Of a stretch of 40,222 nt of DNA, positions 1-40,222 are shown piece after piece. Within the stretch, counting starts at the first letter, position 1, and every line of letters begins with the position of its first letter. A program made the position numbers and the translations under genes. Source of the stretch: an uncultured Clostridia bacterium (GTDB taxonomy: Bacteria; Bacillota; Clostridia; Oscillospirales; JAAYOS01). Under the pieces are notes generated by a model, which saw only the letters and a list, made by a program, of their open reading frames with translations, was not told where the DNA came from and searched no databases. The stretch lies in contig CALXFK010000018.1 in the NCBI GenBank assembly GCA_944387575.1, positions 1 to 40,222 of the forward strand, read 5' to 3'.

Positions 1-1
1 G

Positions 2-727
2 ACGAGCAGGAGCGTGCGGCTGACGCAGGCGGGGTACGTGTTTGCACAGTACGCGGGGGAGATACTGAAGCTCACCGGACTTTCGCGGGCACGGGTGAAG
101 GAGAACGCAGAGGCGAGCGCGCAGCGCATCGGCATTGGCTGCCGCAACTGGCTCGAGCTACAGCTCCTCCGCCCGGTGCTCGCACGTATGCGGGTGGAGG
201 CGCCCGAGATAGCGCCGATCCTGCGAATGGTGTCCACCGCGTCGTTCGACAATCTGCTGGAAGAGGACATCCACCTTCTGTTCGCGTTCGAGCGACCCGT
301 CTCGCAGAACGTCGCGTTCCGGGAGCTTGCAGTCTGCCGCATCTGTTGCATTTGTGCGCCCGACTACCCGTTTGCCGGAAAGGAGAAGCTCACCGTCGAG
401 TTCCTGCGGCAGAATGGGAAGATGGCGACCTGCCCGCCAACCATCTACCCCCCGTCGCTTTTCGCGACGCAGCGTCGGATAATCACCGGGCGGAACCCGA
501 ATAATCTGTTCTTCTGCGACGCGCTCGAAATAGTGTACACGATGGTGGAGGCGGGCTTGGCGTTTGCGGTCATGCCCGACCTGCCGCAGCAGCGGGCTCC
601 CGGACTCTGCTACATCCCGATAGAGCAGCTTGACCCCATCCAGTTCGGCGTCGTCTACCGCGCGGGTGAGCTGCGAAACCGTGCGCTGCACACCCTCGTG
701 ACGATGCTCGAGGACACGATGAAATAA
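2..727 (+). CDS. LysR-family transcriptional regulator, C-terminal part (cut by window edge)
   Basis: The reading frame is already open at base 2. It begins with residues that match the end of the LysR winged helix and linker (SVRLTQAGYVFAQYA), then a periplasmic-binding-protein-like effector domain to the TAA at 725-727. The DNA-binding helices lie outside the window, so the GTG at 14 is almost certainly an internal valine and not the start. LysR proteins bind a small metabolite through this domain and activate or repress nearby genes; the ligand cannot be told here. A strong hairpin follows at once and separates it from the convergent rmlA. Family assignment is fairly safe; target genes are unknown. 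Confidence 0.8.
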   Translation, partial: TSRSVRLTQAGYVFAQYAGEILKLTGLSRARVKENAEASAQRIGIGCRNWLELQLLRPVLARMRVEAPEIAPILRMVSTASFDNLLEEDIHLLFAFERPVSQNVAFRELAVCRICCICAPDYPFAGKEKLTVEFLRQNGKMATCPPTIYPPSLFATQRRIITGRNPNNLFFCDALEIVYTMVEAGLAFAVMPDLPQQRAPGLCYIPIEQLDPIQFGVVYRAGELRNRALHTLVTMLEDTMK

Positions 728-728
728 A

Positions 729-766
729 CAGAAATGACCCGCCATAGGCGGGTCATTTCTGCTTTT
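729..766. terminator. Bidirectional rho-independent terminator
   Basis: A perfect 15-bp stem (729-743 with 747-761) closes a 3-base loop (ATA). On the plus strand it is followed by CTTTT; on the minus strand by a T-rich TTTATTTC. It sits between two converging genes and can end both. Confidence 0.85.
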
Positions 767-775
767 ACCGGTATT

Positions 776-1633
776 TCACAGGCAGCGGAGGTACTGCCCG
801 TACAGCGTCTTTTCGAATTCGTCGGCGCGGCGCATGAGCTGCTGGCGGGAGATATACCCGTGCTGGTAGGCTATCTCCTCGAGGCAGGCGATGTACCTGC
901 CCGAGCTGTCCTGCACCCGCTTGACCTCCTGCGCCGAGAAGAGGAGGTTGTCGGCGGTTCCCGCGTCCAGCCACACGAAGTCGCGGTCGAGCGTGACCAC
1001 ATGCAGGCATCCGCGCTCGAGGTACGCGCGATTGACGTCGCTAATCTCGAGCTCGCCTCGTGCCGACGGGGTGAGCTGGCGCGCTATCTCAACGACGCTG
1101 TTGTCATAAAAATACAGACCGGGCACAATGTAGTTCGAGCGCGGGTTTGCCGGTTTCTCCTCGATGGAAACCGCGCGCCCCTTCTCGTCAAACTCAACGA
1201 CGCCGAACGCGCGCGGGTCGTCCACATAGTACCCGAAAATGCACGCCCCCGTCTCGTACGAGAGCGCCTTGTCCAGGTAGTCGGGAAACTTGGGCGAGTG
1301 GAATATGTTGTCGCCCAGCACCAGGCACACACGGTCGTCGCCTATGAACGATTCGCCTATCAGCAGTGCGTCCGCAATGCCGCGCGCCACCTCCTGAACC
1401 TCGTATGTCACCTTCACCCCGAAATGCCCGCCCGAGCCGAGCAGCCGGTAGAACGGACCCTCCTCCCCCGGTGGGATTATTATGAGGATGTCCTTTATCC
1501 CCGCCTGCATGAGCACTGCAAGCGGGTAATATATCATCGGCTTGTCGTACACCGGCAGGAGCGGCTTGCACACCGGTCGCGTCATCGGGTAGAGCCTCGA
1601 ACCCTTCCCCGCCGCAAGAATAATACCCTTCAT
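776..1633 (-). CDS. rmlA: Glucose-1-phosphate thymidylyltransferase
   Basis: It makes dTDP-glucose from dTTP and glucose 1-phosphate, the first step towards dTDP-L-rhamnose and other dTDP-sugars for the cell envelope. The 285-aa protein has the nucleotidyltransferase signature GKGSRLYPMT (residues 9-18), VYDKPMIYYPL (28-38), the metal-binding GDN (107-109) and EEKP (158-161), all typical of RmlA/RfbA, and it has the length of the short RmlA class. The ATG is preceded by GGAAAG about 10 bases upstream. No rmlB, rmlC or rmlD lies in the window, so the rest of the pathway must be elsewhere. A TATAAT promoter with an inverted repeat over its start site lies upstream (1678-1732). Confidence 0.93.
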   Translation of the reverse strand: MKGIILAAGKGSRLYPMTRPVCKPLLPVYDKPMIYYPLAVLMQAGIKDILIIIPPGEEGPFYRLLGSGGHFGVKVTYEVQEVARGIADALLIGESFIGDDRVCLVLGDNIFHSPKFPDYLDKALSYETGACIFGYYVDDPRAFGVVEFDEKGRAVSIEEKPANPRSNYIVPGLYFYDNSVVEIARQLTPSARGELEISDVNRAYLERGCLHVVTLDRDFVWLDAGTADNLLFSAQEVKRVQDSSGRYIACLEEIAYQHGYISRQQLMRRADEFEKTLYGQYLRCL

Positions 1634-1677
1634 CTGTAGTCACGCTTTCCGTTCGGCTGTGCGCCGTCACAGTTGTT

Positions 1678-1701
1678 AATGTAAATTGTTAATATTACAT
1701 T
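1678..1701. promoter_or_regulatory. Candidate operator over the rmlA transcription start
   Basis: The inverted repeat AATGTAA-N10-TTACATT lies just downstream of the rmlA -10 box and covers the predicted +1. The octamer TTGTTAAT also occurs twice in direct orientation (1673-1680, 1686-1693). The position suits a repressor site. The region is very A+T-rich, so chance is not excluded. Confidence 0.35.
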
Positions 1702-1703
1702 TT

Positions 1704-1732
1704 ATTATAACCGCTTTACGCAAAGAAAGCAA
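1704..1732 (-). promoter_or_regulatory. Predicted sigma-A promoter of rmlA
   Basis: On the minus strand, TTGCTT (1727-1732), a 17-base spacer, and a perfect TATAAT (1704-1709). The -35 is weak (3 of 6) and overlaps the T-tract of the upstream gene's terminator. Confidence 0.5.
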
Positions 1733-1763
1733 GCGCCCCGCGGCATATCTGCCACGGGGCGCT
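1732..1763 (-). terminator. Terminator of the TIM-barrel isomerase gene
   Basis: The arms AGCGCCCCG (1732-1740) and CGGGGCGCT (1755-1763) pair, with a further GGC/GCC pairing inside. On the minus strand the tail is TGCTTTCTTTG, a weak T-tract. It starts about 20 bases after the stop codon. Confidence 0.7.
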
Positions 1764-1783
1764 GAAGCCGAACAGGCTGACAC

Positions 1784-2668
1784 TTATTTCACGTTTTCGC
1801 GGAGGTACTTGCAGTCGTCGGCAAGGCAGGCTTCGCGCTCATCGTAGAAGTCCTCCCGCTCGACCACCCAGAACGCCTCGAACGACTGCTCGTCGAGCGC
1901 GTCCTTGATGTCCTGCCAGTTCATGTTGGACTCGGGCGCACCCATCCTGCACTGGAGCGCCGGCTTTCCGTCGTCCTTCTTTTCAAACCGCTTCTTCAGC
2001 TCCTCGAGCGCCGCGCGGCGCTCCTCGACGGTCATACTGCTTATGTCCGGCATCGGCGGACGCGCGGGGCGCTCGGCATGGCTGGACGCGGGACGCCCCC
2101 CCGGTCCGCTCACCCGGCAGTTCTCCTTGACATGTATCGAGATTATCCGGTCGCGGTACTTGCGGATGAAGTACGGCGGGTACATCCCCCCGTTCTGCGC
2201 CCACCCGCAGTCGAGCTGCGCGTAGAACCCGCTGCCCGCGTCGAGCAGGTGCTCGAGCAGCGCCTTACCCTCGTCAAAGAAGAACTCCTGACTGTGGTTG
2301 TGGTATCCGACCTTTATGCCGAACGGCTCGGCGACCGCCGCCATCTCCTCAAGATAGCCCGCGACCTCCGCCGCCTCCTCCCGGTTTGAAAACGGAGCAC
2401 TCGGCCAGATGACCGCCCGACCCCCGAGCTCCGCCATCTTCCGGATGACCTCCTCGGTCGGCTTTGCGTGCACCGACGTTATCGCGATACCCGCAGCAGC
2501 CGCCCACCGCTTTATGTCCTCAGTGTCCACCGCAAGGTCGCGCTCAAGCAGCTCCACCGAGTCGTAACCAAGCTCCTTTATCTTCAAAAACTTCTCCTCA
2601 AGCGTCGGTCCCAGCCCGAACATGCTCTCAAGACCGCCAAACGAATATGTACCTATCCCTATCTGCAT
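1784..2668 (-). CDS. Sugar phosphate isomerase/epimerase (xylose isomerase-like TIM barrel)
   Basis: The 294-aa protein has the core motifs of the xylose-isomerase-like TIM-barrel family (AP endonuclease 2 superfamily): GYHNHSQEF (121-129), QLDCGW (151-156) and SIHVKE (177-182), with VVERED near residue 263. These carry the metal-binding His, Asp and Glu residues. Members isomerise or epimerise free sugars, sugar phosphates, inosose or hydroxypyruvate, and the substrate cannot be read from sequence. A charged, proline-rich insert at about 187-235 separates the sixth strand from the last two and looks like a loop extension. It stands alone with its own promoter and terminator, so context gives no pathway. 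Confidence 0.8.
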   Translation of the reverse strand: MQIGIGTYSFGGLESMFGLGPTLEEKFLKIKELGYDSVELLERDLAVDTEDIKRWAAAAGIAITSVHAKPTEEVIRKMAELGGRAVIWPSAPFSNREEAAEVAGYLEEMAAVAEPFGIKVGYHNHSQEFFFDEGKALLEHLLDAGSGFYAQLDCGWAQNGGMYPPYFIRKYRDRIISIHVKENCRVSGPGGRPASSHAERPARPPMPDISSMTVEERRAALEELKKRFEKKDDGKPALQCRMGAPESNMNWQDIKDALDEQSFEAFWVVEREDFYDEREACLADDCKYLRENVK

Positions 2669-2732
2669 CTGATCTCCTCACTTTCGTTTATATCAATAAT
2701 GTTAATATCGCGCCCTGCGCCTCATACACTAT

Positions 2733-2761
2733 ATAATGCAGCCCAAAGTCCCGCAAGTCAA
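2733..2761 (-). promoter_or_regulatory. Predicted promoter of the TIM-barrel isomerase gene
   Basis: On the minus strand, TTGACT (2756-2761), 17 bases, CATTAT (2733-2738). TTATAT just downstream is another possible -10. A TGTTAATAT sequence, also seen at the rmlA operator, lies at 2699-2707 in the leader. Confidence 0.45.
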
Positions 2762-2833
2762 GCCCCCAATTCATATCTCCCGCAATATTTTCCACGCTTG
2801 TAAACTAAATATTTAAAAAGTATTTTAAAACTC

Positions 2834-2862
2834 TTGAAAAATCATGGCGCTTAATGTACAAT
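2834..2862 (+). promoter_or_regulatory. Predicted sigma-A promoter of the carboxylesterase gene
   Basis: TTGAAA (2834-2839), a 17-base spacer and TACAAT (2857-2862), each one base from consensus, 65 bases before the start codon. An A+T-rich stretch lies just upstream and could be an UP element. Confidence 0.75.
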
Positions 2863-2926
2863 ATGGATAAATGGCGGAGGCGGCGGAGTATGCCGGCGGC
2901 TCCGAAAAACAGAAAGGGGAACGACA

Positions 2927-4468
2927 ATGGCAAGACAGTTTTTATGTGAAAAGGACTCTCCGGTCGTCCAGACCAAGGCGGGCAAGCTCCGCGGCTTCCA
3001 ACTCGACGGGACTTACACGTTCTACGGCATCAAATATGCCGACGCGAAGCGGTTTCAGCTCCCGACCGAGGTTGAGCCGTGGGAGGGCATAAAGGACGCG
3101 CTCGCATACGGGTACGTCTGCCCGATGCTCGGTCAGGACCATCCGACAAACGAACTCATGGTGCCGCACCGCTACTGGCCGCTCGACGAGAACTGCCAGT
3201 ACCTCAACGTCTGGACGCAGACGCTGGACAACACCGCAAAGAAGCCGGTCTTCGTATGGCTGCACGGCGGCGGATTTGCCGCCGGTTCCTCGATAGAGCA
3301 GGTCTGCTACGAGGGCGACAACATGAGCCGCTGCGGCGATTGCGTGGTCGTCACGATAAATCACCGCCTCAACATCCTCGGTTACCTCGACCTCTCGCCG
3401 TACGGCGAAAAGTACAAGAACTCGGCTAACGCCGGAAACGCCGACATGGTCGCGGCGCTCAGGTGGGTCCACGACAACATCGCGGCGTTCGGCGGCGACC
3501 CGGACAATGTCACGATATTCGGTCAGTCGGGCGGCGGCATGAAGGTCACCTGCCTGCTCCAGACCCCGGCGGCGGACGGTCTGTTCCACCGCGGCATCGT
3601 GATGAGCGGCGTTGCCGGCAAGGCGTTCGGCGGCAAGCCGAAGGGCGACGGGCGCACGATAGTCGAGGCACTGCTCAAAGAGCTCGGTCTTGACAGTGTC
3701 GAGAAGCTCGAGACCGTCCCGTATTACTTCCTCGCCGAGGCGTACAACAAGGTCGCGCCCGGCATCCGCGAGCAGGGCTACTATGTCGGCGGCAACCCGA
3801 TTGCCGACGACTTCTACATGGGCGACCCCGCCGACGTCGGCTGGACCGAGCACGCAAAGACCGTCCCGGTCATGGTGGGCAGCGTCATGTGCGAGTTCGC
3901 GTTCGGACCGAATGTGGACCGCTCGGCAAGCGACGAGGAGAAGGCAAAGCTGGTCCGCGAGAAATACGGTCCGCGCAGCGACGAGCTCATCGCACTGTAC
4001 AGGAAGGCGTACCCCGGCAAGGACCTCGCCGACCTGCTGTTCGTCGACTCGATGTTCCGCGGTCCGACAAGGGACTACGCCGAGCAGAAGGCTGCCGCCG
4101 GCGGTGCTCCTACATATTCCTACCTCTTCTGCTTCGAGTTCCCGATAGAGGGCGGCAAGAGCGCGTGGCACTGCTCAGACATCCCGTTCGCATTCCACAA
4201 CTGTGAGCGGGTCGCGGTCTGCAACGTCCCCGGAGTGAGCGACAGGCTGGAGGAGCAGGTGTTCTCCGCGTGGATAAACTTCGGGCGGTACGGAAACCCG
4301 AACAGCCCCTGCCTGCCCAAGTGGGATCCCTGCGAGAAGGGCAAGGTCGTCACCATGATATTCGACCGCGAGTGCGACGCGCGGGTCAACTTCGACGACG
4401 AGTTCTACGCACTGCTCACCGAAATTGCCCCGAAGTTCATCTTCGGCGCGGTCAAGGTGGAGCACTGA
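2927..4468 (+). CDS. Type B carboxylesterase (alpha/beta hydrolase)
   Basis: It hydrolyses carboxylic esters; the natural substrate is not evident. The 513-aa protein has the carboxylesterase/cholinesterase layout: oxyanion-hole HGGGF (113-117), the nucleophile elbow FGQSGGG with Ser201, a likely acid Glu323 in VMCEFAFG, and a likely base His415 in AWHCSDIPFAF. The usual elbow is GESAGG, so Gln replaces Glu and Gly replaces Ala here, an uncommon variant that still fits GxSxG. There is no signal peptide, so it is probably cytoplasmic. The ATG has AAAGGGGA 6-8 bases upstream. It is a single-gene unit between its own promoter and a strong terminator. Confidence 0.9.
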   Translation: MARQFLCEKDSPVVQTKAGKLRGFQLDGTYTFYGIKYADAKRFQLPTEVEPWEGIKDALAYGYVCPMLGQDHPTNELMVPHRYWPLDENCQYLNVWTQTLDNTAKKPVFVWLHGGGFAAGSSIEQVCYEGDNMSRCGDCVVVTINHRLNILGYLDLSPYGEKYKNSANAGNADMVAALRWVHDNIAAFGGDPDNVTIFGQSGGGMKVTCLLQTPAADGLFHRGIVMSGVAGKAFGGKPKGDGRTIVEALLKELGLDSVEKLETVPYYFLAEAYNKVAPGIREQGYYVGGNPIADDFYMGDPADVGWTEHAKTVPVMVGSVMCEFAFGPNVDRSASDEEKAKLVREKYGPRSDELIALYRKAYPGKDLADLLFVDSMFRGPTRDYAEQKAAAGGAPTYSYLFCFEFPIEGGKSAWHCSDIPFAFHNCERVAVCNVPGVSDRLEEQVFSAWINFGRYGNPNSPCLPKWDPCEKGKVVTMIFDRECDARVNFDDEFYALLTEIAPKFIFGAVKVEH

Positions 4469-4482
4469 CAGGTTAATACAGA

Positions 4483-4515
4483 AAAAAGGGGAACGTCACG
4501 TTCCCCTTTTTCTTT
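4483..4515. terminator. Bidirectional terminator between carboxylesterase and crp-like gene
   Basis: AAAAGGGGAACG (4484-4495) pairs with CGTTCCCCTTTT (4499-4510) around a TCA loop. The A-run on one side and T-run on the other provide U-tracts for both strands. Confidence 0.9.
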
Positions 4516-4519
4516 ACTT

Positions 4520-5209
4520 CTACTTCGGCACTACGTCCTTCTTGAGCACGCAGGTGTTCCGGTCAAAGTCTATCACTCCCTCGCTGCGCAGCCGGTTCAA
4601 CTGCGTGGACACCCCGCTCCGCTCAAGCGAAAGATACTCCGCAAGCTCCCGCTGGTTGAGGTCGAGCTTGAACGCCGGCCTCTTCTGCCGCTTCGCCTCC
4701 TTCGACAGAAAACAGAGCAGCTTCTCGCGCGTGTTGTGCTTGGACATTATCACCATCTTCTCGCTCTGCGCCATGTTCTTCTCCGCAAGTGCCATCACAA
4801 GGTTCTGCAAAAGCCGGTTGTGACACTCACACGCATTGCTGCACACCGAAAACATCCGCTTCACATCCAGCCACGCCACCTCGCACTCGCTTTCCGCATA
4901 CACCTGCATATCCCGAACCGGCTCGCTCATACACGCAAACGCCTCCGCAAACACCTCCCCCGGTCGCACCCTCGCCACCAGGGTCCGCCTGCCCCAGAAG
5001 TCCTCGTTTACCAGGTTCACCTCACCGCGGATGAGAAACGCGACCCCGTCCACCTTCTCCTCCTCGTGAAGGATGCACTCCCCCTTGCTGTACACCGTCA
5101 CGTATGCTCCCAGACATTCAAAGACCTTCTGCACGCTCTCCGGTGTCATCTGGTCGAACAGAGTGGAATTCTTTATCACGTGCATGTGCTTATATACATC
5201 CATTTTCAA
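4520..5209 (-). CDS. Crp/Fnr-family transcriptional regulator
   Basis: Its N-terminal cyclic-nucleotide-binding-type beta barrel (about residues 18-130) contains a GECILHEEEKVDGVAFLIRG segment. The C-terminal winged helix (about 150-225) has the recognition segment RELAEYLSLERSGVSTQL. Four cysteines (C111, C122, C126, C128 by approximate count) cluster near the dimer helix, which would allow redox or heme/NO sensing, but no family-specific sensor motif is clear. The start is taken as TTG at 5209 because GAAGGGGG lies 8 bases upstream; an ATG six bases later has poor spacing. It is divergent from a zinc-ribbon/ferredoxin pair that it probably controls. Confidence 0.88.
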   Translation of the reverse strand: MKMDVYKHMHVIKNSTLFDQMTPESVQKVFECLGAYVTVYSKGECILHEEEKVDGVAFLIRGEVNLVNEDFWGRRTLVARVRPGEVFAEAFACMSEPVRDMQVYAESECEVAWLDVKRMFSVCSNACECHNRLLQNLVMALAEKNMAQSEKMVIMSKHNTREKLLCFLSKEAKRQKRPAFKLDLNQRELAEYLSLERSGVSTQLNRLRSEGVIDFDRNTCVLKKDVVPK

Positions 5210-5228
5210 AAATTTTACCCCCTTCTAA

Positions 5229-5240
5229 TTGATGTTTCAA
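5229..5240. promoter_or_regulatory. Candidate Crp/Fnr-type operator
   Basis: The dyad TTGA-N4-TCAA (TTGATGTTTCAA) is centred at 5234.5, about 41.5 bases before the predicted start of the rightward transcript. That is the class II activator position. Classical Fnr sites have TTGA-N6-TCAA, so the spacing is two bases short. Confidence 0.4.
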
Positions 5241-5256
5241 CAGCTTTTCTATGAAT

Positions 5257-5285
5257 ATTGTAGTATAATCACCTCAGAAAATCAA
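5257..5285 (-). promoter_or_regulatory. Predicted promoter of the Crp/Fnr-family gene
   Basis: On the minus strand, TTGATT (5280-5285), 17 bases, TACAAT (5257-5262). It overlaps the rightward -10 box, so the two promoters cannot easily be occupied together. Confidence 0.6.
5264..5269 (+). promoter_or_regulatory. -10 box of the zinc-ribbon/ferredoxin operon
   Basis: A perfect TATAAT. The -35 position (5241-5246, CAGCTT) is far from consensus, which fits a promoter that needs an activator. Confidence 0.55.
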
Positions 5286-5302
5286 TAGGGAGGATACAAA
5301 TT

Positions 5303-5602
5303 ATGACAAATTTGTTTGCAAGCGGGTGTCCGGGCGCCGCGCGGCTCAAGACGCCGACGCTCACCGAGAAGGTGTGCCCGGTATGCGGCTCCATAATAGA
5401 GATATTTTCGGTGGATGTGACGGCAAAGTGCGACAACTGCGGCTTTGTAGCGTACAACGACACGCAGTCCTGCATCCAGTGGTGCAAGTACGCCGAGATG
5501 TGCATAGGTCCGGAGCTCTACGCAAAGCTCGTCAAAAACGCGCCCGGAGCGGCGCAGAACGCGGAGGAGAACAAAAATGAAGATAAAACGCAGAATAATT
5601 GA
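5303..5602 (+). CDS. Small cysteine-rich zinc-ribbon-like protein
   Basis: The 99-aa protein has CPVCGS and, 17 residues later, CDNCGF, a C-x2-C...C-x2-C pattern typical of a zinc ribbon, followed by three more cysteines in SCIQWCKYAEMC. The C-terminus is polar and disordered. No catalytic motif is visible. The ATG has a strong AGGGAGGA site. Its end overlaps the next gene by 26 bases in another frame, so the two are translated together. Similar small proteins beside a ferredoxin and a Crp/Fnr regulator occur in Clostridia, often near hydroxylamine reductase genes (recalled, not checked). A redox or nitrosative-stress role is an inference. Confidence 0.75.
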   Translation: MTNLFASGCPGAARLKTPTLTEKVCPVCGSIIEIFSVDVTAKCDNCGFVAYNDTQSCIQWCKYAEMCIGPELYAKLVKNAPGAAQNAEENKNEDKTQNN

Positions 5603-6287
5603 AATAGACCGGGATAAATGCGACGGCTGCGGGCTCTGCGTGAACGCCTGCCACGAGGGTGCGATAGCCCTCGTGGACGGAAAGGCACAACTCACCACCG
5701 AGCACTACTGCGACGGGCTCGGGGACTGCCTGCCCGCCTGTCCGCAGGGCGCAATCAGCTTTGTGGAGCGGGAGGCGGAGGCATACGACGCGGCGGCGGT
5801 CGCGGCGGCGCGTTCGCGCTCCGCCGGGACGGCGGACATCGCCGCGACCACACCGGGGGTACCGGGAACGCCGGATGCTTCGGATGTACAGGGTGTACCG
5901 GGTGCGGTGAGGAGCCGTCTTGAGCAGTGGCCGGTGCAGATAAAGCTTGCGCCGGTGGCGGCGCCGGTGTACCGCGCCGCGGAGCTTCTGATAGCGGCGG
6001 ACTGTTCGGCGTACACGCGGGCGAGTTTCCACGAGGACTTCATGCGTGGGCGGATAACGCTCATCGGGTGTCCGAAGCTGGACGCGGTGGACTACTCTGA
6101 GAAGCTCGCGGAGATGCTTCGGCAGGGCGGGTTTTCGTCGGTGACTGTGGTGCGCATGGAGGTGCCGTGCTGCGGCGGGCTCGAGTACGCGGTGGGGCGG
6201 GCTCGTGAGGCGAGCGGCTGCGACATACCCTGCCGCGTTGTGACCCTGTCGGTCGAGGGGGAGCTGCTGGAAAGCCGCGACATTTGA
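5577..6287 (+). CDS. 4Fe-4S ferredoxin-type protein with incomplete second cluster
   Basis: The N-terminus has one complete 4Fe-4S motif, CDGCGLCVNACHEG (C-x2-C-x2-C-x3-C, residues 15-25). The second, CDGLGDCLPACPQG, has Leu in place of the second Cys, so only three local ligands remain; this may hold a 3Fe cluster, use a distant Cys, or hold none. A linker rich in Ala, Pro and Gly (about 75-115) leads to a C-terminal domain with IGCPKLDAVDY and EVPCCGGLEYAV, which looks like a further metal or disulfide site. GGAGGAG precedes the ATG. It is the second gene of the divergent operon next to the Crp/Fnr gene and is probably an electron carrier in a stress or nitrogen-oxide reaction. Confidence 0.8.
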   Translation: MKIKRRIIEIDRDKCDGCGLCVNACHEGAIALVDGKAQLTTEHYCDGLGDCLPACPQGAISFVEREAEAYDAAAVAAARSRSAGTADIAATTPGVPGTPDASDVQGVPGAVRSRLEQWPVQIKLAPVAAPVYRAAELLIAADCSAYTRASFHEDFMRGRITLIGCPKLDAVDYSEKLAEMLRQGGFSSVTVVRMEVPCCGGLEYAVGRAREASGCDIPCRVVTLSVEGELLESRDI

Positions 6288-6319
6288 TAAAATTGTCGAT
6301 TTTAGGCGGTTTTGGGGGG

Positions 6320-6348
6320 TGGACTTTGGGCGTCAAAACTATTATAAT
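6320..6348 (+). promoter_or_regulatory. Predicted promoter of the LysR gene
   Basis: TGGACT (6320-6325), 17 bases, TATAAT (6343-6348), 64 bases before the ATG. No terminator is evident between the ferredoxin gene and this promoter. Confidence 0.55.
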
Positions 6349-6411
6349 GATTCCGACGTACAATAAAGTCTGGCACACCCGACCTTGCGGGGTGCAGAAT
6401 AGGGGTTATAA

Positions 6412-7290
6412 ATGACTACGCTTCAGCTTGAATACCTTATCGACATCGGGGAGACGCGCAGCATTTCGCTCACCGCCAAGCGATATTTCATCTCGCAGCC
6501 GGCGGTTTCGAAGCAGATCTCGCTGCTCGAGCGCGAGCTCGGCTTTGAGCTGCTCGACCGGAACCACAAGCCGCTCCGCTTCACCACCGCGGGGGAGGCT
6601 CTGCTCGCGAGCCTGCGCCGCTGCCGCGAGGACTTCCGGCGCACCTGCCGCCAGTTCCGCACCGCGTCCGAGAACCGCATCCTGCTCGGCTGCATTCCCT
6701 GTCTCGACATCGGCGACTCGCTTCTCAACTTCATCACCGAACTCAAGCGGACAGACCCCGCCGCCGAGCTCTTCGCCGAGACCCTCACCCAGAACGCCCG
6801 CCGCGCAAGCGAATACGACATGTTCGTCACCTTCGCCAACATCCCGTCGGAGGGGGACACGGCGGACATTCCGCTGTTCGAGGCGCGCAATTACATTGTA
6901 TTCTCGCACGCCGACCCGATAATTAGCAAGCCGAACCTCTCGCCGTCCGACTTTGCGGACAAGCCCTTTTTCACGATCGGCGCACAGTGCCAAAGCTGCC
7001 GCAACCACGTCGAGATGTGCCGCAGCTTCGGCTTCGAGCCGAACATCAGGCACACGCGGGACACCACCTCGCTTGTGATGGCACTTGTCGCGGAGAACGG
7101 TTTTACGATAATGCACGAGCTCTGCCGCGAGGTCTCGATGACGAGCCTTGCGCGGCTGCCGCTGCCCTCCGGTGAGAAGATAGTGCTCCGCCTGCGCTCC
7201 GGCGCAAGCGAGTTCGTGCGGCACACCGCCTCCGAGCTCGCGGAGACTCTCTGCCTCGGCTTTGCCCGCAGGTTCCGTACCTCGGCTTGA
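6412..7290 (+). CDS. LysR-family transcriptional regulator
   Basis: The full-length 292-aa protein has a clear LysR winged helix at residues 1-60 (TLQLEYLIDIGETRSISLTA, SQPAVSKQISLLERELGFEL) and a two-lobed effector domain from about 90. An unusual CQSCRNHVEMC cluster sits in the effector domain and might sense redox state or a metal, which is an inference. LysR regulators usually control a divergent neighbour, but the gene upstream runs the same way, so the target is not obvious; the ferredoxin operon upstream or the K+ transport genes downstream are candidates. Confidence 0.9.
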   Translation: MTTLQLEYLIDIGETRSISLTAKRYFISQPAVSKQISLLERELGFELLDRNHKPLRFTTAGEALLASLRRCREDFRRTCRQFRTASENRILLGCIPCLDIGDSLLNFITELKRTDPAAELFAETLTQNARRASEYDMFVTFANIPSEGDTADIPLFEARNYIVFSHADPIISKPNLSPSDFADKPFFTIGAQCQSCRNHVEMCRSFGFEPNIRHTRDTTSLVMALVAENGFTIMHELCREVSMTSLARLPLPSGEKIVLRLRSGASEFVRHTASELAETLCLGFARRFRTSA

Positions 7291-7512
7291 CGCGGCGCGG
7301 TCGAAAAACTTACATCACGCAATTCAACAGGCTACCGCAAAAACGGCAGCCCATATTACTGTCCCTGGCGCACTGTGCTACCAAAATTTTTTACTCCCGT
7401 TTATGTACGTGCGCGACATATCCTCAGTGTGTCCCTACGCTGGGCGTTGCTGCGACAGAGCTGGGATAGGAGCGCAAGGCTGGAACCAAAGCATTTAACC
7501 AGGAGATAATTT
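7291..7512 (+). other. Long leader/intergenic region before the K+ uptake genes; no identified element
   Basis: These 222 bases hold a GGCTACCG/CGGCAGCC hairpin (about 7331-7352, one mismatch) with no T-run after it, a short A/T run at 7382-7391, and GGAG before the ATG. I find no good -35/-10 pair. The core of the c-di-AMP (ydaO) riboswitch, which often precedes K+ transporter genes, is not recognisable. Function is open. Confidence 0.35.
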
Positions 7513-8847
7513 ATGCGGCGTTTATTCAACGGGTATGGCAGGTCATCGTTCCGAGTTATACTTCTCGGCTTCATTTCGGTAATATTGGCGGGAAGTCTAC
7601 TTCTCTCGCTTCCAATATCCTCAAGATCTAAGCAGCTTACTCCGTTTCTCGACGCTCTGTTCACATCTACATCAGCAGTCTGCGTAACCGGGCTAGTAGT
7701 GTATGACACCGCTGAATATTGGTCGGAGTTCGGACAGTTAATCATTCTTCTGCTCATTCAAATAGGCGGGCTCGGCGTTATCACGGTGGCGGGCGCATTT
7801 TCCATTCTGTCCGGCAGGAGAATCGGATTGATGCAGCGAAGCACGATGCAGGAGGCGATTTCCGCACCGAACGTCGGAGGAATTGTGCGGCTCACATGGT
7901 TCATTCTCCGGACTTCGTTTGCAATCGAGCTTATTGGCGCCATTCTTCTCTTTCCAACCTTTTGCAGTGAATTTGGGGTGTTACGCGGCGCATGGAACGC
8001 GATATTTCACTCAATATCCGCGTTTTGCAACGCTGGATTCGACCTCATGGGTGTGAAAGCCCCATTCTCCTCCCTTACATATTACGCAGGAAACCCGATC
8101 GTCTCGCTTGTCATCGCTATGCTCATAATTGTGGGCGGCATAGGTTTTCTTACTTGGAATGATATACATACAAATCGTTACCATTTCCGAAAATATCGAA
8201 TGCAAAGCAAGGTCATTCTCGTCACGACCGGCATTCTGATAGTTGTGCCATTTATTTACTTTTTTATATTTGAGTTCGCAGAAGAACCTCTCGGGCGCCG
8301 CATTCTTCTCTCGATATTCCAGTCGATAACGCCCAGAACCGCCGGCTTCAACACCGCCGACCTCAACAATATCAGCGAGTCCGGACAGTCGATCATAACC
8401 GCGCTGATGCTTATCGGAGGTTCCCCCGGTTCGACTGCGGGCGGCATGAAAACAACTACCATCGCAGTGCTGGTGGCAAGCGCATTTGCCGTTTTTCGTC
8501 ATCGCTCCAGCCCGCAGCTCTTTAGCCGCCGGATTTCCGGCGACATTGTTTTTCAGGCGGCAACCATACTTGTCATGTACCTGTCATTTTTCTTCGTTAG
8601 CGGACTTATCATAAGCCGTATGGAGAACCTTCCTATACTCGACTGTCTCTTCGAAACTGCTTCGGCAATCGGTACAGTCGGTCTGACCCTCGGTATAACG
8701 CCGCAACTCAACAGCATTTCGCACATGATTCTTATTCTGCTTATGTTTGTCGGGCGCGTCGGAGGTCTCACCGTCATTTTTGCAACGCTTACAAGCGTCC
8801 AGAACATTGGCGCTCGCTTGCCGCAGGAAAAAATTACCGTGGGTTAA
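7513..8847 (+). CDS. ktrB: Trk/Ktr-type potassium uptake membrane subunit
   Basis: This is the ion-conducting subunit of a K+ uptake system, a 444-aa membrane protein with four M1-P-M2 repeats. Each repeat's selectivity-filter segment is visible: SAVCVTGL (54-61), FCNAGFDL (171-178), TPRTAGFN (273-280) and SAIGTVGLTLG (384-394), each with the conserved filter glycine. The gating-loop segment IGGSPGSTAGGMKTTT (301-316) is also present. It pairs with the RCK subunit encoded 27 bases downstream, and uptake is likely Na+- or H+-coupled. Codons with A or T in the third position (ATT, TTT, ATA) are more common than in neighbouring genes, suggesting separate ancestry. Confidence 0.93.
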   Translation: MRRLFNGYGRSSFRVILLGFISVILAGSLLLSLPISSRSKQLTPFLDALFTSTSAVCVTGLVVYDTAEYWSEFGQLIILLLIQIGGLGVITVAGAFSILSGRRIGLMQRSTMQEAISAPNVGGIVRLTWFILRTSFAIELIGAILLFPTFCSEFGVLRGAWNAIFHSISAFCNAGFDLMGVKAPFSSLTYYAGNPIVSLVIAMLIIVGGIGFLTWNDIHTNRYHFRKYRMQSKVILVTTGILIVVPFIYFFIFEFAEEPLGRRILLSIFQSITPRTAGFNTADLNNISESGQSIITALMLIGGSPGSTAGGMKTTTIAVLVASAFAVFRHRSSPQLFSRRISGDIVFQAATILVMYLSFFFVSGLIISRMENLPILDCLFETASAIGTVGLTLGITPQLNSISHMILILLMFVGRVGGLTVIFATLTSVQNIGARLPQEKITVG

Positions 8848-8874
8848 TTTCCACATTCAGACACTGGAGGATTT

Positions 8875-9525
8875 ATGAAAAACATTTTGCTCATTGGTCT
8901 CGGGCGCTTTGGGCGGCACATTGCCATGAAGCTTAGCGAGCAGAATCACGAGGTGATGGCGGTGGACATGGACGAAAGCCGCGTAAATGCAGTTTTACCT
9001 TTCGTGACAAATGCCCAGATAGGCGACAGCACAAGCGAAGAATTCCTATCCACAATAGGTGTGCGGAATTTTGATGTGTGCATAGTCGCTATTGGCGACA
9101 ACTTTCAAAGCTCGCTTGAGACCGCTTCTCTACTAAAAGAGCTCGGCGCAAAAAAGGTCGTAGCCAGGGCTGCGCGGGACGTACAAGCCAAGTTCCTGCT
9201 CCGCAACGGTGCCGATGATGTTGTCTATCCTGAAAAGCAACTGGCGATTTGGACTGCAATACGTTATGGTTCTGAGCACATCTCAGATTACATCGCCCTT
9301 GCCGATGACCATGCCATATTTGAAATTGAGATCCCGGAACACTGGATAGGCAAAACCGTCGGTCAACTCGACGTGCGCAAACGATTTAATATTAACATCA
9401 TGGCGATCAAACAAAACGGCAAATTCAGTATGACGGTCATAAATGCGGATACCCGTCTGCCCGCCAACAGCACCATACTCGTCCTCGGCACACAGCGCGA
9501 CATTCAGAAATGCTTTCACATATAG
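8875..9525 (+). CDS. ktrA: Trk/Ktr potassium uptake regulatory subunit (RCK/TrkA-N protein)
   Basis: This is the cytoplasmic gating subunit of the K+ transporter. The 216-aa protein has an RCK_N Rossmann fold with the nucleotide-binding GLGRFG (8-13) and an acidic residue ending strand 2 (AVDMDESR), then an RCK_C domain from about 135 that in this family can bind c-di-AMP. It forms a ring below the membrane subunit and responds to ATP/ADP or NAD(H). GGAGG lies 8 bases before the ATG. It forms a two-gene unit with ktrB and has the same A+T-richer codon use. Confidence 0.93.
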   Translation: MKNILLIGLGRFGRHIAMKLSEQNHEVMAVDMDESRVNAVLPFVTNAQIGDSTSEEFLSTIGVRNFDVCIVAIGDNFQSSLETASLLKELGAKKVVARAARDVQAKFLLRNGADDVVYPEKQLAIWTAIRYGSEHISDYIALADDHAIFEIEIPEHWIGKTVGQLDVRKRFNINIMAIKQNGKFSMTVINADTRLPANSTILVLGTQRDIQKCFHI

Positions 9526-9660
9526 CCGCATGTATAGATGACAACCGGTGCGCAGAATAGTATATTTCCCAACCATCTCTCTTCACGACGCTGCAATCAA
9601 GCATTCGATTCGCGCTCGCGCTACCGCAGCAGAGTTTTTCGCATTTTTAACATGCAAATC

Positions 9661-9698
9661 GGGAGCTATCAACTTCGCTTAGTTGATAGCTCCCTTAA
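9661..9698. terminator. Terminator after the K+ uptake genes
   Basis: A perfect 14-bp stem (9661-9674 with 9681-9694) and a TCGCTT loop, followed by TTAAATT. The T-tract is weak, but the stem is strong and lies between converging genes. Bases 9526-9660 show nothing else I can identify. Confidence 0.7.
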
Positions 9699-9745
9699 AT
9701 TGTACACAAAGCGATTCTAAACTTTGACCTTCTCAGTCCCGCCCG

Positions 9746-10525
9746 TTATTCGGACACCCTGTCCGCGTCCACCGGGTCGCCATGGCGGTCGTACCAGCGC
9801 TGACCGTCGGTGAGCAGGCAGTCCTCCCCCTCAAGCACCGCGCGGCAGAAATCCTGCGCCGATTCGAGCCGCCGCCCGAACGCCATCCCGCCGCCCGGTA
9901 TCTGCACGCCGTGCGCGTCCGACCCGGCGGTGACCGCAAAGTCGTGCCGCACCGCGTAGAGCGCGGCGCGCTCGTCGAAGGACGGGTTGTAATGCGAAAG
10001 CGGCGAGTGATGCGCGGCGTTGACTATCTCCACACCGTCGATGCAGTCCGGGTAGAGCCGCACTCCGTCGATGTACGGCGCCTCACGGTACGGGTGCGCG
10101 TGTATCATCATGCCGCCCGCCGCGTGCACGAGCGCGTACAGCGCCTCCGGCTTTCCGACCCCGGCGCCGCCGCACAGTTCCGGCTCGCGCAGCTCGGGGT
10201 GCTCGCGCATCCACTCGGGCGTGAGCCCGTACACCAGGAACTCGAGCCCGCCAAACCCGGCTTCCCATCCGAAGAACACGTCCAGACCGAGCTTCTCGCC
10301 GCGCTCTCGCGCATCCTCATACCCCGCGCAGAACCGGTCCACCCACTCGCCCCAGCCGAGCGAACGCGGCACCGCGCAGTTCCCGCCGTAGTGGTGGTCG
10401 GTCACTATCACGCCGGTGTACCCCGCGCGGTGGTACGCCTCCGCCATCTCCGCGCCGGTGCTCACCGCGCAGCGGCTCGCCTGTGATGTGTGCATGTGCG
10501 TCTCATAGAGATACGGATATTCCAT
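9746..10525 (-). CDS. PHP-domain metal-dependent phosphoesterase/hydrolase
   Basis: The 259-aa protein shows the four PHP metal-binding motifs in order: HMHTS (10-14), TDHH (42-45), HAHPYR (about 141) and GSDAH (about 201), with GWEAGF supplying a further acidic ligand. PHP proteins use a trinuclear metal site to hydrolyse phosphoesters, such as histidinol phosphate or nucleotides. The substrate of this stand-alone form cannot be assigned. GGAGG precedes the ATG. It follows the DUF554 gene by 21 bases and is probably its operon partner. Confidence 0.85.
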   Translation of the reverse strand: MEYPYLYETHMHTSQASRCAVSTGAEMAEAYHRAGYTGVIVTDHHYGGNCAVPRSLGWGEWVDRFCAGYEDARERGEKLGLDVFFGWEAGFGGLEFLVYGLTPEWMREHPELREPELCGGAGVGKPEALYALVHAAGGMMIHAHPYREAPYIDGVRLYPDCIDGVEIVNAAHHSPLSHYNPSFDERAALYAVRHDFAVTAGSDAHGVQIPGGGMAFGRRLESAQDFCRAVLEGEDCLLTDGQRWYDRHGDPVDADRVSE

Positions 10526-10546
10526 ACTTCCTCCTTTTCCCGCCGC

Positions 10547-11257
10547 TCAGAGCGGCAGCGCCTCAAACAGCGCGGACACGAACGGCGCAAAAACTATCGC
10601 CGGAAGAAAGTCCGCGACCTTCAGCTTCGTTATGCCTAGTATATTCAGCCCGAGCGCGATCACCGCAAGCGACCCCACACAGGTTATCTCGTTTACCATC
10701 GTCTCGGTGAGCAGCGGCTCGATGAGCCCCGCGAGCAGCACAAGCCCGCCCTGCCACACAAGAAGCAGCGGAGCCGCGAGCAGCACCCCGACCCCAAGAC
10801 TGCTTGCGAGCACCGCAGAACTTATCAGGTCGAGCACCGACTTCGTGTACAGCATCTCCCCCGACCCCGCGACGCCCGCCTGTATCGAGCCCACTATCGT
10901 CATCGCGCCGACACACCAGAGCAGAAACGCCGTCACCATCCCCTGCGCTATCCCGCCGCGCTCACCGGAAAGCCCGCCAAACCGCGACCCTCCGACCTTC
11001 TCCGCAAGCCCGCCAAGCCGCTCGAGCGCCCCGTCAAGGTTCAAAAGCGTCCCCACCGACACCCCGAGCACCATCGACACTATCGCAACAAGCACATTCT
11101 CCCCGTCGAGCGCCCCCTGCACCCCGATGAACAGCGTGCATATCCCGATGGCGCACATTATCGCGTCCCGGAACCGCTGCGGGATCCCCTTGCGGCATAT
11201 CAGCCCAAACACACTGCCCGCTACCACCGCGAGCGTATTGACAAGTACCGCCGTCAC
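10547..11257 (-). CDS. DUF554 family membrane protein (YdfK/YqgA-like)
   Basis: An integral membrane protein of about 236 aa with six or seven hydrophobic segments and the DUF554 opening AVLVNTLAVVAGSVFGL. Conserved GALDGEN and GSIQAG segments are present. Function is unknown in the family; transport is often suggested. The frame is open further upstream, but that part has four cysteines in a low-quality sequence and no ribosome site. GTG at 11257 has GGGAG 10 bases upstream and gives the usual family length, so I chose it. It is first in an operon with the PHP gene. Confidence 0.85.
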   Translation of the reverse strand: MTAVLVNTLAVVAGSVFGLICRKGIPQRFRDAIMCAIGICTLFIGVQGALDGENVLVAIVSMVLGVSVGTLLNLDGALERLGGLAEKVGGSRFGGLSGERGGIAQGMVTAFLLWCVGAMTIVGSIQAGVAGSGEMLYTKSVLDLISSAVLASSLGVGVLLAAPLLLVWQGGLVLLAGLIEPLLTETMVNEITCVGSLAVIALGLNILGITKLKVADFLPAIVFAPFVSALFEALPL

Positions 11258-11349
11258 GACTCTTCTCACTCCCTGTCCCGCGGCACATCCGGCACATTCT
11301 GCGCATTCAAGCCCCCGCCGCACCGCGTTTTCATCCTTCAGCGACCTTC

Positions 11350-11378
11350 ATTATACTCCTTTGCCGTCCCGACGTAAA
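11350..11378 (-). promoter_or_regulatory. Predicted promoter of the DUF554-PHP operon
   Basis: On the minus strand, TTTACG (11373-11378), 17 bases, TATAAT (11350-11355). The leader to the chosen GTG start is about 85 bases. Confidence 0.55.
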
Positions 11379-11418
11379 GTCCAAAATACCCCCCCACGCC
11401 CCACACCGCCCCGCCGGT

Positions 11419-11447
11419 TTGACAACTCCGCGCGCAGCCGGTATAAT
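11419..11447 (+). promoter_or_regulatory. Perfect consensus sigma-A promoter
   Basis: TTGACA (11419-11424), a 17-base spacer and TATAAT (11442-11447), with no mismatch. The start codon of the first gene is only 25 bases after the -10. Such a promoter predicts strong constitutive expression of the unknown protein and nuclease pair. Confidence 0.85.
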
Positions 11448-11471
11448 CCGTGTATCATGGAGGTGATAGTC

Positions 11472-11888
11472 ATGATAATCGTCGCAGCCACCGACGACCG
11501 CGGCGCAATCGCGTTCAACCACCGCCGCGTCAGCTCGGACAGGGTGCTGACCGCATGGCTCGTCTCACTCGCGCAGGAGAGCCGCCTCTGGATGAACGAG
11601 TACTCGTCCCGCCTGTTTGAGGGCGCGGACGTCTCGCAGCCCCACATCTCGGTCGACCCCGACTTCCCGGAGCGCGCCGCGCCCGGAGAGTTCTGCCTGT
11701 TCGAAACAACACCGCCCGACCGGTGGCTCGACCGCGCCGAGCGGGTCATCGCGGCGCGCTGGAACAGGCGGTACCCCGGCGACCTCTTCCTGACCCTCCC
11801 CCCGGATGAGTGGAAACTCACAAAACGTCGGGAATTCCCCGGCTATTCCCACGAAAAAATTACAATTGAGGAGTATACACGCGCATGA
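11472..11888 (+). CDS. Conserved hypothetical protein
   Basis: I do not recognise a characterised function. The 138-aa protein begins MIIVAATDDRGAIAFNHRR, has no signal peptide or membrane segment, and contains several Trp/Arg-rich blocks (RLWMNEYSSRLF, RWNRRYPGD, EWKLTKRREFPG) and SHEKITIEEYTR at the end. Similar short clostridial proteins are sometimes labelled ribonuclease Z, but no HxHxDH metallo-beta-lactamase motif is present, so that label is unsupported. The ATG is chosen for the GGAGGTGAT site 5 bases upstream; the longer open frame has no ribosome site. It overlaps the nuclease gene by 4 bases (ATGA), so the two are translationally coupled. Confidence 0.8.
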   Translation: MIIVAATDDRGAIAFNHRRVSSDRVLTAWLVSLAQESRLWMNEYSSRLFEGADVSQPHISVDPDFPERAAPGEFCLFETTPPDRWLDRAERVIAARWNRRYPGDLFLTLPPDEWKLTKRREFPGYSHEKITIEEYTRA

Positions 11889-12970
11889 GACCGAAACTTT
11901 CTGCACTCGCCGCCCTGCTCGTCGCGGCGCTGCTGCTGCTCCCGTCCTGCATCGTAAACACGTCCGACCCCTCCGCAAACCCACAGGTCAATGTCACCGA
12001 GACTGCCCCCGGCACATCTGCCTCTGTGTCCCCCTCCCCGTCCGCGTCTGTGTCCGCGTCTCCGTCCGCGTCCCCGTCCGCGAGCACCGGCTCGGAAGGT
12101 GGGCTTGACCTCTCCGGAATTGCGGAGTTCGCGGGCGAGCCGTTCATATCGCTCGGCGAGACCTCCGCCCTCGAAGCGGAGGCGGCTGAGACCCTTGCAG
12201 CCCTGGAGGCGGGAGAGAGCATTTCGTTTGAGAGCTACTCCCCGCTCGACTCGCTCGGTCGATGCGGGGTCACATTCGCGTGCATAGGCACAGACCTTAT
12301 GCCCACCGAGGAGCGGGGTGAGATAGGTCAGGTGAAGCCGAGCGGCTGGCAAACCGTCCGATATGACATGGTGGACGGCAAATACCTCTACAACCGCTGC
12401 CACCTCATCGGGTTCCAGCTCACCGGCGAGAACGCAAACGAACAGAACCTCATCACCGGCACCCGCTATATGAACGTCGACGGTATGCTCCCGTTCGAGA
12501 ACATGGTCGCCGACTACATAAAGGAGACCTCGAACCACGTCCTCTACCGGGTCACGCCGGTTTTTGACGGCGACGACCTCGTCGCACGCGGAGTTCGCAT
12601 GGAGGCTATATCGGTCGAGGACGGCGGCGAAGGGATACTGTTCGACGTGTTCGTCTACAACTGCCAGCCCGGCATCGAGATAGACTACGCCACCGGCGAG
12701 AGCCGCCTCGCCGACGAGTCCTCACCCTCCGCCTCACCATCGTCCGCACCCTCCTCCCCCTCAGCCACCCCAGCCCCCGGCGTGGACACCGGCGTGGACG
12801 CGGGAACGGCTGCGGCGGACTACATAGTCAATACGAGCAGCGGGAAGTTCCACCTGCCCGACTGTCCGTCCGCCGCCAAGATTGCGGAGGACAACCGGCT
12901 CGACTTCTCGGGCAGCCGGGACGAGCTCATCGCGCAGGGCTACTCCCCCTGCGGGAACTGTGACCCGTGA
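11885..12970 (+). CDS. Secreted DNA/RNA non-specific endonuclease, lipoprotein
   Basis: The 361-aa protein has a lipoprotein signal peptide with lipobox LLPSC (Cys22), a Ser/Pro-rich linker (about 36-68), then a nuclease domain of the DNA/RNA non-specific endonuclease family. Its active-site region reads NRCHLIGFQLTGENANEQN (170-188): catalytic His172 follows the family's RxH pattern and Asn188 is the likely metal ligand. A second Ser/Pro linker (280-300) leads to a C-terminal module with HLPDC and CGNC (H323, C327, C356, C359), which resembles the small metal-binding module of Ada-type proteins. It is probably anchored outside the membrane and degrades nucleic acids for nutrition, DNA uptake or defence. 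GAGGAG precedes the ATG. Confidence 0.88.
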   Translation: MRPKLSALAALLVAALLLLPSCIVNTSDPSANPQVNVTETAPGTSASVSPSPSASVSASPSASPSASTGSEGGLDLSGIAEFAGEPFISLGETSALEAEAAETLAALEAGESISFESYSPLDSLGRCGVTFACIGTDLMPTEERGEIGQVKPSGWQTVRYDMVDGKYLYNRCHLIGFQLTGENANEQNLITGTRYMNVDGMLPFENMVADYIKETSNHVLYRVTPVFDGDDLVARGVRMEAISVEDGGEGILFDVFVYNCQPGIEIDYATGESRLADESSPSASPSSAPSSPSATPAPGVDTGVDAGTAAADYIVNTSSGKFHLPDCPSAAKIAEDNRLDFSGSRDELIAQGYSPCGNCDP

Positions 12971-12994
12971 CCCATGACCCGCGACCCGCGACCC

Positions 12995-13039
12995 GCGCAC
13001 CCGCACGGGTTACAGCCCTGCGCACCCGCACGGGTTACA
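12995..13039 (+). repeat. 20-base direct repeat, two copies
   Basis: GCGCACCCGCACGGGTTACA occurs at 12995-13014 and 13020-13039. Each copy contains a small ACCCG-CA-CGGGT hairpin. GACCCGC-like repeats run just upstream. It lies immediately before the XRE gene's ribosome site. Confidence 0.8.
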
Positions 13040-13056
13040 TTCAAGGAGGTCCCCGG

Positions 13057-13266
13057 ATGATTTCTTACGCCCCTCTGTGGCAGACAATGGCGCGCCGGGG
13101 CGCGACCACCTACACCTTACAGGTCAAAGGCGGCGTCAGCAGTTCCACTATCCGTAGACTTAAAGCGGGTGAGTCGGTGTCCACGAATACGCTTGACGCA
13201 CTCTGCAAGATTTTGGACTGCACGTTAGAGGGGATAATCGAGTATATCCCGGACGAGCCGCAGTGA
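13057..13266 (+). CDS. Small XRE-family (Cro/C1-type) DNA-binding protein
   Basis: The 69-aa protein is a lone helix-turn-helix: LWQTMARRGATTYTL, then GVSSSTIRRLKAGESVSTNTLDALCKILDCTLEGIIEYIP, ending just after the domain, as in small clostridial Cro/C1 regulators. The ATG is fixed by AAGGAGGT 6 bases upstream; the longer open frame runs through the 20-base direct repeats. It may control the nuclease operon upstream or bind those repeats, but that is a guess. No toxin-like partner is present. Confidence 0.85.
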   Translation: MISYAPLWQTMARRGATTYTLQVKGGVSSSTIRRLKAGESVSTNTLDALCKILDCTLEGIIEYIPDEPQ

Positions 13267-13400
13267 GACTGGGACGCAGACGGCGAGCACCGCTGTGTCA
13301 GATAAAATACACGTTTAGCACTGCAAGCTGCGAAAAAGTATATGTAATGCCGGTGGTATATACAGGCGGGCGGGTGCAGGGTCCGGCTCACGCGCACGAG

Positions 13401-13435
13401 AAAACCCCGCAGACCTCGATGGTCTGCGGGGTTTT
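13401..13435. terminator. Bidirectional terminator after the XRE gene
   Basis: A 15-bp perfect stem (13401-13415 with 13421-13435) with a TCGAT loop and A4/T4 ends, between converging genes. The preceding bases 13267-13400 show no gene I can support. Confidence 0.85.
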
Positions 13436-13452
13436 GTACGTTGTGTGCAAGG

Positions 13453-14661
13453 TCACTCCCAGCGGACGGGGTACCGTCCGTCCGGCGAGGTGACAATGAG
13501 GTCGCGGTCGGCGGCGGTCTCGTCGAGCGCGGCGGCGGCGGTTCCCGCGCCGCTGTCCGAATATGTGTAGCCGAGTTCACAGGAGATGGTGCAGTCCTCG
13601 GGGAGCGCATCCGCGCTGCCCTCGAGCACGATCTCCGCGCCGTAAGCGGCGAAGCGTTCGGCGGAGAATCCGCTGCCCTGCGGCGGGGTTTCGAGCCAGG
13701 ATGCGTTCACGCGCAGAGAGAGCAGAACGCCCATCTCCGCGAGCTCCCCGCAGAGCCGCTCGGCGAATGCGTCGAGCTGGTCGTCGCGGCTGGTCGTCGC
13801 CTCCTCCTCGAAGTAGAGGAGCTGAGGCTTACCCTGTGTCGGGAAGCAGAAGCAATCGAGCATGACCTCATCCGCGCCGAGCGCGGCGGCTTCCTTTGCG
13901 AGTGCCGAGATATAGTCCTGCGCACCGGCGGCATACGGGTCGAGCCAGCCGTGGTACTGCCAATCGAGCCAGCGCACGCCATTTCTCGTGGAAACCGAGA
14001 GGTCGCGCGCGTAGTTGGAGGCGAGGCTGTCCTCGAAGGCGTACATCTGCGCTATGACGTACACGCCCTCCTCCTGAAACCGCTCGATGACCGACCGCGC
14101 GGCTCCGGTCTCGGGGTTCGCGCCGGAATCGGCTGCAAGCGACTGCGCGGATATGAATTCGAGCGACCCGTCGTCGTGCTTCAGTTCGAGCACGACCGCG
14201 TTGATATACCCTGCGCGTGCAAGTCCGAGCGCGCCCTCCACCGCCTCCTCCGAGTTGATATCGGGGATATACACCGCGCGCATACGCTCGGAGCGACCGG
14301 GCGCGGGGGTTGTGGTGGGGGTGGGGGTGGGGGTCGGGGTCGGAGTGAGCTCGGTCGAGGATGACGGGGACTCGCCGCCATTGCCCGAACCATCGTCTAT
14401 GACGAGATGCGGGGTGACCTGCGGGCTCACGCTTGCACTGGGCGAGGACGGAGTGCGCTCACCGCCGTCCTCCGAACTGCCCGGAAAGCGGAGCACCGGA
14501 CCCTCATCGGTGAACACTATGCTGCCCGACGCAACCATAGCCGCTGCGACCACCACTACCAGAACAAGCACAACGAGCACTATCGCAAGCGTGCGCATCC
14601 GCGAATGGCGGCGGTTTTCGCCGTGGTATCCGGCGTATCCAAAACGGTTGGTTTTCCGCAT
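13453..14661 (-). CDS. Putative glycoside hydrolase (DUF4015-like), membrane-anchored
   Basis: The 402-aa protein has a short cytoplasmic tail, one membrane anchor (about residues 23-46), a Ser/Pro/Thr linker with a TP-dipeptide run (about 70-122), and an extracellular TIM-barrel-like domain from RMRAVYIPDINSEEAVEGA onward. Blocks such as AVVLELKHDDG, YVIAQMYAFEDSLA, WLDWQYHGWLDPYA and EVMLDCFCFP resemble the putative glycoside hydrolases first called DUF4015; the Asp in VMLDC is a candidate catalytic residue. The substrate is unknown; cell-wall glycan is plausible. It starts 38 bases after rnfB with a GGAGAG site and no visible terminator between, so it may be read with the rnf operon. Confidence 0.75.
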   Translation of the reverse strand: MRKTNRFGYAGYHGENRRHSRMRTLAIVLVVLVLVVVVAAAMVASGSIVFTDEGPVLRFPGSSEDGGERTPSSPSASVSPQVTPHLVIDDGSGNGGESPSSSTELTPTPTPTPTPTTTPAPGRSERMRAVYIPDINSEEAVEGALGLARAGYINAVVLELKHDDGSLEFISAQSLAADSGANPETGAARSVIERFQEEGVYVIAQMYAFEDSLASNYARDLSVSTRNGVRWLDWQYHGWLDPYAAGAQDYISALAKEAAALGADEVMLDCFCFPTQGKPQLLYFEEEATTSRDDQLDAFAERLCGELAEMGVLLSLRVNASWLETPPQGSGFSAERFAAYGAEIVLEGSADALPEDCTISCELGYTYSDSGAGTAAAALDETAADRDLIVTSPDGRYPVRWE

Positions 14662-14699
14662 TTTGCTCTCCTTTCACGGATCATCGGGGGAAAAGCCCG

Positions 14700-15545
14700 C
14701 TATACCGCCTTCCCGCCCCCGGCTCCAACACCGGCTATCGCGGCTCCGCGCTCAAGCTTGGAATCGCTTATGAGATGGCGCGGACACTTCTCGGCGCACT
14801 CGCCGCAGCCCACGCACTTGTCATAATCTATCTGCGCAAGGTTGTCGATGACATGGATAGCGTCGTGTTTGCAGGTCTTTTCGCAGATGTGGCAGCCGAG
14901 GCAGCCGATATTGCATATCTTGCGGAGCTGCGCGCCGCGGAGGTGTGACGAACACGCGACGTTGACATCCGCGTAGTACGGGACCGGACGGATGACGTGG
15001 CGCGGACAGGTCTCCACGCACTTCAGGCAGCCGGTACAGAGTTCATGGTTGACGAACGCGACGCCGTTGCGAATCGAAATCGCGCCAAACTGGCACGCAG
15101 ACACGCAGCTCCCGAGCCCGAGGCACCCGTAGGTACACTCGGTCGCACCGCCTGCGAGGCGGGCGGCGGCGTGGCAGTCGCTGAGCCCGGAGTAGAGGTA
15201 CTTCTTTCGCGCGGCGTCGCCGCCGGAGCAGTTGACGAACGCGGCAAGGCGGGTGTTCTTCTCAAGCTCGATACCGAGGATGGCGGCGACCTTTTTCCCG
15301 GTCTCCTCGCCGCCGACCGGGCAGTCGCCCGGCTTTGCGGTGCCTGCGATGAGCGCCTCGGCGTAAGCGGAGCAGCCCGCGTATCCGCAGCCGCCGCAGT
15401 TCGCGCCGGGAAGGCACTCGAGCAGCGGCTCCATGCGCTCATCCTTCTTCACCTCGAACACCTTTGAGGCGACCGCGAGCACCGCGCCGAGCAGCAGCCC
15501 CAGCACGCCGAGCACCGCGAGCGCATAGAGAATATTTACGATCAT
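14700..15545 (-). CDS. rnfB: Rnf complex subunit B, iron-sulfur protein
   Basis: RnfB is the ferredoxin-interacting subunit of the ferredoxin:NAD+ oxidoreductase ion pump. The 281-aa protein has an N-terminal membrane helix (about 3-27), the characteristic CLPGANCGGCGYAGC motif (about 44-58), and four further clusters of cysteines (CTYGCLGLGSCVSAC, CTGCLKCVETC, CIGC-type CNIGCLGCHICEKTC, CVGCGECAEKC) for 4Fe-4S centres. Its start overlaps the rnfA stop (TGATG), showing tight coupling. It is the last rnf gene of the operon. Confidence 0.96.
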   Translation of the reverse strand: MIVNILYALAVLGVLGLLLGAVLAVASKVFEVKKDERMEPLLECLPGANCGGCGYAGCSAYAEALIAGTAKPGDCPVGGEETGKKVAAILGIELEKNTRLAAFVNCSGGDAARKKYLYSGLSDCHAAARLAGGATECTYGCLGLGSCVSACQFGAISIRNGVAFVNHELCTGCLKCVETCPRHVIRPVPYYADVNVACSSHLRGAQLRKICNIGCLGCHICEKTCKHDAIHVIDNLAQIDYDKCVGCGECAEKCPRHLISDSKLERGAAIAGVGAGGGKAV

Positions 15546-16129
15546 CAGAACACCTCCAGCCCGGAAAAGCCCATGAACGCGAGCGCGAGCAGCGCCGCGC
15601 TGACAAGCGCAATCGGGAATCCTTCAAAGCATTTCGGGTAGTCGGCAAATTGCAGCCGCTCGCGCACCGACGCGAACAGCAGCAGCGCAAGCGTGAACCC
15701 CACGCCGCCCATGAACCCGCTCACCGTAGCCTCGATGAAGGTGTACGACGCCTCGGCGTTGAGCAGTGCCACGCCGAGCACCGCGCAGTTGGTGGTGATG
15801 AGCGGGAGGTAGATGCCGAGCGCCGAGTAGAGCGAGGGCACCGACTTCTGCAAAAACATCTCCACGAGCTGAACGAGCGCCGCAATGACAAGTATGAACG
15901 CGACGGTCTGCATATATTCAAGCTCAAGCGGGCGCAGCAGCCACACGTCCACCATCCAGGTGAATATCGACGCGAGCGTCATCACGAATATGACCGCCAT
16001 CGACATTCCGAACGCGGTGTCCATCTTCTTGGAGACCCCGAGAAACGGGCATATGCCCATGAATTTGACAAGTATGAAGTTTTCGACGAGTATCGCGCCG
16101 AGCGAGATCTGGAGCAGCCGGATAAGCAT
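15545..16129 (-). CDS. rnfA: Rnf complex subunit A, membrane protein
   Basis: RnfA is one of the two homologous membrane subunits that form the ion and electron path of Rnf. The 194-aa protein has six predicted helices and conserved segments LVENFILVKFMGICPFLGVSK and YLPLITTNCAVLGVAL; the cysteines in GICPF and TNCAV hold the intramembrane 2Fe-2S centre shared with RnfE. Length and motifs match the family closely. Start and stop overlap its neighbours (TAATG upstream, TGATG downstream). Confidence 0.96.
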   Translation of the reverse strand: MLIRLLQISLGAILVENFILVKFMGICPFLGVSKKMDTAFGMSMAVIFVMTLASIFTWMVDVWLLRPLELEYMQTVAFILVIAALVQLVEMFLQKSVPSLYSALGIYLPLITTNCAVLGVALLNAEASYTFIEATVSGFMGGVGFTLALLLFASVRERLQFADYPKCFEGFPIALVSAALLALAFMGFSGLEVF

Positions 16130-16791
16130 TATTCAGCCTCCTTCTTCTTCGAGCCGCGGCTCATTATTTTCTGCATCGCCGCTATCAGGAACCCGAGCGT
16201 CAAAAACCCGCCCACCGGCATTATAAATATCGCCATCGGCTCAAACACGCCGAAGCTCACGTCATACCCCAAAAACGTCCCGCTGCCGAGCACCTCGCGG
16301 ATAACGCTCATCGCGGTAAGAGAGCAGGTGAACCCGAGCCCCATCGCGACCCCGTCTATCGCACTGCGCAGCGGCGGGTTCTTCGAGGCGAAGCTCTCCG
16401 CGCGCGCAAGGATTATACAGTTGACAACTATCAGCGGGATGAATATGCCGAGACTCGCCGAGAGCGCCGGCACGAACGCCGCAAGCAGCAGATCCACCGC
16501 GGTCACGAAGCCCGCGACGATGACTATGTAGCTCGCAATGCGTATCTGGTTCGGTATCAGCTTTCTGAGAAGCGATATTACAAGGTTCGAACAGGTGAGC
16601 ACCGCCGTGACCGAAAGCCCCATTCCGAGCGCGTTCTGCACGGTGGTGGTGGTCGCAAGGGTCGGGCACATGCCGAGCAGCAGCACAAGCGTCGGGTTCT
16701 GCCGCCAGATACCGTCCGCAAACTGCCCCGCAGTCGTGCGCAGCCATCCGCCGCGCTTCTTCTCCACGGTCTTTTCCTTCTGAGTTACCAT
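16129..16791 (-). CDS. rnfE: Rnf complex subunit E, membrane protein
   Basis: RnfE is the inverted-topology partner of RnfA. The 220-aa protein has a basic cytoplasmic N-terminus, helices with LGMCPTLATTTTVQNALGMG and IPLIVVNCIILARAESFAS, and a cysteine in each (GMCPT, VNCII) that face those of RnfA. It has six hydrophobic segments and a charged lysine-rich tail. The ATG overlaps the rnfG stop (TGATG). Confidence 0.96.
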   Translation of the reverse strand: MVTQKEKTVEKKRGGWLRTTAGQFADGIWRQNPTLVLLLGMCPTLATTTTVQNALGMGLSVTAVLTCSNLVISLLRKLIPNQIRIASYIVIVAGFVTAVDLLLAAFVPALSASLGIFIPLIVVNCIILARAESFASKNPPLRSAIDGVAMGLGFTCSLTAMSVIREVLGSGTFLGYDVSFGVFEPMAIFIMPVGGFLTLGFLIAAMQKIMSRGSKKKEAE

Positions 16792-17696
16792 CAGCCCTGC
16801 ACCTCGCTTCCTCCGTTATCTCCGAACGCGCCGAGCGCAAGCGCCTCCTGCACCGCCTCAAGCGCGGTGTTCACGCCGAGCGTTATCGCCTCGGAGGAGA
16901 CGGTCGCCCCGGTCATCGCGTCGATACTGTTCTCCCCCGAGCCGAGCGTTATGCCCGCAGGATGCCCCGCGTACTGTCCGAGGAACTCCTCGCTTGTCGG
17001 GTCGCCCATTGTCTCGGCGTGCGAGACTATCGCGACCTTCTTCACAACGAGCACCCCCTCGACCTGCTCGACCGCAACACTCATCTCGATGTCGCCGCCA
17101 AAGCCCGCCGAGACAAGGCTCACGCACCACGCGACCGACCCGTCCTCCGGGAGGGTCATCTGCGTCACGGTGGACACACCGTCGCTCCAGCTCTCGCCCG
17201 CCGCCTCGTATCCGGGCAGCACCTCAGCCATAGCCGCTATCCGCCTCTCCTCGGCGTTTTGCTCTATGCGCTTCTCGGTCAGCGCATTCACTCCGCCGAG
17301 CATCAGCGCAACCGCCGACGTTATCACGAACAGCGTCCCCGCAAGCCGCAGCACCGTCTTTCGCATCTCCTGCATCTTCGGGTTTGCAGCATTCGCCACC
17401 TTCTCGCTCTTTGCAGTCTCCGCCGCCTTCGCGGACTTCGCTGTCTTTTCAGTCTTTTCAGTCTTTTCAGTCTTTGCTCCACCGCCCGAGCCGCCACGCG
17501 GCTTCGCTTTACTCACAGGCTTAGCCTTGCCTGTAGTACCGTTCTTGCTGCCGGGCTTTGTCCTATTGTCTGCACCCGCTTTGGTATCAGGTTTTTCGGG
17601 TGCGGCGGTGGGTGCCGCGGTGGTTGCTGCGGTGTCACTGAGCACCGTCCGACCCTTTTTGGGCTTCTCGTCTATACGCTTTATCTCGTCGGTCAC
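16791..17696 (-). CDS. rnfG: Rnf complex subunit G, FMN-binding, with long N-terminal extension
   Basis: RnfG carries covalent FMN on the outer face of the membrane. The usual core is present: membrane helix at about 113-137, then the FMN domain with the attachment motif TGATVSS (262-268), where Thr265 is the expected flavin site. The first ~105 residues are extra: rich in Lys, Ala, Thr and Pro, with an EKT tripeptide run, no hydrophobic segment, and so a disordered cytoplasmic tail. The GTG start overlaps the rnfD stop (GTGA), which supports that the extension is translated. A later internal start would remove it, but I see no better ribosome site there. Confidence 0.93.
   Translation of the reverse strand: MTDEIKRIDEKPKKGRTVLSDTAATTAAPTAAPEKPDTKAGADNRTKPGSKNGTTGKAKPVSKAKPRGGSGGGAKTEKTEKTEKTAKSAKAAETAKSEKVANAANPKMQEMRKTVLRLAGTLFVITSAVALMLGGVNALTEKRIEQNAEERRIAAMAEVLPGYEAAGESWSDGVSTVTQMTLPEDGSVAWCVSLVSAGFGGDIEMSVAVEQVEGVLVVKKVAIVSHAETMGDPTSEEFLGQYAGHPAGITLGSGENSIDAMTGATVSSEAITLGVNTALEAVQEALALGAFGDNGGSEVQG
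17443..17475 (-). repeat. 9-base tandem repeat inside rnfG
   Basis: GTCTTTTCA (plus strand) is repeated three times (17443-17469) and a fourth time in part (to 17475). It encodes the Glu-Lys-Thr run in the RnfG extension. A 9-base unit keeps the frame when copies are gained or lost. Confidence 0.85.
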
Positions 17697-18829
17697 GCGG
17701 CTCCGCCTCCCTTCTTTTTCGCCCTGGATGCGCGCTTTGCCTCTTTTGCCATCTTGGGTGTTACCCCGTAGCGGCGGGGCATACCCGCCTTATCAAACAG
17801 CCACACGCACACGTTCATGAGCAGTATCGCGAAGCTGACCCCCTCGGCGTAGCTGCCGAAGTACCGGAAGAACACGGTGAGCGCGCCGCAGCCGATACCG
17901 AAGAGGGTGCGACCGGTGGTCGTCACCGGGCTTGTGGTATAGTCGGTCGCCATGAACAGCGCACCGAGCACGAGACCGCCGGATAGCAGGTTATAGAGCA
18001 TCCAGTCCACCGGGGCGATACCGCCGCGCGGGAAAATCAGGCAGAGCACGGCGACCGTGCCGATGTAGCAGAGCGGTATGCGCGGGCTTATCACGCGGCG
18101 GAGCATCAGGTAGAGCCCGCCCGCGAGCAGCAGCACCACCGACGTCTCGCCGAGCGTTCCCCCGTTCTGCCCGAGCAGCAGTTCGACCGGCGAGAAATCG
18201 GGCAGGAGCCCGTTCTTGAGCGCCGCGAGCGGGGTGGCGGCGGTGACGACGTCCGCCGTCGACCCGACCACCGGCGCATACTCGAACACCTCGGGGAAGG
18301 TCGCCATCACGCGGGTGAAGCAGAAGAACACGAACGCGCGCCCCGCGAGCGCCGGGTTCATGAAATTCTTTCCGATACCGCCGTAGAGCTGCTTTACTAT
18401 GACTATCGCGAACACTCCGGCGACCACCGGCACGTAGTACGGCACGGTCGCGGGCAGGTTGAACGCGATGAGAATACCGGTGACCACCGCCGACAGGTCG
18501 CCCACTGCGCGAGGGCGGTGCATCAGGCGGCACCATATGTACTCGGCTGCCACGCACACCGCCACCGACACGAGCGTGAGTGTGAGCGACCGCCAGCCGA
18601 AGAAGTACACCGCGCCCGCGAGCGCGGGCAGCAGCGCTATCACCACGTCGAGCATTATCGAGCGGGTGCCCTCCTCCGACGCGACGTGCGGGGAACTCGT
18701 CACGGTGTACAGCTTGTCCTCCGCAAGCGACATCGCGGTACCGGGGGCGGTGGGTATCAGCGGTCCGGTGGGCGCGGGCTGGACACCCTGCTTCTTTGCG
18801 GACCGCGCTTCCTTTTTGGTCATACTCAT
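17693..18829 (-). CDS. rnfD: Rnf complex subunit D, membrane flavoprotein
   Basis: RnfD is a membrane subunit of Rnf with covalent FMN. The 378-aa protein has a charged N-terminus, the conserved VTSSPHV segment, about ten hydrophobic helices, the KNFMNPALAGRAFVFFCF segment, TAATPLA (the flavin-attachment region, normally SGATPLA, so the Ser-Gly is replaced by Thr-Ala) and ATDYTTSPVTTTGR. The start is ATG 18829, which overlaps the rnfC stop (ATGA) and has GGAG 11 bases upstream; an in-frame extension further upstream lies inside rnfC and is rejected. The C-terminus is strongly basic (KRASRAKKKGGG). Confidence 0.94.
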   Translation of the reverse strand: MSMTKKEARSAKKQGVQPAPTGPLIPTAPGTAMSLAEDKLYTVTSSPHVASEEGTRSIMLDVVIALLPALAGAVYFFGWRSLTLTLVSVAVCVAAEYIWCRLMHRPRAVGDLSAVVTGILIAFNLPATVPYYVPVVAGVFAIVIVKQLYGGIGKNFMNPALAGRAFVFFCFTRVMATFPEVFEYAPVVGSTADVVTAATPLAALKNGLLPDFSPVELLLGQNGGTLGETSVVLLLAGGLYLMLRRVISPRIPLCYIGTVAVLCLIFPRGGIAPVDWMLYNLLSGGLVLGALFMATDYTTSPVTTTGRTLFGIGCGALTVFFRYFGSYAEGVSFAILLMNVCVWLFDKAGMPRRYGVTPKMAKEAKRASRAKKKGGGAA

Positions 18830-20148
18830 TTGGCAGCGTTCTCCTTCTTTTTGAGTTCGCCGAGAAGGGTCTTGCCCGTGCGGCACACCTGCGTGAGCGG
18901 CAGGCGGGCGGGGCAGATATACGCGCACGACCCGCACTCTATGCAGTCGGTCACGTTCAGTCCCTCAAGCTCGCGTATCATGCCCTTTGAATAGTACATA
19001 TTTATATAGAGCGGCACGAGGTCCATCGGGCAGGCGGACACGCAGCGCCCGCAGTGTATGCACTGCTGCGGCTTGAACCGCTCGACCTCTTTTTTCGTAA
19101 ACGCGAGAAGCGCGTTTGTCGTCTTGACGACCGGCGTCTGCATCGAGTAGAGCGCCACACCCATCATCGGACCGCCGTTTATCAGCTTCTGCGGCTCTAC
19201 CGAAAAACCACCCGCCGCCGCAAACAGGCTCTCGACCGGGGTACCGATGCGGCAGATAAGGTTTTTGGGGTTCGCGACCGCGCTTCCCGCGACGGTCACG
19301 TTACATGTGACGAGCGGGAGCCCGGTCGTCACCGCGCGCCAGACCGCCGCGCAGGTCTCAGGGTTGAACACCGCGCATCCGACGTCCGCCGGCAGACCGC
19401 CCGGAGGCACCTGCCGCCCGGTGACCGCCTGGATGAGCTGCTTCTCGCCGCCCTGTGGGTACTTGGTGCGAAGCACACAGACCCTGATCCCGTCTCCCGC
19501 AGCCTGCGTGAGCTTCTCGACCGCGTCCGGCTTGTTCGCCTCGACCGCAATGACTGCGCCCGTAAGCCCGAGCGCCTTCATCACGAGCCGAATCCCGCCG
19601 ATTATCTCGGAGGTGTGCTCTATCATTCCGCGGTACCCGCTCGTTATGTACGGCTCGCACTCGGCACAGTTGATGATGAGCGTATCCACCTTGCCGATAC
19701 CGCTGCGTATCTTCACATGGGTCGGGAACCCGGCGCCGCCGAGCCCGACTATCCCCGCCTCGCGGATTATCTCGATTATCCTCTCGCCGCTCAGGCTCTC
19801 GAGAGTGCCGCGCGGCTCGATGTCCGGCGCGGGCGTATCAAAAAAGTCGTTTTCGATTATGATGCTCTGCACCAGGTTCCCGTTTGGGTGCAGGCGCGGC
19901 TCTATCGCGGTCACCGTCCCGGAGACCGGCGAGTGCACCGGCGACGACACCGCCGCGGAACTGTCCGCCACCTTCTGCCCGAGAAAAACCGCGTCTCCCA
20001 CCGAGACCAGCGGCTCGCACGGCGCCCCGATGTGCATAGACACCGGCAGTACCACCGTCTCCGGCGCATTCATCGGCTCGAGCGCCTTCGCGCTCGTCGC
20101 ACGCTTCATATCGTCGGGGTGAACCCCTCCTCTGAATGTAAGGGCCAT
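18826..20148 (-). CDS. rnfC: Rnf complex subunit C, NADH/FMN/iron-sulfur subunit
   Basis: RnfC is the peripheral subunit that reduces NAD+. The 440-aa protein has an N-terminal biotinyl-like barrel (PVSGTVTAIEPR), an NuoF-like nucleotide- and FMN-binding core (GLGGAGFPTHVK, INCAECEPYITS), and two 4Fe-4S motifs (CIHCGRCVSACP, CIECGSCAYICP). It is first in the six-gene rnf operon, with a GGAGG site 10 bases before the ATG and a promoter 43 bases further upstream. In this family electrons move from reduced ferredoxin to NAD+ with export of Na+ or H+; which ion cannot be told here. Confidence 0.96.
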   Translation of the reverse strand: MALTFRGGVHPDDMKRATSAKALEPMNAPETVVLPVSMHIGAPCEPLVSVGDAVFLGQKVADSSAAVSSPVHSPVSGTVTAIEPRLHPNGNLVQSIIIENDFFDTPAPDIEPRGTLESLSGERIIEIIREAGIVGLGGAGFPTHVKIRSGIGKVDTLIINCAECEPYITSGYRGMIEHTSEIIGGIRLVMKALGLTGAVIAVEANKPDAVEKLTQAAGDGIRVCVLRTKYPQGGEKQLIQAVTGRQVPPGGLPADVGCAVFNPETCAAVWRAVTTGLPLVTCNVTVAGSAVANPKNLICRIGTPVESLFAAAGGFSVEPQKLINGGPMMGVALYSMQTPVVKTTNALLAFTKKEVERFKPQQCIHCGRCVSACPMDLVPLYINMYYSKGMIRELEGLNVTDCIECGSCAYICPARLPLTQVCRTGKTLLGELKKKENAAK

Positions 20149-20190
20149 CTGCGTGTATACCTCCGCATTTTTGACGTTTGTCAGTTTATG

Positions 20191-20219
20191 AGTATATCAA
20201 TTTTCGGCTTAAAATGCAA
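20191..20219 (-). promoter_or_regulatory. Predicted promoter of the rnf operon
   Basis: On the minus strand, TTGCAT (20214-20219), 17 bases, TATACT (20191-20196). The -35 sits in the loop of a hairpin formed by TTTTCGGCTT and AAGCCGAAAA (20201-20227). Confidence 0.65.
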
Positions 20220-20227
20220 GCCGAAAA
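20201..20227 (-). terminator. Hairpin after prmA, overlapping the rnf promoter
   Basis: A perfect 10-bp stem (20201-20210 with 20218-20227) around a 7-base loop, 22 bases after the prmA stop. No long T-run follows, so termination may be partial, with some read-through into rnf. Confidence 0.55.
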
Positions 20228-20249
20228 TGGTGAAACTTGCACCGTTTCG

Positions 20250-21218
20250 TCACCCGCGCACCGCTTCTACACAGCACCAGCCGTCCCTGCGACCGACCCG
20301 CACCGGCTCAAGCCCGCCCGCGCGCAGCGCGTCGAGCACCTCGTCGAGCCTCGGCTCGATTATACCGCTCGAGATGAACCGCCCGTCCGGCGCCAGCGCC
20401 GCGAGCACCACCGCCGGCAGCCGAATTATCACGTCCGCAACGATGTTTGCGAACACCAGCCGGTATCCGCGCGCCTCCGGGTCGAGCCTCCGCAGCAGAC
20501 CGGGGTCCCCGATGACGTCGCCCGCAAATGCGCGGTAGCGGTCGTCTACATGGTTCCGCGCGGCGTTCTCCACCGAGATGTCGGCAGCCATCCGGTCGAT
20601 GTCCACCCCGTCGGCACTTTCCGCGCCGAGCAGCAGCGCACATATCGCGAGTATCCCGCTGCCGCACCCGAGGTCGAGCACCCGGTCTCCCTCGCGCGTC
20701 TCCCGCTCCACCGCCTCCAGCGCGAGCCGCGTGGAGGCGTGCGTGCCCGTCCCGAACGACATGCCCGGGTTGTTTATAAACACCACGCGGTCGGTCGCGG
20801 GACGCTCCTCCCACTCGGGCAGTATCAACAGCCGCTCGCCCACCGGCGTGGGGTGGTAGTACTGCTTCCACTCGTTTTCCCAGTCGCTCTCCTGCACCCG
20901 GTCCACAGTCACCTCGAGCGACCCGAGCTCCACGTCGCTCACCGCTCTCAGCGCCTCAAGCTCGCTTCGCACGAGCGACACCCGCTCCATTCCGTCCGCC
21001 CCCGAGGGCAGGTATATCTTCACATTCGTCGCGCCGCGCTTCTGTTCGATGAGTGCCTCGTCGACGTAATCCCAGTACTTCCGGTTCTGTTCGAGAAACT
21101 CCTGGAAGTCGTCGAAATCCTCTATCTGCATCCCCTCTATGCCCATCGCTATCAGCCGCGCACAGACCGGGTCTATCCCCTCGCGCGTCGTCTCTATCGA
21201 CACTTCAAGCCATTCCAT
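20250..21218 (-). CDS. prmA: Ribosomal protein L11 methyltransferase
   Basis: It methylates amino groups of ribosomal protein L11 using S-adenosylmethionine. The 322-aa protein has an N-terminal L11-recognition domain, then NNPGMSFGTGTHAST and the class I methyltransferase motif VLDLGCGSGILA, with FANIVADVI as motif IV. Length and order fit PrmA. The ATG at 21218 is chosen for its GGAGGT site and because the family begins MEWLEV; nine extra in-frame codons upstream overlap that ribosome site. It follows the SLOG gene by 7 bases and is co-transcribed. Confidence 0.93.
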   Translation of the reverse strand: MEWLEVSIETTREGIDPVCARLIAMGIEGMQIEDFDDFQEFLEQNRKYWDYVDEALIEQKRGATNVKIYLPSGADGMERVSLVRSELEALRAVSDVELGSLEVTVDRVQESDWENEWKQYYHPTPVGERLLILPEWEERPATDRVVFINNPGMSFGTGTHASTRLALEAVERETREGDRVLDLGCGSGILAICALLLGAESADGVDIDRMAADISVENAARNHVDDRYRAFAGDVIGDPGLLRRLDPEARGYRLVFANIVADVIIRLPAVVLAALAPDGRFISSGIIEPRLDEVLDALRAGGLEPVRVGRRDGWCCVEAVRG

Positions 21219-21225
21219 TTCTGTC

Positions 21226-21759
21226 CTACCTCCACCATTTTTCAAAGGGTATCGTTATAAGGCGCTCCGCCCCGGGCAGCGCAACATTGTAGACCTCAAG
21301 CCCACGGCTCTCCGCGTACTCCACCGTGTACGCCGTCCCCCCGGTGCGCCGCGTGCAGTAACAAATACAGCACGACGACCCGTCCACGAGCTTCCGGTTC
21401 CGCTGCAGGTATACCCCCCTGCTCCCGCGCTCCGCCACCCGCACGACCTTGTCGTACCTCTCCAGCAGCCCCATTGCCTCCTCCCGCTGACCGCGGCTCC
21501 ACCGGCTCATGTACCCGTCAAACGGATAGACCAGTATCACCCGCAGATGGGGAAAATCGGTATCACGCAGCCGCAGCAGCAGCTTGGCACACTCGGTATC
21601 GAACCCAATGGCGCCCCCGACCCCATAATACACAACGCCCCGCTCCACAAGCTCACGCACGGCGAGCTCCACCCGCCACATCACATCCGCAAGCTCGTCC
21701 GACGGTATCTCCCTGTGCCCGCTCAGGCAGCATGTCTTTGCTCTTATCCCCTCAAACAT
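21226..21759 (-). CDS. SLOG-family protein (DUF1273/YpsA-like)
   Basis: The 177-aa protein has the SLOG Rossmann-like features: CCLSGHREI near the start, GVGGAIGFDTECAKLLL in the middle (nucleotide-binding loop and Asp), VILVYPFDGYMSRWS, and a late SSCCICYCTRRTGGTAYTVEYA segment. SLOG proteins bind nucleotide derivatives; YpsA affects cell division and stress in Bacillus, but the molecular function is not known. Five cysteines lie in SCCICYC. It is first in an operon with prmA. Confidence 0.85.
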   Translation of the reverse strand: MFEGIRAKTCCLSGHREIPSDELADVMWRVELAVRELVERGVVYYGVGGAIGFDTECAKLLLRLRDTDFPHLRVILVYPFDGYMSRWSRGQREEAMGLLERYDKVVRVAERGSRGVYLQRNRKLVDGSSCCICYCTRRTGGTAYTVEYAESRGLEVYNVALPGAERLITIPFEKWWR

Positions 21760-21799
21760 TTTCCTTTCCCCTTTCCTTTATAGGCGTGTGTATAACACG

Positions 21800-21828
21800 A
21801 TTATAGCTCAAACCTGCACAGATTTCCA
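21800..21828 (-). promoter_or_regulatory. Predicted promoter of the SLOG-prmA operon
   Basis: On the minus strand, TGGAAA (21823-21828), 17 bases, TATAAT (21800-21805), 41 bases before the ATG. Confidence 0.6.
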
Positions 21829-21866
21829 CCTCTTAGCACAATTTTTTGATTTTTATTGCGCTCAGC

Positions 21867-21896
21867 GAATAAACCTGTCCCTTCCCGGCATATAAT
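21867..21896 (+). promoter_or_regulatory. Candidate sigma-E-type sporulation promoter
   Basis: GAATAAA (21867-21873), a 15-base spacer and CATATAAT (21889-21896) resemble the mother-cell sigma-E pattern (ATA at -35, CATACAAT-like -10). No good sigma-A -35 lies 17 bases upstream. It fits the SpoIID-like product; a plain sigma-A -10 is the alternative. Confidence 0.4.
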
Positions 21897-21926
21897 CCGA
21901 CAAAACCACAAGGGAGGGATCCTCTT

Positions 21927-22892
21927 CTGAGACGGATATTCGCACTGAGCTGCACCCTCGCGGTGCTCATGCTGCTCATCCCCGCCATCGCTGTCGGCGG
22001 CGGAGGAGGAGACGGTATGTACTCGACCCCCGACCAAAACCCAGGCGCGGGTGCGGTCGCGGTCGCGGGAGATACCCCGGTGTTCGAACGGACACTGCTC
22101 TCCCCCGCCCCAACGACCACCCCTTCACCTTCGCCTTCACCTACATCTGCGACCATTACCACGACCGCTGCGGTCGGCGGCGGCGACTTCGCACTCCCGC
22201 TCTCAACGACCACCGATGCCACACCCACTGCCACACCCACTGCCACACCGGCTACCACACCGGCTACGACCACCGATACCACGTCCACTGCCACGCCGGC
22301 TGCTCCGGTGGAAGGCGCGGACGAGGGGGTGACGGTGCGTGTGCTGGACGGTGGGAGCGTGCGTGAAATGAGTCTCGGCGACTATGTCGCCGGCGCGACG
22401 GCGGCAGAGATGCCGCCGAGCTTCCCGGAGGAGGCTCTGAAGGCGCAGGCGATAGCAGTGCGCACCCTCACGCTGAACAATATCGAAGCCGCCGCCTCCG
22501 GTTCGGGCAGGCACTCGGGCGCGGGGGCGGACATCTGCACGAGCCCGTCCTGCTGTATGGCGTTCAAGGAGAACGCGGAGGTCTCGAATGAGGTCTGGGC
22601 GGCGGTGGACGCGACCGACGGGCTTGCGGTGCTGTACGACGGAAAGCCGATACTCGCGGCGTTCTGTTCGGCGGTGAACGGGCGCACCCGTTCCTCGCAG
22701 GAGGTCTGGGGCGGCGCGCTCGACTACCTCGTGAGTGTGGAGAGTTCTGAGGAGGGGGTCACCGCGTCGGGTCACGGCGTCGGAATGAGCCAGTACGGGG
22801 CGCGCAGCATGGCGCTCGACGGCGCGGACGCGGTCGAGATACTCACCCACTACTACACCGGGGTCGAGGTCGGACCGTTCGCGGAGCAGTAA
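21927..22892 (+). CDS. SpoIID/LytB-domain protein, exported
   Basis: SpoIID is a lytic transglycosylase that cuts peptidoglycan glycan strands, classically during engulfment in sporulation. The SpoIID domain runs from VRVLDGGSVREMSLGDYVAG through AAEMPPSFPEEALKAQAIAVRT (with the conserved catalytic-type Glu) to GHGVGMSQYGARSMA near the end. Before it comes a Thr/Pro/Ala linker with repeated TATP units. A start at CTG 21927 is preferred: GGGAGG is 9 bases upstream, and it adds the basic residues RR before the hydrophobic core, completing a signal peptide. The first standard start in frame is GTG 21963, which lacks both. The domain is clear; a role in sporulation rather than general wall turnover is not proven. 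Confidence 0.85.
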   Translation: MRRIFALSCTLAVLMLLIPAIAVGGGGGDGMYSTPDQNPGAGAVAVAGDTPVFERTLLSPAPTTTPSPSPSPTSATITTTAAVGGGDFALPLSTTTDATPTATPTATPATTPATTTDTTSTATPAAPVEGADEGVTVRVLDGGSVREMSLGDYVAGATAAEMPPSFPEEALKAQAIAVRTLTLNNIEAAASGSGRHSGAGADICTSPSCCMAFKENAEVSNEVWAAVDATDGLAVLYDGKPILAAFCSAVNGRTRSSQEVWGGALDYLVSVESSEEGVTASGHGVGMSQYGARSMALDGADAVEILTHYYTGVEVGPFAEQ

Positions 22893-22923
22893 AAAAACCG
22901 GGGGAGCCTCGCGGCTTCCCCGG
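22893..22923 (-). terminator. Terminator of the transketolase operon
   Basis: On the minus strand, an 11-bp stem (22913-22923 with 22898-22908, one G-U pair) with a GCGA loop is followed by a run of seven T. It starts 30 bases after the stop codon. Confidence 0.9.
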
Positions 22924-22953
22924 ACGGTTGCGTAGATTCGGTTGTTTTACGTA

Positions 22954-23892
22954 TCAGCCGTTTACGAGACGGCGCACCGCAGCGGCGACCCCCTCGCCAT
23001 CCATGCCGAACTCGTGCAGCAGCACGGCGGCGGACGCCGAGTGCCCGTAAACGTCCTGCACGCCGAGGCGGTGAACGGTTGTGGGAAGTTTCTCGGAGAG
23101 AAGCGAGCAGACCGCCTCCCCAAGCCCGCCGATCACGCTGTGCTCCTCGGCGGTGAGTATCTTCCCGGTCTCACGCGCGGCGCGGAGGATTATCTCCTCG
23201 TCGAGCGGCTTAATCGTATGAATGTTTATTACCCGCACCGAGATCCCCTCGGTGGCAAGAGTCTCCGCGGCTTCGAGCGCGGACGCCACGAGAAGCCCGG
23301 TCGCAACGACGGTCACGTCGCTGCCGTCGCGCATCTGAATGCCCTTGCCCAGCTCAAACGAGTAGTCCGGACGGTCGTTTATCACCGGCACGGCGTACCT
23401 TCCGAGCCGCATATACACCGGTCCGCGGTACTCATACGCGGCGCGCACCGCGGCGCACGCCTCGATGTAGTCGGACGGGCAGATGACCGTCATACCGGGA
23501 ATGGAGCGCATCAGCGCGATGTCCTCGCAGCACTGGTGGCTCGCGCCGTCCTCGCCGACGCTGATACCGGCATGCGACGCGCAGACCTTCACGTTCAGAT
23601 GCGGGTAACCAACGGTGTTGCGCACCTGCTCATAGGCACGCCCGGTCGCGAACATCGCGAAGCTGGACACGAACGGCACATACCCGACCGTCGACATACC
23701 GCCGGCAGCCGCGACCATGTTCGCCTCCGCTATTCCGAAGTCGAAGAACCGCTCGGGGCACACCGCCGCAAACCGGCTCGTGTAGGTGGCGCCGGAGAGG
23801 TCGGCGTCGAACACGACGATATCCGGGTGCTCACGACCCAGTTGTGCGAGAGTATCTCCGTAACCCTCGCGCGTTGCCTTTCTCTCGCTCAC
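22954..23892 (-). CDS. Transketolase, C-terminal subunit
   Basis: This is the second half of a split transketolase of the non-oxidative pentose phosphate pathway. The 312-aa protein has the pyrimidine-binding domain (FDFGIAEANMVAAAGGMST with the catalytic Glu that activates TPP, and GVSVGEDGASHQ-like GISVGEDGASHQCCEDIALMR) and the C-terminal transketolase domain (VTVVATGLLVASALEAAETL, HSVIGGLGEAV). The GTG start overlaps the stop of the N-terminal subunit gene (GTGA) and has GGAGGT 7 bases upstream. The active enzyme is a complex of both chains. Confidence 0.93.
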   Translation of the reverse strand: MSERKATREGYGDTLAQLGREHPDIVVFDADLSGATYTSRFAAVCPERFFDFGIAEANMVAAAGGMSTVGYVPFVSSFAMFATGRAYEQVRNTVGYPHLNVKVCASHAGISVGEDGASHQCCEDIALMRSIPGMTVICPSDYIEACAAVRAAYEYRGPVYMRLGRYAVPVINDRPDYSFELGKGIQMRDGSDVTVVATGLLVASALEAAETLATEGISVRVINIHTIKPLDEEIILRAARETGKILTAEEHSVIGGLGEAVCSLLSEKLPTTVHRLGVQDVYGHSASAAVLLHEFGMDGEGVAAAVRRLVNG

Positions 23893-24740
23893 TGCGCTAC
23901 CTCCTCAAGCTCCGCACGCTTCGCCGCTATTTCGGCGAGCGCCGCGGCAGTCTGTTCGTCATTGGTCGCCTTGCCGTGCCAGGACGCATTGTTCTCCATG
24001 AAGCTCACGCCCTTGCCCTTCACCGTATTCATTATTATACAGAACGGACGGTCGCTGCACGCGCGGGCTTCGGCAAACGCGCGCTCCATATCGTCAAACG
24101 AATGCCCGTCTATCGTGCACACGCCAAACCCGAACGCGCGCATTTTCGCGTCTATCGGGTATGGGCTCATGACCTTCGCCACCTCGCCGTCTATCTGGAG
24201 GCGGTTGCTGTCGATGATGACACAGAGATTCGAGAGCCCGAAGTGAGCCGCGCTCATGAACGCCTCCCAAACTTCCCCCTCCTGGATCTCACCGTCGCCG
24301 AGAAGGGCGTACACCCGCCAGTCCGCGCCGCTCAGCTTCCCGCCGAGCGCCATTCCGACCGCCGCGCTGATGCCCTGACCGAGACTGCCGGTGGACATGT
24401 CCACCCCCGGCGTGATGCCGAGCGACGGATGCCCCTGAAGGATGCTGCCGGTGTGCCGCAGTGTAAGCAGCGCCTCGCGCGGAAAGAACCCGCGCAGTGC
24501 GAGCACCGCATACAGCCCGGGCGCGGTGTGACCCTTGGACAGCACGAACCTGTCCCTCCACGGCGCCTCCGGCTCGGCGGGATCGACCCGCAGCTCACGC
24601 AGGTAGAGATATGTGAACATGTCCGCAGCGGAGAGACTTCCGCCCGGATGCCCGGACTTTGCGGCGTGTGTCGCCTCGATTATGCCACGGCGCACTTCGC
24701 ACGCCGCAAGCTCCAGCTCACGCCTCGATTTATCGTTCAT
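23889..24740 (-). CDS. Transketolase, N-terminal subunit
   Basis: This is the TPP-binding half of the split transketolase, which moves two-carbon ketol units between pentose, hexose and tetrose phosphates. The 283-aa protein has SGHPGGSLS (29-37), SKGHTAPGLYA (68-78) and the TPP/Mg motif GDGEIQEG (148-155) followed by IIDSNRLQIDG. GGAGG lies 5-6 bases before the ATG. Split transketolases of this kind are common in Clostridia and archaea. I see no convincing promoter in the 135 bases upstream, which contain only a small TGCCA/TGGCA hairpin and an A+T-rich stretch with a repeated GCATT. Confidence 0.93.
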   Translation of the reverse strand: MNDKSRRELELAACEVRRGIIEATHAAKSGHPGGSLSAADMFTYLYLRELRVDPAEPEAPWRDRFVLSKGHTAPGLYAVLALRGFFPREALLTLRHTGSILQGHPSLGITPGVDMSTGSLGQGISAAVGMALGGKLSGADWRVYALLGDGEIQEGEVWEAFMSAAHFGLSNLCVIIDSNRLQIDGEVAKVMSPYPIDAKMRAFGFGVCTIDGHSFDDMERAFAEARACSDRPFCIIMNTVKGKGVSFMENNASWHGKATNDEQTAAALAEIAAKRAELEEVAQ

Positions 24741-24875
24741 GTATCCTCCTCACGGCACGCCTCATCTCTTAATTGCCACAATGGCACGACTGCCGCGTTT
24801 TTTGACGTTTTTGTATTATCTGCGAGCTATATCCATTATTATTTTATTGTACTGCATTGCATTGCATATTGCGGC

Positions 24876-25457
24876 TCACTCCGGCTCGCCCTCATTCTGC
24901 GGCGGCGCCTGGAGTGCGATTATCTTTGCGGTGAGCAGCTTTGCAAGGCAGCTCGTGACCGCGGCGCTCATTACAAGATCGCGCACCTCCGAGCCGGTAT
25001 CCACGCTCTCGTCAAACACCGGCGACGCATTCAGCCGCACCTGCTCGCTGAACACCTGCGCAAGCCGCTTGTGTATCGCCACGAAGCTCTCATAGTCCCG
25101 CCGCAGCTCCGCCTCGTCCGAGCAGCTTATCATCTTCGCCACCACCGCCATCGGCAGCGTCTGCTTGAGCACGCACACCATGATAAGGCACGCAATATGC
25201 GGACGGCTGTACCGCTTGCGCACCGGCGGCGGCACCACCCCGAGCTTGACATAGTTGTTGACCATCGACCGCGTGAGCAGCTTCTCGTCGTTGCCGCTGT
25301 ACACAAAGTGGCTCAGATACTCGCATATCAGCGACACCACCTGGTCCATGTAGAGCTGCATGTGCGGGAGCTGTTCCCAGTCCGGCAGGTCGTACGCCGT
25401 TATATAGTTCTCCCACCGCACCAGCTTCGCCGCGATGAGCTTCTTGTCGTACCCCAT
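24876..25457 (-). CDS. DUF1836 domain-containing protein
   Basis: The 193-aa protein has the DUF1836 pattern: LPHMQLYMDQVVSLICEYL near the start and LLTRSMVNNYVKLGVVPPP, a helix-turn-helix-like segment resembling a MerR recognition region, then RPHIACLIMVCVLKQTLPM. Function is unknown in the family; DNA binding is plausible. The ATG at 25457 is preferred for the GGAAGGAAG just upstream. An ATG 21 bases earlier (25478) is possible; the longest open frame would begin upstream of the predicted transcript and is excluded. Confidence 0.83.
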   Translation of the reverse strand: MGYDKKLIAAKLVRWENYITAYDLPDWEQLPHMQLYMDQVVSLICEYLSHFVYSGNDEKLLTRSMVNNYVKLGVVPPPVRKRYSRPHIACLIMVCVLKQTLPMAVVAKMISCSDEAELRRDYESFVAIHKRLAQVFSEQVRLNASPVFDESVDTGSEVRDLVMSAAVTSCLAKLLTAKIIALQAPPQNEGEPE

Positions 25458-25499
25458 CTCTCTTCCTTCCGCCTTCATGAAGTCCACGTTTCCGACCCT

Positions 25500-25528
25500 A
25501 TTATACACCCACCGCCGCACCGTGTCTA
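25500..25528 (-). promoter_or_regulatory. Predicted promoter of the DUF1836 gene
   Basis: On the minus strand, TAGACA (25523-25528), 17 bases, TATAAT (25500-25505): eleven of twelve consensus bases. Confidence 0.7.
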
Positions 25529-25570
25529 CGCTCGATAGTCCCCTCGGCGCAGGTTTGTCTATATTGCCTA

Positions 25571-25599
25571 TTTACATAGCTGCGTTTGCAATGTATCAT
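25571..25599 (+). promoter_or_regulatory. Predicted promoter of the degV operon
   Basis: TTTACA (25571-25576), 17 bases, TATCAT (25594-25599). The near-palindrome GGTTTTAAAAACC (25600-25612) follows at the predicted start site and could be an operator. Confidence 0.65.
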
Positions 25600-25634
25600 G
25601 GTTTTAAAAACCAGATAGAGAGGTGTTCCAAACT

Positions 25635-26747
25635 ATGTCGTTCAAGTTATTTACCGATTCTGCGGCGTCGCTTCCCGGCGCGCTGCTCGATGAGCTGGAC
25701 ATTGGGCTTGTCTCGATGACATACACGACCCCCGACGGGGCGGAGCACATCTGCCAGCAACGCGGGGTAGATTTTGACGCGGAGGCGTTCTACTCGGACA
25801 TCCGGACGAACCATACACATGTGCGCACGACGCTGATAAATTCTGCGCAGTTTTATGAGGCGTTCGAGCCGTACTGCCGGGACGGCGTGAGTTTGCTGTA
25901 CATCGGGCTTTCGAGCGGCATAAGCGGGACGTATGCGGCGGCGTGCGCCGCGGCGGACGAGCTTCGCGAGGAGTATCCCGGCGCGGAGATACTGACGGTG
26001 GACACGCTCGGCGCGTCGCTCGGCGAGGGTCTGCTGGTGCTCGAAGCCGCCGACCTGCGGGACGGCGGGGTGAGCGCGTCGGAGGCGGCTCAGCGGATAG
26101 ATTCATTGAAGAAGTATGTCTGCCAGCGGTTCATAGTGGACGACCTCGTGGCTCTGCGCCGCGGCGGCAGGCTCAGCGGAACGGCGGCGGTCGTCGGGAC
26201 GCTTATGAACATAAAGCCGGTGCTGATGGGAAACGAAGAGGGCAAGATAGTCTGCGCATCCCGCGAGCGCGGGCGCGCACGGGCGATACGCGCGCTTGTC
26301 GATTCGTTTGTCGAGCTCGCGGTGAACCCCGAAAAGCAGACGGTCGGCATCTCGCACACCGGCTGCTACGACGACGCGGTCGCGCTCAGCGAACAGATCC
26401 GCGCCCGCTGCGACGTCGGCGAGTTCCTGATAGTCGACCATGAACCGGGCACCGGTTCCCACCTCGGACCGGACGCGCTCGCCCTCTTCTTCTACGCCGC
26501 CGACGCCCGCACCGCCCCCGCCGACCTCCACTCCCGCGCCGCCGCCTTCGCAAGCTCCGCCACCCGCAGCGCGCGCGACGCGGTGGACACCCTCCGCGCA
26601 GCGGTTCGCGGCGGCGTGAAGGGCAGCGCCGAGGCGGTCCGCAATGCCCGTGCCGCACACCGTGCCAGCACGGCATCAAACGCAGGCACCAGCTCCAAAA
26701 ATCCCGACAACACCGACAACACCAGTGCCGGAGGTGAGGTGGAGTGA
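25635..26747 (+). CDS. DegV family fatty-acid-binding protein with C-terminal extension
   Basis: DegV/FakB proteins hold a fatty acid and present it to the kinase FakA. The N-terminus KLFTDSAASLP is the family hallmark, and later blocks (LLYIGLSSGISGTY, EILTVDTLGASLGEG, LVALRRGGRLSG, GPDALALFFYA) match the two-domain fold to about residue 285. The last ~85 residues are rich in Ala, Arg, Ser and Asn (for example STASNAGTSSKNPDNTDN), unlike normal DegV proteins, and look disordered. ATG 25635 is chosen; GAGAGGTG is 9-12 bases upstream. The stop overlaps the next gene (GTGA). Confidence 0.88.
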   Translation: MSFKLFTDSAASLPGALLDELDIGLVSMTYTTPDGAEHICQQRGVDFDAEAFYSDIRTNHTHVRTTLINSAQFYEAFEPYCRDGVSLLYIGLSSGISGTYAAACAAADELREEYPGAEILTVDTLGASLGEGLLVLEAADLRDGGVSASEAAQRIDSLKKYVCQRFIVDDLVALRRGGRLSGTAAVVGTLMNIKPVLMGNEEGKIVCASRERGRARAIRALVDSFVELAVNPEKQTVGISHTGCYDDAVALSEQIRARCDVGEFLIVDHEPGTGSHLGPDALALFFYAADARTAPADLHSRAAAFASSATRSARDAVDTLRAAVRGGVKGSAEAVRNARAAHRASTASNAGTSSKNPDNTDNTSAGGEVE

Positions 26748-27322
26748 AACGCCGTATCGCGTTTGTAATACGGGTCATCACGCTGCCTCCGGTGATGATA
26801 GCGGCGCTGCTGCTGCTCTGCTGGGAGGCGAAGCGGAGTCTGTTTTCCGGGGTTGGCGAGCTTGCGCTGTCGGTGCTGTTCCTGATGGTGCTGCCGCTGC
26901 TCGCGTACCCGCTCCAGCCGCTGATACCCAAGCTTCGCGCCGCCGGACGGCAGGGTCAGCGCAACTTCGCGTTCGTGACCACCTTCGTGGGGTACACTGC
27001 GGCGGTCATATACGGGGTGCTCGAGCATGTCGAGCCCGGGCTGATGGTCATATACGCGTCGTACTTCGCGTCCTACTGCCTGCTTCTGCTGATGAACTAT
27101 GTCGGCTTGAAGGCGAGCGGTCACGCCTGCGGAATAGCCGGACCGATGATACTCGCCATATACACGCTCGGTCACCTCTGGTGCATAGTCCCCTGTGTAC
27201 TGCTCGGGGCGCTTGTCGCGTGGAGTTCGCTCGAACTCGGGCGGCACACCGCGCGCGAGCTGATATTCGGGGCGCTCGCCGCGCTCGTCGGGTTCGGCGC
27301 GGGGGTGCTCACCGCCGCGTGA
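26744..27322 (+). CDS. Integral membrane protein, PAP2-phosphatase-like
   Basis: The 192-aa protein has about six hydrophobic helices. Two PAP2 (lipid phosphatase) motifs are partly visible: SGHA (125-128), like the PSGH motif, and LGRHTARELIFG (165-176), like SR-x5-H-x3-D but with Glu in place of Asp. The first motif (K-x6-RP) is not recognisable, so the active site may be degenerate. A role in polyprenyl or phospholipid phosphate turnover is an inference. The GTG start overlaps the degV stop and has GGAGGTGAGG upstream; coupling to the fatty-acid-binding DegV protein supports a lipid role. Confidence 0.75.
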   Translation: MKRRIAFVIRVITLPPVMIAALLLLCWEAKRSLFSGVGELALSVLFLMVLPLLAYPLQPLIPKLRAAGRQGQRNFAFVTTFVGYTAAVIYGVLEHVEPGLMVIYASYFASYCLLLLMNYVGLKASGHACGIAGPMILAIYTLGHLWCIVPCVLLGALVAWSSLELGRHTARELIFGALAALVGFGAGVLTAA

Positions 27323-27350
27323 CAATTTACGACATTTATAACATTTGATT

Positions 27351-28280
27351 TTAAAGAGCTGCCGCGGGCGGCTCTTTTTTTGCGGGCGAAAGGCTTTTTC
27401 GGAGGGAGGGGAGCTGCGCCGCAACTATCGCCACCATCATCAGCGCGCACCCGCCGAGTTCGCGCGGCGTTAGCTGTTCATGTAGAAGCAGCCATCCGCC
27501 GAGCACCGCAAACACCGACTCGAGACTCATTATCAGCGCCGCAACGGTCGGCGTGCTCTCCCTCTGCCCGAGCATCTGGAGCGTGTACGCAAGCCCGCTG
27601 CTCAACACGCCCGCGTAGAGTATCGGCAGCCACGCCGACGCGATGCCGTCCACGCTGAGCGTGTCCCGCTCGAAGATCAGCGCCCCCGCCGTGCATATCA
27701 CCCCGCATATCAGGAACTGCACGCAGCAGAGCTTCAGACAGTCCTCCTGCGGCGCGGCGCGGTCTATGACAAGTATGTGCGCGGTGAACACCGCTGCGCA
27801 GCCGAGCATCAGCAGGTCACCGGTACCCGGCACGAGCGACGCGCCCGGCTCTATGCAGAGCAGATACATCCCACTCACCGCGAGCACCAGCGCCGCCACC
27901 GTCTGCACCGGTCGCCGCGCCCCGCTCCGCAACCCCGGCAGCAGCGACACCACCGGCACCAGGATTATGTAGAGCGCGGTGATGAACCCCGCCTTCCCCG
28001 CCGTCGTGTACTTCAGCCCGAACTGCTGAAGAGTCGTCGCCGCGGTCACAAGCAGCCCGCACACCGCCCCCGCCTTCCACGGCCAGCGTTTCCGCTCGAC
28101 CGGACGCAGCCGGTCGAGCACCAGTATCAGCGGCAACAGCGCCCCCGCCCCGACAAGCGACCGCGCCCCGTTGAAGGTCAGCGCCCCTATCGCGCCCCCA
28201 ACGCTCTGCGCCACAAACGCCCCGCCCCATATGGCTGCCGCAAGTATCAGCAGTATGTTCGCCCGTATCCGTCTCGCCAT
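27351..28280 (-). CDS. EamA (DMT) family transporter
   Basis: The ~309-aa membrane protein has ten predicted helices in two EamA repeats. The first holds AAAIWGGAFVAQS and FNGARSLVGA; the second ILYAGVLSSGLAYTLQMLGQR and AALIMSLESVFAVLGGWLLL, all DMT hallmarks. Such proteins export or import small metabolites; the substrate is not predictable. ATG 28280 is chosen for ACGAGG 8 bases upstream; a GTG nine bases earlier is the alternative. Its last nine codons lie inside the hairpin that ends the converging operon. It is divergent from hppA. Confidence 0.88.
   Translation of the reverse strand: MARRIRANILLILAAAIWGGAFVAQSVGGAIGALTFNGARSLVGAGALLPLILVLDRLRPVERKRWPWKAGAVCGLLVTAATTLQQFGLKYTTAGKAGFITALYIILVPVVSLLPGLRSGARRPVQTVAALVLAVSGMYLLCIEPGASLVPGTGDLLMLGCAAVFTAHILVIDRAAPQEDCLKLCCVQFLICGVICTAGALIFERDTLSVDGIASAWLPILYAGVLSSGLAYTLQMLGQRESTPTVAALIMSLESVFAVLGGWLLLHEQLTPRELGGCALMMVAIVAAQLPSLRKSLSPAKKEPPAAAL
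27353..27381 (+). terminator. Terminator of the degV operon, overlapping the EamA coding end
   Basis: An 11-bp stem (27353-27363 with 27367-27377, one G-U pair) and GCG loop, then a T-run (seven T in total). It lies inside the last codons of the converging transporter gene. Confidence 0.85.
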
Positions 28281-28342
28281 TTCGCGCACCTCGTCCTCAA
28301 ATCTTAGAAAATGTAAAGATAATATTACCTGTAATTAGTTCG

Positions 28343-28371
28343 TTGACTTCAACAACATATTGTGTTATTAT
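28343..28371 (+). promoter_or_regulatory. Predicted sigma-A promoter of hppA
   Basis: TTGACT (28343-28348), 17 bases, TATTAT (28366-28371). The -35 lies in a palindrome GTTGA-CT-TCAAC (28342-28353) that could be a regulator site. The whole intergenic stretch (28290-28450) is A+T-rich. Confidence 0.65.
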
Positions 28372-28450
28372 TAGAATATTAACATAGTGGGGTATATTTA
28401 CTATTTTTAGGAATATATACCACATATAGTACAAAAAGGGGGAAAAATCT

Positions 28451-30535
28451 GTGACTGTGTCCTTGACCACCATTTATTCGCTGTCGTTTCTCGTGATGTC
28501 GGTAGCATTTGCGGCTGCGTGTTTCCTGTACCGCTGGGTGCTGCGCTACAAGGTGCAGAACCGGGAGATAGCGGAGGTCGCGCGGCTGATACGCGAGGGC
28601 GCGAACACCTTCATGCGCCGCGAGTACAAGATACTTGCGCTGTTTGCGGCGGTGGTGTCGGTGTTGATACTGCTGCTGCTCCCCTCCCCGATATGGCGTG
28701 GCGAACCGCTCACAAATCTCAGCATGGCGCTTGCATACATAGCGGGCACGGCGCTCTCGGCAATCGCGGGGAAGATAGGCGTCCTTGTGGCAAACGACGC
28801 GAATGCGCGCGCGGCGGAGGCGGCAAAGCAGGGCATAAAGCCGGCGTTCCTCATCGGGTTCCGCGGGGGCGCGGTGATGGGGCTCGCGGTGGTCGGGTTC
28901 TCGCTTGCGGGGGTCGCGGGAGTGCTCTGTCTCGTCGGGGACGCGACGGTGCTGCTCGGATTCTCGTTCGGGGCGAGTTCGCTTGCTCTCTTCGCGAAGG
29001 CGGGCGGCGGCATATTCACAAAGACCGCCGACATCTCCGCCGACCTCACCGGCAAGGTCGAGCTCGGCATCCCGGAGGACGACCCGCGCAATCCCGCAGT
29101 CATTGCGGACAATGTCGGGGACAACGTCGGGGACGTCGCCGGAATGGGCGCCGACCTGTTCGACTCGAACGTCGCGGCGATGACCTCGGCTATCGTCATA
29201 GCGCAGTCTCTCTCCGGCTCGTTGAAGAATATCGAGATGGTGTTCGTCTACTCGATAATAGGGCTTCTGAGCTCGATAATCGGCATCGCGTCCGCGCGCA
29301 TAAACCGCAGGGGCGACCCGACCTCCGCTCTGAACAGTTCCACCTACGTCACCACCGCCGTCTTTCTCGCGCTCACCGCCGCCGCCACCGCCGTTTTCGA
29401 CGGGTTCTCCTGGCGGATATGGGGCGCATCGGCGACCGGGCTCGTTGTCGGTGTGATAATCGGCATCACGACCGACTACTTCACAAACGACTCCCGCCCG
29501 ATAGTCCGCCGGGCGGCGCACGCCTCCGCTTCCGGACCGGCGTTCACCGTACTCAGCGGCGTGTCCTACGGGTTCATATCCGCGCTTCCCGCAATGGTCG
29601 GCATCGCGCTGAGCGCACTTGTCGCGTACAACCTGTGTGCGCCGATGGGCGACGGGTACGCGATATTCGGCATCGCCATGTCGGCGGTCGGAATGCTCTC
29701 GATAGTCGGCATGATTATCTCGAACGACGCATACGGTCCCATCGTCGACAACGCCCGCGGGCTTGCCGAGATCGGCGGGCTCGGCGAGGAGACGATCCAG
29801 GTCGCCGACTCGCTGGACAGCGCCGGAAACACCGTCAAGGCGGTCACCAAAGGCTTCTCCATCGGCGCTGCCGGGCTCACCGTCATATCCCTTCTCGGCG
29901 CGTTCATGAGTGAGGTCAACACCGCGCTCGCCGCCGCAGGCAAGGCGCCCATCAGCGGCTTCGACCTCATGGACCCGGTCGTGTTCTTCGGCATACTCAT
30001 CGGCGCCGCCATCCCCGCAGTATTCTCCGCAATGCTCATCCTCGGCGTCGACCGCAACGCGCAGCGCATGGTCTCGGAGATACACCGCCAGTTCGACAGC
30101 ATACCCGGACTGCGCGAGGGAGAACCGGGCGTCAAACCCGAGTACGACCGCTGCATCGACATCGCAACCACCGGCGCACTCCGCGAACTCATCCCCGCCG
30201 GTCTCGTCACCATCCTCGCGACCATCGTGGTCGGTCTCGTCGGAGGCGCGTCGGCGGTCGGAGGGTTCCTCGTCGGCAACATCGTGAGCGGTCTCCTGCT
30301 CGCGCTCTTCATGTCCAACTCGGGCGGACTCTGGGACAACTCGAAAAAGTACATCGAGGCGGGCGCAGAGGGCGGCAAGGGCAGCCAGGCTCACCACGCC
30401 GCAGTCATCGGTGACACGGTCGGCGACCCGTTCAAGGACACCGCCGGTCCGTCAATAAACACCCAGATAACCGTAGTGTCACTCGTCGCATCGCTGCTCA
30501 GCGGTCTGTTTGCGTCCTTCTCGCTATTCGTGTGA
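28451..30535 (+). CDS. hppA: Membrane-bound ion-pumping pyrophosphatase, predicted K+-independent H+-type
   Basis: It couples hydrolysis of cytoplasmic pyrophosphate to ion export. The 694-aa protein has about 16 helices and all core motifs: TADISADLTGKVE (192-204), the metal/PPi-binding DNVGDNVGDVAGMGADLFDS (220-239), NDAYGPIVDNARGLAE (425-440) and GDTVGDPFKDTAGPS near the end. The subtype site reads GNTVKAVTKG (459-468). Lys463 and Thr466 are the residues of the K+-independent class, where K+-dependent (often Na+-pumping) enzymes have Ala and Gly. The GTG start has AGGGGG 8 bases upstream. It is monocistronic with its own promoter and terminator. Confidence 0.95.
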   Translation: MTVSLTTIYSLSFLVMSVAFAAACFLYRWVLRYKVQNREIAEVARLIREGANTFMRREYKILALFAAVVSVLILLLLPSPIWRGEPLTNLSMALAYIAGTALSAIAGKIGVLVANDANARAAEAAKQGIKPAFLIGFRGGAVMGLAVVGFSLAGVAGVLCLVGDATVLLGFSFGASSLALFAKAGGGIFTKTADISADLTGKVELGIPEDDPRNPAVIADNVGDNVGDVAGMGADLFDSNVAAMTSAIVIAQSLSGSLKNIEMVFVYSIIGLLSSIIGIASARINRRGDPTSALNSSTYVTTAVFLALTAAATAVFDGFSWRIWGASATGLVVGVIIGITTDYFTNDSRPIVRRAAHASASGPAFTVLSGVSYGFISALPAMVGIALSALVAYNLCAPMGDGYAIFGIAMSAVGMLSIVGMIISNDAYGPIVDNARGLAEIGGLGEETIQVADSLDSAGNTVKAVTKGFSIGAAGLTVISLLGAFMSEVNTALAAAGKAPISGFDLMDPVVFFGILIGAAIPAVFSAMLILGVDRNAQRMVSEIHRQFDSIPGLREGEPGVKPEYDRCIDIATTGALRELIPAGLVTILATIVVGLVGGASAVGGFLVGNIVSGLLLALFMSNSGGLWDNSKKYIEAGAEGGKGSQAHHAAVIGDTVGDPFKDTAGPSINTQITVVSLVASLLSGLFASFSLFV

Positions 30536-30577
30536 ACACCGCCGCTCCGGCTCGACGCCGCCATTTTCAACCGCACC

Positions 30578-30604
30578 AAAGGGAACCGAGAGGTTCCCTT
30601 TTTT
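30578..30604 (+). terminator. Terminator of hppA
   Basis: A 10-bp perfect stem (30578-30587 with 30592-30601), GAGA loop and T6 run. Confidence 0.9.
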
Positions 30605-30643
30605 GTACCCCCCACACACGGTACAAAGAACCGCACGCGCAAC

Positions 30644-30672
30644 GGAACCCCGCGAAATAATCGCGGGGTTCC
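30644..30672 (-). terminator. Hairpin after pckG, likely terminator
   Basis: A 12-bp perfect stem (30644-30655 with 30661-30672) and 5-base loop, 31 bases after the pckG stop. The tail has few T, so it is a weak rho-independent terminator or an mRNA 3' stabiliser. Confidence 0.65.
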
Positions 30673-30702
30673 ACATTTTGCGGTATATCCGGGACTTTTC
30701 GA

Positions 30703-32481
30703 TTACTTTGCGAGGCGCTCCTCGAAGTCGCTGAGCTCCTTCTTGAGGACTGCCGGCAGAGTATCGAACTCGTCGAACTTGGCATAGAACTGCTTAATCG
30801 ACTCGACGTCCTCTTTCCAGAGGTCCTTGTCGACCGAGAGGAGGTCCTTCATGGTGTCGAGGTTGACGTCGTCAAGACCCTCGATGTTGATGTCCTCGGG
30901 ACGCGGCATGTAGCCGATCGCGGTCTCCTCGGCGTCGATCTCGTCGAATGCGCGCTTCATGATCCACTCGAGCACGCGGAGGTTGTCGCCGAATCCGGGC
31001 CAAATGAAGTTGCCCTCGTCGTCGGTACGGAACCAGTTGACGTTGAATATCTTCGGGGCGTGCGGGATCTTCTTGCCCATGTCTATCCAGTGCTGGAAGT
31101 AGTCGCCCATGTTGTAGCCGCAGAACGGCAGCATCGCCATCGGGTCGCGGCGGACAACGCCGACTGCACCGGCGGCGGCGGCGGTGGTCTCGGAAGCCAT
31201 TATCGAGCCTACGAACACGCCGTGGTTCCAGTCGAAGCTCTGGTAAACCAGCGGAGCGGTCTTGGCGCGGCGTCCGCCGAACACTATCGCGCTGATCGGC
31301 ACGCCGTTCGGGTTATTGAACTCGGGGCTGATGCAGGGGCAGTTGACAGCCGGAGCGGTGAAGCGGCTGTTCGGATGAGCGCCGTTCTCCTTGGAGGTCT
31401 TGCCGTTCCACGGGTTGCCCTTCCAGTCGATGGCGTGCTCAGGCGGATTCTTGTCCAGCTTCTCCCACCAGACGGTGTTGTCGTCGAGGTTGTGGGCGAC
31501 GTTGGTGAAGATGGTGTCCTTCATGGTGCTGATAAGAGCGTTCGGGTTGGACTTCATGTTAGTGCCGGGAGCAACGCCGAAGAAGCCGTTCTCCGGGTTG
31601 ACCGCCCAGAGCCTGCCGTCCTCGCCAACGCGCAGCCACGCGATGTCGTCGCCAACGCACCAGACCTTGTAGCCCTTAGCCTTGTATCCCTCCGGCGGGA
31701 TGAGCATTGCCAGGTTGGTCTTGCCGCAGGCGGACGGGAACGCGGCGGAGAGGTAACGGACCTCGCCCTGCGGGTTCTCGATGCCGAGTATCAGCATGTG
31801 CTCAGCCATCCAGCCCTCGTTGCGTCCGAGGTAGCTCGCGATACGGAGCGCGAAGCACTTCTTGCCGAGCAGCACGTTTCCGCCGTAAGCCGAGTTGACC
31901 GAGCAGATGGTGTTGTCCTGCGGGAACTGGACAATGTAACGCTCCTCGGGGTTGACGTCCTTCTTTGCATGGACGCCCTTGATGAAGTTCGGGTCGTCTC
32001 CCAGCGCGTCAAGAACGTTCTTGCCGACGCGGGTCATTATCTTCATGTTCAGCACGACGTATATCGAGTCGGTAAGCTCGATGCCGTACTTCGCAAACGG
32101 GCTGCCGACAACGCTCATTGAATACGGGATGACGTACATCGTGCGACCCTTCATCGCGCCGTCGTACAGCGCGTTGAGCTTTGCATACATCTCGCCGGGC
32201 TCCATCCAGTTGTTGGTCGGACCAGCTTCCTTGCGGGTGGGCGTGCAGATAAAGGTGCGGTCCTCAACGCGCGCAACGTCGTTGACGGCGGTGCGGTGAA
32301 GCATGCAGCCCGGGAGCTTCTCCTGGTTGAGCTCCTCCATCTCGCCGGTGGCAAACGCCTCCGCGCGCAGCTTGGCATAGAGCTCCTCGCTGCCGTCTAT
32401 CCAGACCACCTGGTCCGGCTTGAGCAGCGCGACCTTCTCGTCGATCCAGTCGAGTACGGCCTTGTTTGTGGTAAGTGCCAT
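30703..32481 (-). CDS. pckG: Phosphoenolpyruvate carboxykinase (GTP)
   Basis: It interconverts oxaloacetate + GTP and PEP + CO2 + GDP. The 592-aa protein is the GTP-type enzyme: the P-loop PSACGKTN (249-256) is the GTP-PEPCK form, with VGDDIAWLR (about 277-285) for metal binding and FGGRRAKTAPLVYQ for the nucleotide. Length matches the GTP class (~590-620), not the ~530 of the ATP class. In fermenters it often runs towards oxaloacetate, saving energy on the way to succinate. GGAG lies about 8 bases before the ATG. It stands alone between two promoters. Confidence 0.96.
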   Translation of the reverse strand: MALTTNKAVLDWIDEKVALLKPDQVVWIDGSEELYAKLRAEAFATGEMEELNQEKLPGCMLHRTAVNDVARVEDRTFICTPTRKEAGPTNNWMEPGEMYAKLNALYDGAMKGRTMYVIPYSMSVVGSPFAKYGIELTDSIYVVLNMKIMTRVGKNVLDALGDDPNFIKGVHAKKDVNPEERYIVQFPQDNTICSVNSAYGGNVLLGKKCFALRIASYLGRNEGWMAEHMLILGIENPQGEVRYLSAAFPSACGKTNLAMLIPPEGYKAKGYKVWCVGDDIAWLRVGEDGRLWAVNPENGFFGVAPGTNMKSNPNALISTMKDTIFTNVAHNLDDNTVWWEKLDKNPPEHAIDWKGNPWNGKTSKENGAHPNSRFTAPAVNCPCISPEFNNPNGVPISAIVFGGRRAKTAPLVYQSFDWNHGVFVGSIMASETTAAAAGAVGVVRRDPMAMLPFCGYNMGDYFQHWIDMGKKIPHAPKIFNVNWFRTDDEGNFIWPGFGDNLRVLEWIMKRAFDEIDAEETAIGYMPRPEDINIEGLDDVNLDTMKDLLSVDKDLWKEDVESIKQFYAKFDEFDTLPAVLKKELSDFEERLAK

Positions 32482-32522
32482 GAATATTCTCCTTCCGATC
32501 GTTAGTTTCGGCTTGACAACTA

Positions 32523-32531
32523 ATTATATCA
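32523..32531 (-). promoter_or_regulatory. Predicted extended -10 promoter of pckG
   Basis: On the minus strand, TGATATAAT matches the TGn-TATAAT extended -10. The -35 position is poor. A GGCAG-N4-CTGCC inverted repeat (32534-32547) lies just upstream of the -10 and is a candidate regulator site. Confidence 0.5.
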
Positions 32532-32571
32532 ACGGCAGATCCCTGCCAGTCGCCGACATTTTAAATGAGCC

Positions 32572-33423
32572 TCAAATGAGCCCCGACTCCCGCGCAAGCC
32601 TCGCGAGCCGCGCGAAGTCGTCCGCGCCGAGGCGTTCGCCCCGCACGTCGCACGGAAACCCGAGCCCCACAAGCAGTTCCTCCCAGCGCTCCCGCGCCGA
32701 GCCGGTAGCCCGCGCAAGACACGCCGCGAACTTCTTTCGGCGCTCGGAAAACGCCGCGCGCATCAGCCGCAGCACCTCCGCGTCCTCCGCCTCTCCCCCC
32801 GCCGGGGCGGGCTTCGCATCGAACCGTATGACCGCACTCGTCACATGCGGACGCGGCTCGAAACAGTTCGCCGGGACTTCAAACAGCAGCTCAGGCTTCG
32901 AATAGTACGCACAGAACGCGCTTGTCTCGTTGTACTCCGCGTCCCCCGGCGCCGCCGCAAACCGCCGCGCCGCCTCGAGCTGGACCATCACGCACACCGA
33001 CCCGAACAGACGGCTGCTCACCAGCCGCCGCACCGCCGGCGTCGTCACCTGGTACGGCAGATTAGCACACGCGACCGCACGCAGCGGAGCTATCCGCTCG
33101 CGCACCACCGCCGCAAAGTCCACCTTCATCGCATCCTGAAATATGAACTCGACATTTTCCGCGCCCGAAAGGCTCTCGCGAAGCACCGGCTCAAGCCGCC
33201 GGTCTATCTCGATGGTCACCACGCGACCCGCGACCGCCGCAAGCTGCGCCGTGAGCGCTCCCGCGCCCGCACCTATCTCGACCACGCCGCTCGCCCTGTC
33301 CGCGCCGCTCGCCTCCGCTATCCGCCGGGCTACCCCCTCGTCAACAAGAAAGTTCTGCCCGAGCGCGTGCTTCAGCCCGACCGAATGCCGCCCGAGCAGC
33401 TCGCGCGTGCGCCCAGCGTCCAT
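32572..33423 (-). CDS. ksgA: 16S rRNA dimethyladenosine transferase
   Basis: It dimethylates two adjacent adenosines near the 3' end of 16S rRNA in late small-subunit assembly. The 283-aa protein has the RsmA signatures LGQNFLVD (21-28), the SAM-binding VVEIGAGAGALT (47-58) and catalytic NLPY (121-124), with FEPRPHVTSAVI in the C-terminal half. The start is ATG 33423, 9 bases after GGAGG; an ATG six bases earlier is too close to that site, and upstream in-frame codons overlap it. It has a perfect consensus promoter and faces the origin-like region. Confidence 0.94.
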   Translation of the reverse strand: MDAGRTRELLGRHSVGLKHALGQNFLVDEGVARRIAEASGADRASGVVEIGAGAGALTAQLAAVAGRVVTIEIDRRLEPVLRESLSGAENVEFIFQDAMKVDFAAVVRERIAPLRAVACANLPYQVTTPAVRRLVSSRLFGSVCVMVQLEAARRFAAAPGDAEYNETSAFCAYYSKPELLFEVPANCFEPRPHVTSAVIRFDAKPAPAGGEAEDAEVLRLMRAAFSERRKKFAACLARATGSARERWEELLVGLGFPCDVRGERLGADDFARLARLARESGLI

Positions 33424-33517
33424 CCGCATAAACCTCCGCCCGCCGCCCGAAAGATGCCTCCGCAATTTTCCGGGCAAATGTCTGCATACTTCCACAATTT
33501 GCTGCCATTATGACTAA

Positions 33518-33546
33518 ATTATAGCATGTGCAGTTTCCGGTGTCAA
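33518..33546 (-). promoter_or_regulatory. Perfect consensus promoter of ksgA
   Basis: On the minus strand, TTGACA (33541-33546), a 17-base spacer and TATAAT (33518-33523), with no mismatch. The leader to the ATG is about 90 bases. Confidence 0.85.
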
Positions 33547-33636
33547 TTCTACGCAGCGGTGTAATTGGTCAAAAAGAACCCTCGCCCCAAAACGCTTTTT
33601 TGTCCATATTGCGCACCCCTTCCTCACTTCCACCCC

Positions 33637-33703
33637 TGTGGAAAACCCTGTGGATAACCCCGCGTTTTTCTGTGGAAAAGTCTGTGGATAACCCTGTGGA
33701 AAA
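33637..33703 (+). other. Cluster of five DnaA-box-like sites
   Basis: TGTGGATAA (a perfect DnaA box read on this strand) occurs at 33649-33657 and 33683-33691. TGTGGAAAA, one base different, occurs at 33637-33645, 33671-33679 and 33695-33703. All share one orientation. Neighbouring sites are 12 bases apart except the central gap of 22. Confidence 0.75.
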
Positions 33704-33731
33704 CTCGCTTACATATTTTGTCACGGCAAAA

Positions 33732-33802
33732 CTGTCCGCATTCCCGGTCATTTCTGTCCGAAGTCCGGTCAAGGCTGTCCACCTTTTCGGACAATCCTGT
33801 CC
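33732..33802 (+). repeat. Iteron-like CTGTCC repeats, four copies at 21-22 base spacing
   Basis: CTGTCC begins at 33732, 33754, 33775 and 33797 (intervals 22, 21, 22, or two helical turns). The first two copies are followed by CCGGTCA; an inverted CGGACA lies at 33788-33793. A further inverted copy (GGACAG, 33922-33927) sits in the promoter spacer downstream. Regular spacing on one DNA face suggests binding by a dimeric or oligomeric protein. Confidence 0.6.
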
Positions 33803-33855
33803 ATATACATTATTATATTAAATTATATAATAAATACTATATTAAATATATCAAA
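33803..33855. other. A+T-rich tract, possible DNA-unwinding element
   Basis: About 50 bases are almost entirely A and T (TATTATATTAAATTATATAA and onward), in sharp contrast to the G+C-rich surroundings. It directly follows the CTGTCC repeats. Confidence 0.5.
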
Positions 33856-33910
33856 GCAAAGCGGGACTGACTGCTTTTGGGAAGTGAAGTAAATTTTGAT
33901 TAAAGTGACG

Positions 33911-33939
33911 TTGACTTTGTTGGACAGTTGTTGTATTAT
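33911..33939 (+). promoter_or_regulatory. Predicted promoter of the winged-helix gene, with an iteron in its spacer
   Basis: TTGACT (33911-33916), 17 bases, TATTAT (33934-33939). The spacer contains GGACAG, the inverse of the CTGTCC repeat, which suggests autoregulation. A TTTACGTAAA palindrome (33957-33966) and a TACGTAAAC (33990-33998) follow downstream. Confidence 0.6.
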
Positions 33940-34010
33940 TTAAACACGGTAGTAAATTTACGTAAATCTACACAGCAGTGGTGTAACGCTACGTAAACAC
34001 CCGAGGTGTT

Positions 34011-34129
34011 GGGGGACGGGGTACCCTGTGGGGACGGGGTACCCTGTGGGGGACGGGGTACCCTGTGGGGACGGAGTACCCTGTGGGGACGGGGTACCCT
34101 GTGGGGGGACGGGGTACCCTGTGGGGGAC
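34011..34129 (+). repeat. G-rich minisatellite, six units of 18-20 bases
   Basis: The core ACGGGGTACCCTGTG starts at 34016, 34034, 34053, 34071 (one change, GGAG), 34089 and 34109, joined by three to five G. Each unit contains the palindrome GGGTACCC (partly lost in unit 4). The G-runs on the plus strand could form G-quadruplexes. The array lies in the leader of the winged-helix gene and ends 25 bases before its start codon. Confidence 0.9.
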
Positions 34130-34153
34130 AAAAATGGACTGGAGGTGCGGAAG

Positions 34154-34486
34154 ATGGTGGAACATGGTATGGACCGGCGGCGGGTGGAGCGCGCGGGAGA
34201 AGAGCAGGAGGAATACATAGTGCTGCGGGACAGCGTACTTCGCGACCGGCGGCTCTCGCCGTCCGACAAGCTGATATACTCGATGGTGCTCAGCTTCAAC
34301 GGCGGAAACCGGAGCTGCTATGCGACCGACGAGTACCTCGCGCGGCGGTTTGGCATATCCGACCGGAGCGTCCGGCGGTCGATCTCGCGGCTGGAGGCGC
34401 TTGGGCTCATCCGCCGCCACGTGACCCCCGAGGGCGTGCGCCACCTCATCGCCGCCTCCCCCGTACGTCACGACCACGAGCCTTAA
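34154..34486 (+). CDS. Winged-helix DNA-binding protein (HTH_36-like), possible replication initiator
   Basis: The 110-aa protein has a basic/acidic N-terminus (RRRVERAGEEQEEYIVLRD) and one winged helix: LSPSDKLIYSMVLSFNG, SCYATDEYLARRFGISDRSV (recognition helix) and RRSISRLEALGLIRRH. This pattern is the HTH_36 type found in replication-initiation proteins and small regulators. The start is ATG 34154, behind GGAGGTGCGG; the longer frame would translate the G-rich repeats and has no ribosome site. Because it follows DnaA-type boxes and iterons, an origin-binding or autoregulatory role is inferred, not shown. No nickase or helicase gene is beside it. Confidence 0.8.
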   Translation: MVEHGMDRRRVERAGEEQEEYIVLRDSVLRDRRLSPSDKLIYSMVLSFNGGNRSCYATDEYLARRFGISDRSVRRSISRLEALGLIRRHVTPEGVRHLIAASPVRHDHEP

Positions 34487-34785
34487 TTTTATTAACTGCA
34501 TTTTTAATTTATTGCATTTATTTTCATATTTAGTTTGCGTAAACCGCTTAACATTTCATGTGATATCCTTTTCTTCCTTCTTTTTTGCTGCGAATTTTGC
34601 CGTTTTATATTATTTTTAAGCGACATATTCCGCAAAAAAATTTGTACTGCTTGCAAAGAATATTTTAAAAAAGTATTGACAACGAGTTCACAATATATTA
34701 AAGTACGGGTAAGATAGGACAGAGAAAGGCGGCGTCATGCAAGCAGCCGGCGACCGCCGCAAACGGAAAAAAGGAGGCAAAGACA
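34487..34785 (+). other. A+T-rich intergenic region before the solute-binding protein gene
   Basis: Nearly 300 bases, strongly A+T-rich up to about 34720, without a supported gene. It contains one promoter (34676-34704) and pyrimidine-rich stretches. No terminator with a clear stem is seen after the winged-helix gene. Confidence 0.6.
34676..34704 (+). promoter_or_regulatory. Predicted promoter of the solute-binding protein gene
   Basis: TTGACA (34676-34681), 17 bases, TAAAGT (34699-34704). The -35 is perfect and the -10 matches at 4 of 6. Confidence 0.55.
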
Positions 34786-36468
34786 ATGAGGAGAACCCTT
34801 GCGTTGATCCTGGTGCTTTTGCTGTCGCTCTCGCTATTTGTCGGGTGCGACCAGGCGGAGGAGGACCCCGCAAGCCCGTCCGGTTCAGCCACCGCAACCC
34901 CGAGCGACTCGGGAGACGGAGGCGGTGAGGCGGCAAAGCCGGTCATCGAGGGCGGCGAATTCAAGCTGCCGCTCGTAGACGAGCCGATAACCTTCACGCA
35001 GTGGCAGTCGGCTGACCCCGGTCAGTCCGGGCTCGAAAGCCTTGGCGACTCGCTTGCGTACCAGGAGATGGAAAAGCTCACCGGCGTGAAGTGGGAGTTC
35101 TATTCGGTGAGCGGTGCGAGCGCAGCCGAGACCTTCCAGATAGCGATGGCGGGCAATGAGTACGACGACCTCTACATAAGCGTCGGCAGCTACCTCGTCA
35201 ACGGCGCCGACTGGTACATCGACAACGAGATATTCGTCGACATCGAGCCGCTGATCCCGCAGTACGCGCCGAACTATGACTACGTCCGCCGTCTCACCGA
35301 GGGCACGTATGTCACCACAATAACCGACAGCGGGAAGGCTCCCGGGTTCTATCAGATAGTCCAGACCCTCCAGTGGGCGTGGATGGGACCGATGGGGCGT
35401 CAGGACTGGCTCGACAACCTCGGGCTCGAAGTCCCGAACACCTACGACACCTACCACGACGCACTTGTGGCTATTCGCGACGAGTACAACCCTGAGCGCC
35501 CGCTCGCGATCAGCCAGACCGGCTGCGTAGACTGGCTCATGGTCGGCATGGACACGACCTACAACCCGCAGCCCGCCTCACAGACCGCGAACTTCCTCAA
35601 CATCGACGGCACCGCAGTGTCCGGTCTCACCCAGCCCGGTTTCCGCGAGTATGTCGAGATGATGACGCAGTGGTACAGCGAGGGGCTCATCGACCCGTAC
35701 TTCTATAGCCGTGAAAACGCCATAGACTCCGCGCCGCTGCTCAACGGCGAGGTCGGCATCCAGACCGGTCTCTACTGCGACATGGACAATCAGGACCCGA
35801 ACGCCCACGCGCTCGGTAACACCGAGTTTGCGTACCGCGGCTTCTACACCCCGACCCGCAACGCCGGAGACGTGCGCAAGATTGTCATGGGCGGCGCGTC
35901 AACTAGCTACAACAAGTTTGTCCTGTCCTGCATATCCACCTCCTGCGAGAACATCGAGGTCATGATGCGCTGGATAGACTACCTGTACACCGAGGAGGGC
36001 GCATTGCTCGCCAACTACGGGCTTGAGGGCATCAGCTTCGAGTACGACGAGGAGGGCAACCCGAACGTAACCGACGTCATCTACCGCAACGAAAACGGGC
36101 TTGCAAGTTACCTCCAGTGGAACGTCTACATGATGGGTCTCGTCATGCCGAGCTGGTACGACTGGGAGCGTGAGATCATGCCGACCGCTTCCGACGCCGT
36201 CTGGGAGACCGAGGAACTGTTCGACGGCAACTGGGAGGATGAGTACACGATGCCCACCCTCAGCCTGACCCAGGAGGAGAGTGCGCAGCTCTCCGCAATA
36301 ATGGCGGACATCAACACCCGCGTATCCGAGACGCTGGTGCGCATAATCTCCGGGCAGATGCCGATGAGCGAGCTTGACAACATGCTCGCCGAGGTCGAGA
36401 GCATCGGGCTCAGCGACGCGGTCGCAATAGTCCAGGCAGCGCTCGACCGCTACCTCGCGCGCGAATGA
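34786..36468 (+). CDS. Extracellular solute-binding lipoprotein (ABC transporter, family 1 type)
   Basis: The 560-aa protein has a lipoprotein signal peptide with lipobox LFVGC (Cys21), an acidic Ser/Gly linker (about 22-50), then a two-lobed binding fold with EPITFTQWQSADPG, a EMEKLTGVKWEF block, AGNEYDDLYIS and MMRWIDYLYTEEGALLANYG, typical of the large LipO/YtcQ-like carbohydrate-binding proteins of Firmicutes. Aromatic residues are abundant, as in sugar binders. GGAGG is about 9 bases before the ATG. No permease or ATPase gene is next to it, so it is an orphan receptor that must use permeases encoded elsewhere. Confidence 0.9.
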   Translation: MRRTLALILVLLLSLSLFVGCDQAEEDPASPSGSATATPSDSGDGGGEAAKPVIEGGEFKLPLVDEPITFTQWQSADPGQSGLESLGDSLAYQEMEKLTGVKWEFYSVSGASAAETFQIAMAGNEYDDLYISVGSYLVNGADWYIDNEIFVDIEPLIPQYAPNYDYVRRLTEGTYVTTITDSGKAPGFYQIVQTLQWAWMGPMGRQDWLDNLGLEVPNTYDTYHDALVAIRDEYNPERPLAISQTGCVDWLMVGMDTTYNPQPASQTANFLNIDGTAVSGLTQPGFREYVEMMTQWYSEGLIDPYFYSRENAIDSAPLLNGEVGIQTGLYCDMDNQDPNAHALGNTEFAYRGFYTPTRNAGDVRKIVMGGASTSYNKFVLSCISTSCENIEVMMRWIDYLYTEEGALLANYGLEGISFEYDEEGNPNVTDVIYRNENGLASYLQWNVYMMGLVMPSWYDWEREIMPTASDAVWETEELFDGNWEDEYTMPTLSLTQEESAQLSAIMADINTRVSETLVRIISGQMPMSELDNMLAEVESIGLSDAVAIVQAALDRYLARE

Positions 36469-36502
36469 CAAGAAAAAATACACACATGCTACAAACCACA
36501 TA

Positions 36503-36540
36503 CGCCGCGCCGCCCCGTATCGGGGCGGCGCGGCGCGTTT
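36503..36540 (+). terminator. Terminator of the solute-binding protein gene
   Basis: A very G+C-rich 15-bp perfect stem (36503-36517 with 36521-36535) with a TAT loop, then CGTTT. The short T-run makes it weaker than the stem suggests. Confidence 0.75.
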
Positions 36541-36565
36541 CCGGTTTGCGCTTGGGAAGAAACTG

Positions 36566-36760
36566 TGGTATAATAACCGCAAGGCGGTTATTATACTTTG
36601 ATTTAAGCCGTTTTTCTCGTCCCTTACGGGACAACCGAAAAACATGGCACATTATACCATTCCGGCTTTGCCGTCATGGTATAATAACCGCACAGCGGTT
36701 ATTATACTTTGATTTAAGCCGTTTTTCTCGTCCCTTACGGGACAACCGAAAAACATGGCA
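36566..36760. repeat. Duplicated 84-base double-hairpin element
   Basis: Copies at 36566-36649 and 36677-36760 are identical except for two bases, both in one 3-base loop (AAG versus ACA). Each copy has a perfect 13-bp hairpin (GTATAATAACCGC and its complement) and then a nested one (GTTTTTC/GAAAAAC outside, GTCCC/GGGAC inside). Between the copies, ATTATACCAT (36651-36660) and ATGGTATAAT (36676-36685) form a third hairpin with CGGC/GCCG inside. It looks like a REP/MITE-type dispersed repeat and contains no gene. Confidence 0.85.
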
Positions 36761-36799
36761 TACTGAAGTGTGAACAAACCAGAGTTTCGGAGGCAGGAC

Positions 36800-38779
36800 T
36801 TGGCATCTAAATATACAAACGAATCGATAACAACGCTGAAAGGCGCGGACCGGGTGCGAAAGCGTCCGGGGGTAATATTTGGCTCGGACGGGCTTGAGGG
36901 GTGCGAACATGCGGTGTTCGAGATACTCTCAAACTCCATCGACGAGGCGCGGGGCGGGCATGGCGACCGGATCATCGTGACCCGCTATGCCGACCGTTCG
37001 GTAGAGGTGGAGGACTTCGGGCGCGGGTGTCCGGTGGACTGGAACGCGCGCGAGAACCGTTTCAACTGGGAGCTTGTTTACTGCGAACTGTACGCGGGCG
37101 GAAAGTACGGCGCGGACGGGGACGGTTCGGGCTACGAGTTTTCGCTCGGTCTGAACGGGCTTGGTTCGTGCGCGACGCAGTATTCGTCGCGCTACATGGA
37201 CGTGACCGTCTGGCGGGACGGGTACAAGTATTCGCTGCACTTCGAGCGCGGCGAGATAGTGGGCGAGCTTCAGAAGGAGCCGTACAAGGGCAGGCGGACC
37301 GGGACGCTTACGCGGTGGCTGCCCGACCTCGACGTGTTCACCGACATCGACATTCCGGAGGAGTACTACCGCGACATACTCAAGCGGCAGGCGGTGGTAA
37401 ACTCGGGGGTGACCTTCGTGCTTCGGGTCGAGCGCGCGGACGGGAGCTTTGAGGAGAGCGAGTTCCGCTACGAGAACGGGATAGCGGACTACGTCGCGGA
37501 GATCGCGGGCGGGGATGCGCTCTCGAGCGTTTACGTCGCGGGCTGTGAGCGCACCGGGCGCGACCGGGAGGACAAGCCGGAGTACCGGGTGAAGATAAAC
37601 TGCGCGTTTGCGTTCTCGCGGCGGGTGAGCGTCATCGAGCACTACCACAACTCGTCCTTCCTCGAGCACGGCGGGTCGCCGGACAAGGCGATGCGGCTCG
37701 CGTTTGTCGCCGCGCTCGACGGGTACCTGCGCCGTGGCGGGAAGTACCAGAAGGGCGAGAGCAAGATAACCTTCGGCGACATCCAGGACTGCCTGATATT
37801 CGTCTCGAACAACTTCTCGACCCAGACCTCCTACGAAAACCAGACCAAGAAGGCGATAAACAACCGCTTCGTGCAGGAGGCAATGGACAAGTTCCTGCGC
37901 GAACAGATACAGGTCTACCTGATAGAGAACCCGGCGGACGCGGAGCGGATATGCGAGCAGGTGCTCGTCAACAAGCGGAGCCGCGAGACCGCCGAAAAGA
38001 CCCGCCTCAGCCTGAAAAAGAAGCTCTCCGGCGGGCTCGACATCTCGAACCGCGTTGCGAAGTTCGTCGACTGCCGCAGCCGCGACCCCGAGCGGCGCGA
38101 GCTGTACATCGTCGAGGGCGACTCGGCTCTCGGTTCGGTCAAGATGGGCAGGGACTCGGAGTTCCAGGCGATAATGCCGATACGCGGCAAGATCCTCAAC
38201 TGCCTCAAAGCCGACCTCCCCCGCATATTCAAAAGCGAGATAATAACCGACCTCATAAAGGTGCTCGGCTGCGGCGTCGAGGTGAGCCACCGCGGCGCAA
38301 AGGACCTCGCAACCTTCGAGCTCGACCAGCTCAGGTGGTCGAAAATAATCATCTGCACCGACGCCGACGTGGACGGCTACCAGATACGCACGCTCGTGCT
38401 CGCGATGCTCTACCGCCTCACCCCGACCCTTATCAACTGTGGGCGGGTATACATCGCAGAAAGCCCGCTCTACGAGATAACGAGCCGCGGAAAGACCTGG
38501 TTTGCGTACACCGACGCCGAAAAGGCAAAAATACTCGCGGAGCTCGGCGGCGCAAAGTACACCGTTCAGCGCTCGAAGGGTCTCGGCGAGAACGAGGCAG
38601 ACATGATGTGGCTGACCACGATGTCCCCTGAGACGCGCCGCCTTGTGCGGGTGGTCCCGGAGGACGTGGAGCGCACCGCCGCGATGTTCGATGTGCTGCT
38701 CGGCACCAACCTCACCGCGCGAAAGGAACTCATCGAAAACGAGGGTTACCGCTTCCTTGAACTCGCAGATATAAGCTGA
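36800..38779 (+). CDS. DNA topoisomerase IV/gyrase subunit B-type protein (GyrB/ParE paralogue)
   Basis: The ATPase subunit of a type IIA topoisomerase. In the 659-aa protein the GHKL ATPase domain has EILSNSIDEAR (the catalytic Glu and Mg-binding Asn), VEDFGRGCPVDW and GLNGLGSCATQYSS; the TOPRIM domain has EGDSALGS (about 440) and TDADVDGYQIRT (about 521), with PIRGKILNCLKA between. It is closest to the clostridial ParE-like paralogue. TTG 36800 is the preferred start: CGGAGG lies 6 bases upstream and the protein then begins MASKYTNESI, as in relatives. GTG 36770 has no ribosome site. The expected GyrA/ParC partner gene is not adjacent. Confidence 0.92.
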   Translation: MASKYTNESITTLKGADRVRKRPGVIFGSDGLEGCEHAVFEILSNSIDEARGGHGDRIIVTRYADRSVEVEDFGRGCPVDWNARENRFNWELVYCELYAGGKYGADGDGSGYEFSLGLNGLGSCATQYSSRYMDVTVWRDGYKYSLHFERGEIVGELQKEPYKGRRTGTLTRWLPDLDVFTDIDIPEEYYRDILKRQAVVNSGVTFVLRVERADGSFEESEFRYENGIADYVAEIAGGDALSSVYVAGCERTGRDREDKPEYRVKINCAFAFSRRVSVIEHYHNSSFLEHGGSPDKAMRLAFVAALDGYLRRGGKYQKGESKITFGDIQDCLIFVSNNFSTQTSYENQTKKAINNRFVQEAMDKFLREQIQVYLIENPADAERICEQVLVNKRSRETAEKTRLSLKKKLSGGLDISNRVAKFVDCRSRDPERRELYIVEGDSALGSVKMGRDSEFQAIMPIRGKILNCLKADLPRIFKSEIITDLIKVLGCGVEVSHRGAKDLATFELDQLRWSKIIICTDADVDGYQIRTLVLAMLYRLTPTLINCGRVYIAESPLYEITSRGKTWFAYTDAEKAKILAELGGAKYTVQRSKGLGENEADMMWLTTMSPETRRLVRVVPEDVERTAAMFDVLLGTNLTARKELIENEGYRFLELADIS

Positions 38780-38828
38780 CGTCAAAACGCGCACTCCCGC
38801 CCACCCCACGCGGGGGGTGCGGCAGCAA

Positions 38829-38868
38829 AACAGCCCGCCGCTTCAAAAGCGGCGGGCTGTTATTCTTT
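38829..38868. terminator. Bidirectional terminator between the topoisomerase gene and rqcP
   Basis: A perfect stem of at least 13 bp (38831-38843 with 38847-38859) with a CAA loop, a TTATTCTTT tail on the plus strand and TTTTGC on the minus strand. It lies just past both stop codons. Confidence 0.9.
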
Positions 38869-39107
38869 CATATCTCCCGGTACATTGCGGGGGCGTCCTC
38901 CTTACGGACGCTTTCGCTTACCGCGAGCACCTCGACCGCGACCGTCCGCGCTCCGAAGCGGATTTCGATGCGGTCCCCTACCTTTACCTCGTAGCTTGCG
39001 CGGGCGGGCTTGCCGTTGACGCTCACCCGCTCGGCGTCGCACGCCTCGTTTGCAACGGTGCGCCGCTTTATGAGCCGCGAGACCTTGAGGTACTTGTCCA
39101 GCCTCAT
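38868..39107 (-). CDS. rqcP: S4-domain RNA-binding protein RqcP (YabO)
   Basis: RqcP works with RqcH in ribosome-associated quality control, helping add alanine tails to stalled peptides on 50S subunits. The 79-aa protein is a lone S4 domain: MRLDKYLKVSRLIKRRTVAN, the nucleic-acid-binding loop with VSVNGKPARASYEVKVGD, and IRFG. The length is typical of RqcP/Hsp15-type proteins, and the position after mazG and hup matches the mazG-hup-rqcP cluster of many Clostridia. AAAGGAAC precedes the ATG. The usual yabP/yabQ/divIC genes do not follow; the cluster ends here at a terminator. Confidence 0.92.
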   Translation of the reverse strand: MRLDKYLKVSRLIKRRTVANEACDAERVSVNGKPARASYEVKVGDRIEIRFGARTVAVEVLAVSESVRKEDAPAMYREI

Positions 39108-39141
39108 GCTAAGTTCCTTTTGCAGCAGGCATCAGCGAAGC

Positions 39142-39417
39142 TCACTTCGCGACCGCGTCCTTGAGCGACTTGCCCGGCTTGAAAACCGGAGTGCGGGAAG
39201 CGGGAATCTCGATGGACTCCTTGGTGCGCGGATTGCGACCAAGGCGCGCCGCGCGCTCCTTCACCTCAAACCCGCCGAACCCGACGAGCTGCACCTTGTC
39301 CCCGGCGATGAGCGCCTCGCTTATCGTCTCGAGCACGGCGCCTACCGCCTTCTCCGCGTCCTTCTTCGAAATCCCTGCCTTTTCGGCAACTGCCGTTACG
39401 ATGTCTGCCTTATTCAT
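39142..39417 (-). CDS. hup: HU-family DNA-binding protein
   Basis: HU is an abundant nucleoid protein that bends and compacts DNA without sequence specificity. The 91-aa protein matches the full family: MNKADIVTAVAEKAG, GDKVQLVGFGGFEV, the DNA-intercalating arm RLGRNPRTKESIEIPASRTP with its proline, and PVFKPGKSLKDAV. GGAGG lies 6-8 bases before the ATG. It sits between mazG and rqcP, all in the same direction, and may also have its own promoter in the 79 bases upstream (TATAAA-like -10). Confidence 0.97.
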   Translation of the reverse strand: MNKADIVTAVAEKAGISKKDAEKAVGAVLETISEALIAGDKVQLVGFGGFEVKERAARLGRNPRTKESIEIPASRTPVFKPGKSLKDAVAK

Positions 39418-39496
39418 TTTTAGTTCCTCCTGTTTTCAACAGTTGATTTATATGGGTATCCTGGGAAACTCACGCCGCCTCACGGCGCTCCGGATG

Positions 39497-40216
39497 CTAT
39501 GGGCGATCCGGGCGATCCGGGTGTTCCTCCGCGAACCGCTCGGCAAACCTGTCGCACTCGCGCTCGAGTGCGAGCTCGGCATCCGCGCCGCGCAGCCGCG
39601 CAAGACCGGCAGCCCGAAAGAGCAGCTCGCCCAGCGCCCGCTCGAACGTCTCGTCCGAAGCCCCGGCGAGCGCCCCGGCGCTCTCCGCGAGCAGGGCGGA
39701 CGCCTCCTGCGGCGACGGCGGAACCACGCCCGCTTTCGCCGCGCGCCCCTGGAGTTTCTCGGCGCGCATGAGCCCGGGCAGGCTCTTCGCCACCGCAGCC
39801 ACCGCAGCGCGGTGACCGCCTTTCTCCTGCCGCTTGACCCGATCCCACTCGTCCAGCATCTCGCCGGCGGTGGACGGTGCGGTGCCGCCCGCGTCCTTCG
39901 CAAACAGGTTCGGATGGCGCCGGATAAGCTTCTCGGCAAGCTCGGTCAGTACGTCTCCAAAGTCAAACCGACCACGTTCCTCCTCGATACACACGTGGAA
40001 CACCACCTGCAAAAACAGGTCGCCCAGCTCCTCGCGCAGTATCGCGGGGTCGTCCCGGTCGATGCCCTCACAGACCTCGTACGCCTCCTCAAGCAGATTC
40101 TGCCGGATCGACATATGCGTCTGCTCCCTGTCCCACGGACAGTGTACGCGCAACACGCGCATGAGCTCGACAAGGTCCTCAAAGCCGTATCTGTCCTTAT
40201 ACGAGAAATCTATCAT
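39497..40216 (-). CDS. mazG: MazG-family nucleoside triphosphate pyrophosphohydrolase
   Basis: It hydrolyses NTPs and dNTPs to monophosphates and pyrophosphate, cleaning the nucleotide pool. The 239-aa protein starts in the family way (MIDF... FEDLVELMRVLR), then has CPWDREQTHMSIRQNLLEEAYE with the EExxE Mg-binding motif and REELGDLFLQVVFH (ExxD). The second half is a weaker MazG repeat ending in a Glu/Arg-rich tail. The ATG at 40216 fits relatives, but the ribosome site lies beyond the window edge, so the start is not fully confirmed. Confidence 0.93.
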   Translation of the reverse strand: MIDFSYKDRYGFEDLVELMRVLRVHCPWDREQTHMSIRQNLLEEAYEVCEGIDRDDPAILREELGDLFLQVVFHVCIEEERGRFDFGDVLTELAEKLIRRHPNLFAKDAGGTAPSTAGEMLDEWDRVKRQEKGGHRAAVAAVAKSLPGLMRAEKLQGRAAKAGVVPPSPQEASALLAESAGALAGASDETFERALGELLFRAAGLARLRGADAELALERECDRFAERFAEEHPDRPDRP

Positions 40217-40222
40217 ATATTT

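Follow-up and report, generated by a model that had tools for sequence, protein, structure and literature searches.

Does a chromosomal locus that carries the parts of a replication origin beside an initiator-like gene act as an origin, or does it serve the control of DnaA? The question is raised by a module on contig C18, which we analysed entire (40,222 bases; hereafter the window) and which belongs to a 1.85 Mb Clostridia genome assembled in 109 contigs and 88% complete. Contig C1 carries the module a second time, and dnaA and dnaN lie on C16. An earlier note on this DNA had listed DnaA boxes, CTGTCC repeats, an A+T tract, a promoter with an inverted copy of the repeat, a minisatellite and a gene for an HTH_36-type protein. 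All of these are present where the note had placed them, and it was also right that dnaA and dnaN do not adjoin the module. Three readings had been left side by side: the chromosomal oriC in an unusual place, a domesticated plasmid origin, or a site of DnaA titration or regulation that has a binding protein of its own.

The module contains five head-to-tail TTWTCCACA boxes on the minus strand (33637–33703; spacing 12-22-12-12 bp), three of which read TTTTCCACA (33637–33645, 33671–33679, and 33695–33703) and two TTATCCACA (33649–33657 and 33683–33691). Since the whole 1.85 Mb genome holds just 53 such sites (14 for a reversed-pattern control), finding five within 75 bp, where ~0.002 are expected, is far above chance. 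A linker, TTTTGCCRTGACAAAAWATGTAAGYRAG (33704–33731, minus strand), leads to four imperfect palindromes of the form GGACA-N4-TGTCC (33725–33802), about two helical turns apart. The CTGTCC repeats, starting at 33732, 33754, 33775, and 33797 (spacing 22, 21, and 22), are the halves of these palindromes, which refines their earlier description as plain repeats. Outside both modules, the strict palindrome occurs at only two places in the genome, and the reversed control pattern at five in all. Next comes the A+T tract (33803–33853), a candidate bending or unwinding element and the weakest 50-bp duplex of the window, at −42.3 kcal/mol against −50.3 for the next-weakest 50-mer in 40 kb. An outer edge block, AAAAG-N-A-N-TCAGTCCC (33854–33876, minus-strand sequence), follows the tract.

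Beyond this block, a predicted sigma-A-type promoter (TTGACT-17-TATTAT; 33911–33939, plus strand; 10/12 matches) lies upstream of the HTH_36 gene, and its spacer contains the half-site GGACAG (33922–33927). The motif TTTACGTAAA (33957–33966), the sole TTTACRTAA in the window and referred to below as the companion motif, comes next, followed directly upstream of the gene by six copies of a G-rich minisatellite (unit GGGGACGGGGTACCCTGTG, 18–20 bp; 34012–34126, plus strand). The minisatellite is found neither in the C1 copy nor in other DNA of this genome examined, and probably lies outside the conserved module. At the opposite end of the box array sits the ksgA promoter (TTGACA-17-TATAAT; 33518–33546, minus strand; 12/12 matches), of which relatives possess a similar type without the array. 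Rfam returned no match above threshold, and a parS search of the window found none. The window further encodes an extra gyrB/parE-type gene (36770–38779) that scores far under the gyrB and parE model cut-offs; an ordinary gyrB lies beside recF in the same genome.

The HTH_36 gene (34154–34486, plus strand) encodes a winged-helix protein of 110 aa (Pfam HTH_36, E 3e-13), with a ribosome-binding site and a coding-like GC content by codon position (0.70/0.45/0.83). The protein matches phrog_270 (E 2e-15) over residues 26–102 of 383 and most resembles the N-terminal DNA-binding part of phage replication initiators and DnaD-like loaders; it has a single winged-helix domain. A full initiator fold, as iteron-origin Rep proteins would have, is absent beside the palindromes: the 110 residues hold the DNA-binding domain alone. 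An AlphaFold model from single-sequence input formed no wing and gave no basis for a fold comparison. We found no homologue in nine genomes of the family, two weak matches in the order, and no match among 72,556 plasmids. Because an ordinary DnaD-domain protein is encoded elsewhere in the genome, the HTH_36 protein need not replace DnaD. It is possibly the binder of the palindromes, and the palindrome half in the spacer of its own promoter suggests that the gene may be autoregulated.

A whole-genome box search revealed one other large array, with six boxes spaced 12-12-22-12-12 (G000:C1:4791-4869), flanked by a methyltransferase gene on one side and an oxidoreductase-dgt-dnaG-rpoD cluster on the other. 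When brought into one orientation and aligned over ~230 bp, the window and C1 loci have in common the outer block, the A+T tract, the four palindromes at 21–22 bp spacing, a near-identical linker (TTTTGCCRTGACAAAAWATGTAAG) and the five or six boxes. The genome thus contains one module in duplicate, the second copy being a new finding; no HTH_36 gene adjoins it. Between the copies, 37 of 40 palindrome half-site positions are identical, as compared with 7 of 16 in the N4 cores (Fisher P 2e-4). Half-sites that are kept while their cores diverge form the pattern expected of a bound dimeric protein, and we infer that such a protein binds the palindromes. In both copies the repeats adjoin the A+T tract, giving the direct repeats at helical spacing that are typical of iteron origins. 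The C1 tract is the weakest of its 15 kb contig, and no other 50-mer sampled in this genome is as weak as those of the C1 and window tracts, which fall ~10 kcal/mol below the dnaN region in stability.

To locate oriC, we took stretches of the genome and scored the coding-strand skew of each gene at its 4-fold degenerate sites. On C16, dnaA (14.2–15.6 kb) and dnaN-recF-gyrB-gyrA (25.1 kb) are split, 10 kb apart. Every plus-strand gene through queG (ending at 24759) has a skew of −0.18 to −0.46, as opposed to −0.07 to +0.15 from dnaN (starting at 25146) onward, and the mostly positive skew of minus-strand genes changes to −0.33 across the same point. The strand bias therefore switches within the 387 bp between queG and dnaN. 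These contain four perfect TTWTNCACA boxes and a further box with one mismatch, after which come TAC-like triplets and a T-rich stretch. Given this switch, the interval (G000:C16:24760-25145; L017:760-1146) is the probable true oriC. No switch was seen at the window module, where the left and right skews are −0.057 and −0.056 for plus-strand genes and +0.193 and +0.064 for minus-strand genes, although the three genes on the right give this comparison low power (bootstrap −0.27 to +0.16). Nor was one seen at the C1 copy, where plus-strand genes are leading on both sides. In E. coli and B. subtilis, the boxes of the basal unwinding system have their 3′ ends directed toward a DnaA-trio and an A+T-rich element. 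Neither copy has this arrangement; instead, the boxes of both face the other way, and the A+T tract is 100 bp distant from them, with the palindromes in between.

If not at the origin, to what do the boxes belong? Across the order, pairs of boxes at 12-bp spacing occur in 63 of 197 genomes, and the reversed control pattern matched once. Naming tsaD and mnmE from protein sequences and from tblastn with the mnmE of this genome, we found such pairs beside tsaD (gcp) in several families (L024, L027, L032, L042, L043, L120, L122, and L132) and just upstream of mnmE (trmE) in four genomes (G061, G089, G139, and G161); others lie at varied genes. Loci L044–L047 likewise have a pair beside tsaD. Two regions of B. 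subtilis, gcp/ydiF downstream of gcp (= tsaD) and trmE/jag upstream of trmE (= mnmE), rank among those most strongly bound by DnaA (PMC4447404), and deletion of six such clusters leads to earlier initiation (PMC5295017, PMC13220808). That the pair is kept beside tsaD in several families, as at B. subtilis gcp, suggests an ancient DnaA site. In G161, distances of 87 and 176 kb separate the pairs from the skew minimum, which falls at dnaA-dnaN; in G042, the pair is 22 kb from dnaA-dnaN, and in two members of the family (genus g5) it is 20 kb from dnaN. Five genomes (G061, G139, G089, G043, and G018) have exactly two pairs each, with three-base spacers that are identical within a genome. The orientation of the order's clusters relative to fork direction is mixed, with no bias.

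The companion motif suggests a tie between the window module and these clusters. Within 250 bp of the order's pairs, TTTACRTAA is ~110-fold enriched (27 in 22.4 kb vs 4 in 374 kb), a figure that counts related species separately and for which about six independent families are the safer measure. Often in the form GTTTACGTAAA, it recurs at loci L019–L048 and L114–L133, frequently at fixed offsets—for tsaD-linked loci, ~57 bp on one side and ~109 bp on the other. This genome has 23 occurrences, and each of its three arrays (on C1, C18, and C64) has one within 0.4 kb, a coincidence with a chance of ~1e-6. Its presence near all three would link the window module to the extra-oriC clusters of the order, though the module's locus in this genome is neither tsaD nor mnmE. 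The C64 array is a small box pair (G000:C64:20165-20185; L016:5166-5186) with TTTACATAA 18 bp away, near a leader that looks like an FMN-riboswitch type.

The composite module itself was found in no other species in our searches of species, class, and order genomes. Its core matched 18 times in 84,980 species, never accompanied by a DnaA-box array, and once, by chance, in viral contigs. GGACA palindrome arrays gave seven other matches in 394 genomes of the order, all in or near coding or tRNA sequence and without box arrays. Triple 12-bp box arrays were confined, among 391 genomes of the class, to this genome and a coding repeat in G322; we considered coding repeats (PVEN/PVDN) for the window array as well and rejected them, because the 22-bp box spacing shifts the reading frame.

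With moderate confidence, we read the module as an extra-oriC DnaA-box cluster—a DnaA sink or timer—in a lineage-specific composite form that would have its own binding protein and is present twice. Like known clusters of this kind, it comprises several consensus boxes in an intergenic region outside oriC; with those of the order it has in common the 12-bp spacing and TTTACRTAA, at a different genomic address. Mechanistically, DnaA would load cooperatively and head-to-tail on the five or six boxes spaced 12 bp, and a dedicated dimeric protein would occupy the four palindromes, which recur at intervals of roughly two helical turns. With this partner and the bendable A+T tract, the site may be compacted into a complex in which DnaA is held or inactivated, a role that we liken to that of IHF at E. 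coli datA. The best candidate for the partner is the HTH_36 protein, encoded beside the window copy by a gene whose presumably autoregulated promoter carries the same half-site. The lack of this gene beside the C1 copy counts against the model. DnaA held at the site may then help to set when oriC fires. Of the three earlier readings, that of a titration or regulation site with its own binding protein fits best; it gains from the duplication of the module, from the conservation of the palindrome halves and from the extra-oriC box pairs found across the order.

The weak A+T tract and the palindrome array nevertheless have no counterpart in known clusters of DnaA boxes and bear a closer resemblance to an origin. 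One could envisage a dormant or conditional second origin that descends from a plasmid or phage replicon and in which only the HTH_36 protein is left of the initiator. This protein would bind the palindromes as iterons, and the A+T tract would open while DnaA helps to load the helicase. The unusual weakness of both tracts makes a conditional origin conceivable, the parts are those of a classical iteron origin, and the likeness of the protein to the N terminus of phage initiators lends some substance to the earlier notion of a domesticated plasmid origin. However, the protein has nothing beyond its DNA-binding domain and no plasmid counterpart, the module core has no relevant viral match, and the C1 copy lacks an initiator gene. 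The boxes, moreover, face away from the tract, and neither copy shows a strand switch (with low power to the right of the window copy). On balance, we regard this second-origin reading as distinctly unlikely. Placing the chromosomal oriC itself in the window would account for five boxes beside an A+T tract, and ksgA is an origin-near gene in many Firmicutes. In one genome of the family (G008), a perfect parS (TGTTCCACGTGGAACA) just upstream of ksgA (L011:1317) suggests that the ksgA locus is origin-proximal there. Yet the skew data contradict an oriC in the window, in that the switch falls upstream of dnaN on C16, at an interval with four perfect boxes of its own, and a near-identical module sits on C1 amid leading plus-strand genes; that proposal of the earlier note is hence extremely improbable.

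A different possibility is that the arrays mainly serve to make transcription respond to DnaA levels at ksgA, at the HTH_36 gene and at the C1 oxidoreductase gene. In B. subtilis, DnaA acts as a transcription factor (PMC4447404); the window array ends ~90 bp upstream of the perfect ksgA promoter, and ~60 bp separate the end of the C1 array from a promoter-like sequence that lies upstream of the oxidoreductase gene. We nonetheless hold such promoter control to be unlikely as the explanation: the flanking genes differ between the copies, ksgA in relatives is regulated without an array, the palindromes and A+T tract lie on the opposite side of the boxes from ksgA, and the pairs of the order, near tsaD, mnmE or varied genes, have no single target promoter. 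Finally, two dispersed copies in one species with none found elsewhere, one of them adjoined by a minisatellite, might be expected of a small mobile or repetitive element without cellular role, its box-like repeats being accidental. No terminal repeats, target duplication or transposase were seen, however; the protein-binding half-sites are kept where neutral positions are not, and the broken reading frame excludes coding repeats, making an accidental element very unlikely.

The preferred reading, an extra-oriC cluster, offers a DnaA control module that can be read by its conserved versus free positions, through two copies, a candidate partner and a companion motif across the order. To our knowledge, there is little sequence evidence for DnaA titration beyond model bacteria, and the module provides well-defined elements through which the control of initiation can be tested in Clostridia-like bacteria. 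It also illustrates that strand bias can distinguish an origin-like locus from oriC, even where the assembly is in many pieces. More tentatively, a winged-helix protein of phage-initiator descent acting as architectural partner of a two-copy DnaA control site could represent a new class of DnaA-inactivating or -reactivating sequence, or the copies could be conditional secondary origins beside a normal oriC; we consider this broader proposal a doubtful but genuine possibility.

How does the module compare with known systems? With the Firmicutes oriC, the dnaA-dnaN intergenic region, it shares DnaA boxes near an A+T-rich stretch; in contrast, the oriC of this genome lies upstream of dnaN on C16, and the module has no DnaA-trio and none of the box-to-A+T orientation of the basal unwinding system. 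Iteron plasmid origins combine the same parts—DnaA boxes, iterons, an A+T-rich region and a Rep gene—beside a winged-helix gene, whereas here the locus is chromosomal, in two copies with the gene at one only, encodes a single-domain protein, has boxes directed away from the A+T tract and shows no strand switch. E. coli datA, DARS1, and DARS2 are likewise non-coding chromosomal sites at which DnaA boxes are accompanied by a binding site for another, architectural protein (putative in our case); in place of an IHF site, of which none was recognised, the module has four regularly spaced palindromes and an A+T tract. The extra-oriC clusters of B. subtilis (gcp/ydiF, trmE/jag, ywcI, ywlC, yqeG/sda, and yydA) are comparable in that they, too, gather DnaA boxes of high affinity in intergenic DNA outside oriC. 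Unlike these, the module couples boxes that all share one orientation, at 12-bp spacing, to arrayed palindromes and an extreme A+T tract, is duplicated, and lies elsewhere than tsaD and mnmE—the same two addresses, gcp and trmE, at which its relatives in the order carry their pairs.

Follow-up and report, generated by a model that had tools for sequence, protein, structure and literature searches.

We describe a dispersed palindromic DNA element of gut Clostridia which very probably is non-autonomous and inserts into host promoters at the extended -10 box (TGnTATAAT), with a fixed orientation. Two copies lie in the stretch of DNA analysed here (the window, 40,222 nt from an uncultured Clostridia bacterium of the order Oscillospirales), at 36566–36649 and 36677–36760, each 84 nt long and 98% identical to the other. 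A preliminary description of this DNA had counted two mismatches between them, and these are indeed found (AAG versus ACA), both inside the 3-nt loop of the first stem, which in copy 1 is a perfect 13-bp pairing (36568–36580/36584–36596). The third hairpin said to bridge the copies is also there (36651–36685); it is part of a repeat unit with a period of 111 nt. The folding of the window element is very stable, with z-scores of -9.2 and -8.7 for the two strands, and none of 200 shuffles was equally stable.

Read along the forward strand, the locus begins with a candidate -35 hexamer, TTGCGC (36546–36551), located in host sequence outside the element and 17 nt before the TATAAT of copy 1. The left TGGTATAAT (36566–36574) forms both the host promoter's extended -10 box and the left edge of the element, and element-free relatives carry an extended -10 box before the same gene. 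Hairpin H1 of copy 1 follows (36568–36596, 13-bp stem, loop AAG), with a 3' arm that complements the -10 box and compensatory changes in relatives. Hairpin H2 (36607–36648) is the conserved core, formed by 3 bp, an AT bulge, 7 bp, a TC/AACC internal loop and 5 bp. Hairpin H3 (36651–36685) contains the complement of the -10 box (ATTATACCA), a core and a second TGGTATAAT (36677–36685), which closes unit 1 and opens unit 2, so linking the two. Copy 2 has its own H1 (36679–36707, loop ACA) and H2 (36718–36759) and stops there without H3, leaving the window with one and a half units. As had been noted, a topoisomerase gene lies just downstream (36800–38779); its TTG start at 36800, preceded by GGAGG, is 40 nt past copy 2, and the product is a GyrB/ParE-type subunit that scores under the curated cut-offs of the named models. 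On the other side, a GC-rich perfect 15-bp hairpin (36503–36535) stands behind the preceding gene; it is terminator-like, but the T run after it is short.

The element is far from confined to this locus. The genome of origin (1.85 Mb in 109 contigs, 88% complete) holds 11 full copies and a truncated one, which rules out a purely local duplication, and a model of the H2 core recovers the same 11. The suggestion of a dispersed family of gut Clostridia therefore holds, and searching this genome and its relatives with the repeat unit returned many further copies with a conserved structure. The 120-nt unit matches 10 of 59 relatives at E<=1e-6, the genome of origin being among the 59. With a covariance model built from 22 sequences (R1), matches were obtained in at least 42 of 245 genomes of the order (E<=1e-3) and at least 10 of 196 genomes of the class (E<=1e-5), counts that are lower bounds with 14–21 candidates scored per genome. 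A second model, of H2 (R2), applied to 299 genomes sampled from the phylum, gave matches in 2, both from the same order as the window. A pattern scan of named genomes returned at least 119 stretches; the titles among 80 listed are Oscillospiraceae, Ruminococcaceae, Clostridiales/Eubacteriales and Clostridia, including Oscillibacter, Angelakisella and a cultured isolate, Pseudoflavonifractor capillosus An386a (locus L121). No copies were present in IMG/VR viral contigs (pattern scan), in a plasmid collection or in a phage collection, and carriage by phages or plasmids was rejected on these grounds. In the open-licence PMC literature we found no paper on an element nested in -10 boxes, or on such an element in Oscillospiraceae.

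Alignment of the copies with their flanks gives the order of the full unit as TGGTATAAT, H1 with the -10 box complement in its 3' arm, a linker, H2 and H3, the latter running from the -10 box complement through a core to TGGTATAAT. Consecutive units share nine bases, the end of one serving as the start of the next, and the resulting tandem arrays repeat about every 111 nt; an array in one relative has three units.

That the element sits in pre-existing promoters, nested in their -10 boxes, is well supported by sequence comparison. The host promoter's extended -10 box, TGnTATAAT, makes up the first nine bases of the element. To look beyond the element, 190 model hits were reduced to 163 by removing overlapping and identical copies; 118 of these have a readable -10 box and 60 nt upstream, and subtracting 14 tandem copies leaves 104 non-redundant ones. 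Across the 104, TRTGn precedes TATAAT, and TTG occurs exactly 17 nt upstream of the left TATAAT in 32, while other spacers between 10 and 25 nt give 0 to 8. This TTG is the one strong signal outside the element in the 60 nt upstream, and, since model R1 includes the -10 box but not the -35, it provides independent support for a real promoter. The -35 of copies in the genome of origin is frequently weak; over 10 arrays, at best 2 to 5 of the 6 bases of TTGACA are matched at 16–18 nt.

Of 91 copies with the TGnTATAAT left edge, 71 have a co-directional downstream gene, 3 an opposed one and 6 no called gene, while 11 are overlapped by a gene call; genes were called with a simple custom finder and subfamilies grouped by regular expressions. 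One locus counted as a '-' case, L240 (short locus L040), shows by eye an ATG frame with a ribosome-binding site on the opposite strand. Most downstream starts lie 15–110 nt from the element. The genes concerned in the genome of origin are unrelated (topoisomerase, lexA, pyrF, type II pantothenate kinase, mreB, a response regulator, a permease and others), for which reason a regulon was rejected. Between pyrF and lexA (L270, contig C48), two copies point apart and a degenerate third lies beside one of them. In the same genome, the copies on contigs C4 and C38 have a left flank of about 50 nt that is almost the same in both and lies where C4 begins, so that the link to mreB may be affected by an assembly break; a related H1, read by eye, is located upstream of an mreB-like frame in another genome (G003, L037).

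Orthologous sites without the element were compared as well. Of 24 genomes searched, 22 have the topoisomerase gene and, among the orthologue upstream regions in which the start motif was found, the element is present in the window only; several element-free orthologues show an extended -10 box in the corresponding position, such as TGTGGTATAATC in G001. In a stricter comparison, 27 arrays from three genomes (G004, G007, G009) were set against the near-complete sister genome G006, which is another species, so that some sites may have changed since. Both flanks fall on one G006 piece for 22 of the 27, with a gap of at most 60 nt in 13. Eleven of these 13 short gaps, representing 10 distinct sites, contain a single -10-like sequence, where the filled site has one per end: seven are exact TGnTATAAT, three have one mismatch and one has two. 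The random probability of a site with no more than one mismatch is 2.4e-4 per position. The other two short gaps contain a lone H3 hairpin. In the remaining nine comparisons the gap is 65–551 nt, and G006 has an array of its own at two loci, the three-copy one and L342. The lone H3 hairpins of G006, lacking H1 and H2 (L383 at 11674, L398 at 17131, and L390), look like deletion remnants or minimal forms.

Three sites are particularly clear. Locus L231 offers an empty and a filled state with tattgacaaaca-TGGTATAAT before and after; at L233 the left box has the host form TTGTATAAT and the right box the element form; and at L214 the two ends alike are of the host variant TGGTACAAT, whose complement lies inside, in the H3 arm. 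Both boxes are readable in 51 of the 163 copies, which are related and hence not independent counts; there, base n is the same in the left and right box in 38 (21.3 expected), so that the left box is not always independent of the right, and pairing between the H3 5' arm and the right box is seen in 47. With regard to a target-site duplication, the element is flanked by direct repeats of the -10 box, but in the 13 copies whose boxes differ the H3 arm agrees with the right box in 11 cases and with the left box in one. This pattern fits a left box that would be derived from the host and a right box derived from the element, combined with either a preference for matching targets or a correction at a later stage. 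The rule is poorly obeyed by L214, L274 and one copy in L133, and L214 is not predicted by its simple form.

The stems are conserved as DNA structure. In an alignment free of selection for pairing (A1), 95.0% of cells are paired over 41 base pairs, changes on both sides occur in 17 pairs (8.2 in shuffles), and covariation reaches 0.222 against 0.096 in shuffles, far over slid controls; the R2 alignment was picked by a detector that demands pairing, which inflates its covariation. RNA stems tolerate G-U pairs, not A-C. Over the 163 copies, which as related sequences are not independent, G-T and A-C mismatches number 41 and 47 in H1, 10 and 20 in H2, and 43 and 34 in H3, whereas the tRNA acceptor stems of G006 gave 17 and 1. 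Because A-C mismatches are as frequent as G-T ones, unlike in tRNA, the fold is kept as DNA and not as an RNA leader. The selection on structure proposed in the preliminary description is thus borne out by strong compensatory change, but at the level of DNA rather than RNA. The geometry of H2 is fixed: in 110 of 113 distinct cores, a 7-bp stem separates the AT bulge from the TC/AACC internal loop (the core detector demanded a stem of at least 6 bp), and such rigidity suggests recognition by a protein.

These observations bear on three other accounts of the element. A cis-regulatory RNA leader, that is, a riboswitch or attenuator in the 5' UTR, would share with it an upstream and co-directional position, about 35 nt before start codons, and a strong, covarying fold. 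We consider it highly improbable, given the mismatch spectrum just described, the unrelated downstream genes, the lack of the element at orthologous promoters and an H1 arm which, as the -10 box, would lie outside the transcript of that promoter; moreover, Rfam contains no known RNA family matching in the window, and none at E<=1 in seven loci. A protein operator, in which a regulator would bind H1 and H3 as inverted repeats covering the -10 box, agrees with a palindrome at that position and with symmetric conservation at the DNA level. Its arms nevertheless change sequence while staying complementary, the internal loop of H2 is non-palindromic with a fixed geometry, and the target genes are unrelated and not conserved between sister genomes, all of which make this account extremely improbable.

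The element could also be a mobile promoter, landing anywhere upstream of genes and retained for its own -10 boxes, as its two extended -10 boxes per unit and its strong placement upstream of genes might suggest. The -35 signal at 17 nt, however, belongs to the sequence beyond the element, and in sister genomes the exact insertion point is occupied by a -10 box; because of these two results we regard a mobile promoter as quite improbable.

For the reading that we favour, insertion into the -10 box of an existing promoter, the IS200/IS605 family provides a close parallel, a likeness of anatomy that does not establish membership. As IS608 is outlined in PMC5934647, its parts are a target at the left, a guide and a hairpin, followed by a right guide, a hairpin and a cleavage site; in IS200/IS605 the guide sequences GL and GR pair with the cleavage sites. 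The present element resembles these Y1/HUH elements, to the extent that PMC5934647 and PMC2817692 describe them, in being direction-specific, in keeping its target at the left edge, in lacking terminal inverted repeats, and in having subterminal imperfect hairpins with short complements of the putative cleavage sites beside them. A short target that stays at the left edge, with insertion on its 3' side, agrees with the single -10-like sequence in 11 of 13 short gaps and with left boxes that have a -35, and H1 and H3 hold -10 box complements that covary with the boxes, making them putative guides. It differs in being 111 nt long and gene-less, in having a promoter -10 box as target, in repeating that target at its right end, in complements of about 9 nt where those given for IS200/IS605 have 4, and in occurring in sister-genus (g5) genomes that have no Y1 gene.

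By analogy, we infer that the element moves as single-stranded DNA, and it may choose its target by pairing of the -10 box complements in the H1 3' arm and the H3 5' arm with the target strand, as GL and GR do. Insertion should leave transcription largely intact, because the left box keeps its -35 and the right box keeps its distance to the gene. The new right-hand -10 box would itself be open to insertion, and this would account for the tandem arrays and their 111-nt period.

Whether an enzyme of that family accompanies the element was addressed by searching for Y1 transposases (PF01797), which are present in 13 of 35 genomes searched. None was found in the five g5 genomes (G004, G006, G007, G008 and G009), where gaps in the metagenome-assembled genomes (MAGs) are possible, and the genome of origin has only a broken fragment with two stops (contig C38, 14195–14335). 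MAGs often miss repeated IS elements, which makes the absence of an enzyme weak evidence. IS110 and reverse transcriptase were absent from the ten genomes of the window's family that were searched; in a set of 17 genomes they occur in 4 and 6, respectively, none of these in that family. An autonomous partner was sought and rejected: end patterns gave no longer version with a gene between the ends in near-complete G006, and no H2 core lies within 1.5 kb of the Y1 genes found. A true IS200/IS605 member, namely a miniature derivative moved by a Y1 transposase missing from the assemblies, is in our view rather unlikely: the order of parts as outlined for IS608 (left target kept, guide by a subterminal imperfect hairpin, right guide, hairpin and cleavage site), the direction-specific insertion without terminal inverted repeats and the broken Y1 fragment speak for it, and against it stand the five g5 genomes without a Y1 gene, the Y1 genes without a neighbouring H2 core and the lack of a gene-bearing version in G006.

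The label REP/MITE, initially suggested as a possibility for the element, fits loosely. Like REPs and REPINs, as far as PMC2817692 and PMC3733652 characterise them, the element is a small imperfect palindrome dispersed between genes and often clustered. Unlike them, it has three hairpins, a direction locked to promoters and no linked RAYT, and alignment A1 contains neither the GTAG head described in PMC2817692 nor a similar one. A REP-type transposase, for which a check had been proposed along with that label, did not turn up in the copy-rich sister genomes, the genome of origin having only the Y1 fragment. The main text of PMC3733652, on REP and RAYT, makes no mention of Clostridia or Firmicutes. 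With MITEs and other small repeats (BOX, RUP, SPRITE, Correia, ERIC), as introduced in PMC3049150, the element shares being short, non-coding and strongly folded, and such repeats may influence neighbouring genes. It differs in that this subfamily inserts into a defined promoter element carried at both ends and lacks terminal inverted repeats, the right end having the same TGnTATAAT as the left in direct orientation.

The same H2 core is found with other ends. In a rumen subfamily the element ends in AAAGGAATGGTCATAA, with a start codon 0–3 nt later in 18 of 18 sense ends read by eye; a script gave 27 of 30, a count that includes antisense matches and one unrelated place. A Shine-Dalgarno-like motif precedes 15 of 15 copies, against 0–4 of 15 in windows lying wholly at least 10 nt upstream, in a flank analysis that left out L207 and had the H1 anchor misplaced in L102 and L194. 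Loci of this subfamily, with the 3' end directly before a start codon, include L102, L104, L130, L141, L166, L204 and others. An Oscillibacter-like subfamily (L163, L161, L111, L138, L144, L136 and L120) has inverted ends, TATTATTTCCGAA..TTCGGAAGTAATA, around the same core, and no bias of gene direction towards the element: of 25 copies, 5 are co-directional, 13 opposed and the rest without a clear call. Separately, three H2 cores adjoin tRNA-Lys genes or partial copies of them (L334 near 15677–15752, L328 near 5668–6093, and L159 at 4642–4674), flanked by an intact tRNA and, on the opposite side, by a partial tRNA copy.

Should the ends indeed determine the target, one conserved core combined with exchangeable ends that copy and complement expression signals could form a natural family of DNA-guided insertions, a tentative reading that we think rather unlikely. 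Each lineage would then target by long base pairing and rebuild at both ends its own signal, whether the -10 box, the Shine-Dalgarno sequence before start codons or possibly tRNA genes, and insertion beside essential genes would be harmless.

Mobile DNA usually damages its targets. An element that chooses the -10 box and leaves one on each side would be a clean case of harmless promoter targeting, essential genes included, and a natural example of DNA guides about nine bases long. The presence of the element in a cultured carrier, P. capillosus An386a, makes it testable, and it may alter the expression of many housekeeping genes in common gut bacteria.
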